Assembly (NCBI RefSeq): GCF_000504305.1
Contig: NZ_KI632512.1
Location: 3,536,404 to 3,600,403 of the forward strand
Reading direction: 5' to 3'
Length of the DNA stretch: 64,000 bases
Origin: Nitratidesulfovibrio termitidis HI1
GTDB lineage: Bacteria > Desulfobacterota > Desulfovibrionia > Desulfovibrionales > Desulfovibrionaceae
Shown here: in pieces, positions 1 to 64,000 of the stretch
How positions within the stretch are numbered: the first letter of the stretch is position 1
Layout of the letters: each line of letters opens with the position of its first letter
Program-made: the position numbers and the translations under genes
Notes under the pieces: generated by a model
The model's input: the letters and a program-made list of their open reading frames with translations, nothing else
The model's database searches: none
Told to the model about the DNA's origin: nothing

Positions 1-69
1 GCCGACAGGCGCGGGAGTTCCGGAAGCGGAGACGGATGCGGCAACGTCGTGGGCGGCGGACTGGGTCAT
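1..69 (-). CDS. 5' end of a gene cut by the window edge, product unknown
   Basis: On the minus strand an ATG at 67-69 is preceded by a good SD (AAGGAG, complement of 77-82) at normal spacing. It opens a frame of 23 codons without a stop up to the window edge. The visible N terminus is small-residue and Ala/Ser rich (begins MTQSAAHDV) and has no recognisable motif. It is divergent from the FAD-dependent gene at 522. The SD, the open frame and the 450-bp divergent spacer support a real gene, but no function can be given from 23 residues. Confidence 0.55.
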   Translation of the reverse strand, partial: MTQSAAHDVAASVSASGTPAPVG

Positions 70-521
70 GGCGCACTCCTTGGCGGACGTTCCGGCACGG
101 GGCGGATGCGCCCCGCCCGATACGCAATGTTCGGGGGACTGCTGGCGGCTGGCCGGGGCGCGGGACGCCGACTGGCGTCGTGAAAGCCCCGCGTGCGACG
201 GACGGGCATGGGTGCGTGCCCGGTACGGACCGCCATTTTCCACAGATAACGCATCCCGCGTCGTCACGCCAGAGGGAAAGGGCGGGCCGGGGACCCTTGA
301 CAGGTCTGGCATTGCGGTGCAGCATACACTGGCCTTCGTGCGGCCCGGCGTCTGGAGCCTGCTGTTCTGCAGCAGCCAATGACGCTGACGGGGCCGGTCA
401 CTGCGGGCGCACGCGACACCGCTTGCGCCCCTTCGGCGTGCCCGTGGCACGGCGTGACGCAGGTGCCCCTTTCCCCATGCCGCGCGGATGCCGCAATGAT
501 CCGTCAGGGAGAGTTCTTACC
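70..521. other. divergent intergenic region, 452 bp
   Basis: No convincing gene lies between the minus-strand start at 69 and the plus-strand start at 522; frames running through it have no SD or domain. A TTGACA hexamer at 297-302 followed about 18 bp later by AGCATA could be a sigma70 promoter for the downstream gene, but the -10 is poor. The length suits two back-to-back promoters. Confidence 0.4.
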
Positions 522-1913
522 ATGTCCAAGGGTTCCAATCAGTTCGATGTCATCGTCGTGGGCGGCGGCCCCGCCGGGCTGTTCGCCGCGTACCATCTTG
601 CCGAGCATTCCGGCCTGCGCACCTGCCTCATCGAGCGTGGGCAGGACGTGCGCAAGCGCAGCTGCCCCATCAACAAGACGCAGAAATGTCTGAAGTGCAA
701 GCCGTGCCACATCCTGTCCGGCATGGGCGGGGGCGGCCTGTTTTCGGACGGCAAGCTCAATTTCATCCACAAGCTGGGCAAGACCGACCTTACCCAGTTC
801 ATGCCCCGTTCCGAGGCGGAGGCGCTGATCAACGAAACGGAGACCATCTTCAACCGTTTCGGCATGGACGGCCCGGTCTACCCCTCGGACATGGAGGCGG
901 CCAAAGCCATCCGCAAGCAGGCCAAGAAGCACGGCATCGACCTGCTGCTCATCAAGCAGAAACACCTCGGCAGCGACTGCCTGCCCGACCATATCGCCTC
1001 CATGTGCGCGCATATCCACGACAAGGGCGTGGACATCCGTACGGGTGAAGAAGTGCGTTCGCTTACCGTGGAAAACGGTGCGGTGCGCGGCCTGGTCACC
1101 GACAAGGGCGAATATGCCTGCAAGGCGGTAATCATCGCCCCCGGCCGCGTGGGCGCGGACTGGGTGGGCGAACTGGCGCGCGGGCACGGCCTGGCCGTGA
1201 GCCAGCGCGGCATAGAGGTGGGCGTGCGCGTGGAAGTGCACAAGGACATCATGTCGGACATCACCAACGTGATCTACGACCCCACCTTCTTCGTGCAGAC
1301 CGACAAGTACGACGACCAGACCCGCACCTTCTGCACCAATCCGGAAGGGTTCATCGCGCTGGAGAACTATCAGGACTTCGTGTGCGTGAACGGCCACGCC
1401 TACCGTCACCGCAAGTCGGAAAACACCAACTTCGCCTTCCTGTCCAAGGTGGTGCTGACCGACCCGGTGTCCGACAACCAGGGCTACGGCACCGCCATCG
1501 GGCGGCTGGCCACCATCATCGGCGGCGGCAAGCCCATCTTGCAGCGCTTCGGCGATTTGCGGCGGGGCCGCCGGTCAACGTGGAACCGCATCAACAAGGG
1601 CTACATAGAACCCACCATGACCAACGTGGTGCCCGGCGACATCGCCATGGCCCTGCCGGAACGCATTGTCACCAATCTTGTGGAAGGGCTGGAGCAACTG
1701 AACAACGTCATGCCTGGCATCGCCAACGAGGAAACGCTGCTCTACGCGCCGGAGATCAAGTTCTTCGCCACCCAGGTGGAGACGGACAACCGGCTGGAAA
1801 CTTCGCTCAAGGGGCTGTTCGTGGCGGGCGACGGGCCGGGCGTCGCGGGCAACATCGTGTCCGCCGCGGCCACCGGGCTGATCCCGGCCAAGGCCATCAT
1901 CGAACGGATGTAG
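522..1913 (+). CDS. FAD-dependent dehydrogenase, COG2509-like
   Basis: 463-residue flavoprotein. The start at 522 is chosen because the flavin fold begins immediately (DVIVVGGGPAGLFAA, residues 9-23) and a GGGAG-type SD precedes it; the open frame extends upstream but that part is not protein-like. The GxGxxG dinucleotide-binding motif is at residues 14-19, and a second FAD motif (LFVAGDGPGVAGNIV) sits near the C terminus. A cysteine cluster at residues 48, 56, 59 and 62 resembles an iron-sulfur or zinc site and is followed by the family-typical glycine-rich GMGGGGLFSDGKLNF segment. This fits the uncharacterised FAD-dependent dehydrogenases of COG2509, whose substrate is unknown. It is monocistronic, ending at the hairpin at 1979. 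Confidence 0.85.
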   Translation: MSKGSNQFDVIVVGGGPAGLFAAYHLAEHSGLRTCLIERGQDVRKRSCPINKTQKCLKCKPCHILSGMGGGGLFSDGKLNFIHKLGKTDLTQFMPRSEAEALINETETIFNRFGMDGPVYPSDMEAAKAIRKQAKKHGIDLLLIKQKHLGSDCLPDHIASMCAHIHDKGVDIRTGEEVRSLTVENGAVRGLVTDKGEYACKAVIIAPGRVGADWVGELARGHGLAVSQRGIEVGVRVEVHKDIMSDITNVIYDPTFFVQTDKYDDQTRTFCTNPEGFIALENYQDFVCVNGHAYRHRKSENTNFAFLSKVVLTDPVSDNQGYGTAIGRLATIIGGGKPILQRFGDLRRGRRSTWNRINKGYIEPTMTNVVPGDIAMALPERIVTNLVEGLEQLNNVMPGIANEETLLYAPEIKFFATQVETDNRLETSLKGLFVAGDGPGVAGNIVSAAATGLIPAKAIIERM

Positions 1914-1978
1914 CCGGGCGGTGCGCCGCTGCTTCCGGGAATCGGGGGCCGCGACGTGGATGTACAGGCACGAAACGG

Positions 1979-2009
1979 ACGGGGCGTCTTGCGGGGCGCC
2001 CCGTTTTTT
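1979..2009 (+). terminator. rho-independent terminator after the FAD dehydrogenase
   Basis: ACGGGGCG (1979-1986) pairs with CGCCCCGT (1997-2004) and is followed by a T run. Confidence 0.8.
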
Positions 2010-2180
2010 CGTGTTGTCTCGTCTCTTCGGTTGGATGGCGCCCGGCGGATGGCGCCTGGTACGCATGTCGGGATGGACTGCCCGGAGGTGACGTGCCCTG
2101 CGCGCCTTGAACATCGCGGGTTCGGCCTTATGTTTGGGGACAGGACTCCAACCGCGCCCGGCGCGAGGGAGGTAATGCGC

Positions 2181-2408
2181 ATGTTCACAGGTATAGCGCG
2201 CGTGCCGAAGCACGTATGGGACAGCGACCCGGCCGTCCGGGATGACTTCGAACGGTTGATCGAACGGCTGGAAGGGCTGGCCCTTGATGTGGGGCTGGAC
2301 CCCGACCGCAACATCTGCCTTACCGACAACAAGGAGGATGTGCGGGTGGGCATCAGCGAGGAAATGGACGAGTATCTGCGCGAGGAGCCCGGCACCTGGC
2401 GCATGTAG
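2181..2408 (+). CDS. small conserved protein of unknown function
   Basis: 75 residues, starting MFTGIARVPK. Two ATGs lie six bases apart (2175, 2181). The SD GGGAGG at 2167-2172 is too close to the first, so the second is chosen. The protein is soluble, acidic and probably helical (EEMDEYLREE near the C terminus), with no cysteines for metal binding and no signal peptide. It does not match a family that can be named. It has its own leader and is followed by a strong bidirectional hairpin, so it is probably a single-gene unit. The open frame extends upstream, but the codons before 2175 look non-coding. Confidence 0.65.
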   Translation: MFTGIARVPKHVWDSDPAVRDDFERLIERLEGLALDVGLDPDRNICLTDNKEDVRVGISEEMDEYLREEPGTWRM

Positions 2409-2502
2409 CGGATACGGCACGTTGGCCCGGAAGGGAGCAGGGATGCACCCCGACGGGCGCTGACCGGGCACGGCCCGGACGTGCCGCATGAAGGGAACAA
2501 CG

Positions 2503-2537
2503 AAGGGGCGCTCCGCCTGTGGCGGAACGCCCCTTTT
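2503..2537. terminator. bidirectional hairpin terminator between convergent genes
   Basis: AAGGGGCG(C)TCCGCC pairs with GGCGGA(A)CGCCCCTT around a three-base loop. A TTTT tail follows on the plus strand and an A-rich stretch lies on the other side. It serves the gene ending at 2408 and the minus-strand gene ending at 2588. Confidence 0.75.
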
Positions 2538-2587
2538 CATATGTGCGTGGATGTCCGGCACCCGGTGCTTGCCCGATTCGTTCCCGC

Positions 2588-3457
2588 CTACGAGCAGGAT
2601 GACGATACCGAGCTTGGCGGAAACACCCGGATGGCCCAGGTCAGCGCCAGCGCGAACAACGCCGAGACGATGCCCACGGCGGCGTCCCAGAACGGCGGCG
2701 CGCCAAGGGCGATGCGCATGAGCAGGGTGGCGATGACGTAGCCGGAGTTGCGGAACACCGCGTGGAACGAGGGCATGAAGGTCTGCGCCACCAGCACCAT
2801 CAGGATGTCCGCGAAGATGAGCACCGTGTAGATGGTCTCGAAGAAGTCGAACGACTGGCCGGTGGTGGCGAACATCCACCCGTCCCACAGGGCGATGCCG
2901 ATGAACGCCAGAAACAGGCCGAGGGCCAGGATCTTCTTGGACATGACGTAGTGCATGCGGTCCATGGCCGAGGTGATGTACCCCTGCGGCCGCTGCACCT
3001 TGTAGTACAGGCCCAGACACAAGAAGATCACCAGCGCGGCGCTGGCCGATACGATGATGTGCAGCACGGGCTGAAAGTCGAGCGACAGGGTGATGGGCTC
3101 GTGCATGTGCGAAAGCTCCTTGAAGGAGTTCCGCAGCAGGATCAGCGCGAGAATCTCGAACTGCTTGCCCACCGAGCGCGACAGCGAGCAGGACAGCACC
3201 AGTATCAGGCTCATCACTTCCAGCACCAGCAGCATGGTGAAGGCAAAGTTGACGGCCTGGAAATGGTTGGAGGGAACGAAGCGGGTCAGCTCCACCGGCA
3301 GCCCGGCCAGCAGGCCGCGCCGGTTCAGTTCAATGGCGATGATGCCGCCGATGAACGCGAAGATGAGCGCAAGCGCCACCCGGCGCTGGGTGCGCGGGTG
3401 TTCCCAGTAATGGTCCAGCAGGTCGAAGAGATTGGTGAGTGGTTCTAGGCGGAACAT
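2588..3457 (-). CDS. integral membrane protein of unknown function, about seven helices
   Basis: 289 residues starting MFRLEPLTNLFDLLDHYW. The frame runs 26 codons further upstream, but that part is not membrane-protein-like. Hydrophobic segments lie near residues 26-44, 70-90, 130-152, 175-195, 205-228, 235-252 and 258-278. The short cytoplasmic N terminus carries HYWEHPRTQRR, and no periplasmic or catalytic domain is visible. The sequence FEILALILLRNSFKEL between helices 2 and 3 is a conserved-looking amphipathic loop. It cannot be assigned to a transporter family; role unknown. It is convergent with the small gene at 2181 and shares its terminator. Confidence 0.75.
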   Translation of the reverse strand: MFRLEPLTNLFDLLDHYWEHPRTQRRVALALIFAFIGGIIAIELNRRGLLAGLPVELTRFVPSNHFQAVNFAFTMLLVLEVMSLILVLSCSLSRSVGKQFEILALILLRNSFKELSHMHEPITLSLDFQPVLHIIVSASAALVIFLCLGLYYKVQRPQGYITSAMDRMHYVMSKKILALGLFLAFIGIALWDGWMFATTGQSFDFFETIYTVLIFADILMVLVAQTFMPSFHAVFRNSGYVIATLLMRIALGAPPFWDAAVGIVSALFALALTWAIRVFPPSSVSSSCS

Positions 3458-3577
3458 GGTCGTGCCCGGGCGCGGGGGCCTGATGGATGGTTTCGTGTCT
3501 TTCGCGGCTACGCGGAGTGCGAGCCGCGTGCGCATTGACCAGTATCATCCGCCTATAACAGAAAATAATGACAAACA

Positions 3578-3671
3578 GAAAGGGATTTGCCTGAATTTTC
3601 CGAACCGTCGGTTGGTCCGCCCCGGCATTGCCGTATGGGCTCGGGACCAGGTTCACCGGCAAATCCCTTTC
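3578..3671. repeat. 94-bp element bounded by a 14-bp perfect inverted repeat
   Basis: GAAAGGGATTTGCC at 3578-3591 is the exact reverse complement of 3658-3671. The interior also pairs partly (GAACC...GGTCC on the left against GGACC...GGTTC on the right). The transcript would form one long imperfect hairpin. It could be a MITE-like remnant or a structured RNA; there is no T run and no coding potential. Confidence 0.55.
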
Positions 3672-3959
3672 ATCGGGAAGTGTTCCGTCGGCATTATTCC
3701 TTCATATCCTCCGCCGGGGTTTACCTGCGGCTGCCAGGGGAGCACCCGCGGGCCTCTGACATGTATGTCTGGGAAGCGGGGGCCTTCCCGGACTTGCATG
3801 ACCTTTCCCTTGTCATACAGATAAGGCCGCGCGTCGGGGCGTCAAGCGCGGCGGACGGCGGTTGGCGTTATTTTGTGAGGGGGCGTCTGGTGTGGGTGTA
3901 TCACTGCGTGGCGGGGAGAAGGGGGGCTGCCCGGTCCGCCGCCCCCGCCGAAAAAACAG

Positions 3960-3989
3960 TTGACGCGCGGTCACCCCGTTGGCTATTGA
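3960..3989 (+). promoter_or_regulatory. sigma70-type promoter of tRNA-Glu
   Basis: TTGACG (3960-3965), an 18-bp spacer, then TATTGA (3984-3989), about 30 bp upstream of the first tRNA base. Confidence 0.55.
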
Positions 3990-4018
3990 ATCGCTCCGCG
4001 CCACTGGCGCGCCGGTGC

Positions 4019-4095
4019 GTCCCCATCGTCTAGTCGGCCCAGGACAACGGCCTTTCACGCCGTCGACAGGGGTTCAAATCCCCTTGGGGACGCCA
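4019..4095 (+). tRNA. tRNA-Glu (anticodon TTC), CCA encoded
   Basis: The acceptor stem GTCCCCA (4019-4025) pairs with TGGGGAC (4085-4091), then discriminator G and CCA. The anticodon loop CTTTCAC gives TTC, reading GAA/GAG glutamate codons. The T arm GGGGTTCAAATCCCC is canonical. It has its own promoter at 3960. The sequence immediately 3' switches to AT-rich, foreign-looking DNA, so this tRNA probably served as an integration site. Confidence 0.95.
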
Positions 4096-4096
4096 A
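4078..4096 (+). repeat. att-like repeat, left copy (3' end of tRNA-Glu)
   Basis: Nineteen bases at the tRNA 3' end (ATCCCCTTGGGGACGCCAA) recur at 6181-6199 with 17 of 19 matching. The two copies bracket the AT-rich insert. Confidence 0.4.
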
Positions 4097-4104
4097 GAAA
4101 ATTC

Positions 4105-4136
4105 AAGCACTTACATGAAAATGTGAGTGCTTTTTT
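4105..4136 (+). terminator. terminator just after tRNA-Glu
   Basis: AAGCACTTACAT (4105-4116), GAAA loop, ATGTGAGTGCTT (4121-4132), then TTTT. One G-T pair, otherwise a full stem. AT-rich like the island it belongs to. Confidence 0.75.
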
Positions 4137-4234
4137 CGTAGCGAGGCAAATCTGCCCCACGGTATGCCCCACAGCTTTTGAGAATTTTGAAATAATGCTA
4201 CCAAAAGTAAGTAATCGCAAAGGTGATACAGAAT

Positions 4235-5143
4235 ATGGATCGGATAAAATTGGCTGCAAGACTCTGCTTGCTCTTGAGTTGCTATGTTCAAGTCGTCTGT
4301 GCTTCCACCTCGCAAAGCTGTAGTGAAAATGAGAATATGACCATGTTTAATCATAATACAGGAAAATATTTGGATATAGATGGAGCAAAAATTTATTTTG
4401 AAGAAATTGGCAGCAAGAATAAGCCGGCTCTTTTGCTGCTGCATGGTGGTTTTCAGACTATTCAGGATATAAATCCTATAGCATTCTTCCTCGTTGACGA
4501 TTTTTATGTGATAGGAATCGACAGCAGAGGACACGGAAAATCCACATTGGGGCAGATTCCTTTGACATACGAACGGATGCAAAAGGATGTTGAGGCAATA
4601 CTCAAGCATTTAAGAATAACCAAAGTGAGCATCATCGGATTTAGTGACGGCGGGACAGTCGCGCTCAGGATAGCTGCGGATAATGTTATCGCGGTGGATA
4701 AATTGATATCCATTGGAGCTTCGTGGGACGTGAAGGAGCTTTCTGGCTCAGAAGCAATGTACAACGAGATAACTCCTGAAAGTGCACAGGCTATGTTCGC
4801 TGATTTTTATAAGATTTACATAAAAATCAACCCTGAACCTGATTTCAATAAGTTTACGGCGGCTATGCTGGGCTTGTGGCTGGACAAAGAAAAAACCGGC
4901 TATCCCAACGAAAGTGTTGCTAAAATCGATTCGCAAACTTTGCTGATCCGGGGTGATAAAGACTTTTTAACCACTCTCACAGGCACAGTCACACTGGCTG
5001 GAATGATAAAAAATGCCGCGTTCCTGAATGTGCCTTTTGCCGAGCACGTTGTATACGAAGAGCAAAAGGCTATTTGCAAGGCGGTAATCAAACAATTTTT
5101 GACCGTTAATAACTCTCAATCACCCGGTAAAGGAAACGATTAA
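4235..5143 (+). CDS. alpha/beta hydrolase with N-terminal signal-like segment
   Basis: 302 residues. The ATG at 4235 has AGGTGA eight bases upstream; a GTG at 4223 is an alternative. Residues 1-23 form a basic plus hydrophobic stretch ending VVCAS that looks like a signal peptide, so the enzyme may be exported. The alpha/beta hydrolase core shows the oxyanion HGG at 70-72, nucleophile elbow GFSDG with Ser137, an acid in RGDKD (241-243) and His271 in FAEHVV. Substrate unknown. Base composition is far more AT-rich than the flanking genes, and it lies between tRNA-Glu and an insertion sequence, so horizontal transfer is likely. An unsecreted form starting at Met35 or Met37 is possible. Confidence 0.8.
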   Translation: MDRIKLAARLCLLLSCYVQVVCASTSQSCSENENMTMFNHNTGKYLDIDGAKIYFEEIGSKNKPALLLLHGGFQTIQDINPIAFFLVDDFYVIGIDSRGHGKSTLGQIPLTYERMQKDVEAILKHLRITKVSIIGFSDGGTVALRIAADNVIAVDKLISIGASWDVKELSGSEAMYNEITPESAQAMFADFYKIYIKINPEPDFNKFTAAMLGLWLDKEKTGYPNESVAKIDSQTLLIRGDKDFLTTLTGTVTLAGMIKNAAFLNVPFAEHVVYEEQKAICKAVIKQFLTVNNSQSPGKGND

Positions 5144-5188
5144 TTCCGAGGCTTCGCCCCTGAAAGGATGAGCGTTTCCTTGATTTTT
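5130..5188 (+). terminator. terminator-like hairpin after the hydrolase gene
   Basis: AAGGAAACG (5130-5138) pairs with CGTTTCCTT (5173-5181) across a 34-base loop, followed by a run of seven T. It overlaps the end of the hydrolase frame. Confidence 0.5.
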
Positions 5189-5239
5189 TTCCACCTCCGT
5201 ATTTTTGTTCAGAAGGTCTTGAAAGGGGCGACCGTATTA

Positions 5240-6081
5240 GATAGTGTCGTCATTTGAATTTACAATGAAGCGCTCGCGTGATATTCTCTTTGACAACAGG
5301 GGGATACATGCAGGCAGCACATCGACGGCACGACATATCAGACCGGGTTTGGGAACTTTTGAAGCCTCACCTGCCGGGACGTGAAGGAGTCCGAGGCGCT
5401 ACAGCACGCGACAATCGCCTGTTTATCAACGCCGTATTTTGGATTCTACGCACAGGTGCACCTTGGAGGGACCTCCCGCCGGACTATGGAGATTGGAAAA
5501 ACACTCATCGTAGGTTTTGCCGCTGGCGAGACAAGGGGCAATGGGAGATGTTGCTTGAAACCCTTGTAAATGAGCCTGACTTTGAATGGTTGATGATAGA
5601 TGCAAGCCACATCAAAGTGCATCCTCATGCGGCAGGTGCACGCGGTGGGAATCAGGACATGGCCCGCACAAAAGGGGGCTTAACTCCAAGATACACCTGG
5701 CCGTGGATGCGCATGGTATGCCGATCCGAATGTTTATTACAGCAGGTACCGTTGCTGATTGCGCACAAGCTCAGAGGCTTGTCGAAGGCATAGATGCCGA
5801 AAACTTGCTGGCTGACAAAGGATACGACAGCGGCATATTTGCGGAGAGCCTTGAGGCTAATGGAGTCACTCCGGTTATTCCGCCCAGAAAAGGGCGCAAG
5901 GCTCCGCGCGACTACGACAAACACCTATATCGCCTCAGACATCCGGTAGAAAACGCATTCTTGGAATTGAAGCGATGGAGAGGTGTTGCGACCCGTTACG
6001 CGAAAAATACGTCCTCATTTTTGGCCGCTGTTCATATCAGATGTATCGCAATTTGGACAAAAATCATTTGACGACACTATC
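5240..6081 (+). mobile_element. IS5-family (IS427-like) insertion sequence, apparently complete
   Basis: Inverted repeats TAGATAGTGTCGTCA at 5238-5252 and its reverse complement at 6069-6083 bound a two-frame DDE transposase. The outermost TA on each side is probably the duplicated target, giving an element of about 842 bp. Both ends, the start codon and the three catalytic acidic residues are intact, so it could be active. It sits inside the AT-rich tRNA-Glu insert, directly after the hydrolase gene. Confidence 0.85.
5308..6071 (+). CDS. IS5-family transposase made by -1 frameshifting
   Basis: The first frame starts at ATG 5308 (SD AGGGGG just upstream) and runs MQAAHRRHDISDRVWELL through the DUF4096-like domain to the first catalytic Asp in MIDASHIKVH. 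Near 5668-5677 the run AAAAGGGGGC is a slippery site. Shifting back one base enters the second frame (LNSKIHLAVDAHGMP), which carries the second Asp (LADKGYDS) and the Glu (HPVENAFLELKRWRG). The final stop lies inside the right inverted repeat. The arrangement is standard for this IS group, so the split is more likely programmed frameshifting than a mutation. Cutting chemistry is DDE-type in the cytoplasm. Confidence 0.85.
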
Positions 6082-6180
6082 TAGCCTAATACACTGTGTT
6101 TACAGATATTTTTCCGGATATTGACAAAAACGATTTCGGCGAATAGTAATATATCTTCGATGCTTGGGACGTGCCTGTCC

Positions 6181-6199
6181 ATCTCCTTGGGCACGCCAA
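6181..6199 (+). repeat. att-like repeat, right copy
   Basis: ATCTCCTTGGGCACGCCAA matches the 3' end of tRNA-Glu (4078-4096) at 17 of 19 positions, in the same orientation, about 2.1 kb away. Confidence 0.35.
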
Positions 6200-6214
6200 A
6201 TTCCGGAATCGAGA

Positions 6215-6251
6215 GAGCGGCAAGGTATGAAACTACCTTGCCGCTCTTGTT
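6215..6251 (+). terminator. strong rho-independent terminator
   Basis: GAGCGGCAAGGTA (6215-6227), six-base loop, TACCTTGCCGCTC (6234-6246), then TTGTTTTT. No plus-strand gene ends just before it. It may be the original tRNA-Glu terminator, displaced by the insert. Confidence 0.7.
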
Positions 6252-6355
6252 TTTGCAGTCCCGGTTGCAACCCACGAGTCCGGCAGAATCTGGGGCATCC
6301 ACAGGTGTTGAGGGTATCCTTGCACCATGGGGGGGCGTGCTGCTTCCGGTGCCCA

Positions 6356-6667
6356 CTACTCTTGCTCCTGGAGGTGCATATCCACGTCCATCCGTCCGTG
6401 CAGGATGCGAATCACATCAAGGTATTCGTCTGAGGCACGGAAATAGACGACATGCATCCCGACCTTATATTTCCAGTAGCCTTCTCTGGCGGCAACCCGT
6501 TGCCAGACCCTGCTGCCGGATGCCAAGCCAGCAATGGCGGCCATGATGCCGTTGTGGTAGTCGTTCGCTTGTTCCAGCGACCATTGCCGGAACGTGTAGA
6601 GCCAGATTTCTTCAATATCTGCCTCGGCCAGGGGCGAGAATCTGCGGATGCGCTCACTCCTGGGCAT
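6356..6667 (-). CDS. parE: ParE/RelE-family toxin
   Basis: 103 residues from MPRSERIRRF; the frame also opens at 6700. ParE-family features are visible: a helical N terminus (LAEADIEEIWLYTFRQW), a central region with SRVWQRVAAREGYWKYKVG and a C-terminal strand pair HVVYFRASDEYLDVIRILHGRMD. ParE toxins usually poison DNA gyrase, and RelE relatives cleave mRNA; the sequence fits ParE better but the target is inferred. The start overlaps the last codons of the upstream antitoxin gene by 14 bases, so the two are translationally coupled. Located just beyond the tRNA-Glu insert. Confidence 0.85.
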   Translation of the reverse strand: MPRSERIRRFSPLAEADIEEIWLYTFRQWSLEQANDYHNGIMAAIAGLASGSRVWQRVAAREGYWKYKVGMHVVYFRASDEYLDVIRILHGRMDVDMHLQEQE

Positions 6668-6899
6668 GTTTTGCGCGCATCCTCTCCAGAAAGGATTCAT
6701 TGTCGAAAAGGGCAGGTTCTCCTGATTTTTCCCCAGCTACCAATGCGCTTTGCAGGGATTTCAGTTTGAGATCGCGCTCTTCCAGCAGCCGAAGGCCAGC
6801 CCGCACAACGTCACTGGCGGAGCCATAACGGCCAGCCTGCACTTGCGAATTGATGAAGTTGGTGAAGTATTCACCCAAAGACACAGATGTGTTTTTCAT
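6654..6899 (-). CDS. parD: ParD-family antitoxin
   Basis: 81 residues, ATG at 6897-6899 with AGAGGA SD. The N terminus (KNTSVSLGEYFTNFI then SASDVVRAGLRLLEE) is the ribbon-helix-helix DNA-binding and dimerisation domain of ParD. The C-terminal tail (GEPALFDNESFLERMR) is the part that normally wraps the toxin. It precedes and overlaps parE on the minus strand. Such antitoxins repress their own promoter; TTGGTA repeats upstream (6912-6947) are candidate operators. An open frame continues upstream to 7121 but lacks any family features there. Confidence 0.87.
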   Translation of the reverse strand: MKNTSVSLGEYFTNFINSQVQAGRYGSASDVVRAGLRLLEERDLKLKSLQSALVAGEKSGEPALFDNESFLERMRAKHAQE

Positions 6900-6911
6900 T
6901 TCGCGTCCTCT

Positions 6912-6947
6912 TTGGTAGCTGTGGCAATATTTGGTATATATTGGTAT
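6912..6947. promoter_or_regulatory. candidate ParD operator repeats
   Basis: TTGGTA occurs at 6912, 6931 and 6941. The last two are TTGGTAT copies exactly 10 bp apart. The site lies directly upstream of parD and between it and the divergent SWIM gene, so it could control both. Confidence 0.4.
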
Positions 6948-7068
6948 CGTTGGGGGCAAGTCAATGTTTGCCCGTGCGTTCGCCACATCCACGGTCTGCC
7001 TCCGGGCTGCGCACCTGGCCGTCAAGATTTCCAGCAAAGTTCCGCTGACAACCATACCGGAGAACGCG

Positions 7069-8988
7069 ATGAAGCAAGCGCCGCTGTTTCCCGGCGTCGA
7101 GTCGTTGACCATGAACGACATCGTGGCCTGGGCCGGGCACAGGGTGGCATCCCGGGGTCAGAAGTACCAGCGGGACGGCATGGTTGCGGCCATATCCATT
7201 GCTGCGGACGGAACCCTTGTGGCTGATGTGCATGGCAGCGAACCCTATTCGGTCATGGTATCCGTCGGAGAGGGCGGATGTCTCCGGTCTGTCTGCTCCT
7301 GCCCCTACCACATCGACTGCAAGCACGGGGTAGCCGCGCTGCTTGAGTATATCGAACGGATCAATGGCGGCGGGGAAGTACCGTCCGCATCTTTCGGCAC
7401 CTCGTGTTTGCGGGATTCTCATCCCGATGGCGGGGGAGGCCGTTTGCCTGCGACTGGATACGTGGATTCGATTGTTTCCGCGCCGTTGGCGGATGGGGCT
7501 GGTGAGGATTTCCACCTTGAGGAGTACCTTGCCGGGCTGGGCAGGAAGCAACTTGTCGCCTGCGTGGTGCGGCTGGCCGGTGACATTCCGCAACTGCGCT
7601 CGTTCCTGAGAGAAGAGATGCTCGCACGTCGCAAGGACGCCCCAGCCTTGCTCTCGGAACTGCGCCGCGAAATACGGCGAGTCACCCGAATGGAGGCGTG
7701 GAGCGATCCTTGGGCGGGCAGGAGCAATGTTCCCGACTATTCCGGAGTGCGCCGGAAGATGCGCGTGTTACTGGATACCGGGAACTATGATTCCGTACTT
7801 GCGGAAGGAGATAATCTTTTACGGCTCGGGAAAGATCAGATCGAGCACAGCAGTGACGAAGGGGAAACCCGCGATGAAATCGCAAATTGCATTCCCCTTT
7901 TGCTGGAAGCGTTGCGCTGTTGCTCGTTTCCTGTGGCCGAAAAAATTTTATGGACCTTGGATGCCTTGCTTGGGGATGACTACGGCGTTTGTGATTCCCT
8001 GAAGGACTTTCTTGAAGAGGCGCATCCGCCCGCAGCATGGAATCTGGCGGCGGAAAGCCTGGCGGCCAGGCTGGAAAGGCTGCCCGTTACGAAAAATGAC
8101 ATCATGGCGGAATACCGACGTAATGCCGTCAGTGACTGGCTGGCTCGGGCGTTGGAACGCGCCGGACGGGGAGGCGAGATTCTCCGTTTGTATGAAGCGG
8201 AAGCGGAAGCCGCCGGAAGCTACAAGCGGCTTGTCGACCATCTGATGCGTGAGGGCAGGGATGCGGACGCGTTGCGGTGGATAGAGGAGGGCATCAGGAC
8301 GGCGGAAATCAGTGCCGTTGGACGTGTGTGTGGCTTGCGCGACTGCCAGCGCGCAATCCATGCGAAACAGCAGGATTGGCAGTCGCTGCTGCTGCTCGAA
8401 GTCGAAGAATTCCTGCGCAAACCCGATGCCGACAGTTTCGCGGAGTGCCGCGCCGCAGTGCCTACCGGCGACATCTGGCCGGGGGTTCGCCGGGCGCTTC
8501 TGGATTTTCTCATTTCCGGCGGCATGCCGTGGGAACACTCCGATTGGCCTTCCGGACTCCGGAAGCCCGCAATAGAGGGATGCCGCGACCGTGGTGCATC
8601 CGGTTTCCCGATGGTTTTCTCCCTTGTGGCTATTGCGATCCAGGAAAAACATCCGGAAGACGTGGCTCGATGGCATGCCATGCTCCCTGCGGAGAAAGGC
8701 GGCAATCCGTTTCATGATACCGCGGCCATGGCGATGCAACGAAGCTTTCCGGAAAAATCCGTGAAGATATGGCAACGCATTGCCGAAGACTGCATATCCA
8801 GGACAGAAAAACACGCCTACATGGAAGCCGTGAACTATTTGCGGAAAATGCAGAAATTGATGTGCTCCCAAGGATTGGACGCGGAATGGCGAGCGTACGC
8901 CATTTCCCTGAAAACCCGGAATTCCAGAAAAAAACGCTTCCTGGAATTGCTGGATTCGATGGACGAACGCCCCCTCCTGAAACGATAA
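7069..8988 (+). CDS. SWIM zinc-finger protein of unknown function
   Basis: 639 residues from ATG 7069 (GGAG seven bases upstream); the frame extends upstream into the parDE promoter, which is not coding. The SWIM signature is C76-x-C78...C84-x-H86 (CSCPYHIDCKHG), a zinc-binding motif found in DNA- or protein-binding proteins. The rest is a long mostly helical region of repeat-like helices (for example ALRWIEEGIRTAEISAVG) resembling TPR-type scaffolds. There is no nuclease, helicase or ATPase motif. It is flanked by a toxin-antitoxin pair and a Fic gene in an accessory segment, which makes a defence or stress role conceivable but unproven. Confidence 0.75.
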   Translation: MKQAPLFPGVESLTMNDIVAWAGHRVASRGQKYQRDGMVAAISIAADGTLVADVHGSEPYSVMVSVGEGGCLRSVCSCPYHIDCKHGVAALLEYIERINGGGEVPSASFGTSCLRDSHPDGGGGRLPATGYVDSIVSAPLADGAGEDFHLEEYLAGLGRKQLVACVVRLAGDIPQLRSFLREEMLARRKDAPALLSELRREIRRVTRMEAWSDPWAGRSNVPDYSGVRRKMRVLLDTGNYDSVLAEGDNLLRLGKDQIEHSSDEGETRDEIANCIPLLLEALRCCSFPVAEKILWTLDALLGDDYGVCDSLKDFLEEAHPPAAWNLAAESLAARLERLPVTKNDIMAEYRRNAVSDWLARALERAGRGGEILRLYEAEAEAAGSYKRLVDHLMREGRDADALRWIEEGIRTAEISAVGRVCGLRDCQRAIHAKQQDWQSLLLLEVEEFLRKPDADSFAECRAAVPTGDIWPGVRRALLDFLISGGMPWEHSDWPSGLRKPAIEGCRDRGASGFPMVFSLVAIAIQEKHPEDVARWHAMLPAEKGGNPFHDTAAMAMQRSFPEKSVKIWQRIAEDCISRTEKHAYMEAVNYLRKMQKLMCSQGLDAEWRAYAISLKTRNSRKKRFLELLDSMDERPLLKR

Positions 8989-9003
8989 CTACCGCCGTAA
9001 CGG

Positions 9004-9030
9004 GAGTGCCCCCGCATGATCGGGGCGCTC
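9004..9030. terminator. hairpin between the convergent SWIM and Fic genes
   Basis: GAGTGCCCC pairs with GGGGCGCTC (one G-T pair) around a nine-base loop. No long T run on either side. Confidence 0.45.
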
Positions 9031-9036
9031 TGCCTC

Positions 9037-10083
9037 TTACCCAAGCCTGTACCACACCCCCCGGCCCTTGCCCTGCATGGCAAGCTGACCGCTTTCCACC
9101 AACTTGCGGAAGTGTTCCTTCAGGGTGTTCCGGCTGGCCCCGGTCAGAATGGTCATTTCCTTCAGCGTTACCCGGCCATGCGCGCGGGCATGGTCCATGA
9201 TGCGCAGGGAAAGTTCCGGCAGGGTCGCCAGCAGGATGCGTTCCCGCTCCACCTTCCGTTCCAGCCGCTGCATCTGCTGGTGCAGGGCACGCAGAAAGAA
9301 CAGCAGCCAGGGCTGCCAGTCGGGCGTTTCGGTGCGGATGGTCACCTGCGTCTGGCGCAGTGCCAGGTAGTAACCTTCCCTGTTGTTCTCGATGGCGCTT
9401 TCCAGCGAACTGTACGGCGTGTAGCCGTAGCCGCAGCGCAGCAGCAGAAGCGTGATCAGGATGCGCGACAGGCGTCCGTTGCCATCCTGAAAGGGGTGGA
9501 TGGCCAGGAAGGCCACGGTGAAGATGCCGATGACCAGCAGCGGATGCAGGCTTCTGGTTTCCAGCGTGGCGTTGGTCCATTCGACCAGTTCGCGCATCAG
9601 GCGCGGCGTGTCGAAGGGGGCTGCGGTCTCGAAGACGATGCCGATCTGCCGCCCCTCCCCGTCGAAGGCCGCCACGTTGCTCGGCGCGGTCTTGTACCCG
9701 CCCCGATGGCGTTCGTCCTTGTGGCTGTGGCGCAACAGGTCCCGGTGCAACTGGCGGATGTGGTTTTCCGTCAGGGTGATGTGCTCCCATGCCTGAAAGA
9801 TCTGCTCCATGGTCTGCGCGTAGCCTGCCACCTCTTCCTCGTCGCGCGTGGTGAAGGCATGGTCGGAAAGGTGCGCCAGCAGCCGTTCCACCTCGCTGTC
9901 GGACAGCCTGCTGCCCTCGATGCGGGTGGACGAGCCAACGCTTTCGATGGTGGCCACCCGGCGCAGGGCCGAAAGGCGTTCGGGCGCAAGGGTGCCCAGT
10001 GCCTTCCAGGCGCCCTTGAACTCATCTATTTCCGCGATCAGGCCAAGAAATTCCGGCGTGATGCGCAAGGTGGTGGTGATCAT
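9037..10083 (-). CDS. Fic-domain protein with class II inhibitory motif and winged-helix C terminus
   Basis: 348 residues from the ATG at 10083; further starts exist at 10107 and 10119. The Fic core has the complete active motif HPFQDGNGRLSR (residues 196-207), which transfers AMP from ATP to target hydroxyls. An N-terminal (S/T)xxxE(G/N) motif, S52-TRI-E56-G57, marks a class II enzyme held inactive by its own helix. The C terminus (HARAHGRVTLKEMTILTGASRNTLKEHFRKLVESG) is a winged helix-turn-helix, so the protein may bind its own promoter. Repeated CATCCG sites upstream support that and favour the shorter start, which leaves the repeats outside the coding region. Confidence 0.87.
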   Translation of the reverse strand: MITTTLRITPEFLGLIAEIDEFKGAWKALGTLAPERLSALRRVATIESVGSSTRIEGSRLSDSEVERLLAHLSDHAFTTRDEEEVAGYAQTMEQIFQAWEHITLTENHIRQLHRDLLRHSHKDERHRGGYKTAPSNVAAFDGEGRQIGIVFETAAPFDTPRLMRELVEWTNATLETRSLHPLLVIGIFTVAFLAIHPFQDGNGRLSRILITLLLLRCGYGYTPYSSLESAIENNREGYYLALRQTQVTIRTETPDWQPWLLFFLRALHQQMQRLERKVERERILLATLPELSLRIMDHARAHGRVTLKEMTILTGASRNTLKEHFRKLVESGQLAMQGKGRGVWYRLG

Positions 10084-10094
10084 GTCCGTATGTT

Positions 10095-10145
10095 CATCCG
10101 AAAACATCCGATTCGTCAATCCATAATTGCATCCGTTTTCATCCG
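10095..10145 (-). promoter_or_regulatory. paired CATCCG repeats upstream of the Fic gene
   Basis: CATCCG at 10095, 10105, 10130 and 10140: two 16-bp pairs, each with 10-bp phasing, the pairs 35 bp apart. A TTGACG hexamer on the minus strand (10114-10119) lies between the pairs and may be a -35 element. Likely operator for the Fic protein's own winged helix. Confidence 0.5.
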
Positions 10146-10286
10146 ATTATGGGCGGCAATGTGGCGCGATCATCCCCCCGTGGTCCTGTCGCCTTCAACA
10201 CTCCCCATCACATTGACGCCACCCCGCCGAGTTTCTATGAGTGGCGGGTGCGTACTCCCAGCAGCAAACCGGCATTCCGGCCAGCC

Positions 10287-12155
10287 ATGAACGGCCCCGG
10301 CCCTGCGACCAGCAGCATCCTGCCGGGCGTGGTCCGTGTGCTTGCCCTTGTCGTTGCGCTGTCCCTCGCCTCCACGGTCCCCCCGGCCCGTGCCGCTACC
10401 CCGCACGCCGTCCAGTCCGTGGAAGCAGCCGCTGCCCAACGCGCCCTCATCATCGGCGGCGACAGAAACTATCCGCCCTACGAATATCTGGACGACAAGG
10501 GCCAGCCCACCGGCTTCAACGTGGACCTTTCACGCGCGGTGGGAGAGGCCATGGGCGTGCCCGTGCGGTTCGTGCTCATGGACTGGTCGCGCCTGCACAC
10601 CGCCCTTGCCGACGGCACGGTGGATGCCCTGCAACGCACCCCGTATTCCAACCTGTGGCTGCGCGAGGCGGAACTGACCCCGCCGCACACCACCATCAAC
10701 CACGCCATCTTCGCCCGCAAGGGCACGCCCGCCGTCTCGTCGCTGGAAGAACTGGCCGGAAGGAAGGTCATCGTGCACCCCGGCGGCAGCATCAACGACA
10801 TCCTCGACGGCATGGGCTACGAGAAGGACCTGATCTTTTCCAAGACTCCCGTGGGCGGGCTGCGCCGCCTTGCCGGGGGCGAGGCCGACTACGCAGTGGT
10901 GGCCATGCTGCCCGGCATGTTCACGCTGGAGCATGACGGCATCGACAACGTGCGCGTGGTGGCCAAGAGCGTCACCAGCCAGCCCTACGGTTTTGCCGTG
11001 CGCCACGGCGACGAGGCCACCTTGGCCCTGCTGGGCGAAGGGCTGGCGCTGGTCAAGCAGTCCGGCCGCTACCAGGAACTGCGCCGCAAGTGGTTTGGCG
11101 TCATGGACACGGAGGGCATCTCCGCCCGGGTGGTGGCGCGCTACGCCGCCGTGGTGCTGGGACCGCTGCTGCTTCTGTTGTGCGCGGCGGCGCTGTGGAC
11201 GCGTTCGCTCAAGCGGCAGGTGGACCAGCGCACCCGCTCGCTCTCCGACGCCCTTTCGCAACTGCGCGAGAATCAGCAGCAACTGGTGCAGGCCGACAAG
11301 ATGGCCGCCCTGGGGGTGCTGGTTTCCGGCGTGGCGCACGAGATCAACAACCCCAACGGGCTGATCCTGGTCAACGTGCCCATCCTCAAGAAGCTGAACG
11401 CAGAGGCCATGCGTGTGCTGGACGAGGTGTACAGCGAAAAGGGCGACTTTGCGCTGGGCGGCAGCAGCTATTCGCGCATCCGCGACAAGTTGCCCCGCAT
11501 CGTCGAGGTGGTGGAGGAAAGCGCCCAGCGTATCCGGCGCATCGTGGACGACCTGCGCGACTTTTCGCGCGTGGCCCCGGCCAGCGACCATCAGCCCTTC
11601 GACCTTGGCGAGGTGGCGCAGAAGGCCATCCGGCTGGTGGGCAGTTCCATCAACAAGGCCACGTCGCGGTTCGATACGGATTTCGCCCCCGACCTGCCGC
11701 CGGTATGGGGCAACCCCTCGCGCATGGAGCAGGTGGTGGTGAACGTGCTGCTGAACGCCTGCCAGGCCCTGCCCGCGCCGGAAGACGGCGGGGTGGGGGA
11801 GGGGGGAGGCCTGCGCGACCCACGTGACCAGCGTGACCCACATGTCCCACATGTCCCACATGACGGGCGCGACCGACGTGACAGGGGCATCACCGTGACC
11901 ACCGCCGCAGGGCCGGACGGCAGGTCGGTGGTGCTCACCGTGGCGGACGAAGGCGTGGGCATCGCGCCACAGGACATCCCCCGCCTGACCGACCCCTTCT
12001 TCACCACCAAGCGCGCCAGCGGCGGCACGGGGCTGGGGCTTTCCGTCTCGGCGGGCATCGTGCAGGAGCACGGCGGCAGCCTGGACTTCACTTCCGAACC
12101 GGGCCGGGGCACCACCGTGCGCCTTGTGCTGCCCGTGGCAGGCGGCGCGTCATGA
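10287..12155 (+). CDS. sensor histidine kinase with periplasmic solute-binding domain
   Basis: 622 residues. The start at 10287 has no strong SD and was chosen because a signal-anchor (VVRVLALVVALSLAS) follows. Residues about 52-270 are a family-3 solute-binding domain (ALIIGGDRNYPPYEYLDDKGQPTG), placed in the periplasm as the sensor. A transmembrane helix lies at 288-304, then a coiled coil. The H box has His351 (SGVAHEINNPNG), followed by an ATPase with an N box (NVLLNACQAL) and TGLGLSVSAG. Between N box and G1 box sits a roughly 35-residue low-complexity insert encoded by a 9-bp repeat array (11815-11886). It overlaps the response-regulator gene by four bases (ATGA), so they form one two-component operon. 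The ligand may be an amino acid; unknown. Confidence 0.85.
   Translation: MNGPGPATSSILPGVVRVLALVVALSLASTVPPARAATPHAVQSVEAAAAQRALIIGGDRNYPPYEYLDDKGQPTGFNVDLSRAVGEAMGVPVRFVLMDWSRLHTALADGTVDALQRTPYSNLWLREAELTPPHTTINHAIFARKGTPAVSSLEELAGRKVIVHPGGSINDILDGMGYEKDLIFSKTPVGGLRRLAGGEADYAVVAMLPGMFTLEHDGIDNVRVVAKSVTSQPYGFAVRHGDEATLALLGEGLALVKQSGRYQELRRKWFGVMDTEGISARVVARYAAVVLGPLLLLLCAAALWTRSLKRQVDQRTRSLSDALSQLRENQQQLVQADKMAALGVLVSGVAHEINNPNGLILVNVPILKKLNAEAMRVLDEVYSEKGDFALGGSSYSRIRDKLPRIVEVVEESAQRIRRIVDDLRDFSRVAPASDHQPFDLGEVAQKAIRLVGSSINKATSRFDTDFAPDLPPVWGNPSRMEQVVVNVLLNACQALPAPEDGGVGEGGGLRDPRDQRDPHVPHVPHDGRDRRDRGITVTTAAGPDGRSVVLTVADEGVGIAPQDIPRLTDPFFTTKRASGGTGLGLSVSAGIVQEHGGSLDFTSEPGRGTTVRLVLPVAGGAS
11815..11886 (+). 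repeat. 9-bp tandem array, 8 degenerate units, in-frame
   Basis: Units in strict 9-bp register, for example GTGACCCAC, ATGTCCCAC (twice exact), ATGACGGGC. Encodes tripeptide-type repeats inside the kinase ATPase domain. Confidence 0.7.
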
Positions 12156-13600
12156 GCGGATACTGCCCGAACACCCCGGAAAGCCTCGCGGCCCCCGGCA
12201 TCCTGCTGGTGGACGACGAGGCGGACTGGCTGGCCTCCATGACCCTGCTGCTGGAATTTTCCGCCGGGCTGTCCGACGTGCGCGCCTGCCAGGACAGCCG
12301 ACAGGTCATGGACATTCTGGACGCGGGGGGCATCGGCCTCGTGCTGCTGGACCTGACCATGCCGCACGTTTCCGGCGCCGATCTGCTGGCCGCCATTGCC
12401 GAACGCCACCCCGACGTGTGCTGCATCGTGCTTTCGGGCATGAACCAGCTGACCACCGCCGTGGAATGCATGCGCCTTGGCGCGTACGACTACTACGTCA
12501 AGACCGACGACGAATCGCGCATCGTGGGCGGCATCCTGCGGGCCATGCACATGCTGGAACTGCGCGCCGAAAACCGCGAGGTGGCCAGCCGCCTTGTCTC
12601 CGGGCAATTGCGCCAGCCAGAGGCCTTTGCCGCCATCCACACCCGCAGCGCAGCCATGCATGCCATTTTCGCCTACATCGAGGCCGTGGCCAGAAGCCCC
12701 CGGCCCCTGCTGGTCACCGGCGAATCTGGCGTGGGCAAGGAGAGTCTGGTGCGTGCCGCCCACGAACTGAGCGGCAGGCGCGGCCCGCTGGTGGCCCTGA
12801 ACGTGGCCGGGCTGGACGACGCGGTGTTTGCCGACACGCTGTTCGGTCACGTGCGCGGGGCCTTCACCGGGGCGGACGCGCCGCGCCGGGGGCTGGTGGA
12901 AGAGGCGGCGGACGGCACGCTGTTCCTCGACGAGATCGGCGATTTGTCCATCGCCTCGCAGGTCAAGCTGCTGCGCCTGCTGCAAGAGGGCGAATACTAC
13001 CCGCTGGGCAGCGATCAGCCGCGCAGGCTGTGCGCCCGCGTCATTGCCGCCACCCACGCGGACCTTGCCGCAAGCGAGCGGGAAGGGCGCTTCCGGCGCG
13101 ACCTGTTCTTTCGCCTGCGCACCCACCATGTGGCCGTGCCGCCCCTGCGCGAGCGGCCTGAAGACATTGCCCCGCTGCTGGACCATTTTCTGGGCGAGGC
13201 GGCGGCAGCCATGGGCAAGCGCAAACCCACCCCGCCGCCGGAACTGGCCGCGCTGCTGGCCGCGTATCCCTTCCCCGGCAACGTGCGCGAACTGGCGGCC
13301 ATGGCCTACGACGCGGTCAGCCTGCACACCGGGCGCATGCTGTCCATGGACGCCTTCAAGCGGCACATCGGCACGCCGGAAGCGGCAACCGCCATGGCCG
13401 TTGCCGTGGCGGAGGGCGACAACCCCTTTGCCGGGCTGCCCACCCTGCCCAGCTTTGCCCAGGCGGAGCGGCTGCTGCTGGACGAGGCCATGGCCCGTTC
13501 CGGCGGGCGGCAGACCCTGGCCGCGCGGCTGCTGGGGGTCACCCAGTCCGCCCTGTCCAAGCGCCTGAAGGCACAACGCCGCGACGACGACGCCAGCTGA
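12152..13600 (+). CDS. sigma54-dependent response regulator (NtrC-like)
   Basis: 482 residues. Receiver domain 1-125 with phosphoacceptor Asp67 in VLLDLTMPHVSG and acidic pair D21-D22. AAA+ domain with Walker A GESGVGKE (190-197), the sigma54-contacting GAFTGAD loop (236-242) and Walker B LFLDEIGD (257-264). A Fis-type helix-turn-helix (QTLAARLLGVTQSALSKRL) closes the protein. All residues needed for phosphorylation and sigma54 activation are present. Translation is coupled to the kinase by an ATGA overlap. The nearest downstream gene, the PstS-like protein at 13965, has a sigma54-type promoter and is the obvious candidate target. Confidence 0.9.
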   Translation: MSGYCPNTPESLAAPGILLVDDEADWLASMTLLLEFSAGLSDVRACQDSRQVMDILDAGGIGLVLLDLTMPHVSGADLLAAIAERHPDVCCIVLSGMNQLTTAVECMRLGAYDYYVKTDDESRIVGGILRAMHMLELRAENREVASRLVSGQLRQPEAFAAIHTRSAAMHAIFAYIEAVARSPRPLLVTGESGVGKESLVRAAHELSGRRGPLVALNVAGLDDAVFADTLFGHVRGAFTGADAPRRGLVEEAADGTLFLDEIGDLSIASQVKLLRLLQEGEYYPLGSDQPRRLCARVIAATHADLAASEREGRFRRDLFFRLRTHHVAVPPLRERPEDIAPLLDHFLGEAAAAMGKRKPTPPPELAALLAAYPFPGNVRELAAMAYDAVSLHTGRMLSMDAFKRHIGTPEAATAMAVAVAEGDNPFAGLPTLPSFAQAERLLLDEAMARSGGRQTLAARLLGVTQSALSKRLKAQRRDDDAS

Positions 13601-13699
13601 CGCATTCCCCCGCCATTCTTCCCTTTCATCTGCGCCATCGGATTTCCCCGCCGCCGTGTCCCGGCGATGGGGTATTCCGAATGGCATGGCATGCCGTTG

Positions 13700-13737
13700 G
13701 GCAAGCCGCGCCGATACGGCGTGAACGCTTGCCTTTT
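13700..13737 (+). terminator. terminator of the two-component operon
   Basis: GGCAAGC (13700-13706) and GCTTGCC (13727-13733) with an inner GCCGATACGGC hairpin, followed by TTTTCC. Confidence 0.55.
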
Positions 13738-13848
13738 CCGTTTTCGGCGGAATTCCATTCCATGCGGCATACCCCTTCGTGCCTTTCCTCCTTCTGATTT
13801 GTTCAAATAATCACATTGATTCTACATTGTTGCCGGAACGCTTCGGGC

Positions 13849-13863
13849 TGGCATCGTACCTGC
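13849..13863 (+). promoter_or_regulatory. sigma54-type -24/-12 promoter before the PstS-like gene
   Basis: TGGCATCGTACCTGC has GG and GC separated by ten bases and matches TGGCAcgNNNNtTGC at the key positions. It is about 100 bp upstream of the ATG at 13965 and follows a gene for a sigma54 activator. Confidence 0.5.
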
Positions 13864-13964
13864 TTTGGGTGTTGCGACCACAGACGGGCGGATGGGCTGC
13901 ATCGTCCCGCCGTGGCGCGCGTGGCATGGGGTCGCGCGTGGCAACGAACGAAGAAGGAGTGCGT

Positions 13965-14825
13965 ATGCAACAGGCTGGTGCAATCAAGACCGCCGCGCGG
14001 CGGGGGCTGTCCGGCGTGCTGAAGCTGGCCGCGGCATGGGCCGTGGCGCTGGGCGTGGCTGTTTCTCCCGCCACCCCTGCGTGGGCAGCGGGAGACTCGG
14101 TGCCGCTGACCTACGAAGGGGCCAGCACCGTCGGCGGGGTAATCCTGCCGGAGGCCACAAAGCTGTTCACGGCAAAGTCGGGCGTGCAGTTCGGCGCCAT
14201 CGGCACCGCCGGTGCGGGCGCGGGCTTCAAGGCGGTGGTGGCGGGCAAGGTGTCGTTCGGCGGCCTGGCCAGCGAACCCACCGCGCAGGAAAAGGCCCAG
14301 CTCACCGACATCGTGGTCATCGGCTACGACGTCATGGGCGTGTTCGTGCACGGCGCGAACCCCATCAAGGGCCTGAGCATGACCCAGCTCAAGGACATCT
14401 TTTCCGGCAAGGCCACCAACTGGAAGGACGTGGGCGGGGCCGACGCCCCGATCACCGTGTACAGCGAAAAGCTGGACGGGGGCCGGGCCACGGTGAAGGC
14501 CTTCAAGTCCATGGTGCTGGGCGACACCCCCTACGGCCCGGTGAAGGAACTGGACGACGCCACCGACTGCGTGGCCGACGTGGTGAAGGACGCCGGGGGC
14601 ATTACCGCCGCATCCATGTCCTTTGCCCTGCCCGGCGCGGTGGCCGTGCCCGTGAACGGCGCCAGGCCCGATGCGGCTGGCGTGCGCTCCGGGGCCTACC
14701 CGCTGAAGCGTCCCCTTTCGCTCATCGCCGTCAATCCGTCCGCCGACGTCAAGGCGTTCTTCGAATTCATGCTCACGCCCCCGGCGCAGGCCGTGGTGGC
14801 GAAGTCGTTCGTTCCCGCGAAGTAG
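13965..14825 (+). CDS. PstS-like periplasmic substrate-binding protein
   Basis: 286 residues. ATG 13965 with AAGGAG SD. Signal peptide in residues 1-39 (LKLAAAWAVALGVAVSPATPAWA). The mature part follows the phosphate-binding family: YEGASTVGGVILPEATKLF, a glycine-rich phosphate-loop-like IGTAGAGAGF, then the PBP-like motif PIKGLSMTQLKDIFSGKATNWKD. It is probably a phosphate or other oxyanion binder in the periplasm. No ABC permease or ATPase genes follow, so it is either an orphan feeding a distant transporter or a sensor partner of the adjacent two-component system. Its stop codon abuts a palindromic repeat element. Confidence 0.8.
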   Translation: MQQAGAIKTAARRGLSGVLKLAAAWAVALGVAVSPATPAWAAGDSVPLTYEGASTVGGVILPEATKLFTAKSGVQFGAIGTAGAGAGFKAVVAGKVSFGGLASEPTAQEKAQLTDIVVIGYDVMGVFVHGANPIKGLSMTQLKDIFSGKATNWKDVGGADAPITVYSEKLDGGRATVKAFKSMVLGDTPYGPVKELDDATDCVADVVKDAGGITAASMSFALPGAVAVPVNGARPDAAGVRSGAYPLKRPLSLIAVNPSADVKAFFEFMLTPPAQAVVAKSFVPAK

Positions 14826-15005
14826 GGGCAAATCGTTTTTTTGCTCGTTGGCGTCGTCAAACTTCGCCTGCCATAGCTCTGCTGTCCTTATCCGTAAGGT
14901 TCGCTTCACTCACCTAACGGCTAAGGCTCGGTTGAATACGATAAGAGTATGCGCCCTCATGGCAGGCTTGTTTTCCTCGCCAACAAACAAAAATCCTGAT
15001 TTGGC
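14826..15005. repeat. MITE-like palindromic element, copy 1 (about 180 bp)
   Basis: The left arm (TTGGCGTCGTCAAACTTCGC) and the right arm are imperfect inverted repeats, and the core contains ATCCGTAAGGTTCGCTTCAC-type sequence shared with copies at 35542 and 49910. It begins directly after the stop codon of the PstS-like gene. Non-coding. Confidence 0.75.
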
Positions 15006-15067
15006 CTCACTCGCATGATCGACGACACATCCCCGTGCAACCGACAACACAAGGAAGGCGTTTTCCG

Positions 15068-16288
15068 ATGACCAAGGACATGAACGATACCGACGCGACC
15101 CGCCGCAACTTCATCAAGGCAGGCATGGTGGCCGGGGCCGCCGCGCTGCTTACCCCCGTGCTTGCCAAGACCGCGCAGGCCGCTGCTCCCGTTGACGCCG
15201 CGGCGCCCGCTGCCGCCGCCGCCCCTGCTGCACCTGCCGCACCCGGCGCCAAGCTGAAGATGGGCGACGTGCTGCGCGTGGCCCGCGAAAAGCTGTACCC
15301 CATCTGTCGCGTGTGTCCGGAATGCGACGGCGTGGCCTGCGCGGGCGAAGTGCCCGGCATGGGCGGCATCGGTTCCGGCCAGGCCTTCAAGAACAACTAC
15401 AATGCGCTGGCCCGCATCGAACTGGTCATGCGCACCTTCCACGACGTCAAGAAGCCCGACCTCACCACCACCCTGTTCGGGCAGAAGCTGTCCATGCCCG
15501 TGACCTCCGCCGTCACCGGCGGCGTCACCTACAACATGGGCAACAAGATGACCGAAGAGGAGTACATCAACTCCATTCTCGGCGGCTGTCTTGATGCGGG
15601 CACCCTGGGCTGGGTGGCCGACGGCATCGGCGACAAGATGGAGGTCTTCGAGCGCCGCATTTCGGTGCTCAAGAACCAGTTCGGCGGCAAGGGCATCGTG
15701 ACCATCAAGCCCAAGACCAACGAAGAGATCATCAAGCGCATCCGCATGGTGGAAGAGGCGGGCGGCGTGGCCGTGGCCATCGACATCGACTCGGCTGGCC
15801 GCGCGGCCCGCGCCGTGCCCGGCCAGACCGTGGAGCCCAAGACCCCGAAGCAACTGGCCGAACTGGTGAAGTCCACCAGCCTGCCGTTCATCATCAAGGG
15901 CATCATGACGGTGGAAGAAGCGAAGATCGCTGTGGAAGTGGGCGCCAGGGGCATCTGCGTGTCCAACCACGGCGGGCGCGTACTCGACTACACCCCGGCA
16001 ACCGCCACGGTGCTGCCCGCCATTGCCGCCGCCGTGAAGGGCAAGACCACCATCCTTGTGGACGGCGCGGTGCGGCGCGGGCAGGACGTGCTGAAGTTCC
16101 TGGCACTGGGGGCCGATGCCTGCCTGTGCGGTCGCCCGCTGGTGCGCGGCGCGCACGGCGCGGGCCGCGACGGCGTGGCCCTGATCATGAACACCATCAA
16201 GGACGAACTGACCGTGGCCATGACCCTGACCGGCGTGGCCGACGTGCGCAAGGCCACTTCCAACATCATCGCGAAGGTGCAGGCATGA
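15068..16288 (+). CDS. Tat-exported FMN-dependent alpha-hydroxy-acid oxidase homologue
   Basis: 406 residues; ATG 15068 with AAGGAAGG upstream. The N terminus carries a twin-arginine signal (TRRNFIKAGM, then a hydrophobic stretch and an Ala/Pro-rich linker), so the folded flavoprotein should be exported with FMN bound. The catalytic TIM barrel has IDIDSAGRAAR and the family's SNHGGRVLD-type motif with the active-site His, plus DGAVRRGQDVLKFLALGADA for FMN phosphate binding. A CRVCPECDGVAC cysteine cluster before the barrel may hold metal or an Fe-S centre. The stop overlaps the start of a decahaem cytochrome gene (ATGA), so electrons from an oxidised 2-hydroxy acid such as lactate or glycolate probably pass to that cytochrome. 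Substrate is inferred. Confidence 0.82.
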   Translation: MTKDMNDTDATRRNFIKAGMVAGAAALLTPVLAKTAQAAAPVDAAAPAAAAAPAAPAAPGAKLKMGDVLRVAREKLYPICRVCPECDGVACAGEVPGMGGIGSGQAFKNNYNALARIELVMRTFHDVKKPDLTTTLFGQKLSMPVTSAVTGGVTYNMGNKMTEEEYINSILGGCLDAGTLGWVADGIGDKMEVFERRISVLKNQFGGKGIVTIKPKTNEEIIKRIRMVEEAGGVAVAIDIDSAGRAARAVPGQTVEPKTPKQLAELVKSTSLPFIIKGIMTVEEAKIAVEVGARGICVSNHGGRVLDYTPATATVLPAIAAAVKGKTTILVDGAVRRGQDVLKFLALGADACLCGRPLVRGAHGAGRDGVALIMNTIKDELTVAMTLTGVADVRKATSNIIAKVQA

Positions 16289-18261
16289 AACGAGCCTGGA
16301 GTCTCCTGCTCCTGGCTCTGCTGACCGCCTGGCCGGGGCTTGCCCTGGCGACCAGCGAAGGGAAGGCCCTGCGCTACGGCGGCGGAGGCCAGGGGACCGT
16401 CATGTTCGACGGCAGGCTTCACGCGTCCAAGGGCTTCCGGTGCGACGACTGCCACTCGAAGCTCTTCGACACCAAGAAGACGGCCCATATCACCTTGGCC
16501 GACCACTTCACGGACAAGGCCTGCTTCAAATGCCACAACAACACCAACCAGGCGGACAAAGCGAGCGGCGCGGGCGGCACGGGCGGCACGGGGTATCCGC
16601 CCACGGCCTCGCGCGACTGCGCCACCTGTCACCGCAAGGTGGCGTCCAACGCGGTCACCTCCACCGACGCCATGGGCGGGGTCATCGCCACGCCCTTTGC
16701 CGGTGATGAGGCGCAAAAGGCCCTGCTGCTGTCCGGCAAGCGGGGCGTGACGGCCCAGAGCACGGCCTGCCTGTCCTGCCACGGCGCGGACACGCCGCCC
16801 CACCCGGTGACCGAGCGCGGCAAGACGCTGAACCTGCACATCGACAGGGCGGGCTACATGCACGGCACGCACGCCAACCTGCCGTGCGCCACCTGCCACA
16901 TCGGCCAGAAGGGCGAGGACAGCTTCCTGCTGCAACCCCACGCGGTGGCCAGGCCGGACAACGCAACCTGTCTGTCCTGCCACAACGTGGGGCTGGCGCA
17001 TCAGGTGAAGGCCTTCGGCCAGAGCACCCACGCCCAGAAGCTGGGCGACAAGGTGTCCTGCGACAGCTGCCACAACCCGCACGCCCAGCCCAAGAACCCG
17101 GCCAAGGTGGCCTATGCGCCGCTGACGGCCATGTACAACGCCCAGTGCCTGACCTGCCATGGCAACGCAGGCAAGCTGCGCGAACTGTCGGGCCGCTCCG
17201 TGCCCGACGCAAAGTCCGCGCACTCGTTCCTGGCCAACTGGGATGCCCACAGCCGCTCGGTGATGTGCGTGGAATGCCACACGCCCAACGACGCCGACGG
17301 CAGTATGGCCAAGCCCGACTCGCACGCCATAGGAGAGAAGAAGACCGCCCTGCGCAACTGCGCCACCTGCCACACCTCGGGCGAATCGCTCATCGTGGTG
17401 CGGGCCAGCGTGCATGTGGAAGGCGCGGGGCCGGTGACCTCCGGCTACTTCCCGCCCAAGCGGGTGATGCCGGAACTGGACCGTCCGGCCGCCACCGGCC
17501 TTGCCGCCGTGATCGCCCTGGTGGTGCTGCACGGTCTGGGCCGCATGGTCACGGGCAGGAAGGAACGCGGTCCCCATGGCCCGCATGGTCTGTTGACTTC
17601 GGAGTTCGTGTACCCCGGCTTCGTGCGGGTAACCCACTGGATCAACGCCGCGCTGTTCGTGGTGCTGGCCTACACCGGCCTTTCGGTGCGCTTCACGGAA
17701 AGCCCGTGGGCACTGGGGCTGGAGGCGGCGACCCGCATCCACAACGCGGGCGGCGTGCTGTTGGCCCTGAACTTCCTGGCGTACGTTGTCAGGGCGTTCC
17801 TGACCGGCGACATCCGCCAGTACCTGCCGGGGCCGGGCGAAGGCCTGCGCGCCCTGTTCATTCAGGCGCGCTACTACTGCTGCGGCATCTTCCGTGGCGA
17901 GGCCCATCCCTTCCCGGTGACGGCGCAGCGGCGGTTCAACCCGTTGCAGCGCGTGGCATACCTTGCGGTGTTCCTGCTGGGCATGCCGGTGCTCATCGCT
18001 TCGGGTCTGCTGCTGCTCCTGCCGGAATCGGTTTCGGCGTCCATCGGCCCCCGCCAGTTCCTGGTGGCGGCGCACTTCGTCATCGTGATCTGCTTCGCGC
18101 TGTTCTGCGTGGGCCACCTGTACCTTGCCACCACCGGGGCGACCCCGCTCAGCTTGGTGAAGGGCATGATCAGCGGGCGGCACGAGCACGAACCGCACGA
18201 ACCGCACGAACAGGACGAGCAGGGCGGGCACCGTCCCATCGGGAAGGACGGCAACACGTAA
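16285..18261 (+). CDS. decahaem cytochrome c fused to membrane cytochrome b
   Basis: 658 residues. A signal peptide (residues 1-22) is followed by a periplasmic part with ten CxxCH haem-c motifs (CDDCH, CFKCH, CATCH, CLSCH, CATCH, CLSCH, CDSCH, CLTCH, CVECH, CATCH). From about residue 410 it becomes a cytochrome b561-like membrane domain with several hydrophobic helices and candidate haem-b histidines (VTHWINAALF, RIHNAGG, AAHFVIV). This is a one-protein link between periplasmic haems and the quinone pool. The start overlaps the stop of the Tat flavoprotein gene, implying a two-gene respiratory module. The C terminus holds a His/Glu-rich HEPHEPHEQ repeat from a 9-bp array. The fusion is unusual; frameshift artefact is unlikely because the frame is continuous. 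Confidence 0.85.
   Translation: MKRAWSLLLLALLTAWPGLALATSEGKALRYGGGGQGTVMFDGRLHASKGFRCDDCHSKLFDTKKTAHITLADHFTDKACFKCHNNTNQADKASGAGGTGGTGYPPTASRDCATCHRKVASNAVTSTDAMGGVIATPFAGDEAQKALLLSGKRGVTAQSTACLSCHGADTPPHPVTERGKTLNLHIDRAGYMHGTHANLPCATCHIGQKGEDSFLLQPHAVARPDNATCLSCHNVGLAHQVKAFGQSTHAQKLGDKVSCDSCHNPHAQPKNPAKVAYAPLTAMYNAQCLTCHGNAGKLRELSGRSVPDAKSAHSFLANWDAHSRSVMCVECHTPNDADGSMAKPDSHAIGEKKTALRNCATCHTSGESLIVVRASVHVEGAGPVTSGYFPPKRVMPELDRPAATGLAAVIALVVLHGLGRMVTGRKERGPHGPHGLLTSEFVYPGFVRVTHWINAALFVVLAYTGLSVRFTESPWALGLEAATRIHNAGGVLLALNFLAYVVRAFLTGDIRQYLPGPGEGLRALFIQARYYCCGIFRGEAHPFPVTAQRRFNPLQRVAYLAVFLLGMPVLIASGLLLLLPESVSASIGPRQFLVAAHFVIVICFALFCVGHLYLATTGATPLSLVKGMISGRHEHEPHEPHEQDEQGGHRPIGKDGNT
16573..16590 (+). 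repeat. 9-bp direct repeat, 2 units, in-frame
   Basis: GGCGGCACG twice in the cytochrome gene, coding Gly-Thr-Gly. Confidence 0.4.
18187..18231 (+). repeat. 9-bp tandem array, 5 units, in-frame
   Basis: CACGAACCG (twice), CACGAACAG, GACGAGCAG, GGCGGGCAC: codes the His/Glu-rich cytoplasmic tail of the cytochrome. Confidence 0.65.
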
Positions 18262-18350
18262 CCTCGCACGGTCCCGGGCCAGACCGGTAGCGGCCCAGAG
18301 CCGACCGGTTTCGGCCCGGGGCAGTCCGGTCACCTCCAACCAGCGACAAA

Positions 18351-18382
18351 GACGGGCGCCGGAGATTTCTCCGGCGCCCGTC
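18351..18382 (+). terminator. perfect 14-bp hairpin after the flavoprotein/cytochrome operon
   Basis: GACGGGCGCCGGAG and its exact complement around ATTT. No T run follows, so termination may be weak or the hairpin may protect the transcript end. Confidence 0.55.
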
Positions 18383-18531
18383 ACGCATTGGCGCGTTGCG
18401 GGATAGAACCGTGCGCACGGTAAAGGCGGAATGATACTTCTTGCCCGACCGGGGAGTACCAGTACACAATGCGGACAGTGGGCGCACTCCCATGCGCCCG
18501 GTCGCATTCCGTCCCGACGCGAGGGTTTTCG

Positions 18532-19956
18532 ATGTCCCGAGGGGTTCTGCCGTTTCTTTCCCGTCTCTCCCTGCTTGCAGTGCTGCTAGCCGGGGCATCT
18601 CCTGCCCTTTGCCTGGCCGATTCCGGTGGAGCCGACGTGCGGTTCACTCCGGCGGAGCAGCATTTCATCCGCGAGTCCGGCCCCATCACCTTGTGCGTGG
18701 ACCCGGACTGGCCGCCCTTCGAAAGGGTGGAAACGCGCAACGGGCAGCCGCGCCATGTGGGCATTGCCGCCGACATCATCGCGCTGGTGGCGCAGCGCAC
18801 CGGCCTGTCCTTCGAGCTTGTGCCCACGGCCACGTGGGATGAAAGCATTGCCGCCGCGCGGGCGGGCCGCTGCCAGGCGCTCAGCTTCTTGAACCAGACC
18901 CCGCAGCGCGAGGCGTGGCTGGGCTTCACCGATCCCCTGCTGACCGACCCCAACGTGTTCATCACCCGGGTGGAGCACCCGGCCATCACCGACCCGGCGG
19001 CGCTGGAGGGCGAACGCATCGTGTTCCCGCAGGGAACGGCCATGGAGGAACTGGTCCGCAGGGACTACCCCAACCTGAAGGTGCTGGTGGCGGAATCGGA
19101 GGCCGAGGCCATCCGCATGGTGGAAGAGCGCAAGGCCGACATGACCATGCGTTCTCTTATCGTGGCGGCCTACACCATTCGCCAGCAGGGGTTGTTCAAC
19201 CTGAAGGTCGCGGGAAAGCTTCCGGAATACGAGAACAAGCTGCGCATGGGCGTGGTGCGGCACGATCCCCTGCTGCGCACCGTGCTGAACCGGGGCATCC
19301 GTTCGCTGACCGTCGAGGAACGGCAGCAGGTCGTCAACCGGCACGTGCCCATTACCGCCCAGACGTCGGTGGATTACTGGCTGGTGGCCCGCGTGGCCGG
19401 GTTTTTTGCGCTGCTGGCCGGGGTGGTGCTGTGGTACAACCGCAGGCTCAAGCGCATGAACGCCGTGCTGGAGCGGCTGGCCCGCACCGATCCGCTCACC
19501 GACCTGCCCAACCGCAGCCGTCTGAACGAACTGTTCCGGCGCGAGGTGGAGCGGGCCCAACGCTATCGGCGGCCCTTTTCCATCGTGATCCTGGACATCG
19601 ACCACTTCAAACGCGTCAACGACGACCTCGGCCACCTTGCGGGCGACAGGACCTTGCAGGCCTTCGCCGGGGTGGTGCGCGACAGCGTGCGCGGGACGGA
19701 TACCGTGGGCCGCTGGGGTGGCGAGGAGTTTCTGGTGCTCTGTCCGGAAACCACGGGGGAAGAAGGCGTGCAACTGGCCGAACGGCTGCGCGTCGCCATT
19801 GGCGGCACACCGTTTGAAAGTGGCCGCAGGCATACGCTCAGTGCCGGCGTGGCGACCTTTTGCGCAGGCGACAGCGTGGACGCCCTGCTGCACCGGGCGG
19901 ACACGGCCCTGTACCGAGCCAAGAACGGCGGGCGTGACCGGGTGGAAGTGGCGTAG
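18532..19956 (+). CDS. diguanylate cyclase with periplasmic solute-binding sensor
   Basis: 474 residues from ATG 18532 (GAGGG upstream). Signal-anchor at 5-30, then a family-3 solute-binding domain (SGPITLCVDPDWPPFERVE through about residue 270). A transmembrane helix (VARVAGFFALLAGVVLWY) leads to a GGDEF domain. The active motif is GGEEF with a standard entry (ARTDPLTDLPNRSRL), so cyclic-di-GMP synthesis is expected. An RGTD product-inhibition site lies five residues before GGEEF. The same kind of sensor domain occurs in the kinase at 10287. Monocistronic; ligand unknown. Confidence 0.88.
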   Translation: MSRGVLPFLSRLSLLAVLLAGASPALCLADSGGADVRFTPAEQHFIRESGPITLCVDPDWPPFERVETRNGQPRHVGIAADIIALVAQRTGLSFELVPTATWDESIAAARAGRCQALSFLNQTPQREAWLGFTDPLLTDPNVFITRVEHPAITDPAALEGERIVFPQGTAMEELVRRDYPNLKVLVAESEAEAIRMVEERKADMTMRSLIVAAYTIRQQGLFNLKVAGKLPEYENKLRMGVVRHDPLLRTVLNRGIRSLTVEERQQVVNRHVPITAQTSVDYWLVARVAGFFALLAGVVLWYNRRLKRMNAVLERLARTDPLTDLPNRSRLNELFRREVERAQRYRRPFSIVILDIDHFKRVNDDLGHLAGDRTLQAFAGVVRDSVRGTDTVGRWGGEEFLVLCPETTGEEGVQLAERLRVAIGGTPFESGRRHTLSAGVATFCAGDSVDALLHRADTALYRAKNGGRDRVEVA

Positions 19957-19998
19957 CCGCCCCGCGTCGGGTCGTGGCCGCGAACGCTGGCGGCTCTT

Positions 19999-21426
19999 TT
20001 AGGCCCGGAATTCGGCGTGCGGGGGCAGCAGCGGGGCAAGGCCGGTCATGAACCGGTCCAGCGCCAGGGTGATGCGCCGGGAGGCATGATCGTCGCCGGG
20101 GGTGGCGCAGGCCGCCGCCATGGCCGCGTGATGCGCGCCATCATCCAGAAGGGCCGCCGTCTCGCGCAGGATGGCGGCCTTGTCCGTTCCCACCAGTCGG
20201 GCGCGACCGGCGCGCACCGCGTCGGGCAACTGCGGGCTGGCGCGCAGGGCCAGCACCGGCACGCCCAACGCGGAGGCCTGTTCCAGCACGTCCTCCGCAT
20301 CGGTCAGCACCAGGCGGGCGTCGCGCAGGCAGACCACGAACTCCGGCAGCGGGGGCACCGGCATCAGGCGCACGTTGGGCACCGCGCCCAGCAGGGGGAT
20401 GGCCGCGTCGCGCAGGGGACGGTGGCGGCCCACCGGCACCAGGAAACCGGTGTCGCGGCGGTCCAGCGCCAGTTCGCGCACGGCGGCGCAGATGTCCTTC
20501 AGCGCCTGCGGGTTGGCGTGCAGGCCGTGCAGGCTGACCAGCACGGTGTGTCCCCGGGGCAAGGGCCGGGCCGGGCGGGGACGTGGCGTGGCAGGCGCGA
20601 CGGAAACCGGCATGGCCGTGACGTCCGCCGTGTCGGAGACGTTTTTCGGCACCCTGCGCAGGGATACCGGGCGAATGTCCGGCACCCTGTGGGGGGGAGT
20701 GGCGGCGGGCCCGGCCTGTTCCGTTTTCTGGTCTGGGTTCTGTTCCGCGTTCGGGGCAGCGGGTACGCCGGGATCGGCGGTGGCGCCAACAGGCATCCCG
20801 CCGTCCGGAGCCGGGCCGCCGACCTGTCCGGCTTCCGCGAACCGGTGCAGGCTTTCCGCCATGGTGGTTCCGGTGACGGCAATGCGCGCGTCGTCCACGC
20901 CCTCGTGCAGCAGCGCCTCGCGCGCCTCTGCCGTGGCAGCGAAATGCAGCGAGGCCACGGCTGCGATGCAGCGGCGGTTGCCTTCCTCCGGCGAGGGGGC
21001 GCCCGTCTGTTCTTCATGCGGCCCGGCGTCGATATGGGCCACCGGCACGTTGTTGTGGAAGGCGGTCAGGGCCACGGCCAGGGCCGTGGTGGAGGCGCCC
21101 TGCACCAGCACGATGTCCGGCCGCAGGCGCGAAACCACCAGCCCGAAGCGCAGCACCGCGTTGCCCGCCAGCAGATGGAACTGGCCTTCGTCGATGTCGC
21201 CGGGCAGGCTGAGGTCGATGTCGCATTCCATGTCCAGATCCGCCAGCGTGCTCACGAACCGGTCGCGATGCAGGCCCGCGCTGACCACGATGGGGTGGAA
21301 CCGGGCGGCGCCTTCGCGCAGGGCATGCACCACCGGGGCGCAGGCGATGGCCTGGGCGCGGGTGCCCACCACCACCATGACCCTGGCCCGGCGTTGGGCG
21401 GGAATGTGAACGACGTTGTCTGCCAT
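19999..21426 (-). CDS. UDP-N-acetylglucosamine 2-epimerase-like protein with inserted linker
   Basis: 475 residues from MADNVVHIPAQ (GGAGG SD). The N-terminal half has the WecB-type Rossmann pattern (VMVVVGTRAQAIACAPVVHAL ... RPDIVLVQGASTTALAVAL ... VAHIDAGPHEEQ ... EEGNRRCIAAVASLHFAAT). The C-terminal half has matching elements (RLVLTDAEDVLEQASALGVPVLALR). The two halves are separated by a roughly 100-residue Pro/Ala-rich insert (about residues 210-310), which is not in normal epimerases. GTRAQ replaces the usual GTRPE, so the family's catalytic layout may be altered. It may act on nucleotide sugars in the cytoplasm, or be a degenerate glycosyltransferase-fold protein. No sugar-biosynthesis genes are adjacent. 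Confidence 0.7.
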   Translation of the reverse strand: MADNVVHIPAQRRARVMVVVGTRAQAIACAPVVHALREGAARFHPIVVSAGLHRDRFVSTLADLDMECDIDLSLPGDIDEGQFHLLAGNAVLRFGLVVSRLRPDIVLVQGASTTALAVALTAFHNNVPVAHIDAGPHEEQTGAPSPEEGNRRCIAAVASLHFAATAEAREALLHEGVDDARIAVTGTTMAESLHRFAEAGQVGGPAPDGGMPVGATADPGVPAAPNAEQNPDQKTEQAGPAATPPHRVPDIRPVSLRRVPKNVSDTADVTAMPVSVAPATPRPRPARPLPRGHTVLVSLHGLHANPQALKDICAAVRELALDRRDTGFLVPVGRHRPLRDAAIPLLGAVPNVRLMPVPPLPEFVVCLRDARLVLTDAEDVLEQASALGVPVLALRASPQLPDAVRAGRARLVGTDKAAILRETAALLDDGAHHAAMAAACATPGDDHASRRITLALDRFMTGLAPLLPPHAEFRA

Positions 21427-21830
21427 GGCGGCCTCCGTTGCGGCGGGCAGGCGCGCTGCGGCGTGCGGACGGTGGATTCCGTCCCGGCATCTGCCGCCGC
21501 GCACGGCGCCTGTATCGCGCGGTACTTTGGGACTGCATAGCAGAAGTGCGCCATCCTGTTCGGGGCGGGATGGCATATTTACACAGGTTGACACTATTTA
21601 ATGCAGCTGCGCGCGCGGGCTTGCCCTGGCGGCGTTGAGCGGTTAGCCAGAAGAGGCGGGGCCGCATGGCCAGCCGGTGGTCCGGTCCTTCAGCCGGAGC
21701 CAGCCCGTGCCAGCCATGCCCGCGCATGCCCGCTCATGTCGGTCCGTGTCGAGCCGTGCCGGTCCGTGTCGAGCCGTGCCGGTCCGTTCGACCCTCCCGA
21801 TTCACGTCCACCACACGCCCCCTCCATGCC
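21427..21830. other. intergenic region, 404 bp, with a 20-bp tandem duplication
   Basis: Divergent spacer between the epimerase-like gene and the gene at 21831. It holds the 20-bp repeat at 21741-21780 and GC-rich low-complexity sequence; no gene is supported. Confidence 0.45.
21741..21780 (+). repeat. 20-bp exact tandem duplication
   Basis: GGTCCGTGTCGAGCCGTGCC occurs twice head to tail, followed by a further GGTCCG. Confidence 0.75.
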
Positions 21831-22613
21831 ATGAACATGCCCAAGCCCTGCCGCACCACCGGACCCGCCTCGGTATCCGGCCATGCTTCGCACCCCGCCC
21901 CACCGGGCCGCGCGCACGCGCAGGGCGTCTGCCCCAGGTGCGGGGGGCGAGTCTGCCAGCCCGGCTATTTGGGGCAGGCCCGTCAGGCTGCTCAAGCCCA
22001 TCCGGCCCGTCGGGCAAATCGGGACACGCCCGCAGACCGGCCAGACCGGCCAGACCGGCCAGACTGGGCAAATCGGGCAGGCCGGGCGGGACGGGCATCG
22101 GAGCGCGGGGAGGGCGGCCTCGGCAGACTGCTGCGGCAGGGGCTGGCCGTGCCCGTGCGCTACCTGCGGGCAGCGCCCCTGCCCCATGCCACCGGAGGCG
22201 TATCCGCCCTTATCGGCGCGGGGCTGGCCCGCGTGGCGCTGGAAGCACTGGCGGAAGAGGCGCTGGCCATGGGGCTGCTGCTGTTCATGCCCGCTTCCGG
22301 CTGGTTCGGGCTGGCCCTGCTGTGCGGGGCCGACGGCCTGAGCCGCTACCGCGAATATCTGCGGATGCGCCGCATGCTGGACCGCTGGGGGTTCGCCCCC
22401 CGCCTGCTGCGGCCACTGGCCTCGTCGCGCTGCCAGCGCGACGCCGCCATGCAGGCCGCGCGCGAGGCAGGCTGCGCCGACAGGACCCGCGCCTATTACC
22501 GCAAGCTGGGATACCGCTGGTACCATCTGCTGCCCGACAGGGTGGTAGCCAATCCGCTGGCGTTTCTCGACCCCCGGTTTCTGAGGGCCACCTTTTTGCC
22601 CGGCAAGCGCTAG
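21831..22613 (+). CDS. hypothetical protein with repeat-rich N terminus
   Basis: About 260 residues if it starts at ATG 21831 (MNMPKPC); longer starts from 21666 are possible and there is no clear SD. Residues 1-95 are low complexity and include a 9-bp-repeat-encoded DRPDRPDRPDW segment, plus a CPRCGGRVC pair of cysteines that might bind zinc. The C-terminal 160 residues look like a real domain: a hydrophobic stretch ALAMGLLLFMPASGWFGLALL, then a basic helical tail (SRYREYLRMRRMLDRWGF, RTRAYYRKLGYRWYHLLPDR). A membrane-associated protein of unknown role. The true start could be well inside, near the LRQGLAVPVRYL segment. Confidence 0.5.
   Translation: MNMPKPCRTTGPASVSGHASHPAPPGRAHAQGVCPRCGGRVCQPGYLGQARQAAQAHPARRANRDTPADRPDRPDRPDWANRAGRAGRASERGEGGLGRLLRQGLAVPVRYLRAAPLPHATGGVSALIGAGLARVALEALAEEALAMGLLLFMPASGWFGLALLCGADGLSRYREYLRMRRMLDRWGFAPRLLRPLASSRCQRDAAMQAAREAGCADRTRAYYRKLGYRWYHLLPDRVVANPLAFLDPRFLRATFLPGKR
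22035..22088 (+). repeat. 9-bp tandem array, 6 units, in-frame
   Basis: GACCGGCCA three times exact, then GACTGGGCA, AATCGGGCA, GGCCGGGCG in strict register. Confidence 0.75.
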
Positions 22614-22865
22614 GGCCATTTCCGGATGGTCCTTTCGCCCGCTGGGCAAACGGACAGAGGGCGCGGAGTGGGCCGGGGGTTGCAAGTTCCTGTCGCGCGG
22701 GGCCTCGTTGTGGTGTACCCTGTACCGATGCGAAGAGCGACTTCGGCACGCTCCCGGTCCGTACCATCGGGCCACGCGGGGCAGGCTCAACGGAACTGGT
22801 GGCGGAACTGCTGACGGAATTGATGACGGAACGGGCGCGGTGCGCGCCGCAGGGGAGCGATTGGC

Positions 22866-25685
22866 ATGGCAGCCGACGACGGCCACCACGATCACGGCAC
22901 CGCCGCAGCCGGGCCGGGCTCCGCACCTTCCGAGCGCGCGGAAGTCCCCGGTGACGTGGTCGAGCGCCACCGCCTGCTGCTGGAGCACCTGCCCAACGGC
23001 TATTGCCTGCATGAAATGCTGTGGGATGAGAACGGCCAGCCGCGCGACTACCGGTTTCTCGACGTCAACCCCGCCTTCGAAGCCATGACCGGCCTTTCCC
23101 GCGACAGGGTGGTGGGGCGCACCCTGCTTGAAGTGCTGCCCGGCATCGAGCGCCGGTGGGTGGATATCTACGGGCGGGTGGTTTCCTCCGGCGAAAGCAC
23201 CGCCTTCGAGCACCGCGACAGGCTGACGGGCAGACATTGGGAAGTGCGGGCCTGGCGCGCCGGGCCGAACCGGTTCGCGGTGGTCTTTTCCGACGCCACC
23301 CGCTGCCGGGTCATGGAAGACGAGTTGCGTCGCTCCTCGGCCATGCAACGGGCCATGATCCGTAACATCCCCTTCGATTTCTGGGCCCGCGACACCAGTG
23401 GCCGCGTGGTCATGCAAAGCGATATTTCCGTGGCCTTGTGGGGCGACCTGACCGTGTCGCCCGACAGCGAGCGGGACGTGCCGGAAGAGACCCGGGCCGG
23501 TTGGGCGGACATCAACGCCCGCGCCATGGCGGGCGAGACGGTGCGCCACGAGCACGAGGTGCAACTGCGCGACGGCGCCCGGCGCGTCTTTTCCAGCATG
23601 GTCACCCCCATCCGGCCCGTCCCCGCCATCCCCGCCATCCCGGCCATCAGCGACGAGGCGGCCGACGGGTTGCTCGGCATTCTCGGCATCAACATCGACA
23701 TCACCGAGCAGCGCGCGGCGGAACAGGCCCTGCGCCGCAGCGAGGCGCGGTTCCGCTCGCTGATAGAGAACGCCCTGAACCTGCCGGTGCAGGGTTACGA
23801 CCGCGAGCGGCGGGTGTTCTTCTGGAACTCGGCCAGCGAACGGCTGTACGGCTTCACCCGCCAGGAGGCCATGGGCAGGCGGCTGGAGGAATTGATCATT
23901 CCCGAGGAGATGGCCGACGTGGTGCTGCGCGACGTGGCCCGCTGGGTGGAAACCGGCATCCCCCCCCGCGCGGGCGAACTGCGCCTGCGCCACAAGGACG
24001 GCAGCCCGGTGTCGGTGTTTTCGTCACACGTGGCGTTGCAGGGGCCGGGCGGCGAACCGGAGATGTACTGCATCGACGTGGATCTCAACGACCTGCGCCG
24101 CACCGAACTGGCCCTGCGCGAGAGCGAGCAGCGCTTCCGCACGCTGGTGGCCAATCTGCCGGGCGTGGTCTACCGCTGCGAGGCCAGGCCGCCATGGCGG
24201 GCATTGTACGTCTCTGCCCAGGTGGAGCAGCTGACCGGACATCCGGCGGCGGAATATCAACAGGGTGACCTGGCCCTTGAACACATCATCCATCCCGACG
24301 ACCGCGCCGGGGTCATAGCGAACATGGCTACGGCCACCGATCCGGATGGACATTTTTCGTTGGAATACCGGGTGCTGCACGAGGATGGCACCCTGCGCGC
24401 GGTCATGGAGCAGGGGCGGCGGGTGCACGACGAGGCGGGCCAGGAGTTTCTGGACGGGGTCATCCTGGACGTCACCCCCCTGCGCCAGGCCCTGAGCGAC
24501 CTTGCCGCCGCGCGCGACTTCCTGGACGCGGTGATGGAGGCCATGCCCTCGGCCCTGGCCGGGGTGGGGCCGGACGGTTTGATCATCCATTGGAACCGCG
24601 CGGCGGAAGAGGCCTCCGGCCTTTCGCGCGATGCCGCGCGCGGGCGCCCTGCGGCAGAGGTGCTGGCCCGGCTGGTGGGCGAGGCCCCGCATGTGTTCGA
24701 GGCCGTGGCCCGGCGGCAGGCCGCCCGGTTCGAGGGGGTGCCCCGCGTGACGGACGGACGGCTGCGCCACCTGGACGTGATGCTGTTCCCCCTCCTGGCG
24801 CAGGATGCCGCGTCCGGCGTGCCGGGGGCCGTCATAGTGCGGGTGGACGACGTTACCGAGCGTACCCGGCTGGCCGACATGCTGGTGCAGACCGAAAAGA
24901 TGCTGTCCGTGGGGGGGCTGGCGGGCGGCATGGCGCACGAACTGAACAACCCGCTGGGGGCGGTGTTGCAGGGCGTGCAGAACATCATGCGCAGGCTGGA
25001 CCCGGATCTGCCCGCCAACGCCCAGGCCGCGCGCGATGCCGGGGTGTCCCTTGGGGCCATGCGCGCCTACATGGAGGCCCGGCGCATTTCCGAAATGCTG
25101 GAAGGCATCCGCGATGCGGGCACCCGCGCGGCGGACATCATCGCCACCATGCTGGAATTCACGCGGCCCGGGCAGGGGCGGCGCACCACGGCCCGGGCGC
25201 ATGCGCTGGTCGAGCGGGCGCTGGCCCTGGCGGGCAGCGACTACGACCTGCGCCGCCAGTACGATTTCCGCAAACTGCGTGTGGTGCGCGATTTCGCCAT
25301 GGACGACGATACCCTGACCTGCGTGCCCACGGAAATCGAGCAGGTGCTGCTGAACCTGTTCAAGAACGCGGCCCATGCCATGGCGGAAAAGCGCTACCCT
25401 GCCGGGCAGGAGCCTGCCCTGCGCGTGACCACCCGGCGCGAGGGCGACGAAGTGCTTATCGTGGTCGAGGACAACGGACCGGGCATGGAGCCGGAGGTCC
25501 GGCGGCGGGTGTTCGAACCGTTTTTCACCACCAAGCCGCCGGGCGTGGGTACCGGGCTGGGGCTTGCGGTCAGCTACTTCATCGTGGTGCGGACCCACGG
25601 CGGCAGCATTGCCTGCGACGGCGTGCCCGGCGAGGGGACGCGGTTCATCGTGCGGTTGCCGGCACGGCAGCCGGCAGACAGCTAG
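22866..25685 (+). CDS. multi-PAS sensor histidine kinase
   Basis: 939 residues; ATG 22866 with GGGGAG SD. No transmembrane helix is evident, so it is probably cytoplasmic. Five PAS-type modules can be traced: residues about 30-160, 165-290, 300-425, 430-555 and 560-690. Linker motifs such as GINIDITEQRAAEQALRRSEARFR separate them. The kinase core has the H box LAGGMAHELNNPLGAV, N box QVLLNLFKNAAHAM, G1 DNGPGMEPEV and G2 GVGTGLGLAVS. There is no linked response regulator, so it is an orphan. An in-frame 9-bp array (23613-23648) codes a PAIPAIPAI stretch in PAS 2. The signal sensed is unknown. Confidence 0.88.
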   Translation: MAADDGHHDHGTAAAGPGSAPSERAEVPGDVVERHRLLLEHLPNGYCLHEMLWDENGQPRDYRFLDVNPAFEAMTGLSRDRVVGRTLLEVLPGIERRWVDIYGRVVSSGESTAFEHRDRLTGRHWEVRAWRAGPNRFAVVFSDATRCRVMEDELRRSSAMQRAMIRNIPFDFWARDTSGRVVMQSDISVALWGDLTVSPDSERDVPEETRAGWADINARAMAGETVRHEHEVQLRDGARRVFSSMVTPIRPVPAIPAIPAISDEAADGLLGILGINIDITEQRAAEQALRRSEARFRSLIENALNLPVQGYDRERRVFFWNSASERLYGFTRQEAMGRRLEELIIPEEMADVVLRDVARWVETGIPPRAGELRLRHKDGSPVSVFSSHVALQGPGGEPEMYCIDVDLNDLRRTELALRESEQRFRTLVANLPGVVYRCEARPPWRALYVSAQVEQLTGHPAAEYQQGDLALEHIIHPDDRAGVIANMATATDPDGHFSLEYRVLHEDGTLRAVMEQGRRVHDEAGQEFLDGVILDVTPLRQALSDLAAARDFLDAVMEAMPSALAGVGPDGLIIHWNRAAEEASGLSRDAARGRPAAEVLARLVGEAPHVFEAVARRQAARFEGVPRVTDGRLRHLDVMLFPLLAQDAASGVPGAVIVRVDDVTERTRLADMLVQTEKMLSVGGLAGGMAHELNNPLGAVLQGVQNIMRRLDPDLPANAQAARDAGVSLGAMRAYMEARRISEMLEGIRDAGTRAADIIATMLEFTRPGQGRRTTARAHALVERALALAGSDYDLRRQYDFRKLRVVRDFAMDDDTLTCVPTEIEQVLLNLFKNAAHAMAEKRYPAGQEPALRVTTRREGDEVLIVVEDNGPGMEPEVRRRVFEPFFTTKPPGVGTGLGLAVSYFIVVRTHGGSIACDGVPGEGTRFIVRLPARQPADS
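23613..23648 (+). repeat. 9-bp tandem array, 4 units, in-frame
   Basis: CGGCCCGTC, CCCGCCATC (twice), CCGGCCATC inside the multi-PAS kinase gene. Confidence 0.6.
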
Positions 25686-25754
25686 GGCGCTTTTACCGGA
25701 CTTGCGCGTGAGGGGGCCCTTCTCGCGGCTTCCGAACGCCATCTGTGGAATTTT

Positions 25755-25787
25755 ACGGCCCGGAGCCATGCTTCGGGCCGTGGTTGT
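25755..25787 (+). terminator. hairpin after the multi-PAS kinase
   Basis: ACGGCCCG pairs with CGGGCCGT, extended by GAGC/GCTT, followed by a T-rich but interrupted tail. Confidence 0.45.
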
Positions 25788-25956
25788 TTGTGCAGGTTGC
25801 ACGCACAATGGGGGTCATGGTTGCACAAGTTGGCGCATCATGGCATTCGCGCGTATGAAATGGCAGAGGCGTGCGGAGTCGGGAGAGTGTCCCGGCATGC
25901 ACCGCGCGCTGAGGGCGGAATTTTTGCGCGCAGCATGCGCTCCACAGGATGGAATC

Positions 25957-26130
25957 ATGATCGGCGAACTGTTTCAACCGATGCATTTATTGGTGGTGGG
26001 TATAGTGGCCCTGTTCGTTTTCGGCCCGGACAAGCTGCCCCAGCTGGGAAGGACATTGGGAAAAGCCGTGCGTGAACTGCGCGGCGCCATGAACGAACCC
26101 GATGAGGTCACCAAGGACAACACGAAGTAG
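25957..26130 (+). CDS. tatA: TatA/E component of twin-arginine translocase
   Basis: 57 residues; ATG 25957 with AGGATGGA SD. Single N-terminal membrane helix (LLVVGIVALFVFGPDKLPQLG) with the characteristic FGPDKLP hinge, then an amphipathic helix (RTLGKAVRELRGAMN) and a short charged tail. TatA oligomers form the pore that exports folded proteins. Length is at the short end for TatA, nearer TatE. No tatB or tatC gene follows; the receptor complex must be elsewhere. A visible Tat substrate in this window is the flavoprotein at 15068. Ends before a bidirectional hairpin at 26245. Confidence 0.9.
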   Translation: MIGELFQPMHLLVVGIVALFVFGPDKLPQLGRTLGKAVRELRGAMNEPDEVTKDNTK

Positions 26131-26244
26131 GTGGGATTTTCCGGCTGGTGGTACCCGGCGGGATACCCCACCAGATCCCCCAGACCAGATCCCCCAGACG
26201 GGCCTGGGGGATGCCTGTGCCGGGTGCTATGCCGGGCGAATACG

Positions 26245-26282
26245 AACGGGGCGGACACGGAAACAACCGTGCCCGCCCCGTT
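26245..26282. terminator. bidirectional hairpin between tatA and the convergent membrane gene
   Basis: AACGGGGCGGACACGG and CCGTGCCCGCCCCGTT (one-base bulge) around AAACAA. Confidence 0.6.
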
Positions 26283-26285
26283 CGC

Positions 26286-26319
26286 GTGTTCCTGCGTCGA
26301 GCGTGTTCCTGCGTCGAGC
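26286..26319 (+). repeat. 17-bp exact tandem duplication
   Basis: GTGTTCCTGCGTCGAGC occurs twice head to tail, just before the stop of the minus-strand gene at 26330. Confidence 0.7.
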
Positions 26320-26329
26320 GTGGTCGGCG

Positions 26330-27652
26330 TCAGTGCGCGGCCAGCCACCATATGGTGGTGACGGCAGTCAGGCTGGCCACGCGGAACAGCTGGCTCTGCA
26401 CCAGCAACGCCAGCCCCAGGCGAGGGGTGAAGATGCCGGTGTGCGAGGGCAACTGGTGGCGCAGCGCCCGGATGGGGGTGGCCACGATGGAACCCAGTAT
26501 CAGCGCCAGCGCGGTCTGGGCCGTATCCAGCGAGCCCGCGTCCAGCAGTGCGGCGGCAGCGGCCACCCCGGACGAAAATTCGGCGGCGGCGGAAAATATC
26601 ACCACCCCGGCGGCCTGCACCGGCAGGATGCCCAGCCCGAAGCCGCCTGCGGCCCCTGCTGCCCCTGCTGCCCCTGCTGCAAGGTCGCGCAGGGTGTCGA
26701 ACACCCCGACCTGGTGCAGGGCGTACATGGCAAGATAGGTCGGCGCGGTGAACAGGGCCATGCGGCCGATGCGGCGGCGGAACCGCGTGCCAACCAGCGC
26801 CAGCGCCGCCCGCAGGCGCTGCGCCGGGGTGGCGGGCACGTCCGGGTGCGTCGTGCCGTGAGCGGCCACGACGCCGGACCGCTTTCCGCCATGGTGGGCC
26901 ACGTCCTGCCCGGCCGAGGGCAGGTCGCCATCGCCCGCGCACCCGTCCGCTGGCACGGCCCGACGGGTAAGCAGCAGCACCAGCGCCGTGCGCAGCAGTG
27001 CGGCCACGCCGTTCAGCGACAGGTAGATGATGCCCGCAGTGCGCGCCAGCGGCCCCACCACGAAGAACGTGGTGGGCAGGTGCAGCAGAAAGACCGGCAG
27101 GCCGGAATTGAGCAGGTACGACAGGCGCAGCTCTCTTACGGACAGCCGCCCGGCGGTGTGCGCCTCCATGAGCAGCGAATTGGACGCGGCGGCGGACAGA
27201 AAGGCCGTGGCGAAGGCCGCTCCGCTGTCGTCGGGCAGGCGGCCCCAGCGGGTTACCGGGCGGGCCAGCCGGGCCAGCAGCGGCGTCCAGCCAAAGGCCT
27301 CCACGGCCAGCCCCATGGCCAGCCCCATCCCCATGATCACCAGCATGTGCAGCAGGGGGCGCACCAGTCCCGGCCACGCGGCATGCCACGCCAGCAGGCG
27401 GGGGTCGCGCGCCAGGATGGCCCCCAGGGCCACGGCGCAGGCCAGCAGCGGCACCGCCACCCCCATGCGCGACACGCGGCGGCCACCGGCCTTGCCATGT
27501 CCAGCGGGCCTTGCGTGGGGGGCGCGGCCATGCGCGGGAGGGTTGGCAGCGGGAAACGCGGACGAGGAAGAGGGCGCGTCCCCCACGCCAGGTGCGGCGG
27601 GCGGCTGGGACGGGGCGGATGCGTCGTGCTGGCGGGGGGGCTGCATGGGCAT
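26330..27652 (-). CDS. nucleoside-recognition (gate) domain membrane protein
   Basis: 440 residues if started at MPMQPPRQHD; a Met two codons later or a longer frame is possible. After a disordered 60-residue N terminus there are about eight hydrophobic segments, with the family-typical pattern SAAASNSLLMEAHTAGRLS and LLNSGLPVFLLHLPTTFFVVGPLA in the first half and FTAPTYLAMYALHQVG, FSAAAEFSSGVAAAAALLD and ATPIRALRHQLPSHTGIF in the second. Members are called nucleoside recognition or spore-maturation-like membrane proteins; true substrate unclear. A paralogue with the same second-half motifs is cut by the window edge at 63592. A 9-bp array codes AAGAAGAAG in the middle. Confidence 0.75.
   Translation of the reverse strand: MPMQPPRQHDASAPSQPPAAPGVGDAPSSSSAFPAANPPAHGRAPHARPAGHGKAGGRRVSRMGVAVPLLACAVALGAILARDPRLLAWHAAWPGLVRPLLHMLVIMGMGLAMGLAVEAFGWTPLLARLARPVTRWGRLPDDSGAAFATAFLSAAASNSLLMEAHTAGRLSVRELRLSYLLNSGLPVFLLHLPTTFFVVGPLARTAGIIYLSLNGVAALLRTALVLLLTRRAVPADGCAGDGDLPSAGQDVAHHGGKRSGVVAAHGTTHPDVPATPAQRLRAALALVGTRFRRRIGRMALFTAPTYLAMYALHQVGVFDTLRDLAAGAAGAAGAAGGFGLGILPVQAAGVVIFSAAAEFSSGVAAAAALLDAGSLDTAQTALALILGSIVATPIRALRHQLPSHTGIFTPRLGLALLVQSQLFRVASLTAVTTIWWLAAH
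26652..26678 (-). repeat. 9-bp tandem array, 3 exact units, in-frame
   Basis: GCCCCTGCT three times; coded on the minus strand as Ala/Gly tripeptides in the membrane protein. Confidence 0.7.
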
Positions 27653-28182
27653 GACTGTGGCGGTTTGGCCCGCGAGGTGTCTGGGCGCGTTTGGGGCGCC
27701 TGGAATCGTGGTGCGGTTTTCGGGGGCTGCCGCCGTTCGGCAGCGTGCGAGGGCTCTGCGGTTTGTAGGCCCGGCGGCGGTGCGGCGCAAGGGAAAACCG
27801 GGAGTCATCTGGAAAGGGCGACGGCACATGGTTCGGCCCGAACCGGCCAATATTAGGGCAATATCAGGGCAATATCCGTTCCCGCCCCAGGCCGGTTCCC
27901 GTGGATTGTCCGGCGGGAACCCGTCGCGAAAGGGGGCTGGTGTCCGGTGGCCCTTTGCCGGGAAAGGCGCTACATTACGCGCCGAACGATGTCAGGCCGC
28001 ACGACGGCGGGTTGCCGCCGGGCCGACACGCGGGTGCCATCATCCGGGGACGGTTTCGGCATACCCTGTGTCGCGCGACAGGCATGCGGCCTGGGCAAGG
28101 CGCCTGCGGGGCGCCCGGGGCATCGGCGCATTCTTCGGATTCTCATCGGGGCATGGCGCGCCAGCGCCTGCCGGGAGGAATC
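27653..28182. other. divergent intergenic region, 530 bp
   Basis: Lies between the membrane gene and cheV. Around 27848-27878 an 11-bp unit recurs (CAATATTAGGG, CAATATCAGGG, CAATATCCG), which could be a regulator site because it is the only AT-rich block here. No coding frame with an SD is seen before 28183. Confidence 0.4.
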
Positions 28183-29409
28183 ATGGGGCAGACCGGCATT
28201 CTGCTGGAATCCGGCACCAATGAACTCGAAATCGTCGAGTTCTTCGTGGACGAGGCCGTGTCCGATGGCGCGGCACCTGGCGGGCCGGACAATTCCGGCG
28301 CATTGGGCGCCGATGCCGGGCTTGCCGGGTCGGGCGGCATGTCCGAAGCCCTGGGCAGGGACGGCGACTGCGTGGCGGAAGCGGCCGCGGGTGGGGGCTT
28401 TGGCGCGGCCGCCCCGCTTGCATGCGGCTCGCTGCGGCGCCGCTACGGCGTCAACGTGGCCAAGGTGGTGGAAATCATCCGCATGCAGCCCGTCACCGCA
28501 CTGCCGCAAATGCCCCATCCGGCGGTGCTGGGGGCCTTTCCGCACCGCGACGGGCGGGTCATCCCGCTGGTGGACCTGGCCAAATACCTGGGCATCCCGC
28601 GCGACACCAGCGGCGAACCCAAGATCATCGTCACCGAATTCAATACCGTGGTCACCGGGTTTCTGGTGTCCGGAGTGAACCGGATTCACCGCATCAGCTG
28701 GACCGACGTGGAGGCTCCGGGCCGTTTCCTGCAGGAGGCCAGCCGCAATTCCATCACCGGCATGGTCCGGCTGGACGAACTGGTGGTGTTTCTGCTGGAC
28801 ATGGAAAGCATCGTGGCCGAGATGCACCCGGACCTGTCCATCCGCATGGAACGGCCCCTGGGCCCGGCGTCCGCCGGGGGGCGGGGACAGGCGGGGGGCA
28901 CTGCGCCCGGCAATGGCCGTGCGGGTGGCGAAGCCGGTGCAGGCGCTATGCCCATGGACGCCGGGGTGCCGGAGGTGCAGCCGGACCTGCCGCCGCGCCG
29001 CTATCGCATCCTGCATGCCGACGATTCCGGCAGCGTGCGCCGCCTGGTGCGCAGCCTGATGGAGGCCAGTGGACGGTTCGAGCTGTTGCAGGCCAACGAC
29101 GGGCAGGAGGCATGGGAAATGCTGGACGGGCTGCGTCGCGAGGCCGAATCCAGGGGGGCCCCCCTGTCCGAGCTGGTGCAGGCCGTGGTCTCGGACATCG
29201 AGATGCCGCGCATGGATGGGCTGACCCTGTGCCGCCGCATCAAGGAAGACCCCGTGCTGCGCACCCTGCCGGTGGCGCTGTTTTCGTCGTTGGTCTCGGA
29301 ACGGCTGGGGCACAAGGGCGAATCGGTGGGTGCGGACGCGCAGTTCGCCAAGCCCGATTTGCAGCTGCTCAGCCAGAAGGTGCTGGAACTGCTGGGCGAA
29401 TCCGCCTGA
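28183..29409 (+). CDS. cheV: CheV: CheW adaptor fused to a receiver domain
   Basis: 408 residues; ATG 28183 with GGGAGGA SD. The N-terminal CheW domain starts MGQTGILLESGTNELEIVEFFVDE and contains the CheW core KVVEIIRMQPVTALPQMPHPAVLG and FPHRDGRVIPLVDLAKYLG. A Gly/Ala-rich insert of about 50 residues interrupts it near residues 28-80, and a second Gly-rich linker joins it to the receiver. The receiver has the acidic pair (HADDSGSVRRL), the phosphoacceptor Asp in VVSDIEMPRMDG and a lysine near FAKPD. CheV couples chemoreceptors to CheA and tunes adaptation. No che operon is adjacent, but a chemoreceptor gene lies at 48326. Confidence 0.88.
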   Translation: MGQTGILLESGTNELEIVEFFVDEAVSDGAAPGGPDNSGALGADAGLAGSGGMSEALGRDGDCVAEAAAGGGFGAAAPLACGSLRRRYGVNVAKVVEIIRMQPVTALPQMPHPAVLGAFPHRDGRVIPLVDLAKYLGIPRDTSGEPKIIVTEFNTVVTGFLVSGVNRIHRISWTDVEAPGRFLQEASRNSITGMVRLDELVVFLLDMESIVAEMHPDLSIRMERPLGPASAGGRGQAGGTAPGNGRAGGEAGAGAMPMDAGVPEVQPDLPPRRYRILHADDSGSVRRLVRSLMEASGRFELLQANDGQEAWEMLDGLRREAESRGAPLSELVQAVVSDIEMPRMDGLTLCRRIKEDPVLRTLPVALFSSLVSERLGHKGESVGADAQFAKPDLQLLSQKVLELLGESA

Positions 29410-29906
29410 CATTCCTGGCCACGGGCCGTGGCGTGCGGAACATTCTGCACGTGTTGTTCGTACTTCTCCGAAAACGTGCGGGGCGCGACGTTCTCATGGA
29501 ACGCGCGCCCCGATTTCGCCCGCAACGCACCGACTGCGCCACGGACCCCTGCGGCTGGAATGCGTCCGACGCATTCCCCCGTACCGGCTGGCCTTGTCCA
29601 ACCGCCCTCCGGCACGGATCGGGCATCGACCGACATGCCCGGTGTCTGTTGCCATATACTTACCAAGAAGCGTGCCACTCGTGCTGCGATGACGTGGCGG
29701 TTGGAATATGCTGGAATAGCAGTACGTTGTCATTATTACTGGTTGCCTAACCAATCAATATGGGGCGTTGGTTACGGTGCCGTCCGCGATGGTGGACGGC
29801 ACCGGGCCGGATTGATCCGCGATGCCGGACGCTACGGAGAAGCGAATGTCCGCGATGGCGGACGGTGACATTCATAGTGCCGGGGTGGCTGGCGACGGTC
29901 GTGGGG
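29410..29906. other. convergent intergenic region, 497 bp, with hairpins
   Basis: Contains a GGGGCGCG/CGCGCCCC hairpin at 29480-29511 soon after cheV, an AT-richer stretch near 29650-29760, and three 33-bp-phased hairpin units at 29783-29865 (listed separately). No gene is supported. Confidence 0.45.
29783..29865. repeat. three hairpin units phased every 33 bp
   Basis: TCCGCGATGGTGGACGG (29783), TCCGCGATGCCGGACG (29816) and TCCGCGATGGCGGACGG (29849) start exactly 33 bp apart. Each can fold as GTCC...GGAC. The sequence between units is not conserved. They lie downstream of the minus-strand gene ending at 29907. Confidence 0.6.
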
Positions 29907-31871
29907 TCAGCGAGGCGGCACGCCGTGCTTGCGCAGCAGATCGTACAGATGCGACCGGGACAGCCCGGACAGGGTGCAGGCGGTGCGGATGTCGCCACCG
30001 GCGCGGTGCATCAGTTCGTGCAGGTAGGCAGTGAATTGCGCATCGCGAAAGTCGAAGAAACGGGGCAGGCCGTCGGCAAAGGGTGCGTCGGCATGAAGGG
30101 TGGTTGCAGCGGGGGCAGTGGACATGCCGGTCGCTGGTGAGGTCCGGGGCCCATCATCCTCAAGGGCGCCATGGGGCGACAGGCCTGCAAGGCCGGTCTG
30201 GCCAAGGGGATCTTCGCCATAACCATTGTCGCGCCCGGCCCGTGCTGGCCGTTCGCCGCCGTTGCCGCTGTCCGCGCCGGGCATGTCTCCATGTCGCGCG
30301 CGATCCGTGGTGGGCGTGCGCGCCGCAGGAGCGGTGCGTTCCGGGGACGGGGCATAATGGGGCGAAGTGTAGATGGCGTAGGGTGCGCGCGGTCCCCAGC
30401 CGGGCGAAACGGGTGGCGTGGGCTGTACCTGTCCGGGCGGAACCTGTCCGGGATGTGCCTGCTCGGGGTGTGCCTGCTCGGGGTGTGCCTGTCCGGGCCC
30501 GGCGACCTGGCTGTCCGAGGGGGCGTTGCCGTCTTGTTGCGCGGGGGCGCTTGCGGGGCGGTTCCTGCCCGTTCGATCCACGCCATTCACGGAATCTGCT
30601 GCGTTGCCGATCCGCAGCGCAGGCGCGGCGCGTTCCCCGGTTCCGTACAGGCAGGACGGCCCACCAAGTTCGCCGTAGCCAGCCGGGGCGGCGGCCCCGT
30701 TGCGCGCGGCGGCGCGGGCCAGGCAGATGCGCAGGTAGTCCGGCAGGTGGCGGGCGAACAGCTTGGGGGCGTCCTGCGAGGCCAGCACCGCCCGCTCCAG
30801 GGTATGGATGAGTTCGCGCACGTTGCCCGGCCAGTGGTAGGCCAGCAGGGTTTCGTGGAAGTCGGGCGAGATGTCCTTTTCCGGCAGGGCAAAGCGGGCC
30901 CAGATGCGCGGCAGGTAATGCCCGGCCAGCGCCGTGACGTCCTCGCATCGTTCGCGCAGCGGCGGAATGCTCACCACCACCGTGCGCATGCGGTAGAGCA
31001 GGTCGCTGCGAAAGGTGTTGCGCTCGGCCATGTCTTCCAGGTCGCGGTTGGTGGCCGCGATCAGGCGGAAATCGCTGGTGATTTCCGTGCGGCCGCCCAC
31101 CGGGCGAAAGCGGTGTTCCTGCAGCACGCGCAGAAACATCTTCTGCATGGACAGGGGCAGTTCGCCCACTTCGTCCAGGAACAGGGTGCCGCCGTCGGCC
31201 TGCAACACCAGGCCGTCGCGGTTGGAATCCGCCCCGGTGAAGGCCCCCTTGCGGTGGCCGAACAAAATGGACCCGGCCAGCGAACGCGGCAGCGAGGCGC
31301 AGTCCACGGCCACGAAGGGCGCGGCGGCGCGGGGGCTGTTGTCGTGGATGGCCCGGGCGAACAGTTCCTTGCCCACGCCCGTTTCGCCGGTGACCAGCGC
31401 GGCGGCGTCACTGCCCGCCGCCTCGGCCACCACGTCCAGGCAGCGGCGGATGGCCGTGCTGACCCCCACGATGGAATGCTTCAGGCGCGACGAGGGCCGC
31501 TGGGCGGGCAGGCGGGCACGATAGTCCAGCGCGCGCAACAGCGGCAGCACCACCCGGTCGGCGGGCAGGGGCTTGCGCAGCCATTCCCACGCCCCGTGGC
31601 GGATGGCCCGTTCCGCGCCGTCCGGGTCGCCCCCTTCTGCGGTGACGATGATTTCCGGCTGGCCGGGCAGGGCGCGCAGGCCGGGCATGGACTCCACCCC
31701 GTTGCCATCGGGCAGGGTGGCGGCTAGAAAGACCACGTCGGCGTCGTCGGCCAGCAGACGCCCCTCGACCAGGCCCGCCGCGCGCGAGGCCCGGTGCCCC
31801 AGCCCTTCGGCGATGCCCGCCACCAGTTGGGCGAAGGCGGCGTCGGCGTCGATGATCAGCACATGGGCCAT
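29907..31871 (-). CDS. sigma54 activator with a receiver lacking its phosphoacceptor and a long linker
   Basis: 654 residues from MAHVLIIDADAAF. The receiver-like domain keeps the fold, a Thr (IIVTAEGGD) and the Lys (LRKPLP), but the phosphoacceptor position is Ala50 (VVFLAATLPDGNG), so phosphorylation by a kinase is unlikely. The AAA+ domain is intact: Walker A GETGVGKE (162-169), GAFTGAD (209-215), Walker B LFLDEVGE. Between AAA+ and the C-terminal Fis-type helix-turn-helix (GDIRTACTLSGLSRSHLYDLL) is an unusual linker of about 200 residues, rich in Pro/Ala/Gly, with five 15-bp repeats coding a QAHPE-like motif. It may be constitutive or controlled by something other than phosphorylation. 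The leader contains 10-bp tandem repeats. Confidence 0.85.
   Translation of the reverse strand: MAHVLIIDADAAFAQLVAGIAEGLGHRASRAAGLVEGRLLADDADVVFLAATLPDGNGVESMPGLRALPGQPEIIVTAEGGDPDGAERAIRHGAWEWLRKPLPADRVVLPLLRALDYRARLPAQRPSSRLKHSIVGVSTAIRRCLDVVAEAAGSDAAALVTGETGVGKELFARAIHDNSPRAAAPFVAVDCASLPRSLAGSILFGHRKGAFTGADSNRDGLVLQADGGTLFLDEVGELPLSMQKMFLRVLQEHRFRPVGGRTEITSDFRLIAATNRDLEDMAERNTFRSDLLYRMRTVVVSIPPLRERCEDVTALAGHYLPRIWARFALPEKDISPDFHETLLAYHWPGNVRELIHTLERAVLASQDAPKLFARHLPDYLRICLARAAARNGAAAPAGYGELGGPSCLYGTGERAAPALRIGNAADSVNGVDRTGRNRPASAPAQQDGNAPSDSQVAGPGQAHPEQAHPEQAHPGQVPPGQVQPTPPVSPGWGPRAPYAIYTSPHYAPSPERTAPAARTPTTDRARHGDMPGADSGNGGERPARAGRDNGYGEDPLGQTGLAGLSPHGALEDDGPRTSPATGMSTAPAATTLHADAPFADGLPRFFDFRDAQFTAYLHELMHRAGGDIRTACTLSGLSRSHLYDLLRKHGVPPR
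30426..30500 (-). repeat. 15-bp tandem array, 5 units, in-frame
   Basis: TACCTGTCCGGGCGG, AACCTGTCCGGGATG, TGCCTGCTCGGGGTG (twice exact), TGCCTGTCCGGGCCC; codes the QAHPE-like repeats of the linker. Confidence 0.7.
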
Positions 31872-31875
31872 GGAT

Positions 31876-31935
31876 GTTCCGTAAGGTTCCGTAAGATTTC
31901 GTAGGTTTACGCAGGGTTTCGCGGGGTTGCGTGGC
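31876..31935 (-). repeat. 10-bp tandem array, 6 degenerate units, in a gene leader
   Basis: GTTCCGTAAG twice exact, then ATTTCGTAGG, TTTACGCAGG, GTTTCGCGGG, GTTGCGTGGC. It starts five bases upstream of the activator's start codon and therefore covers its ribosome-binding region. Confidence 0.65.
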
Positions 31936-32016
31936 AGGGCGCGCCAGTGTGCGCCAGTGTGTTGCGGACGCCGGGAATACGGATGCCTGAGCAGCGGTGC
32001 CGGAAGGTTCCCGCCG

Positions 32017-33309
32017 TCAGGCCCGCACGAACAGGCCGGGGGCCAGTCCCTCGTGGGCACAGTGCAGCACCCCCGCCATGCCGGGGTGCAGCCGGTCCAC
32101 GGTTTCGCCCTTGTGGTTTTCCAGCCGGAAGTCGCCGGGTTGCAGTTCCGGCCTGTGCAGGCCGGGCAGCAGCAGTTCCAGGGGCTTTTCGGCGCGCCAA
32201 GGGGCGCGCACGGATACGTGCCACGCGGCGTTGTCCGCAGGCTGCTCGATGCGCGCGACCACCGGGCGGCGCATGGCGTCGTGCGGCAGGCCCCGGTTCA
32301 GCCGTTTGCCGCCGGGCAGGAAAAAGCCGGTGGAAAGCGGCCTGCTGGCGGTGTTCAGCAGTTCGTACAGGTAATCCTCGTGCCGGAAGGTGCGCCGGGT
32401 CAGGTCGTCCAGCGCGGTGCGGTAGGCGTCGGTAACCTGGGCCACGTAGCCCGCGCTCTTCACCCGGCCTTCGATCTTCAGCGCGGCCACGCCCACGGCG
32501 GCAAACCAGCGCACGTACTTCACCAGGCACAGGTCGTTGGGCGCCCAGAAGCTGGAGTGGAACGGGCCGTCCTGTACCGCTTCCCACGCGATTTCGCCGG
32601 GCCGGGTCTTTTCTTCCACGGCCAGGGCCATGCCCATGTACTCGAAACGGCAGGGGTGGGTGCACTGGCCGAGGTTGGCCGGGCGGTTGTTCATCCAGGC
32701 GGAAAGCAGGCAATGGCCGGACACGGCAAGACACATGGCCCCGTGCACGAAGGCTTCGAATTCCACGCCGGGACAGGCCCGGACCAGGGCGCGGATGCCG
32801 TTCAGGTCCAGTTCGCGCGCCATGTTCACACGGGTGGCGCCCATGTCCTGCCAGAACAGGGCGGCTTCCGCGTTGGCGGTGTTGGCCTGGGTGGAAACGT
32901 GCAGCGGCAGATTCGGCGCGCGGCGGCGGGCCATGCGGGCAACGCCCGGGTCGGCCACGATCAGGGCGTCCACGCCAGCCGCGTGGGCCTCTTCCATGGC
33001 GGCTTCCACGTCGCGCAGGTGGCGCTGGTGGGGCAGGCTGTTCAGGCAGTAGTAGACGTGCGCATTCACGGCATGGGCGCGCCGGACCGCCTGCGGCAGT
33101 TCGTCGGGCGAAAAGCCTTGTGCGCCCGCCCGCAGGTTGGGGCCGCGTCCGCCAAGGTATACGGCGTTGGCGCCATAGCGCAGGGCCGCGTCCAGCTTTT
33201 CCATGTCGCCCGCCGGGGCCAGCAGTTCGGGCAGGGCAAGGCGCGCGGAAGCGGGATGGTCCGCGTCTCGCGGGGACGGGGGGGGGTGTGCTGTGAAACC
33301 GTTGCTCAT
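32017..33309 (-). CDS. peptidase U32-family protein (RNA/cofactor hydroxylase type)
   Basis: 430 residues from MSNGFTAHP; an ATG three codons upstream is equally possible and no strong SD is seen. The fold starts LPELLAPAGDMEKLDAAL..GANAVYLGG. The U32 signature EAFVHGAMCLAVSGHCLLSAW, followed by GQCTHPCRFEY, provides the four cysteines that bind a 4Fe-4S cluster in relatives. Despite the name, studied relatives (TrhP, RlhA, UbiU/V) take part in hydroxylation of tRNA, rRNA or quinone precursors rather than proteolysis. Which one this is cannot be told. It lies between the sigma54 activator and a PHP protein, all on the minus strand. Confidence 0.8.
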   Translation of the reverse strand: MSNGFTAHPPPSPRDADHPASARLALPELLAPAGDMEKLDAALRYGANAVYLGGRGPNLRAGAQGFSPDELPQAVRRAHAVNAHVYYCLNSLPHQRHLRDVEAAMEEAHAAGVDALIVADPGVARMARRRAPNLPLHVSTQANTANAEAALFWQDMGATRVNMARELDLNGIRALVRACPGVEFEAFVHGAMCLAVSGHCLLSAWMNNRPANLGQCTHPCRFEYMGMALAVEEKTRPGEIAWEAVQDGPFHSSFWAPNDLCLVKYVRWFAAVGVAALKIEGRVKSAGYVAQVTDAYRTALDDLTRRTFRHEDYLYELLNTASRPLSTGFFLPGGKRLNRGLPHDAMRRPVVARIEQPADNAAWHVSVRAPWRAEKPLELLLPGLHRPELQPGDFRLENHKGETVDRLHPGMAGVLHCAHEGLAPGLFVRA

Positions 33310-33414
33310 GATGACCATGCGTGGTTGAGGCTGTGGTGTGGGTAGGTTGATGGCCGACGGCCCGTCTTTGGTTGGCGGGTTGGCGGGGTTGCGGGGCGCT
33401 GCGGCAGGGCGCGC

Positions 33415-34326
33415 CTACACCGGCAGCCCCTGGCGGCGTCTGCGTTCCTTCAGGTCGTCCAGCACCGCGGTGGTCACGCGCAGGCCGCCGCGCCCGCGTC
33501 CCAGCGATATGCCGGGCTTGCCCGCGCCGTGATAGTCGGAGCCGCCGGTCAGGGCCAGTCCGTGCCGGGCGGCCAGGTCCACGCAGCGGCGGGTGTCGGC
33601 CTGGGAATGTTCGCTGTGGTAGGCCTCTATGGCGTCCAGGCCGTGGGGCTTGAGGTCGGCCACGGTGTCGTCCAGCCATTCGGCAAAGCCGTTGCCGGGG
33701 TAGCGGAACAGCATGGGGTGGGCCAGGGACACGGTGGCGCCCACGGAACGCAGCAGGGCCACGCCTTCGACGGGGGACAACGTTTCCTTGGCCACGTAGG
33801 CCCGGCCACCGGGACCGATGTACCGGGCAAAGGCCTCTTGCGGCGAGGAGACGTAGCCCTTGTCGTGCAGGATGCGCGCGAAGTGCAGGCGGCTGACCGA
33901 TTCGCCGCCGGAGATGGCCTCCACCTCGGCGTATTCGATGTCCACGCCGCACTCGCGCAGTTGCGCCGCGATGCGCTGGTTGCGGATGGCGCGGTGGTGG
34001 CGCAATTCGGCCAGGGTGGCATCCAGCGGGTTGGCGTCCAGCGGGTTGGCGCCCGGATGGGGGCCGTCGCCTTCGGGCAGCCACAGGCCCAGGATGTGCA
34101 GTTCGCCGTGTTCGCAGCGTACGCCCAGTTCGCACCCCCGGATGACCTCGATGCCGCGCTGGCGTCCTTCGCGCACGGCTTCGTCCAGGCCGGACGTGGT
34201 GTCGTGGTCGGTAAGGGCGATGGCGGCCAGTCTGGCGGCGGCGGCCTTGCGCACGAGGTCCGCCGGGGTGTCGCTGCCGTCGGATGCGGTGGAATGGGAA
34301 TGCAGGTCTATGAAACGGATGGACAT
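33415..34326 (-). CDS. PHP-domain metal-dependent phosphoesterase
   Basis: 303 residues starting MSIRFIDLHSHSTASDGSDTP. The PHP metal-binding motifs are all present: DLHSHSTASDG, ALTDHDTTSG, the Glu in RGCELGV, ILGLWLP, SLAHPMLF and GGSDYHG. This is the RNase AM/TrpH-like subgroup, which in E. coli removes 5' nucleotides from short RNAs and 3',5'-bisphosphates. The activity is inferred. A 15-bp duplication codes NPLDANPLDA at residues 93-102. It follows the same strand as the U32 gene with a 105-bp gap. Confidence 0.87.
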   Translation of the reverse strand: MSIRFIDLHSHSTASDGSDTPADLVRKAAAARLAAIALTDHDTTSGLDEAVREGRQRGIEVIRGCELGVRCEHGELHILGLWLPEGDGPHPGANPLDANPLDATLAELRHHRAIRNQRIAAQLRECGVDIEYAEVEAISGGESVSRLHFARILHDKGYVSSPQEAFARYIGPGGRAYVAKETLSPVEGVALLRSVGATVSLAHPMLFRYPGNGFAEWLDDTVADLKPHGLDAIEAYHSEHSQADTRRCVDLAARHGLALTGGSDYHGAGKPGISLGRGRGGLRVTTAVLDDLKERRRRQGLPV

Positions 34327-34507
34327 GGCTGCTCCGGATGCCTGATACCCCGCGCCTTCCGGGGCATGGCCTGACCATGTCGCGGGCGGAACGGCGGGGT
34401 ACGGAGGATGCTACGTGCCGCCACGGCGGGTTGTCAACAAAGGCGTCCGGCATCCCGGACAGGTGCTGTCCCCCGGGCTGTCGCGCGGGCCGGGCGCGGG
34501 TGTTTTC

Positions 34508-34543
34508 GGGGCTGCCGGGCTTGTCGGGCTTGTCGGGTCTGGC
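34508..34543 (+). repeat. 9-bp tandem array, 4 units, intergenic
   Basis: GGGGCTGCC, GGGCTTGTC (twice), GGGTCTGGC between the PHP gene and the Trm112-like gene. Confidence 0.6.
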
Positions 34544-34608
34544 GCGCCGCTTGAGCGGGCGGCGGCTTCGGGCTATGGTGCGCGCACAATGCAACCAAGG
34601 AGCATGCC

Positions 34609-34809
34609 GTGTCGCTGAACAAGGAACTGCTGGAAATCCTCGTCTGCCCCAAGTGCCGCCAGCCCGTGGAACCCGTGGACAACGAACGCGGCCTGAAGTG
34701 CGCCCAGTGCAAGGTGGTCTACCCCGTGCGCGACGAGATTCCCGTGATGCTGGTGGAAGAGGCCGTTCCCGCCGAAATGTGGGAACAGGGACAGCGTTCG
34801 GTGAAGTAG
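34609..34809 (+). CDS. Trm112-like zinc protein (YcaR family)
   Basis: 66 residues with a GTG start at 34609, positioned seven bases after AAGGAG; the nearby ATG at 34604 is in another frame. Four cysteines, C13-x2-C16 and C31-x2-C34 (LVCPKCRQP, LKCAQCKVVYP), form a zinc ribbon followed by the family motif YPVRDEIPVML. Trm112 activates methyltransferases in eukaryotes and archaea; bacterial members accompany lipid-A or nucleotide-sugar genes and probably bind a partner enzyme. No such gene is adjacent here. Confidence 0.85.
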   Translation: MSLNKELLEILVCPKCRQPVEPVDNERGLKCAQCKVVYPVRDEIPVMLVEEAVPAEMWEQGQRSVK

Positions 34810-35127
34810 GGCCGGGGCTTTTGCGCATTGCGGCCCGGCGTGAACCGGCCAGGCCCAGTGCGCCCAGTGCGCCCGGTGCGCCCGGTGTGTCCGGTGTCCA
34901 GTGTGTCCGGACTGGCCCGGCAAGGCCCGCGCGGAGCGGCGTGGCAGCCTGTCCCGCCACGGTGCCACGGTGCCACGGTGCGCCGCGCCCCTGCCGTTCG
35001 TCCCGCCCACGTACACGTTGACAGCGCCGCCGGGGGTGTTAGCTATCCCTGTGCGGCCCCGGCGCGTCGGCCAAGCCGCGTGCCGTGCTCCGCGCCGTCC
35101 GCAATCCGCCCACCAGAAGAGGTGCGC
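34810..35127. other. intergenic region, 318 bp, repeat-rich
   Basis: Contains the 9-bp array at 34852-34896 and three 8-bp CACGGTGC units near 34957-34980. No gene is seen; an SD (AGAAGAGG) near its end serves the Hsp20 gene. Confidence 0.5.
34852..34896 (+). repeat. 9-bp tandem array, 5 units, intergenic
   Basis: GGCCCAGTG, CGCCCAGTG, CGCCCGGTG (twice), TGTCCGGTG. Confidence 0.7.
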
Positions 35128-35541
35128 ATGGTTATCGACTTCAGCGCGTTCTACGAATTTCCCAACCTGCTCGACCGCCTGGCGGGCGATGCGGGGCGCA
35201 ATCTGGCGGCCACGCGTGGCCGGGCGCAGTTTCCGCCGCTGAACATCGGCGAGGACGACGCGGCCATCCGCGTGCGCGCGCTGGTGCCCGGCGCGGACCT
35301 GGACGGGCTGGACATCACCCTCACCGACAAGACACTGGTGCTCAAGGGCGAACTGCCCGTGGTGCGTGGCCGGTACTACCGGCAGGAGCGGCCCACCGGC
35401 CCCTTTCAGCGGGTGGTGACCCTGAACGTGCCCATCGACCGCGACCGGGCCACGGCCACCATGAAGGACGGCGTGCTGGAGATCGTGCTGCCCAAGGCAC
35501 AGGCCGTGAAGCCGCGCACTGTTCACATCGAAGTCAGGTAG
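35128..35541 (+). CDS. Hsp20-family small heat-shock protein
   Basis: 137 residues; ATG 35128 with AGAAGAGG SD. The alpha-crystallin domain is visible from PPLNIGEDDAAIRVRALVPGADL to the C terminus, including the typical LVLKGEL strand, ERPTGPFQRVVTLNVPID and the MKDGVLEIVLPKAQ strand that patches oligomers. A C-terminal V-x-I-type anchor (TVHIEVR) is present. It holds unfolding proteins for refolding chaperones. A second Hsp20 gene follows at 35749, separated by a palindromic repeat element. No CIRCE or sigma32-type site was identified. Confidence 0.92.
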   Translation: MVIDFSAFYEFPNLLDRLAGDAGRNLAATRGRAQFPPLNIGEDDAAIRVRALVPGADLDGLDITLTDKTLVLKGELPVVRGRYYRQERPTGPFQRVVTLNVPIDRDRATATMKDGVLEIVLPKAQAVKPRTVHIEVR

Positions 35542-35737
35542 GGGCTGCTTCGAAATTGTCCTTTCGTCTGTTGGCTTTGTCAAACTTCGCCTGTCATTAC
35601 GGTTGAATACGTTAAGAGCGCGATGCGGTCGCCAGCCGTAATGCTCGAAAACTCGCATAACGGCTGCCGCATGCTCCCTCATGCCAGGCTCGTTTTCCTT
35701 GCCAGCAAACGAAAATCCTAATTTGGAAACACCCCCT
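35542..35737. repeat. MITE-like palindromic element, copy 2 (about 195 bp)
   Basis: Starts directly after the Hsp20 stop. The left arm contains CTTTGTCAAACTTCGCCTGTC; the right arm GCAAACGAAAATCCTAATTTGG is its imperfect complement; the core shares GAATACGTTAAGAGCGC with copy 3. It ends just before the SD of the next hsp20 gene. Confidence 0.75.
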
Positions 35738-35748
35738 AGGAGGCTGCC

Positions 35749-36294
35749 ATGACGCCCCCAGACCGCCGCCCCCGTTTTCCGCATCCCGCCGCCCGCCCCG
35801 CCCGCCAGAGCGAACGGGGAGGCGCGGAGAATCGTGCCCGGCAGGGCCGGTTCGCCTCGTCGCCGCAACCGCCGCGCATGCGTCCCCAGGCCGATCTGGT
35901 GGAGCGTGAGGACGGCTTTCACCTGTTTCTGGACATGCCCGGCGTGGCCCACGACGACCTGGTGCTGGACGTGGAAGGCGACGAACTGACCGTGCGCGGG
36001 GTGACCCGCTTTGGCGATTGCCGCGACATGGGAAGGGATGCAGGGCACGACGGAGAAGTGGAACCCGGCGTCACGGAAGGTCCCGCCCCCTCGCCTTGCG
36101 GTTGTGGCGCGACGGGCGGCCCCCGCGTGCACGCCATGGAGTTCGGCGACGTGGAATACCACGCCGTGTTCACCCTGTCGGACATGGTGGACGCCGCGCG
36201 CATTTCGGCCCAACTGGCCAACGGCGTGCTGACCATCCGCATGCCCAAGCGCGAGGCCGCCGCGCCGCGCAGGATATCCGTCGAACATTTATAG
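35749..36294 (+). CDS. second Hsp20-family protein with a loop insertion
   Basis: 181 residues; ATG 35749 preceded by TAGGAGG. A disordered basic N terminus of about 45 residues is followed by an alpha-crystallin domain (PQADLVEREDGFHLFLDMPGV, LVLDVEGDELTVRG). The middle is interrupted by a 45-residue acidic/Gly-Cys-rich insert (near residues 90-128, with a CGCG motif). The fold then resumes with GDVEYHAVFTLSDMVDAARI and LANGVLTIRMPKRE. It is probably a chaperone partner of the upstream Hsp20. The insert is unusual and may change client or metal interactions. Confidence 0.85.
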   Translation: MTPPDRRPRFPHPAARPARQSERGGAENRARQGRFASSPQPPRMRPQADLVEREDGFHLFLDMPGVAHDDLVLDVEGDELTVRGVTRFGDCRDMGRDAGHDGEVEPGVTEGPAPSPCGCGATGGPRVHAMEFGDVEYHAVFTLSDMVDAARISAQLANGVLTIRMPKREAAAPRRISVEHL

Positions 36295-36444
36295 TCCGCG
36301 CATTGCGCAACAGGCCGCATCCCGAGCCGATTTTTCGCAGACGTCTTTTCCGTGCACACGTTCCGGGCCACCGCCCCACGCGGTGGCCCGTTCCCTTCCC
36401 GGCGCGCCGTGCCGCGCCAGCCATACCATCAGGAATTCCCGACC

Positions 36445-36993
36445 ATGAAACTGCTCATCGCTTCCGACCTGCACGGCTCGTTGCCGCGCACCGAACTGGT
36501 GCTGGAACTGGCCCGCACCCACCACCCCGACGCCCTGGTGCTGCTGGGCGACCTGCTGTACCACGGTCCGCGCAACCCGGTGCCGGAAGGCTACGCCCCG
36601 CGTGAAGTGGCGGCCCTGCTCAACGACTGGGCTCCGCGCATCATCGCCGTGCGCGGCAACTGCGACGCGGAAGTGGACACCATGGTCCTGCGCTTTCCCC
36701 TGCCGGAAGCGGCGTGGATTTTCGCCGACGGACTGCGCATCTGGGCCAACCACGGGCACCATCACCAACTGCCCGACCGCTTCCCGAACCTGGCCCCCGG
36801 CGACGTGTTTCTGTGCGGGCACACCCACATCCCCCGCGCGGAAACCGTGGACGGCCTGCACATCTGGAACGTGGGCTCCACCACCCTGCCCAAGGACGGC
36901 TACGTGGCCTCGTACGGCCTGTTCGATGCAGGCACCCTGTCCATCCGCGACCTGGGCGGCAACGAAGTGCTGCGCCACACCCCCGGCGCGTAG
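36445..36993 (+). CDS. yfcE: YfcE-like metallophosphodiesterase
   Basis: 182 residues; ATG 36445 with an AGGA SD. Calcineurin-type metallophosphoesterase motifs: ASDLHGS (D8, H10), LLGDLLYHGPRNPVPEGY (D36), RGNCDAEVD (N72), ANHGHHHQ and GHTHIPRAE. This matches YfcE/MJ0936-type phosphodiesterases that hydrolyse phosphodiester substrates with manganese; the natural substrate is unknown. The following dihydrouridine synthase gene begins within about 95 bp and may be co-transcribed. Confidence 0.87.
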   Translation: MKLLIASDLHGSLPRTELVLELARTHHPDALVLLGDLLYHGPRNPVPEGYAPREVAALLNDWAPRIIAVRGNCDAEVDTMVLRFPLPEAAWIFADGLRIWANHGHHHQLPDRFPNLAPGDVFLCGHTHIPRAETVDGLHIWNVGSTTLPKDGYVASYGLFDAGTLSIRDLGGNEVLRHTPGA

Positions 36994-37086
36994 CCCGCGC
37001 CCATGCCGCATTCCGAGCCGCATGACCTCATGTCCGACGCATCCCCATCAAGCAGATGCCCATCGAACACGCATGGGCCTGACACC

Positions 37087-38232
37087 ATGACCGTTCCTGC
37101 CCCCGACACCGGCCCCGGCATGGCCCAGGCAACCGCCGCTCCGGCCACCAGACTGGACGATGCGGCACTTGCCGCGCGCCTGCGCCAGCCGCTGGCCGTG
37201 GGCGGGCGCACCGTGCCGGGGCGACTGTGGCTGGCCCCCATGGCCGGGCTGGGCCACGCCGCCTTCCGCGAGGTGGTGGAAGGCTACGGCGGCTGCGGTC
37301 TGCTGTTCACCGGCATGTGCAACGCCCGCGCCGTGCCCACGGAGCGTCCGGAAAAGTCCGAGGCGTTCTCGTGGCGCGCGGGCGAGCCGCCCCGGCTGGT
37401 CTGCCAGTTGTTCGGGGCGGAGCCGGAACACATGGCCGAAGGCGCGCGCCGGGTGCAGGACGAAGGCTTCTTCGGCGTGGACCTGAACATGGGCTGCTCG
37501 GTGTCCGCCATCGTCAAGCGCGGCTGCGGGGCAGACCTGCTGCGCGACCCGGAGCGCGCCGTGCGCATGGTGGCAGAGGTGCGCCGCGCGGTGGACATTC
37601 CGCTGTTCGTCAAGTTCCGCACCGGCTGGTCGCCAGACCCGCAGCCCGCCGTGGACCTGGCACGCCGCTTCGAGGACGCCGGGGCCGACTGCCTGGTCTT
37701 TCACCCCCGCGTGGCCCCGGACCGGCGCACCCAGCCGCCCCGGCGCGCCCACATCGGGCTGGTCAAGGCGGCGGTGTCCATCCCGGTCGTGGGCAACGGC
37801 GACGTGTTCACGCCGGAGGACTGCGCCAGCCTGCTGGACGACACCGGTTGCGACGGCGTGTCGTTGGGCCGCATCGCCGTGGCCCGCCCGTGGGTGTTCG
37901 CGGCCTGGACAGGAGCACTCGACGACGACCCGGACCGCAACCCCGCCCCGTGGCGCGACGCCCCGCTGGCCCTGCTGGACGCGTTGGCCCGGCGGCACGG
38001 ACCGGCCCGCGCCGTGCGCATGTTCGGCAAGTTTCTGGTCTACCTTACCGGCAACTTCACCTACGGCAACGGGCTGCGTGGACGGTTGCTGCGGGTGACA
38101 GGCCGGACGCCCGCCTCTTTTGGAGCGGACGATCCCGGAGGCCTGCATGCCCTGCGCGAAGCCCTGCGGACCGAACTGGACCCGCTGCCCGCCGTGCTGC
38201 GCCGTCCCAGCGCGCTGCTATTCGGCATGTAG
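37087..38232 (+). CDS. tRNA-dihydrouridine synthase (Dus family)
   Basis: 381 residues if started at ATG 37087; ATGs at 37030 and 37003 are possible and none has a clear SD. The FMN TIM barrel starts LWLAPMAGLGHAAFREVV. The active-site cysteine lies in DLNMGCSVSAIVKRGCGADLL, tRNA-binding residues in VFHPRVAPDRRTQ, and FMN phosphate binding in VVGNGDVFTPEDC and SLGRIAVARPWVF. It reduces uridine to dihydrouridine in tRNA using NADPH. It could be any Dus paralogue; the sequence does not settle which site is modified. A strong terminator follows. Confidence 0.87.
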   Translation: MTVPAPDTGPGMAQATAAPATRLDDAALAARLRQPLAVGGRTVPGRLWLAPMAGLGHAAFREVVEGYGGCGLLFTGMCNARAVPTERPEKSEAFSWRAGEPPRLVCQLFGAEPEHMAEGARRVQDEGFFGVDLNMGCSVSAIVKRGCGADLLRDPERAVRMVAEVRRAVDIPLFVKFRTGWSPDPQPAVDLARRFEDAGADCLVFHPRVAPDRRTQPPRRAHIGLVKAAVSIPVVGNGDVFTPEDCASLLDDTGCDGVSLGRIAVARPWVFAAWTGALDDDPDRNPAPWRDAPLALLDALARRHGPARAVRMFGKFLVYLTGNFTYGNGLRGRLLRVTGRTPASFGADDPGGLHALREALRTELDPLPAVLRRPSALLFGM

Positions 38233-38283
38233 GTCCGCCCGGCATCGGGCATTACACCGCATTCTTTCCAGGCTTCACGTGCT

Positions 38284-38324
38284 CACGCCCGGCCCACCTC
38301 GTGATGGTCCGGGCGTGTTTTTTT
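38284..38324 (+). terminator. rho-independent terminator after the Dus gene
   Basis: CACGCCCGG (38284-38292) pairs with CCGGGCGTG (38309-38317), then seven T. Confidence 0.85.
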
Positions 38325-38343
38325 GCGTGGCCCGTGAAACCGC

Positions 38344-38374
38344 TTGACTTCGAGCGTACTCCAACTTGTAGGCT
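38344..38374 (+). promoter_or_regulatory. MerR-type promoter/operator with 19-bp spacer
   Basis: TTGACT (38344-38349) and TAGGCT (38369-38374) are 19 bp apart, the over-long spacing typical of MerR-controlled promoters. The spacer contains a dyad (TTCGAG...CTCCAA). It lies 22 bp before the merR-family gene. Confidence 0.6.
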
Positions 38375-38395
38375 CCGGAAAAAGGAGGAAGGCCC

Positions 38396-38758
38396 ATGCG
38401 CATCCGCGACGTGGCGGAAACCACCGGACTGAGTGCCCACACCCTGCGCTGGTACGAAAAGATCGGACTGTTGCGCTCGGTGGAGCGCGACCGGGGCGGG
38501 CGCAGGGTGTTCACGCAGGACGACCTGCGCTGGCTGGAATTCATCGGCAGGCTGCGCGAGATGGACATGCCGGTGCGCGAAATGGTGCGCTATGCAGAGT
38601 TGCGGGAGCAGGGTGATGCCACGCTGGCCGACAGGCGGGAACTGCTGGAAACACATCGCCAGCGCGTGCGCCAGCGCATGGACCGGCTGGCGGCGTGCCT
38701 GACCCATCTGGATGACAAGATTGCCTGGTATCGCGGGCAGGAGGACGACCATGCATGA
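38396..38758 (+). CDS. MerR-family transcriptional regulator
   Basis: 120 residues; SD AAGGAGG precedes ATG 38396. The N-terminal winged helix (MRIRDVAETTGLSAHTLRWYEKIGLL then RDRGGRRVFTQDDLRWLEFI) is canonical MerR. The C-terminal half is a coiled coil (RRELLETHRQRVRQRMDRLAACLTHLDDKIAWY) with a single cysteine, so metal sensing by a cysteine cluster is unlikely; an electrophile or redox signal is more plausible. It overlaps the CMD gene by eight bases and probably controls the pair through the 19-bp-spaced promoter. Confidence 0.9.
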   Translation: MRIRDVAETTGLSAHTLRWYEKIGLLRSVERDRGGRRVFTQDDLRWLEFIGRLREMDMPVREMVRYAELREQGDATLADRRELLETHRQRVRQRMDRLAACLTHLDDKIAWYRGQEDDHA

Positions 38759-39206
38759 CGACGTGAAGACGGCTCAAACGGAAGGGTCGGAACAGGCCGC
38801 AGGAGCGCAAGGGGCGGAAACCCGCTACCAGCGCGGACTGCGGGTGCTGTCGCAGGTGGACGGTACGGCGGGCGAACAGGTGGTGGCGAAACTGGCGGAA
38901 TTCGCGCCGGATTTCGCGCGGTTGCTGGTGGAGTTTCCCTTTGGCGACGTGTATGCCCGGCCCCAGCTTGACCTGCGCGAGCGCGAGATTGCCACCATCG
39001 CCGCGCTGACGGCCATGGGCACGGCGCGGCCCCAACTGGAGGTGCACATTGCCGCCGGTCTGCACGTGGGCCTGACCCGCGATGAGATCATGGAGGTGAT
39101 CATGCAGATGGCGGTGTACGCGGGCTTTCCCGCCGCGCTCAACGGCATTGCCGCCGCGCGCGAGGTGTTCGGGCGGCATGATGCGGCACAGGGTGGCAGG
39201 GGGTAG
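38751..39206 (+). CDS. carboxymuconolactone decarboxylase (CMD)-family protein
   Basis: 151 residues; ATG 38751 with GGAGG SD, overlapping the end of the regulator gene. The helical CMD fold is recognisable: YQRGLRVLSQVDG, FARLLVEFPFGDVYARPQLDLREREIATIAALTAMG and LEVHIAAGLHVGLTRDEIMEVIMQMAVYAGFPAAL. It lacks the AhpD CxxC, so peroxidase activity is not expected; the conserved His in LEVHI is the likely catalytic residue. MerR-controlled CMD proteins are common in stress-response pairs; the substrate is unknown. Confidence 0.87.
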   Translation: MHDDVKTAQTEGSEQAAGAQGAETRYQRGLRVLSQVDGTAGEQVVAKLAEFAPDFARLLVEFPFGDVYARPQLDLREREIATIAALTAMGTARPQLEVHIAAGLHVGLTRDEIMEVIMQMAVYAGFPAALNGIAAAREVFGRHDAAQGGRG

Positions 39207-39277
39207 CAGGGGCGGGGCGTAGAGGGGGGCGATGCAATTGGTCCGGACGGGCCGGGATTGACACGTGCCCGCACCAA

Positions 39278-39307
39278 CATCCCGCGACGGAAGCTCGTCG
39301 CGGGATG
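39278..39307. terminator. 12-bp perfect hairpin between convergent genes
   Basis: CATCCCGCGACG and CGTCGCGGGATG around GAAGCT; no T run. Confidence 0.55.
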
Positions 39308-39394
39308 CAAGGACAAAGGCTATCCAGTCGGACGGCAGGGAATCCGGAATGGCCCCCGCCAACCTCTTCGGGGCAGCGCATGTGATGCCCGTTG

Positions 39395-39931
39395 CTACCG
39401 AGGCCAGGCCAGCAGCACGTCCTCGCGGCGCAGGGGCAGGTCCAGCGCGTCTTCCGGGGCTCCGGAAATGGCCGCGTCGGCCAACCCCGCCACGTAGCCG
39501 GGCGGCAACGCCCACACCCCGATGGCCGGGCCGCCGTCCATGCGGATGGCCAGCGCCACGGCTTCTTCGTTCAGGCCCAGGATGCGCGCGGGCCTGCGGC
39601 ACCATGGCAGCCGTGCCACGGCGGGCAGGGGCGGCGCGCCCTTGGGTCGCTTGGGCATGCACGGTTCGCCGCGCAGGCGAAAGGACACCAGCACGCTGGT
39701 CCAGTCCCCTTCGCTGCCGTCGGCGCGGGCGGGCGCCAGCGCGTCGTCCTGCCGGGCGAACAGCCGGAACACCTCGACCCGTGCCCGGTGGTAGGTGTCC
39801 GTGCGGCGGCAGCGCACCCCGCTGCGGTGGATGGCGAAACATGTTTCGTTGATGGCAAGCAGACGGCGGGTTCCCGTGCAGGTGACGCCGGGAATGGTGA
39901 CCATGGAATCGGCAAGTAACTGGAACGGCAT
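39395..39931 (-). CDS. hypothetical protein, soluble
   Basis: 178 residues; ATG 39931 with GGAGG SD in a leader that also carries a strong hairpin. The sequence is mostly beta (MVTIPGVTCTGTRRLLAINETCFAIHRSGVRC, DWTSVLVSFRLRGEPCM), with four cysteines and a C-terminal acidic segment. No transmembrane helix or signal peptide. No family can be named. The SD and a defined leader argue that it is a real gene despite the lack of homology evidence. Confidence 0.6.
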   Translation of the reverse strand: MPFQLLADSMVTIPGVTCTGTRRLLAINETCFAIHRSGVRCRRTDTYHRARVEVFRLFARQDDALAPARADGSEGDWTSVLVSFRLRGEPCMPKRPKGAPPLPAVARLPWCRRPARILGLNEEAVALAIRMDGGPAIGVWALPPGYVAGLADAAISGAPEDALDLPLRREDVLLAWPR

Positions 39932-39947
39932 GTCGGTTCCTCCTGCT

Positions 39948-39974
39948 GATAGCCTACTTTTCCGGTAGGCTATC
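39948..39974 (-). promoter_or_regulatory. 10-bp perfect inverted repeat directly upstream of an SD
   Basis: GATAGCCTAC (39948-39957) and GTAGGCTATC (39965-39974) with a seven-base spacer, ending a few bases before the SD of the gene at 39931. It may be an operator or an RNA hairpin controlling translation. Confidence 0.55.
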
Positions 39975-40097
39975 TGGAGGCGGAAGGCAAGAAAAATCGG
40001 ACGAAAATCATTTGAGTATGATTTATTCCAATATGCGTTGTTACAGCATGTATTGGTACGAAATGCGTGTTCCGCTGAAAAGATGTTGAAAGGGCGG

Positions 40098-40142
40098 GCT
40101 GAAAGAAAACGGGTTCCGCGCCATGCACGCGCGGAACCCGTT
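40098..40142 (-). terminator. rho-independent terminator of the VOC gene (minus strand)
   Basis: AACGGGTTCCGCG (40108-40120) pairs with CGCGGAACCCGTT (40130-40142). Read on the minus strand it is followed by TTTTCTTTC. Confidence 0.75.
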
Positions 40143-40174
40143 GCGTTTCGGAATGGGAAAAGGGAAGGGAGATC

Positions 40175-40202
40175 GTCGCCCGTCGCCCGTCGCCCGTCGC
40201 CC
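40175..40202. repeat. 7-bp tandem repeat, 4 exact units
   Basis: GTCGCCC four times in a row, intergenic, followed by CTTGG. Confidence 0.75.
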
Positions 40203-40250
40203 TTGGCCGAACGTAGCCAGGCTTGGCGGCACTTGCCCCCCTTGTCCCAC

Positions 40251-40673
40251 TCAGCCGAGTACGATCCGCCCGGCCTCGTCCAGCTTCAGTGAAGGCACGT
40301 GGGCCACTTCCCACGGGTGGCCGTCCGGATCGGCGAAGTAGCCGGTGTACCCCCACGGCTTGTCGCGCGGGGCATCCAGCACCGTGCCGCCCGCGGCCAC
40401 GGCCTCGGCCATCAGGGCGTCCACCATGGCCCGCTCGGTAACGTTGTGGGCCAGGGTGATGCCCCCCGGCGCGGGCCTGGCCCCGGCCATGCCGCAGTCC
40501 TGCAGCAGTTCATCGCGCGGGTGCAGGGCCACGGCAAGTTCGCCCACCTGAAAGAACACGATCTTGTCGCAGTCCGGGTAGGCGGGCTTCCAGCCAAGGG
40601 CCTCGTAAAAAGCCCGGCTGCGGGCAAGGTCGGCCACGCCGAGCGTCAGCAGGCAGATGCGGGGGATGGGCAT
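40251..40673 (-). CDS. VOC-family (glyoxalase/bleomycin-resistance fold) protein
   Basis: 140 residues; ATG 40673 with AAAGGAGG SD. Paired beta-alpha-beta-beta-beta modules: ICLLTLGVADLARSRAFYEALGWKP and ITLAHNVTERAMVDALMAEAVAAGGTVLDAP then WGYTGYFADPDGHPWEVAHVP. The D-P-D-G-H-x-W-E end is the standard VOC signature and usually supplies metal ligands. Function could be a lyase, dioxygenase-like or binding protein; it cannot be assigned from sequence. It ends in its own terminator. Confidence 0.88.
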   Translation of the reverse strand: MPIPRICLLTLGVADLARSRAFYEALGWKPAYPDCDKIVFFQVGELAVALHPRDELLQDCGMAGARPAPGGITLAHNVTERAMVDALMAEAVAAGGTVLDAPRDKPWGYTGYFADPDGHPWEVAHVPSLKLDEAGRIVLG

Positions 40674-40835
40674 GGGGCCTCCTTTGGCGGTGCGCGCCGG
40701 ATACGGAAAGATACGCGGGGCAACCTATCCCTTCGCGCCGTGCAGGTACAGCGGGGTGCGCTGCCCAGGACGGGGCGCACGGGACGCGTCTGGCTGGAAC
40801 ATGTCTGGCCGGAATTCGTCAGTCCGGCCCGTCGC

Positions 40836-41789
40836 CTACGTCCGCCCCACCAGTTCCTCGTCGGGCTTGGGCTTGGCCGAACGTTGCTGCACGATCTTGG
40901 AGCCGGGCGGCACGTCGTGGGTCACCCACACGTTGCCGCCGACCATGGACCCCGTGCCGATGGTCACCCGGCCAAGGATGGTGGCCCCGGCGTACACCGT
41001 GACGTTGTCTTCCAGGATGGGGTGGCGCGGGTTGCCCTTGATCAGCACGCCGTCGCCATCCTTGGGGAAGGACAGCGCGCCCAGGGTCACCCCCTGGTAC
41101 AGGCGGCAGCCGCGCCCGATGATGCACGTTTCGCCGATGACCACGCCGGTGCCGTGGTCGATGAAGAATTCCTCGCCGATGCGCGCGCCGGGGTGGATGT
41201 CGATGCCGGTGCGCGAGTGGGCCATTTCACTGATGATGCGCGGGATCAGCGGCACCTCCATGCGGTACAGCTCGTGCGCGATGCGGTGGTTGATCATGGC
41301 CGCGATGGATGGGTAGCAGAACACCGTCTCGCCGGGGCTTTTGGCGGCGGGGTCGCCTTCGTAGGCGGCCTTCACGTCGCTGGCCAGCATGCGGCGGATT
41401 TCCGGCAGCCGTTGCAGGAACTGGATGGCCTTGTCGCGCGAGTGCAGTTCACAACTGCCGCATTCACGGGCGAAGTCAGCACAGGTGAAACACGCCCCCC
41501 GACGGATCTGCTCGGACAGGATGCGGAAGATGGAATCGAGGTTGGCGGCCAGATGGTAGCGCATCGATTCCAGATGCACGGTGGCGGTGCCGAAAAAGCC
41601 GGGCAGCAGCGCGGCGCGCAGGCGGCTGACCATTTCGGACAGGGCCTCCAGCGAGGGCATGGGCGCGTCGTGCAACGAGCGGTGGTAGACCGCTTCGTAC
41701 GATTCCGGCGCGCACAGATCGGCGGCGATGCGTTCCAGTTCGGGCATGCCTTGCAGCGAGCGGGCGTCGAGGTCGTCGAGTTTCTTCAT
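40836..41789 (-). CDS. cysE: serine O-acetyltransferase
   Basis: 317 residues from MKKLDDLDARSLQ. The N-terminal helical domain (70-170) includes a cluster of cysteines (GACFTCADFARECGSCE) characteristic of EpsC-type enzymes of anaerobes. The C-terminal left-handed beta-helix has hexapeptide repeats and catalytic residues: IAHELYRMEVPLIPRIISEMAHSRTGIDIHPGARIG and FIDHGTGVVIGETCIIG (His), ending with VWVTHDVPPGSKIV. It acetylates serine for cysteine synthesis. cysK lies 59 bp upstream on the same strand, so they are one operon making cysteine from serine and sulfide. Confidence 0.92.
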   Translation of the reverse strand: MKKLDDLDARSLQGMPELERIAADLCAPESYEAVYHRSLHDAPMPSLEALSEMVSRLRAALLPGFFGTATVHLESMRYHLAANLDSIFRILSEQIRRGACFTCADFARECGSCELHSRDKAIQFLQRLPEIRRMLASDVKAAYEGDPAAKSPGETVFCYPSIAAMINHRIAHELYRMEVPLIPRIISEMAHSRTGIDIHPGARIGEEFFIDHGTGVVIGETCIIGRGCRLYQGVTLGALSFPKDGDGVLIKGNPRHPILEDNVTVYAGATILGRVTIGTGSMVGGNVWVTHDVPPGSKIVQQRSAKPKPDEELVGRT

Positions 41790-41848
41790 GCGCGTGCGAT
41801 CCGTCGGGGTTTGGGGGTGATGGGGGGCGGCGTGCCGGGATACGTCGA

Positions 41849-42781
41849 TTAATCCGGCATTTCGGTAAACAGCGGAGTGGACAGATACCGCTCGCCGGTA
41901 TCGCACACCACGAACACCACGCGCTTGCCCGCCATTTCCGGGCGGCGCGCCACGGCCATGGCGGCAAAGGCGTTGGCCCCGGACGAGACGCCGCACAGAA
42001 TGCCTTCCTCGCGCAGCAGTCGCCGGGCCGTGGCCAGGGCGTCCTTGCCAGGCACGCGGATGATCTCGTCGTAGACCCTGGTGTCCAGCACCGGGGGCAC
42101 GAAGCCCGCGCCGATGCCCTGGATGGCGTGCGGTCCGGGCGCGCCGCCCGACAGCACGGGCGATTCGTCCGGTTCCACGGCGAACACCTTGATAGCCGGA
42201 TTCAGCTCGCGCAGCCGCTTGCCGGTGCCGGTAATGGTGCCGCCGGTGCCCACGCCCGCCACGAAGGCATCCACCTTGCCGTCGGTGTCGGCCCAGATTT
42301 CCTCGGCGGTGGTCTTGCGGTGCACCATGGGGTTGTCCGGGTTCACGAACTGGCCCAGCATCACCGCGCCGGGCGTTTCGGCCACGATGCGCTCGGCTTC
42401 CTCTATGGCGCCGCGCATGCCCTTGGAGGCCGGGGTAAGCACCAGCCGCGCGCCAAAGCCGCGCAGCAGCGCCTTGCGCTCGTTGCTCATGCTTTCGGGC
42501 ATGGTCAGGACAAGGGTAAGGCCGCGTACCGCCGCCACGAAGGCCAGGCCCACCCCGGTGTTGCCGCTGGTGGGTTCCACCAGCAGGCCGCCGGGGGCCA
42601 GTTCTCCGCGTTCCATGGCCCCGTCGATCATGGCCAGGGCAATGCGGTCCTTCACCGAGGCACAGGGGTTGTTGAATTCCAGCTTCGCCACCACTTCGGC
42701 CGCGCAGCCTTCACTGACGCGGTTCAGGCGCACCAGCGGGGTGCGGCCTACCAGTTCCGTCATGTCGCGGGCGATCTTCAT
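41849..42781 (-). CDS. cysK: cysteine synthase A (O-acetylserine sulfhydrylase)
   Basis: 310 residues from [29 protein letters not shown]. The pyridoxal-phosphate lysine is Lys44 in [12 protein letters not shown], phosphate-cradle glycines follow in [10 protein letters not shown], and the substrate loop is [11 protein letters not shown]. The C terminus has [17 protein letters not shown] and [15 protein letters not shown]. It replaces the acetyl group of O-acetylserine with sulfide. Followed by cysE in the same direction, so flux through the complex can be coordinated. An open frame runs 17 codons further upstream but has no SD. Confidence 0.93.
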
Positions 42782-42865
42782 GCGAGCCTCCTGTGGGTGT
42801 CCGGTGCGGGTGCCGGGAGCGGCGCCGCGCACGGCGGCCTGCGCCGTCCGTCAGGTTGTGTACGA

Positions 42866-42892
42866 GAAAGGGGAGGGGAGCGCCCCCTCCCC
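42866..42892 (-). terminator. minus-strand terminator after nifS
   Basis: GGGGAGGGG (42870-42878) pairs with CCCCTCCCC (42884-42892); on the minus strand TTTC follows. Confidence 0.5.
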
Positions 42893-43049
42893 CCGAGTGT
42901 GCAGTAACGAATGTACGGATGCAGCCGGAACTGCTGGCGATGTCTAGGGATGCCACAAACGGTGCGGCGCGTACAGGGGCAGGCCGCCGAGTGTGGCGGA
43001 CGTCACCGCGTGGCGGCATTGCACCGCACGGTGCGCGACGCAGTGCGCC

Positions 43050-44249
43050 TTAGCAGCTGCACGCGGGCTTGCCCAACGCCGCCTCGGCCTCGCTTCCGGC
43101 GCGGAAGGGCGACATCTCGCGCAGGCGGGCAATGACGCGCGGCAGTTCGCGCACCACGTGGTCCACCTCTTCTTCCGTGTTGAAGCGCGAAAGGCTGAAC
43201 CGGATGGAGCCGTGCGCGTAGGTGAACGGCACGCCCATGGCCCGCAGCACGTGCGAGGGTTCCAGGCTGCCGGACGTGCAGGCCGAACCGGAACTGGCGC
43301 ATACCCCCAACTGGTCGAGCAGCAGCAGGATGGCCTCGCCCTCCACGTACTTGAACGAGATGTTGGAGGTGTTGGGCAGGCGGTTGGTCACATCGCCGTT
43401 GACGATGGCGTCGGGAATGGCGGCCAGCAGCCCCTGTTCCAGCCTGTCGCGCAGGGCGCGCACGCGGGTGTTCTCTTCCGCCATGTTGGCGGCGGCAAGG
43501 TCGCAGGCCATGCCAAGACCGATGATGGCGGGCACGTTCTCGGTGCCGCCACGGCGTCCGCGTTCCTGGTGCCCGCCGCGCAGGAAGGGCCGGTAGGCCG
43601 CCCCGCGCCGCACGTACAGCGCGCCGATGCCCTTGGGGGCGTGCAGCTTGTGGCCGGACAGCACCAGATAGTCCACGGGCAGCTCGCGCACGTCGATGGC
43701 CAGCTTGCCCACGGCCTGCACCGCGTCGGTGTGGAAGGGCACGCCGCGCTCCTTGCAGATGGCGGCGGCTTCGGCCACGGGGAAGATGGTTCCCGTCTCG
43801 TTGTTGGCGAACATGATGGACACGATGGCCGTGTCCTTGCGGATGGCCTCGCGCAGTTCGTCAAGATTCATGCGGCCCTTGTCGTCCACGCCCAGCAGGG
43901 TCAGTTCGTACCCGTTCTTTTCCAGGTGCTGGGCCAGGCTGAGCACGGCGGGGTGCTCCACCCGGGTGGTGATGATGTGCTTCTTCTCGGGCTGGGCGGC
44001 CAGCGCGGCCCGGATGGCGGTGTTGTCGCCCTCCGTCCCGCACGAGGTGAACACGATCTCTTCCGGCGTGGCCCCGATGAGCCGGGCCACCTGTTCGCGC
44101 GCCTCGCGCACGGCGTGGCCCACCTGCCCACCAAAGGTGTGCATGGACGAGGGGTTGCCGTACAGTTCGCTGAAATAGGGCAGCATGGCCGCAAGTACGG
44201 CCGGATCCACGCGGGTGGTGGCGTTGTTGTCGAAGTACACGGTGTTCAC
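43050..44249 (-). CDS. nifS: cysteine desulfurase NifS
   Basis: 399 residues with a GTG start at 44247-44249 that overlaps the nifU stop (GTGA). Begins NTVYFDNNATTRVDPAVLAAMLPYF, the class I/NifS-like start. PLP-binding Lys is in LVLSGHKLHAPKGIG; the catalytic Cys loop is SSGSACTSGSLEPSHVL. It removes sulfur from cysteine as a persulfide and hands it to NifU for Fe-S assembly. The C terminus ends in CSC, typical of this anaerobe type. Translational coupling ensures matched amounts of NifU and NifS. Confidence 0.93.
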   Translation of the reverse strand: MNTVYFDNNATTRVDPAVLAAMLPYFSELYGNPSSMHTFGGQVGHAVREAREQVARLIGATPEEIVFTSCGTEGDNTAIRAALAAQPEKKHIITTRVEHPAVLSLAQHLEKNGYELTLLGVDDKGRMNLDELREAIRKDTAIVSIMFANNETGTIFPVAEAAAICKERGVPFHTDAVQAVGKLAIDVRELPVDYLVLSGHKLHAPKGIGALYVRRGAAYRPFLRGGHQERGRRGGTENVPAIIGLGMACDLAAANMAEENTRVRALRDRLEQGLLAAIPDAIVNGDVTNRLPNTSNISFKYVEGEAILLLLDQLGVCASSGSACTSGSLEPSHVLRAMGVPFTYAHGSIRFSLSRFNTEEEVDHVVRELPRVIARLREMSPFRAGSEAEAALGKPACSC

Positions 44250-45091
44250 GCTGCCGCCTCCTTGACCACGATGTTCTCGTCCACATGGTCGCGCAGGGTC
44301 TTTTCCACAAAGCCTTCCAGCGTCAGGCGGCTGGAGGGACAGCTGGTGCACATGCCGCGCAGGGCCACGTAGACGGTGGAGCCGTCCATGTCCACCAGTT
44401 CGATGTCGCCGCCGTCCTGCTGCAGGCGGGGGCGGATTTCGCCTTCCAGCACCTTCAGGACCAGCTGCATGCGCTGCACGTTGGTGAGCTTCTTGGGTGC
44501 GGCGGCCAGCGGGGTTTCACACACCGGGGCCTTGCCCAGTTCCGCATCCAGCAGCTTTTGCAGTTCGCCCACGCATTCGCCGCAGCCGCCGCCGGCCTTG
44601 GTGTAGTGGGTGATTTCCTCCACGGTCTTCAGGCCGTTTTCGCGGATGGCGCGCACGATCTGCTCGTCGGTCACGCCAAAGCACTTGCAGACCAGCTGGC
44701 CCTCGTGGCTGTGTTCCACGGCGGGTTCGCCGCGCCAGTTGCGGATGGCGGCCTCCAGCGCTTCCTGCCCCATGACCGAGCAGTGCATCTTTTCCTTGGG
44801 CAGGCCGCCCAGAAATTCGGCGATGTCGCGGTTGGTCAGCTTCAGGGCTTCTTCCACCGTCATGCCCTTGATCAGTTCGGTCAGGGCCGAACTGGAGGCG
44901 ATGGCGCTGGCGCAGCCGAAGGTCTGGAATCTGGCGTCCACGATGCGGTCGCCGTCGATCTTGAGATACAGCTTGAGGGCGTCTCCGCAGGCAAGGCTGC
45001 CGACCTCGCCGATGGCGTTGGCGTCGTCAAGGGAGCCCACGTTGCGCGGGTTCAGGAAGTGCTCTCGTACCTTGTCGGTATACTCCCACAT
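44246..45091 (-). CDS. nifU: Fe-S scaffold protein NifU, three domains
   Basis: 281 residues. The IscU-like N domain has scaffold cysteines C35 (SLACGDA), C60 (FGCASA) and C104 (MHCSVMG). A BFD-like [2Fe-2S] ferredoxin domain follows (VCKCFGVTDEQIVRAI, AGGGCGECVGELQ). The C-terminal Nfu domain (MCTSCPSS) carries a CxxC. Clusters are built with sulfur from NifS and passed to apo-proteins. Immediately upstream of nifS with overlapping stop/start. The spacer before it contains a 22/23-bp imperfect tandem repeat (45124-45168) and a GATAAT-type sequence near 45177-45182 on the minus strand that may be a -10. Confidence 0.93.
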   Translation of the reverse strand: MWEYTDKVREHFLNPRNVGSLDDANAIGEVGSLACGDALKLYLKIDGDRIVDARFQTFGCASAIASSSALTELIKGMTVEEALKLTNRDIAEFLGGLPKEKMHCSVMGQEALEAAIRNWRGEPAVEHSHEGQLVCKCFGVTDEQIVRAIRENGLKTVEEITHYTKAGGGCGECVGELQKLLDAELGKAPVCETPLAAAPKKLTNVQRMQLVLKVLEGEIRPRLQQDGGDIELVDMDGSTVYVALRGMCTSCPSSRLTLEGFVEKTLRDHVDENIVVKEAAA

Positions 45092-45123
45092 GTTGCGTTC
45101 CTCCGGGGGGCGTTAGCGCGGTC

Positions 45124-45168
45124 GGCTGAGCACTGGCAGAGCATTGGGCTGAGCACTTGGCAGGGCAC
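45124..45168. repeat. 22/23-bp imperfect tandem repeat upstream of nifU
   Basis: GGCTGAGCACTGGCAGAGCA-type unit repeated once with small changes, between the nifU start and an AT-rich stretch. Confidence 0.5.
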
Positions 45169-45387
45169 GGCGCGTCATTATCGGGCATATAACAACGTAC
45201 GTCCGGCCGGGGAAGGGGCAGAGCGGATTTTTTTGGTCAGGATTGGGTGGAGGAACAAAAGTGAATGGATTTATTTGATATGAACTACTTGAGGAAGTTG
45301 TGAATATAACGTGTGTTTTGTAGTTGTAATACGTTTTTTATGTTAGCTTCAGGTGAAGCTCAGGGGGAGGCGCAAAGGAGTATTATG

Positions 45388-45669
45388 ATGACTTATGTTC
45401 AAGATTTTAACAGATGGATTGAGGAGTATGTTGATTTCGATGATGTCGGTGGTTTCGAGGACCTTGTGAATGCTGTTGAAGACGAAGAGGACATAGGTGA
45501 TTGGACTGTTTGGCGGGCTGAGAACGGGTTGTTTGTTCGCTCGGATGAGTCCACAGATTTGAGAATCGCGTCAGATAATGCTGAAGATTCATTCATGTGG
45601 ACACTTGCGAAGCATGCGGGAGATCCCGAGTATGATATAAGATCTTGGATAGCACGTCAAAAGAAATAG
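45388..45669 (+). CDS. small acidic protein, AT-rich gene, unknown function
   Basis: 93 residues; AAGGAG SD seven bases before ATG 45388 (an ATG three bases earlier is closer than ideal). The protein is strongly acidic (EEYVDFDDVGGFEDLVNAVEDEEDIGDW) with a C-terminal WTLAKHAGDPEYDIRSWIARQKK. No signal peptide, no cysteines, no recognised family; its size and charge resemble immunity or antitoxin-type partners, but no toxin gene is adjacent. Codon use is much more AT-rich than neighbours, implying acquisition. It ends before a perfect 26-bp palindrome. Confidence 0.65.
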   Translation: MTYVQDFNRWIEEYVDFDDVGGFEDLVNAVEDEEDIGDWTVWRAENGLFVRSDESTDLRIASDNAEDSFMWTLAKHAGDPEYDIRSWIARQKK

Positions 45670-45673
45670 AAAG

Positions 45674-45699
45674 AGGCCGTGCATGTACATGCACGGCCT
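45674..45699. terminator. 26-bp perfect palindrome, bidirectional terminator
   Basis: AGGCCGTGCATGT and its exact complement ACATGCACGGCCT, flanked by AAGA and TAAATTT, between convergent genes. Confidence 0.75.
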
Positions 45700-45733
45700 T
45701 AAATTTGATGCGATATAACACAAGGCTCAGTTT

Positions 45734-46717
45734 CTACACCACGTTGGCACCGGAAAGAATCATCACGAAGCGCTTGAAGATGTCGAGGTCGATCTGCTCG
45801 CGCATCTCGTTCATCATCAGGCGCAGCACCTGGAAGGCGTTCATGGCCGGGGCGTAGGGGCGGTTGGAGGTAAGCGCGTCGTAGATGTCGGCAATGGTTA
45901 TGGCCCGCACCGGCAGGGGAATTTCGCCGCCGGAAAGGCCGCAGGGGTAGCCGGTGCCGTCCAGTTTCTCGTGGTGGAACAGGATGCAGTTGATGGCGTC
46001 CTGCGACAGGGGCATCAGCGTGCACGCGCCCACGCCGAACACCGGGTGGCGGTTGACCTCGATGCGTTCGTCCAGCGACAGCGCACCGGGCTTGGCCAGG
46101 ATGTCCGGGTTCACGAAGGTCTTGCCGATGTCGTGCAGCATGGCCCCCAGGCCGAACTGCACCAGGCTTTCCTCGTCAAATCCGTAGCTTTGCAGGATGG
46201 CCTGCGAATACACGAAGACGTGCAGCGAGTGGGAATAGGTGTGGTAGTCGTGCGCCACCAGCGATGCCACGGTCTTCAGCGAATTTTCCAGCGTCAGGAA
46301 GCTGATGCCTTCGGTGACCAGGGCCAGGATGCGGTCGAAGGTGGCGCGCTTCAGGCTGCGGGGCAGCTTGCGTTCGAACACCTCCTGCACGATTTCGGTG
46401 GAGGTGGCGTAGAACAGGCGCGCCCGTTCCGGCAGGGGGATGGTTTCGTCGGAAAGGATGCGCCCCAGGTACAGTTCGCGGTGTTCGCGGTACAGGGGGT
46501 GCTGCGCCCGGTGCACGTAGATGTGCTCCACCCCGTGCGCGCGCAGTTGCAGGCGATGGCGCGGGGTGAACTGTTCACCTTCGTGGGCGTATAGGACGAA
46601 CCCCTTCTCCTGCCTGATGTACACGCCGAAAGAACCCGACATGTCAGGCAGAAGCATCGTGGTGGGCACCGCGAAGAATTCCGAGGGGTCCTGTTGCGCA
46701 GCCGATGCCTGTGTCAT
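45734..46717 (-). CDS. HD-GYP cyclic-di-GMP phosphodiesterase-type protein, paralogue 1
   Basis: 327 residues from MTQASAAQQD. The N-terminal about 140 residues contain a PilZ-like or unassigned beta domain (MSGSFGVYIRQEKGFVLYAHEGE) shared with the gene at 46994. The HD-GYP domain has LHDIGKTFVNPDIL (HD), the HHEKLDGTGYP GYP motif and IADIYDALTSNRPY. All are consistent with active c-di-GMP hydrolysis. It antagonises cyclases such as the one at 18532. A close paralogue follows with about 276 bp between them, so they arose by duplication. Confidence 0.88.
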   Translation of the reverse strand: MTQASAAQQDPSEFFAVPTTMLLPDMSGSFGVYIRQEKGFVLYAHEGEQFTPRHRLQLRAHGVEHIYVHRAQHPLYREHRELYLGRILSDETIPLPERARLFYATSTEIVQEVFERKLPRSLKRATFDRILALVTEGISFLTLENSLKTVASLVAHDYHTYSHSLHVFVYSQAILQSYGFDEESLVQFGLGAMLHDIGKTFVNPDILAKPGALSLDERIEVNRHPVFGVGACTLMPLSQDAINCILFHHEKLDGTGYPCGLSGGEIPLPVRAITIADIYDALTSNRPYAPAMNAFQVLRLMMNEMREQIDLDIFKRFVMILSGANVV

Positions 46718-46915
46718 TTCCAAGAATTTCCTGGATGTTGCAGTGGTGCCGGACCGTTATGGACGCACCTCTCCCCTCGCAAAGGCATGACGGAAAGCAC
46801 AAGCATTGTCAACTTTTTCTAGACTTTCTCTGCAACATATGGGGGGTGCGGGGCTGGCAAGGCGTCGAACCAGCCTGACGGACCCCGCAACGTGCGCAAG
46901 CGCGCATGCGGGGGC

Positions 46916-46978
46916 TTCAGCCGCTCAGCTTGTTTAGCCCGCTCAGCCCGACCAGCCCGTTCAGTCCGGCCTCGCAGC
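46916..46978 (-). repeat. 9-bp tandem array, 7 units, intergenic
   Basis: TTCAGCCGC, TCAGCTTGT, TTAGCCCGC, TCAGCCCGA, CCAGCCCGT, TCAGTCCGG, CCTCGCAGC between the two HD-GYP genes. Confidence 0.7.
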
Positions 46979-46993
46979 CCCGTTTGTACCGGA

Positions 46994-48010
46994 TCAGTCC
47001 ATCTCGGCGCCGAATCCGCCGTCCAGCATGGCCCCGGACAGCACCAGCACGAAGCGCCGGAACATTTCCATGTCCAGGGTGGATGCCATTTCCGCGCGCA
47101 TGCGGTTCAGCACCTCGAAGGCGGAGGTGGCCGTGGGCGGGCCCCCGCGCGTGGAGGTGAGCGTGTCGAAGGTGTCGGCCACGGCCAGGGCGCGCACCAC
47201 GGGGGGAATCTGTTCGCCCGAAAGGCCCGTGGGGTAGCCGGAACCGTCCATGCGCTCGTGGTGGAACAGGATGCAGTTGATGGCCTCCTGCGTCAGGGGC
47301 ACCTGGGCGATGGTGGCCACGCCCTGCGCGGGGTGGGTGCGGTACACCGCCTCTTCGTCCGGCGTCAGGCGGCTTGCGCGTTCGATGATGGTTTTCGGCA
47401 CGCGGGTCATGCCCACGTCATGCAGCAGGGTGCCTATGCCCACGCGGATCAGCGCCGCATCGTCCAGCCCCAGGGTTTGCGCCAGGGGCATGGTGTAGAT
47501 GAGCACATTGATGGAGTGGGTGTAGGTCTTGTAGTCGTGCGCGATGAATTCGCCGAGGGCCTGCAGCGAATCGGCGCTGGTCAGAAAGCGGATGGACTGG
47601 GTGACGAAGTAGTGCAGCCTGCGGAACGTTTCACTGTCCAGCGGCACGGGCATGCGTGCCTCGAAGGCGTCGCGCAGGATTTCGGTGGAGGCCCGATAGA
47701 AGGTGCCCGCCCGTTCCGGCAGCGGAATGGATTCGTCCTGCAATATGGCGCCCAGGTTCTCTTCCACGTAGCGGGTGTAGTTTTCGCGCTGTTCAAGGCG
47801 CACGTATACTTCACGCACGCCGTTCTCGAACAGGTTGGTGCGATGCCGTTCGGTGAAGGCCTCGCCCGCCGCGGCATACAGCACCAGGGTGTTGCCCTGC
47901 CGCAGGTACACGCTGAACGACCCCACGGCCTTGGGAAAGATCATCAGCGGCGATACGGGGAAGAAACGCGGATCGCCCGCCGGAGTGTGTGAAGGAATGG
48001 TTTCTTTCAT
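46994..48010 (-). CDS. HD-GYP cyclic-di-GMP phosphodiesterase-type protein, paralogue 2
   Basis: 338 residues from MKETIPSHTPAGD. Same architecture as the gene at 45734: an N-terminal segment (AVGSFSVYLRQGNTLVLYAAAGEAF) and an HD-GYP domain with LLHDVGMTRVPKTII, HHERMDGSGYPTG and VADTFDTLTS. The HD and GYP signatures are complete, so it should bind c-di-GMP or cGAMP and probably hydrolyse it. Divergent in sequence from paralogue 1, suggesting different signal input. A direct repeat in the region upstream (48055, 48077) may be regulatory. Confidence 0.88.
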   Translation of the reverse strand: MKETIPSHTPAGDPRFFPVSPLMIFPKAVGSFSVYLRQGNTLVLYAAAGEAFTERHRTNLFENGVREVYVRLEQRENYTRYVEENLGAILQDESIPLPERAGTFYRASTEILRDAFEARMPVPLDSETFRRLHYFVTQSIRFLTSADSLQALGEFIAHDYKTYTHSINVLIYTMPLAQTLGLDDAALIRVGIGTLLHDVGMTRVPKTIIERASRLTPDEEAVYRTHPAQGVATIAQVPLTQEAINCILFHHERMDGSGYPTGLSGEQIPPVVRALAVADTFDTLTSTRGGPPTATSAFEVLNRMRAEMASTLDMEMFRRFVLVLSGAMLDGGFGAEMD

Positions 48011-48325
48011 GGGATGTTACGCAGCGGACATGAAAGTTGCCCGGAAAGGAGTGTGTTGTCGCGCGGCGAGCATACCGTTGTCGCGCGGCGAAGGAAAGGG
48101 CCTTGTGCATGCGGCCGGGCGGGGCTGAAAACCGCGGGGAATTTCTTGAAAGGCCCCGCCCGCTCGGCTAACGTTTCTTTCGATTGCGCCGATAGGCAGT
48201 AACGTGATGCATGCCGCCAAATGCATCCGTTGCGGACGCACGCAGCAAATGCTCCCGGCGCGGGGCGGCGCCGCCAGACTCGAACCGCCATTTTGCCGTG
48301 TCCTGTGACATAAGGAGATGCCTCG
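48011..48325. other. divergent intergenic region, 315 bp
   Basis: Between the HD-GYP gene and the chemoreceptor gene. It holds a 15-bp direct repeat GTTGTCGCGCGGCGA at 48055 and 48077, and a GGGCGGGGC...GCCCCGCCC pair (48117, 48153) with a 27-base loop. No gene is seen. Confidence 0.45.
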
Positions 48326-49909
48326 ATGATGCAAGGGTTGCGCATCCGGACACTTATCTTCCTGCTCGCACTCGTTCCCCTGATCTGTCTGGGCGGTTTC
48401 GCCTGGCTCGGTTCCGTCGGAACCGGCTCCATCACCCCCGGCGCCATCTGGCTGGCCGGGGGCATCACCGTGGGGTGCGCGGTGATGCTGGCCGTTGCCC
48501 TGGCCGTGTTGCTGCACGCCAAGGTGGTCAAACCGCTGGGCGAGATCACCTGGCGGCTCGACCGCCTGAAGACCGGTGATCATTCCGTCTGTTTCGCCTG
48601 CGACGGCGGCGATGAACTGGTGGAGATGCGCATCGCCCTTGATGGGCTTATCGGCCAGTTGCGCAGAAACCTTTCATTTGCCCAGGGCGTGCTGAAGGGT
48701 ATCGATACCCCCTTCGTGGTGGTGGACCCCAAGGAGGTGCTTACCTACACCAACTCCAACCTGCTGCATATCCTGGAACACGACGGCCAGCCGGAAAGCT
48801 TCTACGGCCAGAACGTGGCCCAGTTCTTCTACGGCGACGCCACCCGCCGCACCGTGCTGCGCGACTGTATCGAAAACGGCGCCATCGCCCGGCGCGAGGT
48901 GGATCTGACCGGGCGCAAGGGCGGCAAGCGGCGCATCTTCATCAATGCCTCGCCCCTGTACGACATAGAGGGCAAGCTGATGGGCGCGCTGTGCATCTAT
49001 CAGGACCTTACAGACCTGCGCGCCCGCGAGGCCGAACTGGAAGCCACCAACAAGCGCATTGCCGATGCTGCCCATGAGTCGGAAGGAATATCCGGCGAGG
49101 TGGCCCGCACCTCGGCCACCCTGGCCGGGCAGATGCGCAACGCGGGCAGCCTGACCGACAGGCAGGCCAACCGCATAGGCGAGACGGCAGCCGCCATGGA
49201 CGAAATGAACAGCGCGGTGCTGGCGGTGGCGCGCAACGCCTCCGACGCCGCCCGTCAGGCCACCGATGCCCGCGCCAAGGCGGAAGCCGGGGCGGGCGTG
49301 GTGGAAAAGGCCATGGCCGCCATCGACGAAGTGAGCACCATGGCCGCCCGGCTGAAGGCCGACCTTGGCACGCTGGGCACCCGGGCCGAAGGCATCGGCA
49401 GGGTCATGGAGGTCATCAGCGACATTGCCGACCAGACCAACCTGCTGGCCCTGAACGCTGCCATCGAGGCGGCGCGTGCCGGTGACGCCGGGCGCGGCTT
49501 TGCCGTGGTGGCCGACGAGGTGCGCAAGCTGGCGGAAAAGACCATGAACGCCACCCGCGAGGTGGGAGAGGCCATCCGGGCCATTCAGGAAGGCACCCGC
49601 GATTCGGTGGCCGGCATGGAGGCGGCGGTGCACGCCGTGGAACGCTCGCGTGGGCTGTCCGCCGAGTCGGGCGCGGCCCTGGCGGAAATCGTCACCCTTG
49701 TCGTGGCCACCAACGATCAGGTGCACGCCATCGCCACGGCGGCGGAGCAGCAATCGTCCACCAGCGAACACATCAGCAGTTCCGTGGCCGAGGTGCGCGA
49801 CATTTCGGGCAAGGTCACCTCCGAGGTGGAGCAGGCCGGTCGGGCGGTAAGCGCGCTGGCCGACATGGCCGGGCAGTTGCGGGGGATCATTCACAACATG
49901 ACCGCGTAG
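48326..49909 (+). CDS. methyl-accepting chemotaxis protein with PAS sensor
   Basis: 527 residues; ATG 48326 with TAAGGAG SD. Two transmembrane helices at residues about 6-25 and 32-58 with almost no periplasmic loop, then a HAMP-like stretch ([22 protein letters not shown]). A cytoplasmic PAS domain ([25 protein letters not shown] through [11 protein letters not shown]) follows. The signalling hairpin is fully conserved ([37 protein letters not shown]). It probably senses an intracellular redox or energy cue rather than external ligands. No CheB/CheR-binding pentapeptide at the C terminus. A palindromic repeat element starts right after its stop. Confidence 0.9.
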
Positions 49910-50155
49910 GGCTGTCCCCAAATGGACCTTTCGCCCGTTGGCGTCGTCAAACTTCGCCCGCCATGCGCTGCTGTCCTCATCCGTAGGGTTCGCTTCGCTC
50001 ACCTGACGGCTGAGGCTCCGGTCGAATACGATAAGAGCGCGCTGCGGTCCTCATCCGTACGGCTCGCAAGCTCGCCTAACGGCTGAGGCATACTCCCGTC
50101 ATGGCGGGCTTGTTTTCCTTGCCAACGAACGAAAATCCTCATTGGGGAACAGCCC
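49910..50155. repeat. MITE-like palindromic element, copy 3 (about 246 bp)
   Basis: The longest copy. The arms GGCTGTCCCCAAATGGACC (left) and the complement of ATTGGGGAACAGCCC (right) are inverted repeats; the core contains two copies of a CCTCATCCGTA..CTCGC..ACGGCTGAGG unit. Directly follows the chemoreceptor stop. Confidence 0.8.
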
Positions 50156-50189
50156 TTGAAGCGTCGCAGGTCAACGCTTCGATTCGAGA

Positions 50190-50229
50190 TGAAAAGGCCG
50201 CCCGTCGGAATGCTCCGGCGGGCGGCCTT
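50190..50229 (-). terminator. terminator of the GAK cassette (minus strand)
   Basis: AAGGCCGCCCG (50194-50204) pairs with CGGGCGGCCTT (50219-50229); on the minus strand it is followed by TTTTC. It lies 30 bp beyond the last gene of the cassette. Confidence 0.8.
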
Positions 50230-50259
50230 CGTGTATGTTCCGTCCGGTGTGGCGCGGGG

Positions 50260-50751
50260 CTACTTGCCGCCGGGCTTGGGGGCGTCCTTGGGGGCGGCGG
50301 GCTTGGCCGGTTCGGCGGGCTTGGCGGGTTCGGCCTTGCCCTGGCTTGCCGTGGCCGCCGGAGCCGAAGGCGCGGGCTTGGCAGGGGCTGCGGCAGGCCT
50401 GGCTTCGGCGGGCTTGGCCGCTTCTGCAGGGGCGGCGGTGGGGCAGCCCTTGTCGCAAGGCTTTGCGGGATCGGTCTTGGGCAGGTCGGCGGAGATGGTC
50501 AGCGGATCTTCCACCACGGCAGGGGCCGCACTCCACTCCAGTTCCAGCGAGAACTTCTGCTTGTCGCCCTTGCGGCGGGCCTCGATTTCCACGTTCACGC
50601 TCTGGGGCGGGGTGAGCACCACGGACTCGCCGCCGCGTTCCACCACGATGCGCCCTTCCTTGAAGCCCTTGAGCAACGCTTCCAGGTAGGCCACCGCGTC
50701 GGCGTAGGCCATGTGCTGTTCAATGCTCACCTTCTGCTTTTCACCGTCCAT
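50260..50751 (-). CDS. amphi-Trp domain protein (GAK cassette, downstream copy)
   Basis: 163 residues from MDGEKQKVSIEQH. Residues 1-75 form the amphi-Trp domain: an amphipathic N terminus, AVAYLEALLKGFKEGRIVVERGGESVVLTPPQSVNVEIEARRKGDKQKFSLELEW, ending in the conserved Trp of LELEWSAAP. The rest is a Pro/Ala/Lys tail with one CDKGC. Domain function is unknown; in annotation it is tied to the GAK system. A second, shorter copy of the same domain is at 56082. Last gene of the operon, followed by a terminator. Confidence 0.82.
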   Translation of the reverse strand: MDGEKQKVSIEQHMAYADAVAYLEALLKGFKEGRIVVERGGESVVLTPPQSVNVEIEARRKGDKQKFSLELEWSAAPAVVEDPLTISADLPKTDPAKPCDKGCPTAAPAEAAKPAEARPAAAPAKPAPSAPAATASQGKAEPAKPAEPAKPAAPKDAPKPGGK

Positions 50752-50817
50752 GGGAATCCTCCATTCGGTTGGTAGCGGTTGTTGCCGGTGTGCATGGTAC
50801 GGGCGCCCCGCAGGGCG

Positions 50818-52035
50818 TCAGCACAGCGAAAGCAGCACCGGATTGAGCAGGCGTTCGTCGATGTACGGGGCCGACTGGCGGCTCACCAGCGGGCAGTCCA
50901 ACACGCGGATGCCCAGCCCGGCCAGGCGTTGCGCAAGGCTTTTGGACACGCCGCCGGGGTAGCGGCCCCCCTTGCTGTCCACCAGCACGAAGTCCAGCAC
51001 GTCGCGCGGGGTGATGGCGTCCGGCGCGTCGCTCTGCAGATGGCGCAGCAGCCTCTCCACCTGCAATTCCAGGGTGTGCCCCAGCAGTTCCGGGTCAATG
51101 CCGGTATTGGGCACGAAGACCTTGGGGCAACGGGTGGCGGCCAGGGCCGCACCCACGCCCGTGGGCAACAGGTTGGCGATGACGCTGGAATAGAAGCTGC
51201 CCACAGGGTAGCACACCAGTTCTGCGGTGCCGATGAGTTCGCGTGCCTTGGCCCGCAGGCGCAGGTCTGCCGGGGTGGTGTCGTCGGGTGACTTGCACAG
51301 CCAGATGTCGTCGATGCGGGCGGTGAGCGGCGGCGCGCCGTTCTTGCCGGTAAAGCGGTGTTGCCCGCCGATGATCCGGCCATCGGCCAGCTTCACGGCT
51401 AGGTGCAGGTCTGCGTTGGCGATGGGCCGCACCACCCCGCGTACCTGCACCAGCTTGGAAAAGATGAAGATCACCGGGTCGAGGTGGCGGCGGTTCTGCA
51501 GGTAGCCCGATGCCAGCACGATGTTGCCAAGGCTGGCCCCGCGCGGGTCGAAGCCCCCGTCCTTGTCCAGCCCGGCGTGGTCAATGAATGTACCGATGTG
51601 CGAACGCACGATCTTGCGCAGCGGGTCGGGTATGGCCCGCACAAGTGGGTGCCTGCCCTGGGCCAGAGCGGTGAGTGTGTCGGCCAGTTCTGCCCGGTCG
51701 CCCTCGGCGGGCAGGCGGAAGGCGAACAACCTGAACACGGCGGGGTTGCCGTGCAGGCTGCGGTCGGCCAGGGCCATCAGCCGGTTGCGCAGGTCACCCA
51801 CGGCGGGCATGGCGAAGGCCTGGCGCAGCCGGGCGGAACTGCCGCCCGAGTCGAACGGGGTGATCAGGTGCACCGAGTTGTGGGTGTACCGCGCAAGGTC
51901 GGTGGAGGCGTCGCGCAGGGCCGTGCCCCCGCTGAAGAACAGGATGTGCGGGCCAAGGTCGGGCGCGCGGGTGAAGCGTTCCACCTTCACCGGGTCGGGC
52001 AGGGTTACCTGCCGGGTCAGCAGCAGCCGGGCCAT
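50818..52035 (-). CDS. GAK-system CofD/YvcK-like protein
   Basis: 405 residues. The CofD/YvcK fold is clear: nucleotide loop FFSGGTALRD (34-42), TPFDSGGSSARLRQ (60-71), VGDLRNRLMAL (79-89), then DDIWLCKSPD, ELVCYPVGSFYSSVIANLLP and VFVPNTGIDPELLG. YvcK binds UDP-sugars to control cell-wall precursor flow; CofD is a phospholactate transferase in F420 synthesis. The GAK subgroup is distinct, with function unknown. It lies 11 bp after the HprK-related kinase gene in the operon. Confidence 0.85.
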   Translation of the reverse strand: MARLLLTRQVTLPDPVKVERFTRAPDLGPHILFFSGGTALRDASTDLARYTHNSVHLITPFDSGGSSARLRQAFAMPAVGDLRNRLMALADRSLHGNPAVFRLFAFRLPAEGDRAELADTLTALAQGRHPLVRAIPDPLRKIVRSHIGTFIDHAGLDKDGGFDPRGASLGNIVLASGYLQNRRHLDPVIFIFSKLVQVRGVVRPIANADLHLAVKLADGRIIGGQHRFTGKNGAPPLTARIDDIWLCKSPDDTTPADLRLRAKARELIGTAELVCYPVGSFYSSVIANLLPTGVGAALAATRCPKVFVPNTGIDPELLGHTLELQVERLLRHLQSDAPDAITPRDVLDFVLVDSKGGRYPGGVSKSLAQRLAGLGIRVLDCPLVSRQSAPYIDERLLNPVLLSLC

Positions 52036-52046
52036 GCGCGCCCGCC

Positions 52047-53186
52047 CTACAGCGTTCCGGCGGACAGGAAGTGCATGCAGGCATCCGCCGCCGCGTCAAA
52101 ATCCACCCCGCCGGATAGCTCGATGATGGGCACCCCGGCCAGCCCCCGCGCGTACTCGGTATGGCTTGGGTCCTGCTCCCAACCGCCGGGGGCGGGCAGG
52201 TAGAACACCCCGGTGGACTTCATGAACGCGGGCAACAGGTCGGGCCGGTCCTGCGCGCTGTCCATGCGCACCCGCAGCGGCTCGCCCGTGTTGCGCCGCC
52301 AGTTCAGGATCACCAGCGCATCCAGCGGGGCCTGCGGTATGAACCGCCCCGGCCCGAAGCAATCGGCAATGATGGCGTCGTACTTGCGCTCCAGGTGCCA
52401 CAGGTCGTCGGGGGGCAGGGCGGAAAGGGTGATGCGTTCTTCTTCGGTCAGCACCGCGGCAAGGTCCGGGTTGGCCAGGATGGTGCCGGGGTTGATGCGC
52501 GGCTGCTTGGGAATGCCCAGACAGCGCGGGGCGGCGGCGCCGTTCCGCTCCACCAGCACCCGGTCGTTGCTGACGAAGGTGGCCCCCCGGCTCATCAGCC
52601 GCAGGGACAGGGTGGATTTGCCCATGCCGGAAAAGCCCGCCACGGCCAGACCGCGCCCGGCGTGGGATACGGCGGCGGCGTGCCCCAGCAGGCAGCCCCG
52701 GTTCAGCATCAGTTCCAGGTAGCGGTTGTTGATGAAGTTGACCACCTGGTTGTCGTTGGCGGTGCATGGCCCCACGGCCACGTTGTCGCCATGGCCGAAG
52801 GCAAAGAGCATGCCCGTCAGCCGCTTGTGCACCAGGCGTCCGTCCGGCAGGTCCAGATACTCTTCCTTGATCTTGCGTTTGCCCGCGTCGGGCTGTTTTG
52901 CCGTGAAGGGCAGCCCCCAGTCGCGGCGCGGGGCCTCGTGCGCGGTGACGCGAATGACGTCCGCCCCGGCGGGCACGCCGTGTTCCGACACCTGCGGAGC
53001 CAGGAACTCGCCGAAGTAGCGGGTCAGTTTGGCGTGCAGTTCCGGCGCGTTGGTGGCCACGCGGACGTACGCGTCGTTGATGCGCAGGGCCAGTTCGTGG
53101 GTGGCGGGGTACCAGCCGCGCACGTCTGCGGCCAGTGCGGCGCGCGTCAGGTGCGGGGCCAGGGTGCGTGCGGCGGTGGCGCTCAT
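52047..53186 (-). CDS. HprK-related kinase B (GAK cassette)
   Basis: 379 residues from ATG 53184-53186, which overlaps the stop of the ATP-grasp gene (ATGA). The C-terminal kinase core resembles HPr kinase: GCLLGHAAAVSHAGRGLAVAGFSGMGKSTLSLRLMSRG with Walker A GFSGMGKST (184-192) and the acidic SNDRVLVE. Unlike true HprK, the N-terminal half is different and no HPr is known in this context, so the substrate is likely another cassette protein or small molecule. Possible role: ATP- or pyrophosphate-dependent phosphorylation controlling the cassette. Confidence 0.85.
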   Translation of the reverse strand: MSATAARTLAPHLTRAALAADVRGWYPATHELALRINDAYVRVATNAPELHAKLTRYFGEFLAPQVSEHGVPAGADVIRVTAHEAPRRDWGLPFTAKQPDAGKRKIKEEYLDLPDGRLVHKRLTGMLFAFGHGDNVAVGPCTANDNQVVNFINNRYLELMLNRGCLLGHAAAVSHAGRGLAVAGFSGMGKSTLSLRLMSRGATFVSNDRVLVERNGAAAPRCLGIPKQPRINPGTILANPDLAAVLTEEERITLSALPPDDLWHLERKYDAIIADCFGPGRFIPQAPLDALVILNWRRNTGEPLRVRMDSAQDRPDLLPAFMKSTGVFYLPAPGGWEQDPSHTEYARGLAGVPIIELSGGVDFDAAADACMHFLSAGTL

Positions 53187-54145
53187 GCGGCGGGCTCCAT
53201 GCAGTTGGGCTCGACAGGGGGCGTGATGGTGGGGGCCGATCCGCAGCCGCCGGACAGGGCTCTGTCGGCCAGGCAGCACTGCACGTGCTCCAGCAGCAAC
53301 TGCGCGGCATCCAGCCCGCTGGTTTCCAGAATGCCCCGGAACCCGCCGAAGGCCGACACCTCGAAAACGTAGGGGCCGGAATCGGTCAGGGCCACGTCCA
53401 CGCAGGTGAAGTCCAGCCCGAACAGGGCCTGCGCCCGTCGGGCCATGTCGATGATTTCCGCCGGGGGCTCGAACGCGGCGTACTTGCCGCCGTTGACCGT
53501 GGTGGTGTTCCAGCTGCCGTTGGTGCGGCAGCGGGCATAGGTGGTCAGGTACCTGCCGCCCAGAAAGACCACGCCCAGATCCTGCCCGCCTTCCAGCTCT
53601 ATGGTTTTCTGGATGTACAGGATGGAATGGTCGGCCTTGTAGGCAGCTATCCTGTCGCGCAGATCGGGCAGGCCGGGGCCGTCCTCCATGATGGTCATGC
53701 CCCGCGCCTTGGTGGAATACAGCGGCTTGAACACGGCCCGGCCATACTCGCGCACGGCTTCCACGGCATGGTCCACGTCTTCGGTGATGGTGGTGGGCGG
53801 CATGGGGATGTCGCCGGACTGCAGGGTGATGGTGCAGCTCAGCCGGTCCAGCACCCGCAGCACCCGCAACGGGGCTGAGAACACGGGCAGGCCGCGCTCG
53901 TTGAGCAGGCGCAGCATTTCCAGCCGGTCCAGCAGGTCTGGCGAGTACCACGCGCCGATCTTCTTGATGATCAGCGCATCCAGCGTGGAAAGGTCGGTGC
54001 CTTCGTACATGCAGCGGCCCGACGGCAGGTCCAGCCGCACCTTGTCCATTTCGATGAGCAGGCGGCGCCCGGTGGCCCTGCCCACGGTGTCGGCCAGCAG
54101 TTCCGACGACCAGCCTCCCTTGGTCCCTACGACGCCAATGCGCAC
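53183..54145 (-). CDS. GAK-system ATP-grasp enzyme
   Basis: 320 residues with a GTG start at 54143-54145 behind GGAGGAAA. The ATP-grasp layout is RimK-like: N domain MRIGVVGTKGGWSSELLADTVG, DKVRLDLP, SAPLRVLRVLDRLSCT, the nucleotide loop AVFKPLYSTKARGMTIME, then QKTIELEGGQDLGVVFLGG and metal-binding FGLDFTCVDVALTDSGPYVFEVSAFGGFRGI. Such enzymes ligate a carboxylate to an amine via acyl phosphate. Overlaps the upstream kinase-fusion gene by 19 bp and the HprK gene by four, so expression is tightly coupled. Confidence 0.87.
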   Translation of the reverse strand: MRIGVVGTKGGWSSELLADTVGRATGRRLLIEMDKVRLDLPSGRCMYEGTDLSTLDALIIKKIGAWYSPDLLDRLEMLRLLNERGLPVFSAPLRVLRVLDRLSCTITLQSGDIPMPPTTITEDVDHAVEAVREYGRAVFKPLYSTKARGMTIMEDGPGLPDLRDRIAAYKADHSILYIQKTIELEGGQDLGVVFLGGRYLTTYARCRTNGSWNTTTVNGGKYAAFEPPAEIIDMARRAQALFGLDFTCVDVALTDSGPYVFEVSAFGGFRGILETSGLDAAQLLLEHVQCCLADRALSGGCGSAPTITPPVEPNCMEPAA

Positions 54146-55902
54146 GGCGTTTCCTCCCTCATGATGGCGTTGCAGCCGCAGTCCAGCACCTCTGCCGGCA
54201 GGCGGAAGCTTTCCCACGAACCGCGATGGGCCACGATGCGCTCCATCAGGTAGTGCGAGCGCAGGTACATGTCCTTGGCGAAGTGGTGGTTCAGTTCGAA
54301 GCGGGTCGACGTGTACAGCGAGCGGGCCAGCGCAAGGGCCAGCCGCGCCTGGAAGGTGGCGTCGCCCCGTGCGGCGGCCACCCCGGTGGCGAACAGCAGG
54401 AATTCGCGCATCACCCAGCGGATGCGTTCGCGCAGGGCGGGTTCGAACACCGGCAACCGGTAGTTGGAAACCAGGAACACCGAAATGTCCTGCACGTAGT
54501 CGCAGTCGCGCGAGCGGTACAGGTCGATGAATCGCACCGCCTGCCGGGCGTGGTCGTAGACCAGGTTGTTCACGTTGAAGTCGCCGTGGATGAACACGGT
54601 GAACGGCGCGGGCAGGGTTTTTTCTATGGCCTCGCAACGGTCGATGAGCTGTTCGGTGGACAGGGCCCCCGCGCCGCACAGTTCCACGCCGTCGCGCCGC
54701 AGGCCGGGGTGCACCTGTAACACCGCTTCCATGCGCGAACGCATCTGACGCATGTAGTCGGTGTCCACCGGGCCGGGCGTGGCCGTCTTTTCCCAGATTT
54801 CGTGCAGGGTTTGCAGCAGCACGAACATGGCGTTCTGCAGGATTTCCCCGTCGCCGGTCAGGACGATTTCGTCCAGGGTGCACCCCTGCAGAAACTCCAC
54901 CAGCAGCGCGGCGGAATCGTCGTCCTCGTGGTAGCCGAAGATTTCCGGCACCAGGTTGGGAAACAGGGTGGACCAGCGGGCGATGTTGTCCCGCTCCTTG
55001 ATGATCTTTTTCTTGTTGCCCTGCTTGTAGATGGAACCGAGGCCGCCGGGTTCGGGCCTGGGCTGGCCGTCGGGCCCCGTCTGCACCGGGTTGCCGCAGG
55101 ACGGACCGCCCCCGCCTTCCGCGTCGCCGGTGGAACTGCGCGCGCCCCGCACCCGTTCCACCCGGCCGATGCGACAACCGGAGCGGGTGCCCCAGATGGA
55201 CCGGAAGTCGATGTCCGACAGCGAATCTCCAAACCCCGATGTGGACAGCGTTTTCTGCAACGCTTCGAACTGCTTGATTTTGATCTTCTCGCCCAGCACG
55301 CTGAAGATCAGCGCCTCGCCCACGTTCAGCAGGCTGTCGCCGATGCGCTCCAGGTACCGGAAGATGAAGATGGTGGTGATGCGGTCGTGCACGCTGCGGC
55401 CATCGGACATTTCGGCCAGGGTACGGTGGAACACCGCCTCGTACAGCCGGTCCAGCTCGTATTCGCTGCGGCAGATGGCCAGCGCGGCGGGCAGGTCTTC
55501 CTTTTCCAGTGCGGGGATGATGCGGTTCAGGCTGGCGTCTATCTCGGCGAAGATGGGATCGTACTCGTCGTCCCGCAGCCTGCCGGGGTCGGAAAGGTGG
55601 GCCATCTGCCCCAGGATGTTCACGCAGAAGTCGGCGATGCGCTCCAGGTTCACGGCAATGGTGTGGATGGCCCGGATGCGGTGTATCTCGCGCCGGTCCA
55701 GCGAGTTGTCCGTGTGGATGCGCGAGAAGCACTTGTTCTCGATGATGGTCTTCAGGTTGTCGATGTAGTCGTCGCGCCCGGTGATGCGGTCGAACAGCTC
55801 GCGCGTGGGGGCACGCATGAATTCGTGCGTGGCGCGCAACTGGCCCGAAACCTCGAGCACCAGGAACCTGAAGTTTTCGCTCAGTCCTTCGAAGGTGATC
55901 AT
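54127..55902 (-). CDS. PhoU-domain / aminoglycoside-phosphotransferase fusion (GAK cassette)
   Basis: 591 residues from MITFEGLSENFRFL. Residues 1-225 are a PhoU-like three-helix repeat (RIRAIHTIAVNLERIADFCVNILGQM, and FIFRYLERIGDSLLNVGEALIF). After a Gly/Pro-rich linker (about 250-290) comes a kinase domain of the aminoglycoside phosphotransferase/choline kinase fold: IKERDNIARWSTLFPNLVP, LLVEFLQGCTLDEI, the catalytic HGDFNVNNLVYD (439-450) and FIDLYRSRDCDYVQDIS (458-). It probably phosphorylates a small molecule or protein; the PhoU part may sense or anchor. The fusion is not known elsewhere to this annotator. Confidence 0.87.
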   Translation of the reverse strand: MITFEGLSENFRFLVLEVSGQLRATHEFMRAPTRELFDRITGRDDYIDNLKTIIENKCFSRIHTDNSLDRREIHRIRAIHTIAVNLERIADFCVNILGQMAHLSDPGRLRDDEYDPIFAEIDASLNRIIPALEKEDLPAALAICRSEYELDRLYEAVFHRTLAEMSDGRSVHDRITTIFIFRYLERIGDSLLNVGEALIFSVLGEKIKIKQFEALQKTLSTSGFGDSLSDIDFRSIWGTRSGCRIGRVERVRGARSSTGDAEGGGGPSCGNPVQTGPDGQPRPEPGGLGSIYKQGNKKKIIKERDNIARWSTLFPNLVPEIFGYHEDDDSAALLVEFLQGCTLDEIVLTGDGEILQNAMFVLLQTLHEIWEKTATPGPVDTDYMRQMRSRMEAVLQVHPGLRRDGVELCGAGALSTEQLIDRCEAIEKTLPAPFTVFIHGDFNVNNLVYDHARQAVRFIDLYRSRDCDYVQDISVFLVSNYRLPVFEPALRERIRWVMREFLLFATGVAAARGDATFQARLALALARSLYTSTRFELNHHFAKDMYLRSHYLMERIVAHRGSWESFRLPAEVLDCGCNAIMREETPCALAS

Positions 55903-55958
55903 GTGCGCAGCATCTCGCCTTTGGAACTGTCCGTTGAAGAATGCGGGCTGCGGCTCAC

Positions 55959-56012
55959 GAGGCCGTCAGGCCCGTCAGGCCCGTCGGGCCAGCCACGCCT
56001 GTCACGCCAGTT
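55959..56012 (-). repeat. 9-bp tandem array, 6 units, intergenic in the GAK operon
   Basis: GAGGCCGTC, AGGCCCGTC (twice exact), GGGCCAGCC, ACGCCTGTC, ACGCCAGTT between the fusion gene and the amphi-Trp gene. Confidence 0.75.
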
Positions 56013-56081
56013 GGCAGGCATGCCTGTGTTTTCCCGGCGCCAACCGGGGGCGGCTTACCGGCACCTGCGCAGCCGCGGGCA

Positions 56082-56354
56082 TCAGTTGCTGCTGACGGAC
56101 AGCGTCCTGTCGGTGGTTTCCACGCGGGGGGCGTCCTTCCATTCCAGCTTCAGGCTGACCTTGCTCGACCCGCCCTTGCGCCGGGCCTTCACTTCCACCT
56201 GCAAGAGGCCCTGCGGGTACAGTTCGATGCGCTCGCCGCCCGATGACAGCACCAGGTGCTTGCTGCCCACGCCCTCGGTGAGCGCTTCCAGAAAGGCGCG
56301 GATGGATTCGCAGTCCTGCAACGATTCGAAGACGAACTTTTCTTCCGAACTCAT
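56082..56354 (-). CDS. amphi-Trp domain protein (GAK cassette, upstream copy)
   Basis: 90 residues from MSSEEKFVFESLQDCESIRAF. Nearly the whole protein is the amphi-Trp domain: ESIRAFLEALTEGVGSKHLVLSSGGERIELYPQGLLQVEVKARRKGGSSKVSLKLEWKDAP with the conserved Trp near residue 74. It matches the domain at 50260 (VEIEARRKGDKQKFSLELEW). A small adaptor or substrate-like protein is plausible. Two copies bracketing the ATP-grasp and kinase genes suggest they are modified or carried by those enzymes, which is an inference. Confidence 0.85.
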   Translation of the reverse strand: MSSEEKFVFESLQDCESIRAFLEALTEGVGSKHLVLSSGGERIELYPQGLLQVEVKARRKGGSSKVSLKLEWKDAPRVETTDRTLSVSSN

Positions 56355-56489
56355 GGGTGTCTCCTGTCTGCTTCGTGTATGCCGCCCGCCGGGGGCGGGG
56401 GCGTGCCGTGCGGGTGAAGGTCGGGTGACGCCGGGGCGCGATGCGGGCAGTGCTCCGCAGATGACGACTGCCCCCCGGTGCGGGAAATG

Positions 56490-57809
56490 CTAGCCGGAAA
56501 GGCGCGCCCGGTAATCCCGGATCACGCTGGCGCGGCTTACCCCGGTCAACGAAAGGCGCTTGCGCACGGCGGGGTCGTCCCAGGCCGGTTGCAGGCCCAC
56601 CTCGCGGGCGGCCTTTTCCGTGTCCTGTTGTTCGCGCGGGCGGGTCTTTTCGCCCAGGTGGCAGTCGTCGCCCATGAACACCAGTATCTCGCGGCGTGAA
56701 AGGCCCGGCCCCCGGTTCTTGCGGTTGACCACGGAAATGAGGAATTCGGTGTACCGGCTGGACTGGGGGTTCCACACCTCGTAGCCGTCCACGTCGTACT
56801 CCGCGAGCAGGATGGGCCAGAACTGCTCCGGGTGGGGAATGACCACGCAGCCGCCAAGGCCGTGCGCTTCCTCGATGAATTCCGTGGCCCGGTAGAAGTA
56901 GTCGAGCGGAAAGCGCCGCTTCACCTGTTCCTTCACCGCCTTCAGGTAGGCCTGCACCCGGTCGATGAAGGTGTCTTCCCAGTCGCCGCGCAGCCCGTCG
57001 ATGAAGTTGCGCAAGAGCTTGTTCTTGATCATGTCCTCGGGCATGGCCGCACCGTGCGTTTCCAGCAGGCGGGCGAACTTGCCGGTCATCAGCCGGGCGA
57101 AGGCCAGCACGTCTTCGTCGGCGCCGGTTTCGCGCACGGCAGGTCCGGCCACCTCGTCGCTGGGCTGCACCACGGCGCGCACATAGTCGTACAGTTGCGA
57201 GGCGCGGTACTTGCGGGTGTGGGCCAGCATGGAACGCAGGGTGTGCGCCCCGGTGTGCGTCCTGTCGCCGGACAGCAGGGAATACGCGGGCTGCGGCGGG
57301 CTGCCGGGCGTGCTGCGGGGTGGGGGGCTGGCGGGCCTCGTGACGTCGGTGGCGTCAAGCGGGGCTGGGCCGATGTGCGCGGGGTGCGCGCCAGGCGCAG
57401 TTGCCGCCACGCGGCTGCTTTCGAAATGCAGCAGCAGTTGCACCTTCTGGTTGAAGCCGCTGGAGTAGCAGTCCACCTCCACGCCGGTGTAGCCGTCCCA
57501 ACTGGTCAGCTCGTTGTGCTGGGTGGGGATGATCAGTTCGGCCTCGTGCCCCGGAAACATGGCCTCGATGCGCTGGCGGATCAGCCCCATGGGTACGAAT
57601 TCGGGGTGCCAGTGCGTGGCAAGCACCTCGCGCTGTGATTCGTGCACGGACGGGGGGGTGGTCACCTGTTCCGCCTGCCAGGGAGCCAGGTCGGTGACGA
57701 TCAGTGAGCGGAACAGGGCGTCCTCCTGCTCGGTGATGTCGTCAGGAAGGGCCTGCAGCCGGGCTTCCAGATCGGCGCACTGGCGCGCCACGGGTTTGAC
57801 GATCTTCAT
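56490..57809 (-). CDS. PHP-like metal-dependent hydrolase-related protein (GAK cassette)
   Basis: 439 residues from MKIVKPVARQCADL; a start at 57836 is possible. Histidine- and acid-rich motifs recall PHP phosphoesterases: ATHWHPEFVP (66-), IIPTQHNEL, CVVIPHPEQFWPIL and VFMGDDCHLG near the C terminus, the last resembling the GSDxH motif. These should chelate two or three metals. A Pro/Gly-rich variable stretch lies near residues 160-190. The family is not recognised with certainty; the PHP assignment is inferred from motif order. The upstream XXXCH gene ends 10 bp earlier. Confidence 0.6.
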   Translation of the reverse strand: MKIVKPVARQCADLEARLQALPDDITEQEDALFRSLIVTDLAPWQAEQVTTPPSVHESQREVLATHWHPEFVPMGLIRQRIEAMFPGHEAELIIPTQHNELTSWDGYTGVEVDCYSSGFNQKVQLLLHFESSRVAATAPGAHPAHIGPAPLDATDVTRPASPPPRSTPGSPPQPAYSLLSGDRTHTGAHTLRSMLAHTRKYRASQLYDYVRAVVQPSDEVAGPAVRETGADEDVLAFARLMTGKFARLLETHGAAMPEDMIKNKLLRNFIDGLRGDWEDTFIDRVQAYLKAVKEQVKRRFPLDYFYRATEFIEEAHGLGGCVVIPHPEQFWPILLAEYDVDGYEVWNPQSSRYTEFLISVVNRKNRGPGLSRREILVFMGDDCHLGEKTRPREQQDTEKAAREVGLQPAWDDPAVRKRLSLTGVSRASVIRDYRARLSG

Positions 57810-57819
57810 GGCGGGCGGC

Positions 57820-58542
57820 CTATTTGTAGCGGTCATGGCACAGCACCATGAGCCGGTAGAGTTCTTCCACGGCGTGGCGGATTTCGGGCATGACGGGCGG
57901 CGTGACGGGCGTGATCACGGCGGCCCCGCCATCCCCGGCTGGTGCGGCGGCGGAATCTGCCGCGTCGGCAGGGGCAGCGGCAGGGATGCCGCCCGTGCCC
58001 ACGGCCTCCAGCGCCGCGCGCAGGGCTTCGGTGGCCGCCAGATACGCCGCGTAGTGCTCGTCGCCGTAGCCGGGGTACTCCACCATCAGCAGCGAATCGG
58101 ACAGGAAGGACGCGGCGGCCTGCGGCGGGGGCATCACCCCGGCCTGCACGGCCTGGCGCAACGCCTTGAACGACGCGCGCATCCGCTTTTTCAGCGATTT
58201 GTACGAGGGGTGGCCCGCAGCGCGAACGGCGTGGCTCGCACCCGCACCGGTGCCGGTGGTGGTGGTTCCGTCAGCATCGGCGGCACCGGCGGCTGTGGCG
58301 GCTGCGTCGGGTGTCTTGACCTTGAGCACCACCTGCATCTGGCCGAAGGCATGCTTGGCGTTGAGCTTGAACTTGCGAAAATCTCCCAGCCCCGATGCCA
58401 GCAACGGGTCCGCCTCGTCTTCCGGCACGGCGGTGGCCGGCTCTCCGATGGCGTCCCCCCGCTCCAGGGCGTCGGCGATGCGCCGCAGCACGGCGGGCAG
58501 TTCCTGCCGGGTGGTGGAGAACGTGGTCTTTCTGCTGCCCAT
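57820..58542 (-). CDS. GAK-system XXXCH protein
   Basis: 240 residues; AGGGG SD before ATG 58542. The first about 100 residues (MGSRKTTFSTTRQELPAVLRRIADALERGD) contain an amphi-Trp-like or helical region with FRKFKLNAKHAFGQMQVVLKVKT, then an Ala/Thr linker. A helical domain follows (SYKSLKKRMRASFKALRQAVQAG, LLMVEYPGYGDEHYAAYLAATEAL). The C terminus ends LYRLMVLCHDRYK; Cys235-His236 is the CH of the XXXCH name. Cys and His may bind a cofactor or be the site of modification. First gene of the cassette; 12-bp repeats lie just upstream. Confidence 0.85.
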   Translation of the reverse strand: MGSRKTTFSTTRQELPAVLRRIADALERGDAIGEPATAVPEDEADPLLASGLGDFRKFKLNAKHAFGQMQVVLKVKTPDAAATAAGAADADGTTTTGTGAGASHAVRAAGHPSYKSLKKRMRASFKALRQAVQAGVMPPPQAAASFLSDSLLMVEYPGYGDEHYAAYLAATEALRAALEAVGTGGIPAAAPADAADSAAAPAGDGGAAVITPVTPPVMPEIRHAVEELYRLMVLCHDRYK

Positions 58543-58563
58543 GGTGCGACCCCTGATATGTAT

Positions 58564-58611
58564 CGGATGGTGTGCCGGATGGTGTGCCAGGTGGTGTGCC
58601 AGGTAGTGTGC
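58564..58611 (-). repeat. 12-bp tandem array, 4 units, upstream of the GAK cassette
   Basis: CGGATGGTGTGC (twice exact), CAGGTGGTGTGC, CAGGTAGTGTGC, starting about 20 bp before the XXXCH start codon in the cassette leader. Confidence 0.75.
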
Positions 58612-58946
58612 CGGATGAGACGTCTGACTGTGTGCCGCTTGCAGGCGCCCGTGGCAGGCTGGCCCGTACCGCGCAGTTCCTTGCGCCGCGTGCCGATCCT
58701 GCCGCCGTCACGCTCGCCAGCCGCAACTGGCCGCCATCATTTGCCCCCGTTGCCCCAGGCACGGGGCGTCATGTTTCCGCCCCATGTGACGGTTGCGGAA
58801 CGTGGCGTTCCGGTCATGTACACACGGCTGCGCCCGTCCTTGATGGCTGGACGGTGGCGGCAACGTTACAATGATACTCCGAAGGTTACGTTTGCATGAC
58901 GGGGTGCGCGCGGGGCGCTTTCTCGTGCGTGCGGCCTTTGGCCCGG

Positions 58947-58998
58947 TTTGGCCTGCCCGTTTGGTCTGCCGGTTTGGCTCACCAGTTCGGCCCGGCGG
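58947..58998. repeat. 13-bp imperfect tandem repeat
   Basis: TTTGGCCTGCCCG, TTTGGTCTGCCGG, TTTGGCTCACCAG, TTCGGCCCGGCGG. Confidence 0.6.
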
Positions 58999-59383
58999 TG
59001 CGGCATCGCCTGTCGCAGTTGCGCCACGGAGCGGATTGCGCCGGGCCACGTGGCGGATGGTGCGGAATGTACAACGGCCATGCGACGGCGCGTCAGGGCG
59101 GCGACCTGCGCGTGTTGCAGTGCACGCTTGCAAGGCACGGTGTTTGCTTCGCATTCCGGGATGCACGAACGCGGCATGTTCTGCCGTATTACGATGTGAT
59201 GTCGTGGCGTGGTGATGCCATGCACTGTGGTATTTCGCAGAGGGCTTGCATGAACCGACGCGACACGGTATGCGGCGGCAACGGGACACTTGCCGGGAGG
59301 CTTGTTCCGCGCAAGGGAGTGACCTGCGCCGGGTGAGGGGAAAAGGATGCCCGCGCGGGGCAATGCACTGGAATGGAGGTGGC

Positions 59384-60595
59384 ATGGCAATATTTCAGGC
59401 AAGGATGCAGTGGCGCTCGGGCGGCCTGCCGCCGTTCGCGTCGGCCTTCGCGGCCCCCCTGCTGATCCTGATGCTGTCCCTGGCGCTGGCTCCGGTTTTG
59501 GTCGGCTGTGGCCGCAAGGCCGTGACCCCGACTCCCGTCGCCGAGGCGAAAAAGGAACATTGCCCTCAGCCGGTTGCCTCGGTGGAACGGCGGATGTGCC
59601 AGCGCGAACGGCTGTGGAACGTGGGCTATGCCCTGCGTGAAGCCAACGCCCCGCTGTGCGGCGGGCGCACCGTGCTGGATGACGGCGTGGTGGTGGTCAG
59701 CACCGACACGCTGGACGACATGCTTTCGCCAGTGCGCTGGGGCGATTTGGGCGCTTACGTGGAAATGCGCCGCTGGCGTGATGCGTATGTGCGCGAGTAT
59801 GGGCTGGATGGCCGTCACCGGGTCATCAGCGTGCTGCGCGGCAGCGGCGGCGAAGAAGCGGGCATCCGCCCCGGCGACGTGCTGGTGGCCGTCAACGGGC
59901 AGCCCATGCCCACCGGCAAGCTGGCCGCGCGTACCCTGCGTTGGCAGGTCACCAAGGCCCTGGGCGCGGGCGATACCGTGACCTACACCGTGGAGCGCGA
60001 CGGCCTGCGCATGGATGTGCCGGTGCGTTTCCACCGGGTGTGCGACACCACCATGGATGTGGAAGTGCGCGACACCGTGGATTCCTTTGCCTCCGGCCAG
60101 GCAATTTTCGTGACCATCGGCCTGCTGGAACGCTTTTCTGACGATAACGAACTGGCCGCCGTGCTGGGGCGTGAAATGGCCAGGCATGTTCGACATAACG
60201 GGCAGGGCGGCCAGAGTGGCCAGAGTGGCCAAAGCGGGCAGACCAAAGCTGGCGCGGTATCGTCAGCAACGGACAGGCCGGGCGTGCGCGGTTATTACGG
60301 CATGCCCCCTGCGGGCGGGCTGGTGAAGCCCGAAACCGCCGCAGCGGACCGCCAGACCGGCAGCCCCGACATCGACCGTCTGGCCTTGTACTGCATGGCC
60401 CGCGCCGGGTACGACCACCGCCGGGCCGCGCCCATGTTCGAGGCGCTGGCGCAGCTGCCGCCGTCGCGCCGGGCAGTGCTGGAAGGTGAAGCCATTGCGG
60501 CAAGGGGCGATGCGCAGGTGCGTGCCGCCCGGCTGGCCATGGCCGCAGCCGAGATCGACGGCAGGTTGGCCCAGGGGCAGCCGCTCATTCCGTAG
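59384..60595 (+). CDS. PDZ-containing M48-like lipoprotein with degenerate metal site
   Basis: 403 residues; ATG 59384 with GGAGG SD. Lipoprotein signal with lipobox LVGC (Cys42), so the mature protein is membrane-anchored outside the cytoplasm. A PDZ domain lies near residues 145-215 (VISVLRGSGGEEAGIRPGDVLVAVNGQ). The M48 (BepA/LoiP-like) region follows (FASGQAIFVTIGLLERFSDDNELAAVLGREMARHVRHN). The HExxH motif is changed to REMARH (Arg263 for the first His) and the third ligand region reads PDIDRLAL, so zinc binding is doubtful and it may be a pseudoprotease chaperone. A 9-bp array codes GQSGQSGQ just after the motif. Confidence 0.8.
   Translation: MAIFQARMQWRSGGLPPFASAFAAPLLILMLSLALAPVLVGCGRKAVTPTPVAEAKKEHCPQPVASVERRMCQRERLWNVGYALREANAPLCGGRTVLDDGVVVVSTDTLDDMLSPVRWGDLGAYVEMRRWRDAYVREYGLDGRHRVISVLRGSGGEEAGIRPGDVLVAVNGQPMPTGKLAARTLRWQVTKALGAGDTVTYTVERDGLRMDVPVRFHRVCDTTMDVEVRDTVDSFASGQAIFVTIGLLERFSDDNELAAVLGREMARHVRHNGQGGQSGQSGQSGQTKAGAVSSATDRPGVRGYYGMPPAGGLVKPETAAADRQTGSPDIDRLALYCMARAGYDHRRAAPMFEALAQLPPSRRAVLEGEAIAARGDAQVRAARLAMAAAEIDGRLAQGQPLIP
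60201..60245 (+). repeat. 9-bp tandem array, 5 units, in-frame
   Basis: GGCAGGGCG, GCCAGAGTG (twice exact), GCCAAAGCG, GGCAGACCA right after the degenerate metal motif. Confidence 0.7.
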
Positions 60596-60649
60596 GGCGC
60601 GGCTGATGCCGGGCCTGCGCTGTCGCATGCTCTGACGAGAAAGCAAGAA

Positions 60650-60680
60650 CGGGGCGGAAACCTGCATGGTTTCCGCCCCG
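60650..60680. terminator. 13-bp hairpin between convergent genes
   Basis: CGGGGCGGAAACC (60650-60662) pairs with GGTTTCCGCCCCG (60668-60680); T runs are weak on both sides. Confidence 0.6.
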
Positions 60681-60760
60681 TGTTCATTCGTGTGCGAGGG
60701 TGATGGCGGCAGGGGGCGGTGCGGTGCCGTGGTGGCCCCGAAGCTCCCCCGCCAGTTTCG

Positions 60761-62395
60761 CTACGCCTTCAGGATGGCCCTGGCAAACTCGTCCTGCACG
60801 TCGGTGATGAACGGAATGCCGGTCTCGCGTTCGGTCTCGCGGTTGCCGGAGGCGATGTCCTCGCGGCGGATCTGGTCCAGCGAGAAGCGGCGCGCGCCCG
60901 CCATCAGCTGCTGCACGCCCGCGCCCAGCTTGTCCAGCAGGGTCCACATGGCAATGGCCCCGTAGGGCAGGTCCTTCATGCCTTCGCGGCCAATCCTGGC
61001 CTGCACGTCATGATACCCGGCGAAGATTTCTTCCGCCGTGGTGCCATGCTCGGCCACGGTCTTGGGCAGCGCGTCCCAGTTGCCGTTGACGCGGGCGCGG
61101 TTTTCCGGCTTCAGCACGCCTTCGATGTTGGAGCCGAGGAAGCCGGGAATCATCATGGCCCGGCCCATGCAGATCATCTTCACATAGGGCGCGCCAAGGG
61201 CCAGCCCCTTGAATATCTGGCTGGGCTTGGCGAAGCCGCCCGCGAAGGACATGTCTACCACCTTGCGGCCGCCCGCGGCCAGCAGGGCCGCGTATTCTGC
61301 GGCCTTGGCGTGCAGCAGGATGGAGGGCACGCCCCAGGTTTCCATCATGTCCCACGGGCTCATGCCGGTGCCGCCGCCCGCGCCGTCGATGGTCAGCAGG
61401 TCCAGTTCGCACTCCGAAGCCAGGCGGATGGACATGGCCAGGGCCTCCATGCCGTAGGCGCCGGTCTTCAGCGAGATGCGGCCAAAGCCCAGCGAACGCA
61501 GGTAGGCCACCTGGGTCATGAAGTTTTCGCGCACCTGCTCGTAGCCGGAAAGGTCGGTGTAGCCCAGGCGGCTGTGCCGGGCAAAGCCCTTCACCGCGCC
61601 GGTGCGGTAGCCTTCCTGCACTTCGGGCCGGGTGGGGTCGGGATCCACCAGGTAGCCGCGCTGCTTCAGGAACTGGGCGTACTCCAGGCTCTTCACCTCG
61701 ATCTCGCCGCCGATGTCCTTGGCGCCCTGGCCCCACTTCAGCTCGATGATCACCTTGTCGCCGTACTTGCCTGCCACGTATTCGGCCACGCCGTTGCGGG
61801 TGTCCTCCACGTTCAGCTGCACGATGATGGCGCCGTGCCCGTCGTAGTAGCGCAGGTAATTGTCGATGCGGCGTTCCAGTTCGGGGGCCTTGGTGATGCG
61901 CCCGTTCTCCAGTACGGCTTCGCGGTCGATGCCCACCACGTTTTCGCCCACCACGATGGGCACGCCACAGATGGCGCAGCCGGTGGCAAAGGCGTCCCAG
62001 TAACGGGCCGCCACGAAGGTGGAACCGAGCGCGCCGGTCATCAGCGGGTAGCGGCAGGTGGTCTTGTGCTGCGCGCCGAAGGACGTGGCAAGGGACACGT
62101 CGGTGAACAGGGCGTCGCCGGTGGCGGCCTTTTCGCCCGCGCCGCAGGCCCCGTAATTGTAGCCCTGGATGCGCAGCGAGTTGTACGATACGCCCACGTG
62201 GGTGGTGTTGCCGCTGCCTGCGGTGACGATGCCGAAGTCGCGCGGGTACAGGGTTTCGCGCCCCTTCATGCACGAAAGCCAGGTTTCGCACTTGCCCATG
62301 CAGTCGGCGCGGCACAGGGTGCACAGGCCGGATTCCGCCGTGTTGCCGCGGTTGGTGGTGCCAAGGACGTCATTGCTCTTGAGCCACTGGGACAT
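60761..62395 (-). CDS. FMN-binding glutamate-synthase-family protein
   Basis: 544 residues from MSQWLKSNDVLG; GGAGGAAGG SD. N terminus holds cysteines (GLCTLCRADCMGKCETWLSCMKG), unlike the usual enzyme. The GltB-type FMN/Fe-S core is strong: AGSGNTTHVGVSYNSLRIQG, ELKWGQGAKDIGGEIEVKS, LTIDGAGGGTGMSPWDMMETWGVPS, and GLALGAPYVKMICMGRAMM. There is no glutaminase or alpha/gamma assembly domain, so it is an archaeal-type or stand-alone glutamate-synthase homologue, whose substrate may differ. Single-gene unit, ending in a hairpin. Confidence 0.85.
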   Translation of the reverse strand: MSQWLKSNDVLGTTNRGNTAESGLCTLCRADCMGKCETWLSCMKGRETLYPRDFGIVTAGSGNTTHVGVSYNSLRIQGYNYGACGAGEKAATGDALFTDVSLATSFGAQHKTTCRYPLMTGALGSTFVAARYWDAFATGCAICGVPIVVGENVVGIDREAVLENGRITKAPELERRIDNYLRYYDGHGAIIVQLNVEDTRNGVAEYVAGKYGDKVIIELKWGQGAKDIGGEIEVKSLEYAQFLKQRGYLVDPDPTRPEVQEGYRTGAVKGFARHSRLGYTDLSGYEQVRENFMTQVAYLRSLGFGRISLKTGAYGMEALAMSIRLASECELDLLTIDGAGGGTGMSPWDMMETWGVPSILLHAKAAEYAALLAAGGRKVVDMSFAGGFAKPSQIFKGLALGAPYVKMICMGRAMMIPGFLGSNIEGVLKPENRARVNGNWDALPKTVAEHGTTAEEIFAGYHDVQARIGREGMKDLPYGAIAMWTLLDKLGAGVQQLMAGARRFSLDQIRREDIASGNRETERETGIPFITDVQDEFARAILKA

Positions 62396-62766
62396 GCTGC
62401 CTTCCTCCGGGATGGTCCGTGATATTCCAGATGATGGAAAACGGGCCATACCGCCCGGTATCGGGCAAGGCAACGCGGGCATGCATGCCCGCGCGCATGT
62501 GATGCGACGGGTGTTTCTGATGGTTGCATGGCAGCGGGCGGGTGGTTGGCGGCACTTCCATGCAATGCTCGTCCGAAGGCGCGATGAGCGCGGCGGCATG
62601 GACCACATCATGCGTGCACGAGCACGCCATGGCGGGAAAAACGGGCGTGGCCGGTGTTTCCGTCACGCGGGCGTCAATGGATATGGCGGACTGTTGCAGT
62701 GGGATGGCCGCCGGTGTATCCGGGAGCACACACAGGAATGCATGATTTTTACATTTTCGGTATGAG

Positions 62767-62787
62767 ACATTTTTGTCGCAAAAATGT
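62767..62787. promoter_or_regulatory. 9-bp perfect inverted repeat, operator-like
   Basis: ACATTTTTG (62767-62775), TCG, CAAAAATGT (62779-62787) in the AT-rich part of the spacer. Confidence 0.45.
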
Positions 62788-62922
62788 GCATATTCTGACA
62801 ATTTTGTATTGAAAAATTGATATCGCGCACAACAATTCCCGAAATATGGCGATTTGAGGAGGAGTGGTTGTCAGGGTGTGCATGAATCTCTTCTGTGACG
62901 AGAATGTGCAAAGCATGAAAAA

Positions 62923-63066
62923 ATGAAACTGCCTGATGCGACCCGCGCCGTTGCGCCGCTGCCACATCCGGCCGAATTGGCCGAATTGGCCGAATTAGCA
63001 GGACAGGCAGAATTGGCAGAGCAGGCAGAACTGGCAAAACTGTCCGAACTGGCGCAATGGGTCTGA
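62923..63066 (+). CDS. possible 47-residue peptide composed of 9-bp repeats
   Basis: A frame from ATG 62923 to TGA 63066 reads MKLPDATRAVAPLPHPAELAELAELAG and continues with Ala-Glu-Leu repeats because the 9-bp array is in phase. There is no SD, and a 9-bp array is free of stops in a frame by chance, so coding is doubtful. Confidence 0.2.
   Translation: MKLPDATRAVAPLPHPAELAELAELAGQAELAEQAELAKLSELAQWV
62970..63059 (+). repeat. 9-bp tandem array, 10 units, intergenic
   Basis: GGCCGAATT three times exact, then AGCAGGACA, GGCAGAATT, GGCAGAGCA, GGCAGAACT, GGCAAAACT, GTCCGAACT, GGCGCAATG in strict 9-bp register. The longest array in the window. Confidence 0.8.
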
Positions 63067-63097
63067 CGGGCGCGCCTGATACAGGAGGAGAGACGGC

Positions 63098-63514
63098 ATG
63101 AAATCGTGGCGCAAGGAATTGTGGTTCAACGTGCCCACGCGGCGGGCGTTCATCAACATCACCCCGCAGGTGGATATGGAACTGGCGGAAAGCGGCATTC
63201 GCGAAGGGTTGTGCCTGGTCAACGCCATGCACATCACTGCCAGCGTGTTCATCAACGACGACGAAAGCGGCCTGCACCACGACTACGAGCAGTGGCTGGA
63301 ACGGCTGGCCCCGCACGAGCCGGTGCGCCAGTATCGCCACAACGTGGGCGAGGACAACGCCGACGCGCACATGAAGCGCCAGATCATGGGACGCGAGGTG
63401 GTGGTGGCCGTGACCGAAGGCAAGCTGGACCTGGGGCCGTGGGAGCAGGTGTTTTACGGAGAGTTCGACGGCGGGCGGCGCAAGCGGGTGCTGGTGAAGA
63501 TCATCGGCGAATGA
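63098..63514 (+). CDS. yjbQ: YjbQ-family protein (UPF0047; secondary thiamine-phosphate synthase type)
   Basis: 138 residues; AGGAGG SD. Typical UPF0047 sequence: [113 protein letters not shown]. The conserved His, Asp and Glu residues line a metal-like site in solved homologues. Annotation as thiamine-phosphate synthase rests on weak genetic evidence. No thiamine genes are adjacent. The 9-bp array ends 38 bp before its start. Confidence 0.9.
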
Positions 63515-63591
63515 CGCGGGTACGCCGTGGCCCGATGGGGCAGAGGCTGCGGTGGGGAGGACGTGCGCGCCAGCGGCGCGTCATGTCTGCT

Positions 63592-64000
63592 TCAGGGGAG
63601 CGTCAACCAATAGTACCCCACGCCCACCAGCGTGATGGACGCGGCGCGCAGGGCCTGGTTGACCACGATCAGTTCCGCGGCCAGCGCGGGCCTGAAGTAT
63701 CCGGCGTAGGACGGGAACTGGTGGCGAAAGGCCCGCATGGGCGTGGACAGCACGTTGCCCGCCAGCAGGGCCAGCACGACCTCCCTCTCGGTCAGCGCCC
63801 CACCGCCCAGCACGGCCCCGGCGGCGGACACCGCCGCGCCGAATTCCGCCGCCAGATGCAGCAGCACGATGCCCAGCGCTTCGGGCCGCAGAAAGGCCAG
63901 CGCGCCCATGTGCCGGGTCATCCACGCTTCGGCCAGATCGAACCAGCCCGCCTGCTGCATGGCGTACATGGCCGCGTAGGTGGGCACGGTGAAAAAGATC
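63592..64000 (-). CDS. C-terminal part of a nucleoside-recognition membrane protein, cut by window edge
   Basis: The visible 136 codons continue beyond the window. The sequence FTVPTYAAMYAMQQAG, LRPEALGIVLLHLAAEFGAAVSAAGAVLGG and STPMRAFRHQFPSYAGYFRPAL aligns with the second half of the protein at 26330 (FTAPTYLAMYALHQVG, ATPIRALRHQLPSHTGIF). It is therefore a paralogue of the same nucleoside-recognition/gate family. Several hydrophobic helices are present. The 5' end, and so the start and length, cannot be seen. Confidence 0.8.
   Translation of the reverse strand, partial: IFFTVPTYAAMYAMQQAGWFDLAEAWMTRHMGALAFLRPEALGIVLLHLAAEFGAAVSAAGAVLGGGALTEREVVLALLAGNVLSTPMRAFRHQFPSYAGYFRPALAAELIVVNQALRAASITLVGVGYYWLTLP

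Follow-up and report, generated by a model that had tools for sequence, protein, structure and literature searches.

The Yersinia element YPAL, a mobile palindrome, was reportedly found by De Gregorio in 2006 to insert preferentially closely downstream of stop codons. YPAL (or RU-2) is described as an intergenic mobile element of ∼168 bp with inverted repeats, documented by empty and filled sites and by target duplications, and it is said to be expressed with the upstream gene, perhaps affecting the stability of its RNA (PMC2229807). GTAG REPs, treated together with CGTC REPs in PMC3733652, are palindromes of 20–40 bp mobilised by RAYT transposases; they lie mostly downstream of genes, and their termini often provide the TAG stop. 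For E. coli REPs that lie ≤15 nt from a stop, and so place a hairpin right after it, translational control has been proposed, and 446 of 4072 predicted REPs lie at that distance (PMC12306157). Further literature considered comprises PMC10969869 and PMC2267715.

Here we describe a palindromic element from Nitratidesulfovibrio termitidis HI1 that represents a new family among palindromic MITE/REP-like elements, its nearest known kinds being Yersinia YPAL and the GTAG-tagged REPs. In literature on Desulfovibrio repeats and stop-codon palindromes, a coverage that takes in few subscription papers, no description of this element was found. Like YPAL, it is a mobile palindrome next to stop codons. 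On the published description of YPAL (PMC2229807), the termini of that element lack TA, its inverted repeats are internal and its duplications measure 3–26 bp, whereas the family described here has ends TAG...CTA, a TA or TAG duplication, the stop codon itself as insertion point and a nearly fixed polarity. The ERIC, Correia and RUP MITEs resemble it in that their transcripts form stable hairpins, their termini carry TA and their target is duplicated; the part of PMC2229807 considered mentions no stop-codon anchoring for them. It resembles GTAG REPs in its position and terminal TAG but is mostly ≥148 bp long with inverted terminal repeats. About 90% of copies lie at a stop, compared with the E. 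coli REP fraction given above. Roughly nine copies in ten have the native stop as their insertion point, and polarity hardly varies; both features are stronger than in the precedents compared.

Three copies in a 64-kb window

The window, meaning the whole 64,000-nucleotide stretch that was analysed, had been predicted from its letters to hold a MITE-like repeat family of three copies, each starting within one base of a stop codon. All three copies proved real, arms and core are common to them, and a TAG stop forms the first three bases of each. The features are as follows.

14823–15008, + strand: copy 1, whose first three bases are the TAG stop of the upstream gene; one hairpin side branch
14823–14825, + strand: TAG stop of the solute-binding protein gene (open frame 13779–14825)
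35539–35739, + strand: copy 2, between two co-directional HSP20 genes
35539–35541, + strand: TAG stop of the HSP20 gene (gene about 35122–35541)
49907–50156, + strand: copy 3, beginning at the TAG stop of the chemotaxis receptor gene; two hairpin side branches
49907–49909, + strand: TAG stop of the chemotaxis receptor gene (open frame 48326–49909)
49926–49956, + strand: left core arm of copy 3, ACCTTTCGCCCGTTGGCGTCGTCAAACTTCG; equivalents at ∼14836–14866 (copy 1) and ∼35559–35589 (copy 2)
50106–50139, + strand: right core arm of copy 3, GGGCTTGTTTTCCTTGCCAACGAACGAAAATCCT; equivalents at ∼14965–14997 (copy 1) and ∼35686–35719 (copy 2)
50194–50229, + strand: terminator-like hairpin 3′ of copy 3, from a motif scan of this copy only

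The genes upstream of copies 1, 2 and 3 match the Pfam families of solute-binding proteins, HSP20 and chemotaxis receptors, respectively. The TAG of copy 2 at 35539–35541 is repeated at 35737–35739 as a target duplication, and the outer stem of copy 1 is shortened (GGGGCAAATC/GATTTGGCCTC). When up to three mismatches were allowed, the core GAATACGATAAGAGC matched the window three times, with 0, 1 and 1 mismatches, as compared with 0.38 matches expected, and none of 100 shuffles reached three. Copies 1 and 3 match the arm TTGGCGTCGTCAAACTTCGC exactly, and copy 2 matches TTGGCTTTGTCAAACTTCGC exactly; the count for a shorter arm motif with three mismatches was not significant (3 found, 3.95 expected), though all three were exact. 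A model built from copies outside the window (R1) recovered all three sites on the + strand with E values of 6e-24 or better, its weaker − strand match (E 1e-5) being copy 3 read in reverse. In folding comparisons with 200 shuffles each, every copy beat all of its shuffles (z −5.6, −4.4 and −6.5 for copies 1, 2 and 3).

In the general layout, the TAG stop of the upstream gene is followed by a left arm (..AAATTGTCCTTTCGCCCGTTGGC..CGTCAAACTTCGCC..), a core (GAATACGATAAGAG) and a complementary right arm (..GTTTTCCTTGCCAACGAACGAAAATCCTAATTT..). The ends common to copies are TAGGGGCTGTTTC and GAAACAGCCCCTA. The short length and terminal inverted repeats of a MITE are both present. Copies are mostly about 148 to 330 bp long. 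Their lengths fall into classes of about 148, 200, 250 and 320 bp, depending on which hairpin side branches, each with a fixed position, a copy carries; a few of the longest values lie at the edge of the search range and may be misread. Most copies retain two adjacent C.A mismatches in the core stem, which are G.U on the opposite strand; this retention is a hint that the feature is recognised.

Copy number, empty sites and stop codons

A pattern for the right arm, with up to three mismatches, occurred at 80 places in the 4.26-Mb genome of the strain, while the reversed control gave none; in seven other Nitratidesulfovibrio genomes it occurred 43, 51, 42, 41, 87, 81 and 65 times. A covariance model built from 31 short copies gave at least 104 matches in the strain's own genome at E values up to 0.01, with 150 of 1484 candidates scored. 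A second model, built mostly from old copies and with 52 candidates scored per genome, found matches in at least 22 of 59 Desulfovibrionaceae genomes and at least 17 of 44 genera, the own genus counted in. Genomes of these sulfate-reducing bacteria hold from dozens to more than 100 copies. Instead of three copies only, or copies at random positions, either of which would have spoken against the original prediction, the genome carries 80 copies, mostly at stops.

Insertion was documented by comparison with relatives. The site of copy 2, which in the strain's own genome reads CAGGTAG[element]TAGGAGG, was empty in five of the six relatives examined (G002, G003, G004, G006 and G007), reading CAGGTAGGAGG or a variant of it, and G005 carried a shorter copy of the element at the same stop. 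Further clean empty sites were found for the own-genome loci 2253595 (three of three relatives) and 3660541 (two of three). The clean empty sites show a duplication of TA or TAG, which are indistinguishable because the element starts with G; target duplication and empty sites, as known for MITEs, thus both occur. The MITE-like character that had been proposed is therefore borne out by terminal inverted repeats, high copy number, presence or absence between species, and TA/TAG duplication at clean empty sites. Copy 1 was represented by a shorter or much reduced version in the three relatives compared (G004, G006 and G007). Six relatives had a version of copy 3, some with another left arm, and G004 retained only a left-arm-like remnant.

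The stop codons at which elements lie are native. The comparison covered 93 orthologous loci in three relatives, a locus being counted as filled if the model matched anywhere within its 801 bp and two loci with an arm-like remnant being counted apart. Among the 43 loci that lacked the element by model, some of which keep short remnants by eye (e.g. 511126 and 1449844), 40 stop at the same codon and the other three one codon later. The upstream protein is therefore unchanged by insertion, and the idea that the element supplies a new, gene-truncating stop was rejected.

The association of the left end with stops was strong throughout, genes being called with a home-made codon-usage score trained on the window. 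Of the 81 copies in the strain's genome, 72 place the left end ≤10 nt from the stop of an upstream same-strand gene and two place the right end at a convergent stop (P = 3e-19 for polarity if the copies are independent). The genus was represented by 207 distinct copies with both arms and enough flank, a set that replaces an earlier list and includes orthologs common to several species, so that its members are not independent. Here the left end lay within 10 nt of an upstream same-strand stop in 183 (162 TAG, 15 TAA and 6 TGA), 103 of them at an offset of exactly 0 and 37 one base off, as compared with five copies with the right end at a convergent stop. A second group among the 183, of 22 copies, lies at +6 to +8 from the stop and has a shorter outer stem. 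Without the 15 copies from loci that had been fetched by a TAG-starting pattern, the figures were 169 of 192 for the left end and four for the right. Divergent copies missed by the pattern and found by the model, which carries a weak signal for the first bases of the element and none for reading frame, were at a stop in 32 of 35 full-length matches, three partial matches being omitted. In other genera, 16 of 28 model matches had an open frame of ≥80 codons ending ≤12 nt from the left end, a count made with no control.

A difficulty for targeted insertion is that this preference exceeds the one predicted by TA, TAG or CTAG as target. Under rough gene calls, stops made up 29 of 408 non-coding TA, 24 of 137 strand-aware TAG and three of eight CTAG sites in the window; these shares are too low, since the 46 calls (73% of bases coding) miss genes, but complete calls are not expected to raise them to about 90%. 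In addition, the base before TAG in 66 well-preserved copies was about as often G as C (C29 G26 T8 A3), an argument against a CTAG target.

We consider it probable (roughly 0.68) that the family consists of non-autonomous palindromic mobile elements of the Desulfovibrionaceae, with modular side branches, that insert at the TA(G) of native stops with near-fixed polarity. This reading draws on the copy number, species presence and absence, TA/TAG duplication, native stops, polarity and self-complementary arms that were observed. On this reading the family is an insertion system found in nature whose elements leave genes intact, because they land on stop codons, in a nearly fixed direction; it is spread over many genomes of one bacterial family, and if the targeting is real its enzyme would be a safe-site integrator. 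The element family also accounts for a class of 3′ ends that could otherwise be mistaken for terminators.

Alternatively, insertion may be untargeted, with selection leaving mainly those copies at 3′ ends whose orientation benefits the gene through an mRNA-stabilising or translation-tuning hairpin. We regard this as unlikely, although E. coli REPs ≤15 nt from the stop are reported to stall ribosomes (PMC12306157). Under selection, intergenic sites a few bases further should be tolerated too, and the bias is already present in the best-preserved copies: among those with ≤5 mismatches in their ends, 46 of 53 have the left end at a stop and three the right end (37 of 43 and two when TAG-pattern loci are left out). 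The stop-codon link that had been suggested is supported by the own-genome and genus counts. As to its cause, given originally as either targeting or shaping by transcript 3′ ends, targeting fits better, because the best-preserved copies are already biased and the stop codon is the same in relatives lacking the copy. If the bias were nevertheless due to selection, the copies would amount to many natural experiments on the effect of a hairpin directly after a stop.

Arm pairing and reoccupied gene ends

The outer arms vary strongly among loci, yet they are mostly self-complementary within a given copy. At least one double change was present in 30 of the 39 pairs of one alignment, in which 12 one-sided cells kept the pair, and among 204 distinct copies the pairing of outer pairs was above that of shuffled columns; both tests ignore relatedness. 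Measured against the consensus in the 207 copies, changed pairs were two-sided in 272 cases (221 of them paired) and one-sided in 268, so that in paralogs one-sided stem changes are about as frequent as two-sided ones.

Selection on a hairpin in the sense mRNA was not supported as the cause of this pairing. Mismatched pairs showed no preference for G.T over A.C (47 v 79, 79 v 159 and 22 v 30), part of the A.C excess being expected from column composition (157 v 193, 109 v 174 and 83 v 89 in shuffles). In RNA folding, the strand opposite the mRNA was the more stable in 203 of 207 copies, by a mean of ∼15 kcal/mol. Because G.U is not favoured and the opposite strand folds better, symmetry at the DNA level, or the other strand, is apparently what is maintained, and not a hairpin in the mRNA. 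This argues further against selection for a beneficial transcript hairpin. A contrary case is the old locus L372, at which all three left-arm differences in G003 retain G.U pairing (by eye), as selection on the transcript would have it.

Gradual compensation in place was not supported either. In 28 close comparisons (33 were made, and five with similarity ≤0.7 were left out), there was one double Watson–Crick change as compared with 87 single outer-stem changes, many of which are due to indel shifts or positioned beyond the stem. The arms of the 22 old loci described below likewise give it no support; L372 is again a case to the contrary.

Persistence of old copies speaks for selection. At 24 of 29 loci, G003 has a model match downstream of the same stop, and 20 of these begin right at the stop. 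When 22 old loci were compared with G003, eight had near-identical arms, 11 had quite different arms at the same stop and one was intermediate; in the remaining two the model match starts elsewhere, and these were unscored. At the 11 loci with different arms, pairing was above the 95% point of the between-locus null in nine of the own copies and seven of the G003 copies, so pairing is often retained even where the arms of two species differ, as selection would also predict. Different arms at one stop are most simply read as the outcome of replacement, or of insertions that recur at favoured gene ends, and recombination between copies may be a source of them. Such elements are not predicted by simple insertion plus decay, and they count against targeted insertion at stops in its plain form.

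Integration machinery that senses functional stops via ongoing transcription or translation termination, and not via a DNA motif, seems to us quite improbable. If true, it would account for a polarity that hardly varies, for placement that is almost exact and for gene ends that are occupied repeatedly, in sister species, by elements whose arms are unrelated.

Mobilising enzyme, mechanism and related loci

No transposase with terminal repeats matching those of the element was found in the eight genomes searched for PF01609 and PF01797. DDE_Tnp_1 (PF01609) gave one hit in each of four of the eight genomes, none with the ends of the repeat. The prediction that the window holds no transposase for the repeats needs one correction. 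An IS5-family element with a transposase gene at about 5240–6081, split in two overlapping frames, is present and is the sole DDE_Tnp_1 match in the strain's own genome; its ends (GATAGTGTCGTCATTTG) are unlike those of the repeats, and it was rejected as partner. IS4/IS5 and RAYT partners were rejected as well, the PF01609 hits lacking matching ends and Y1 having no match in the own genome.

Under targeted insertion, a transposase acting in trans would recognise the stop-codon target together with the paired ends. TAG would be restored by the G with which the element starts, so that the upstream protein would be unchanged and insertion would be tolerated, even in a junction as short as the 9 bases between the HSP20 genes (copy 2). 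The upstream mRNA would then bear a long hairpin right after the stop, which, by analogy with YPAL and ERIC of Yersinia and REP of E. coli, may alter mRNA decay or translation termination.

A single-strand (HuH Y1) element of the REP/RAYT kind, in which TAG is the 5′ hairpin tag that fixes polarity, would match the strand-specific tag at the gene-side foot and the asymmetric folding of the two strands, and GTAG REPs often supply a TAG stop (PMC3733652). We nevertheless hold it to be very unlikely. The Y1 transposase (PF01797), and with it a RAYT gene, did not match anywhere in the own genome, and in two of the eight genomes its matches were partial or interrupted. Nor was a 20–40 bp unit with a GTAG tag seen in the family: most copies are about 148 bp or longer, with terminal inverted repeats and a target duplication, and the base before TAG is not fixed to G (see counts above).

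That the hairpins are 3′-end signals (terminators or processing sites) of their own genes, and not mobile DNA, is hardly credible in spite of their strength and their position directly after the stop, as it is largely refuted by the clean empty sites with TA/TAG duplication, and there are many similar unlinked copies and a separate terminator-like hairpin downstream of copy 3. The terminator scan, which covered copy 3 only, gave that site, with a 16-pair stem, and a weak 5-pair site inside the copy; in view of the former, copy 3 lies between the stop codon and a likely terminator.

At gathering scores, Rfam matched only a tRNA across the window and gave no family for the element. When six loci were searched to an E value of 1, a single match exceeded its cut-off; it was to a cobalamin riboswitch and lay on the opposite strand of L424. 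Of three matches below cut-off, one (L428:2237–2340) lies on the secondary model matches of that locus. The riboswitch match, L424:1401–1721 on the minus strand in another genus, spans the element at 1501–1650, so that the palindrome is placed as if inside a riboswitch loop. Six loci of other genera (L422, L423, L424, L444, L445 and L448) share a terminal repeat that differs from the one above and is close to TAGGGCCTGTTCACACTATGG; their inner architecture is the same. At L406, L410 and L428, two or three element-like model matches lie close by at one locus, some of them in opposite orientation.
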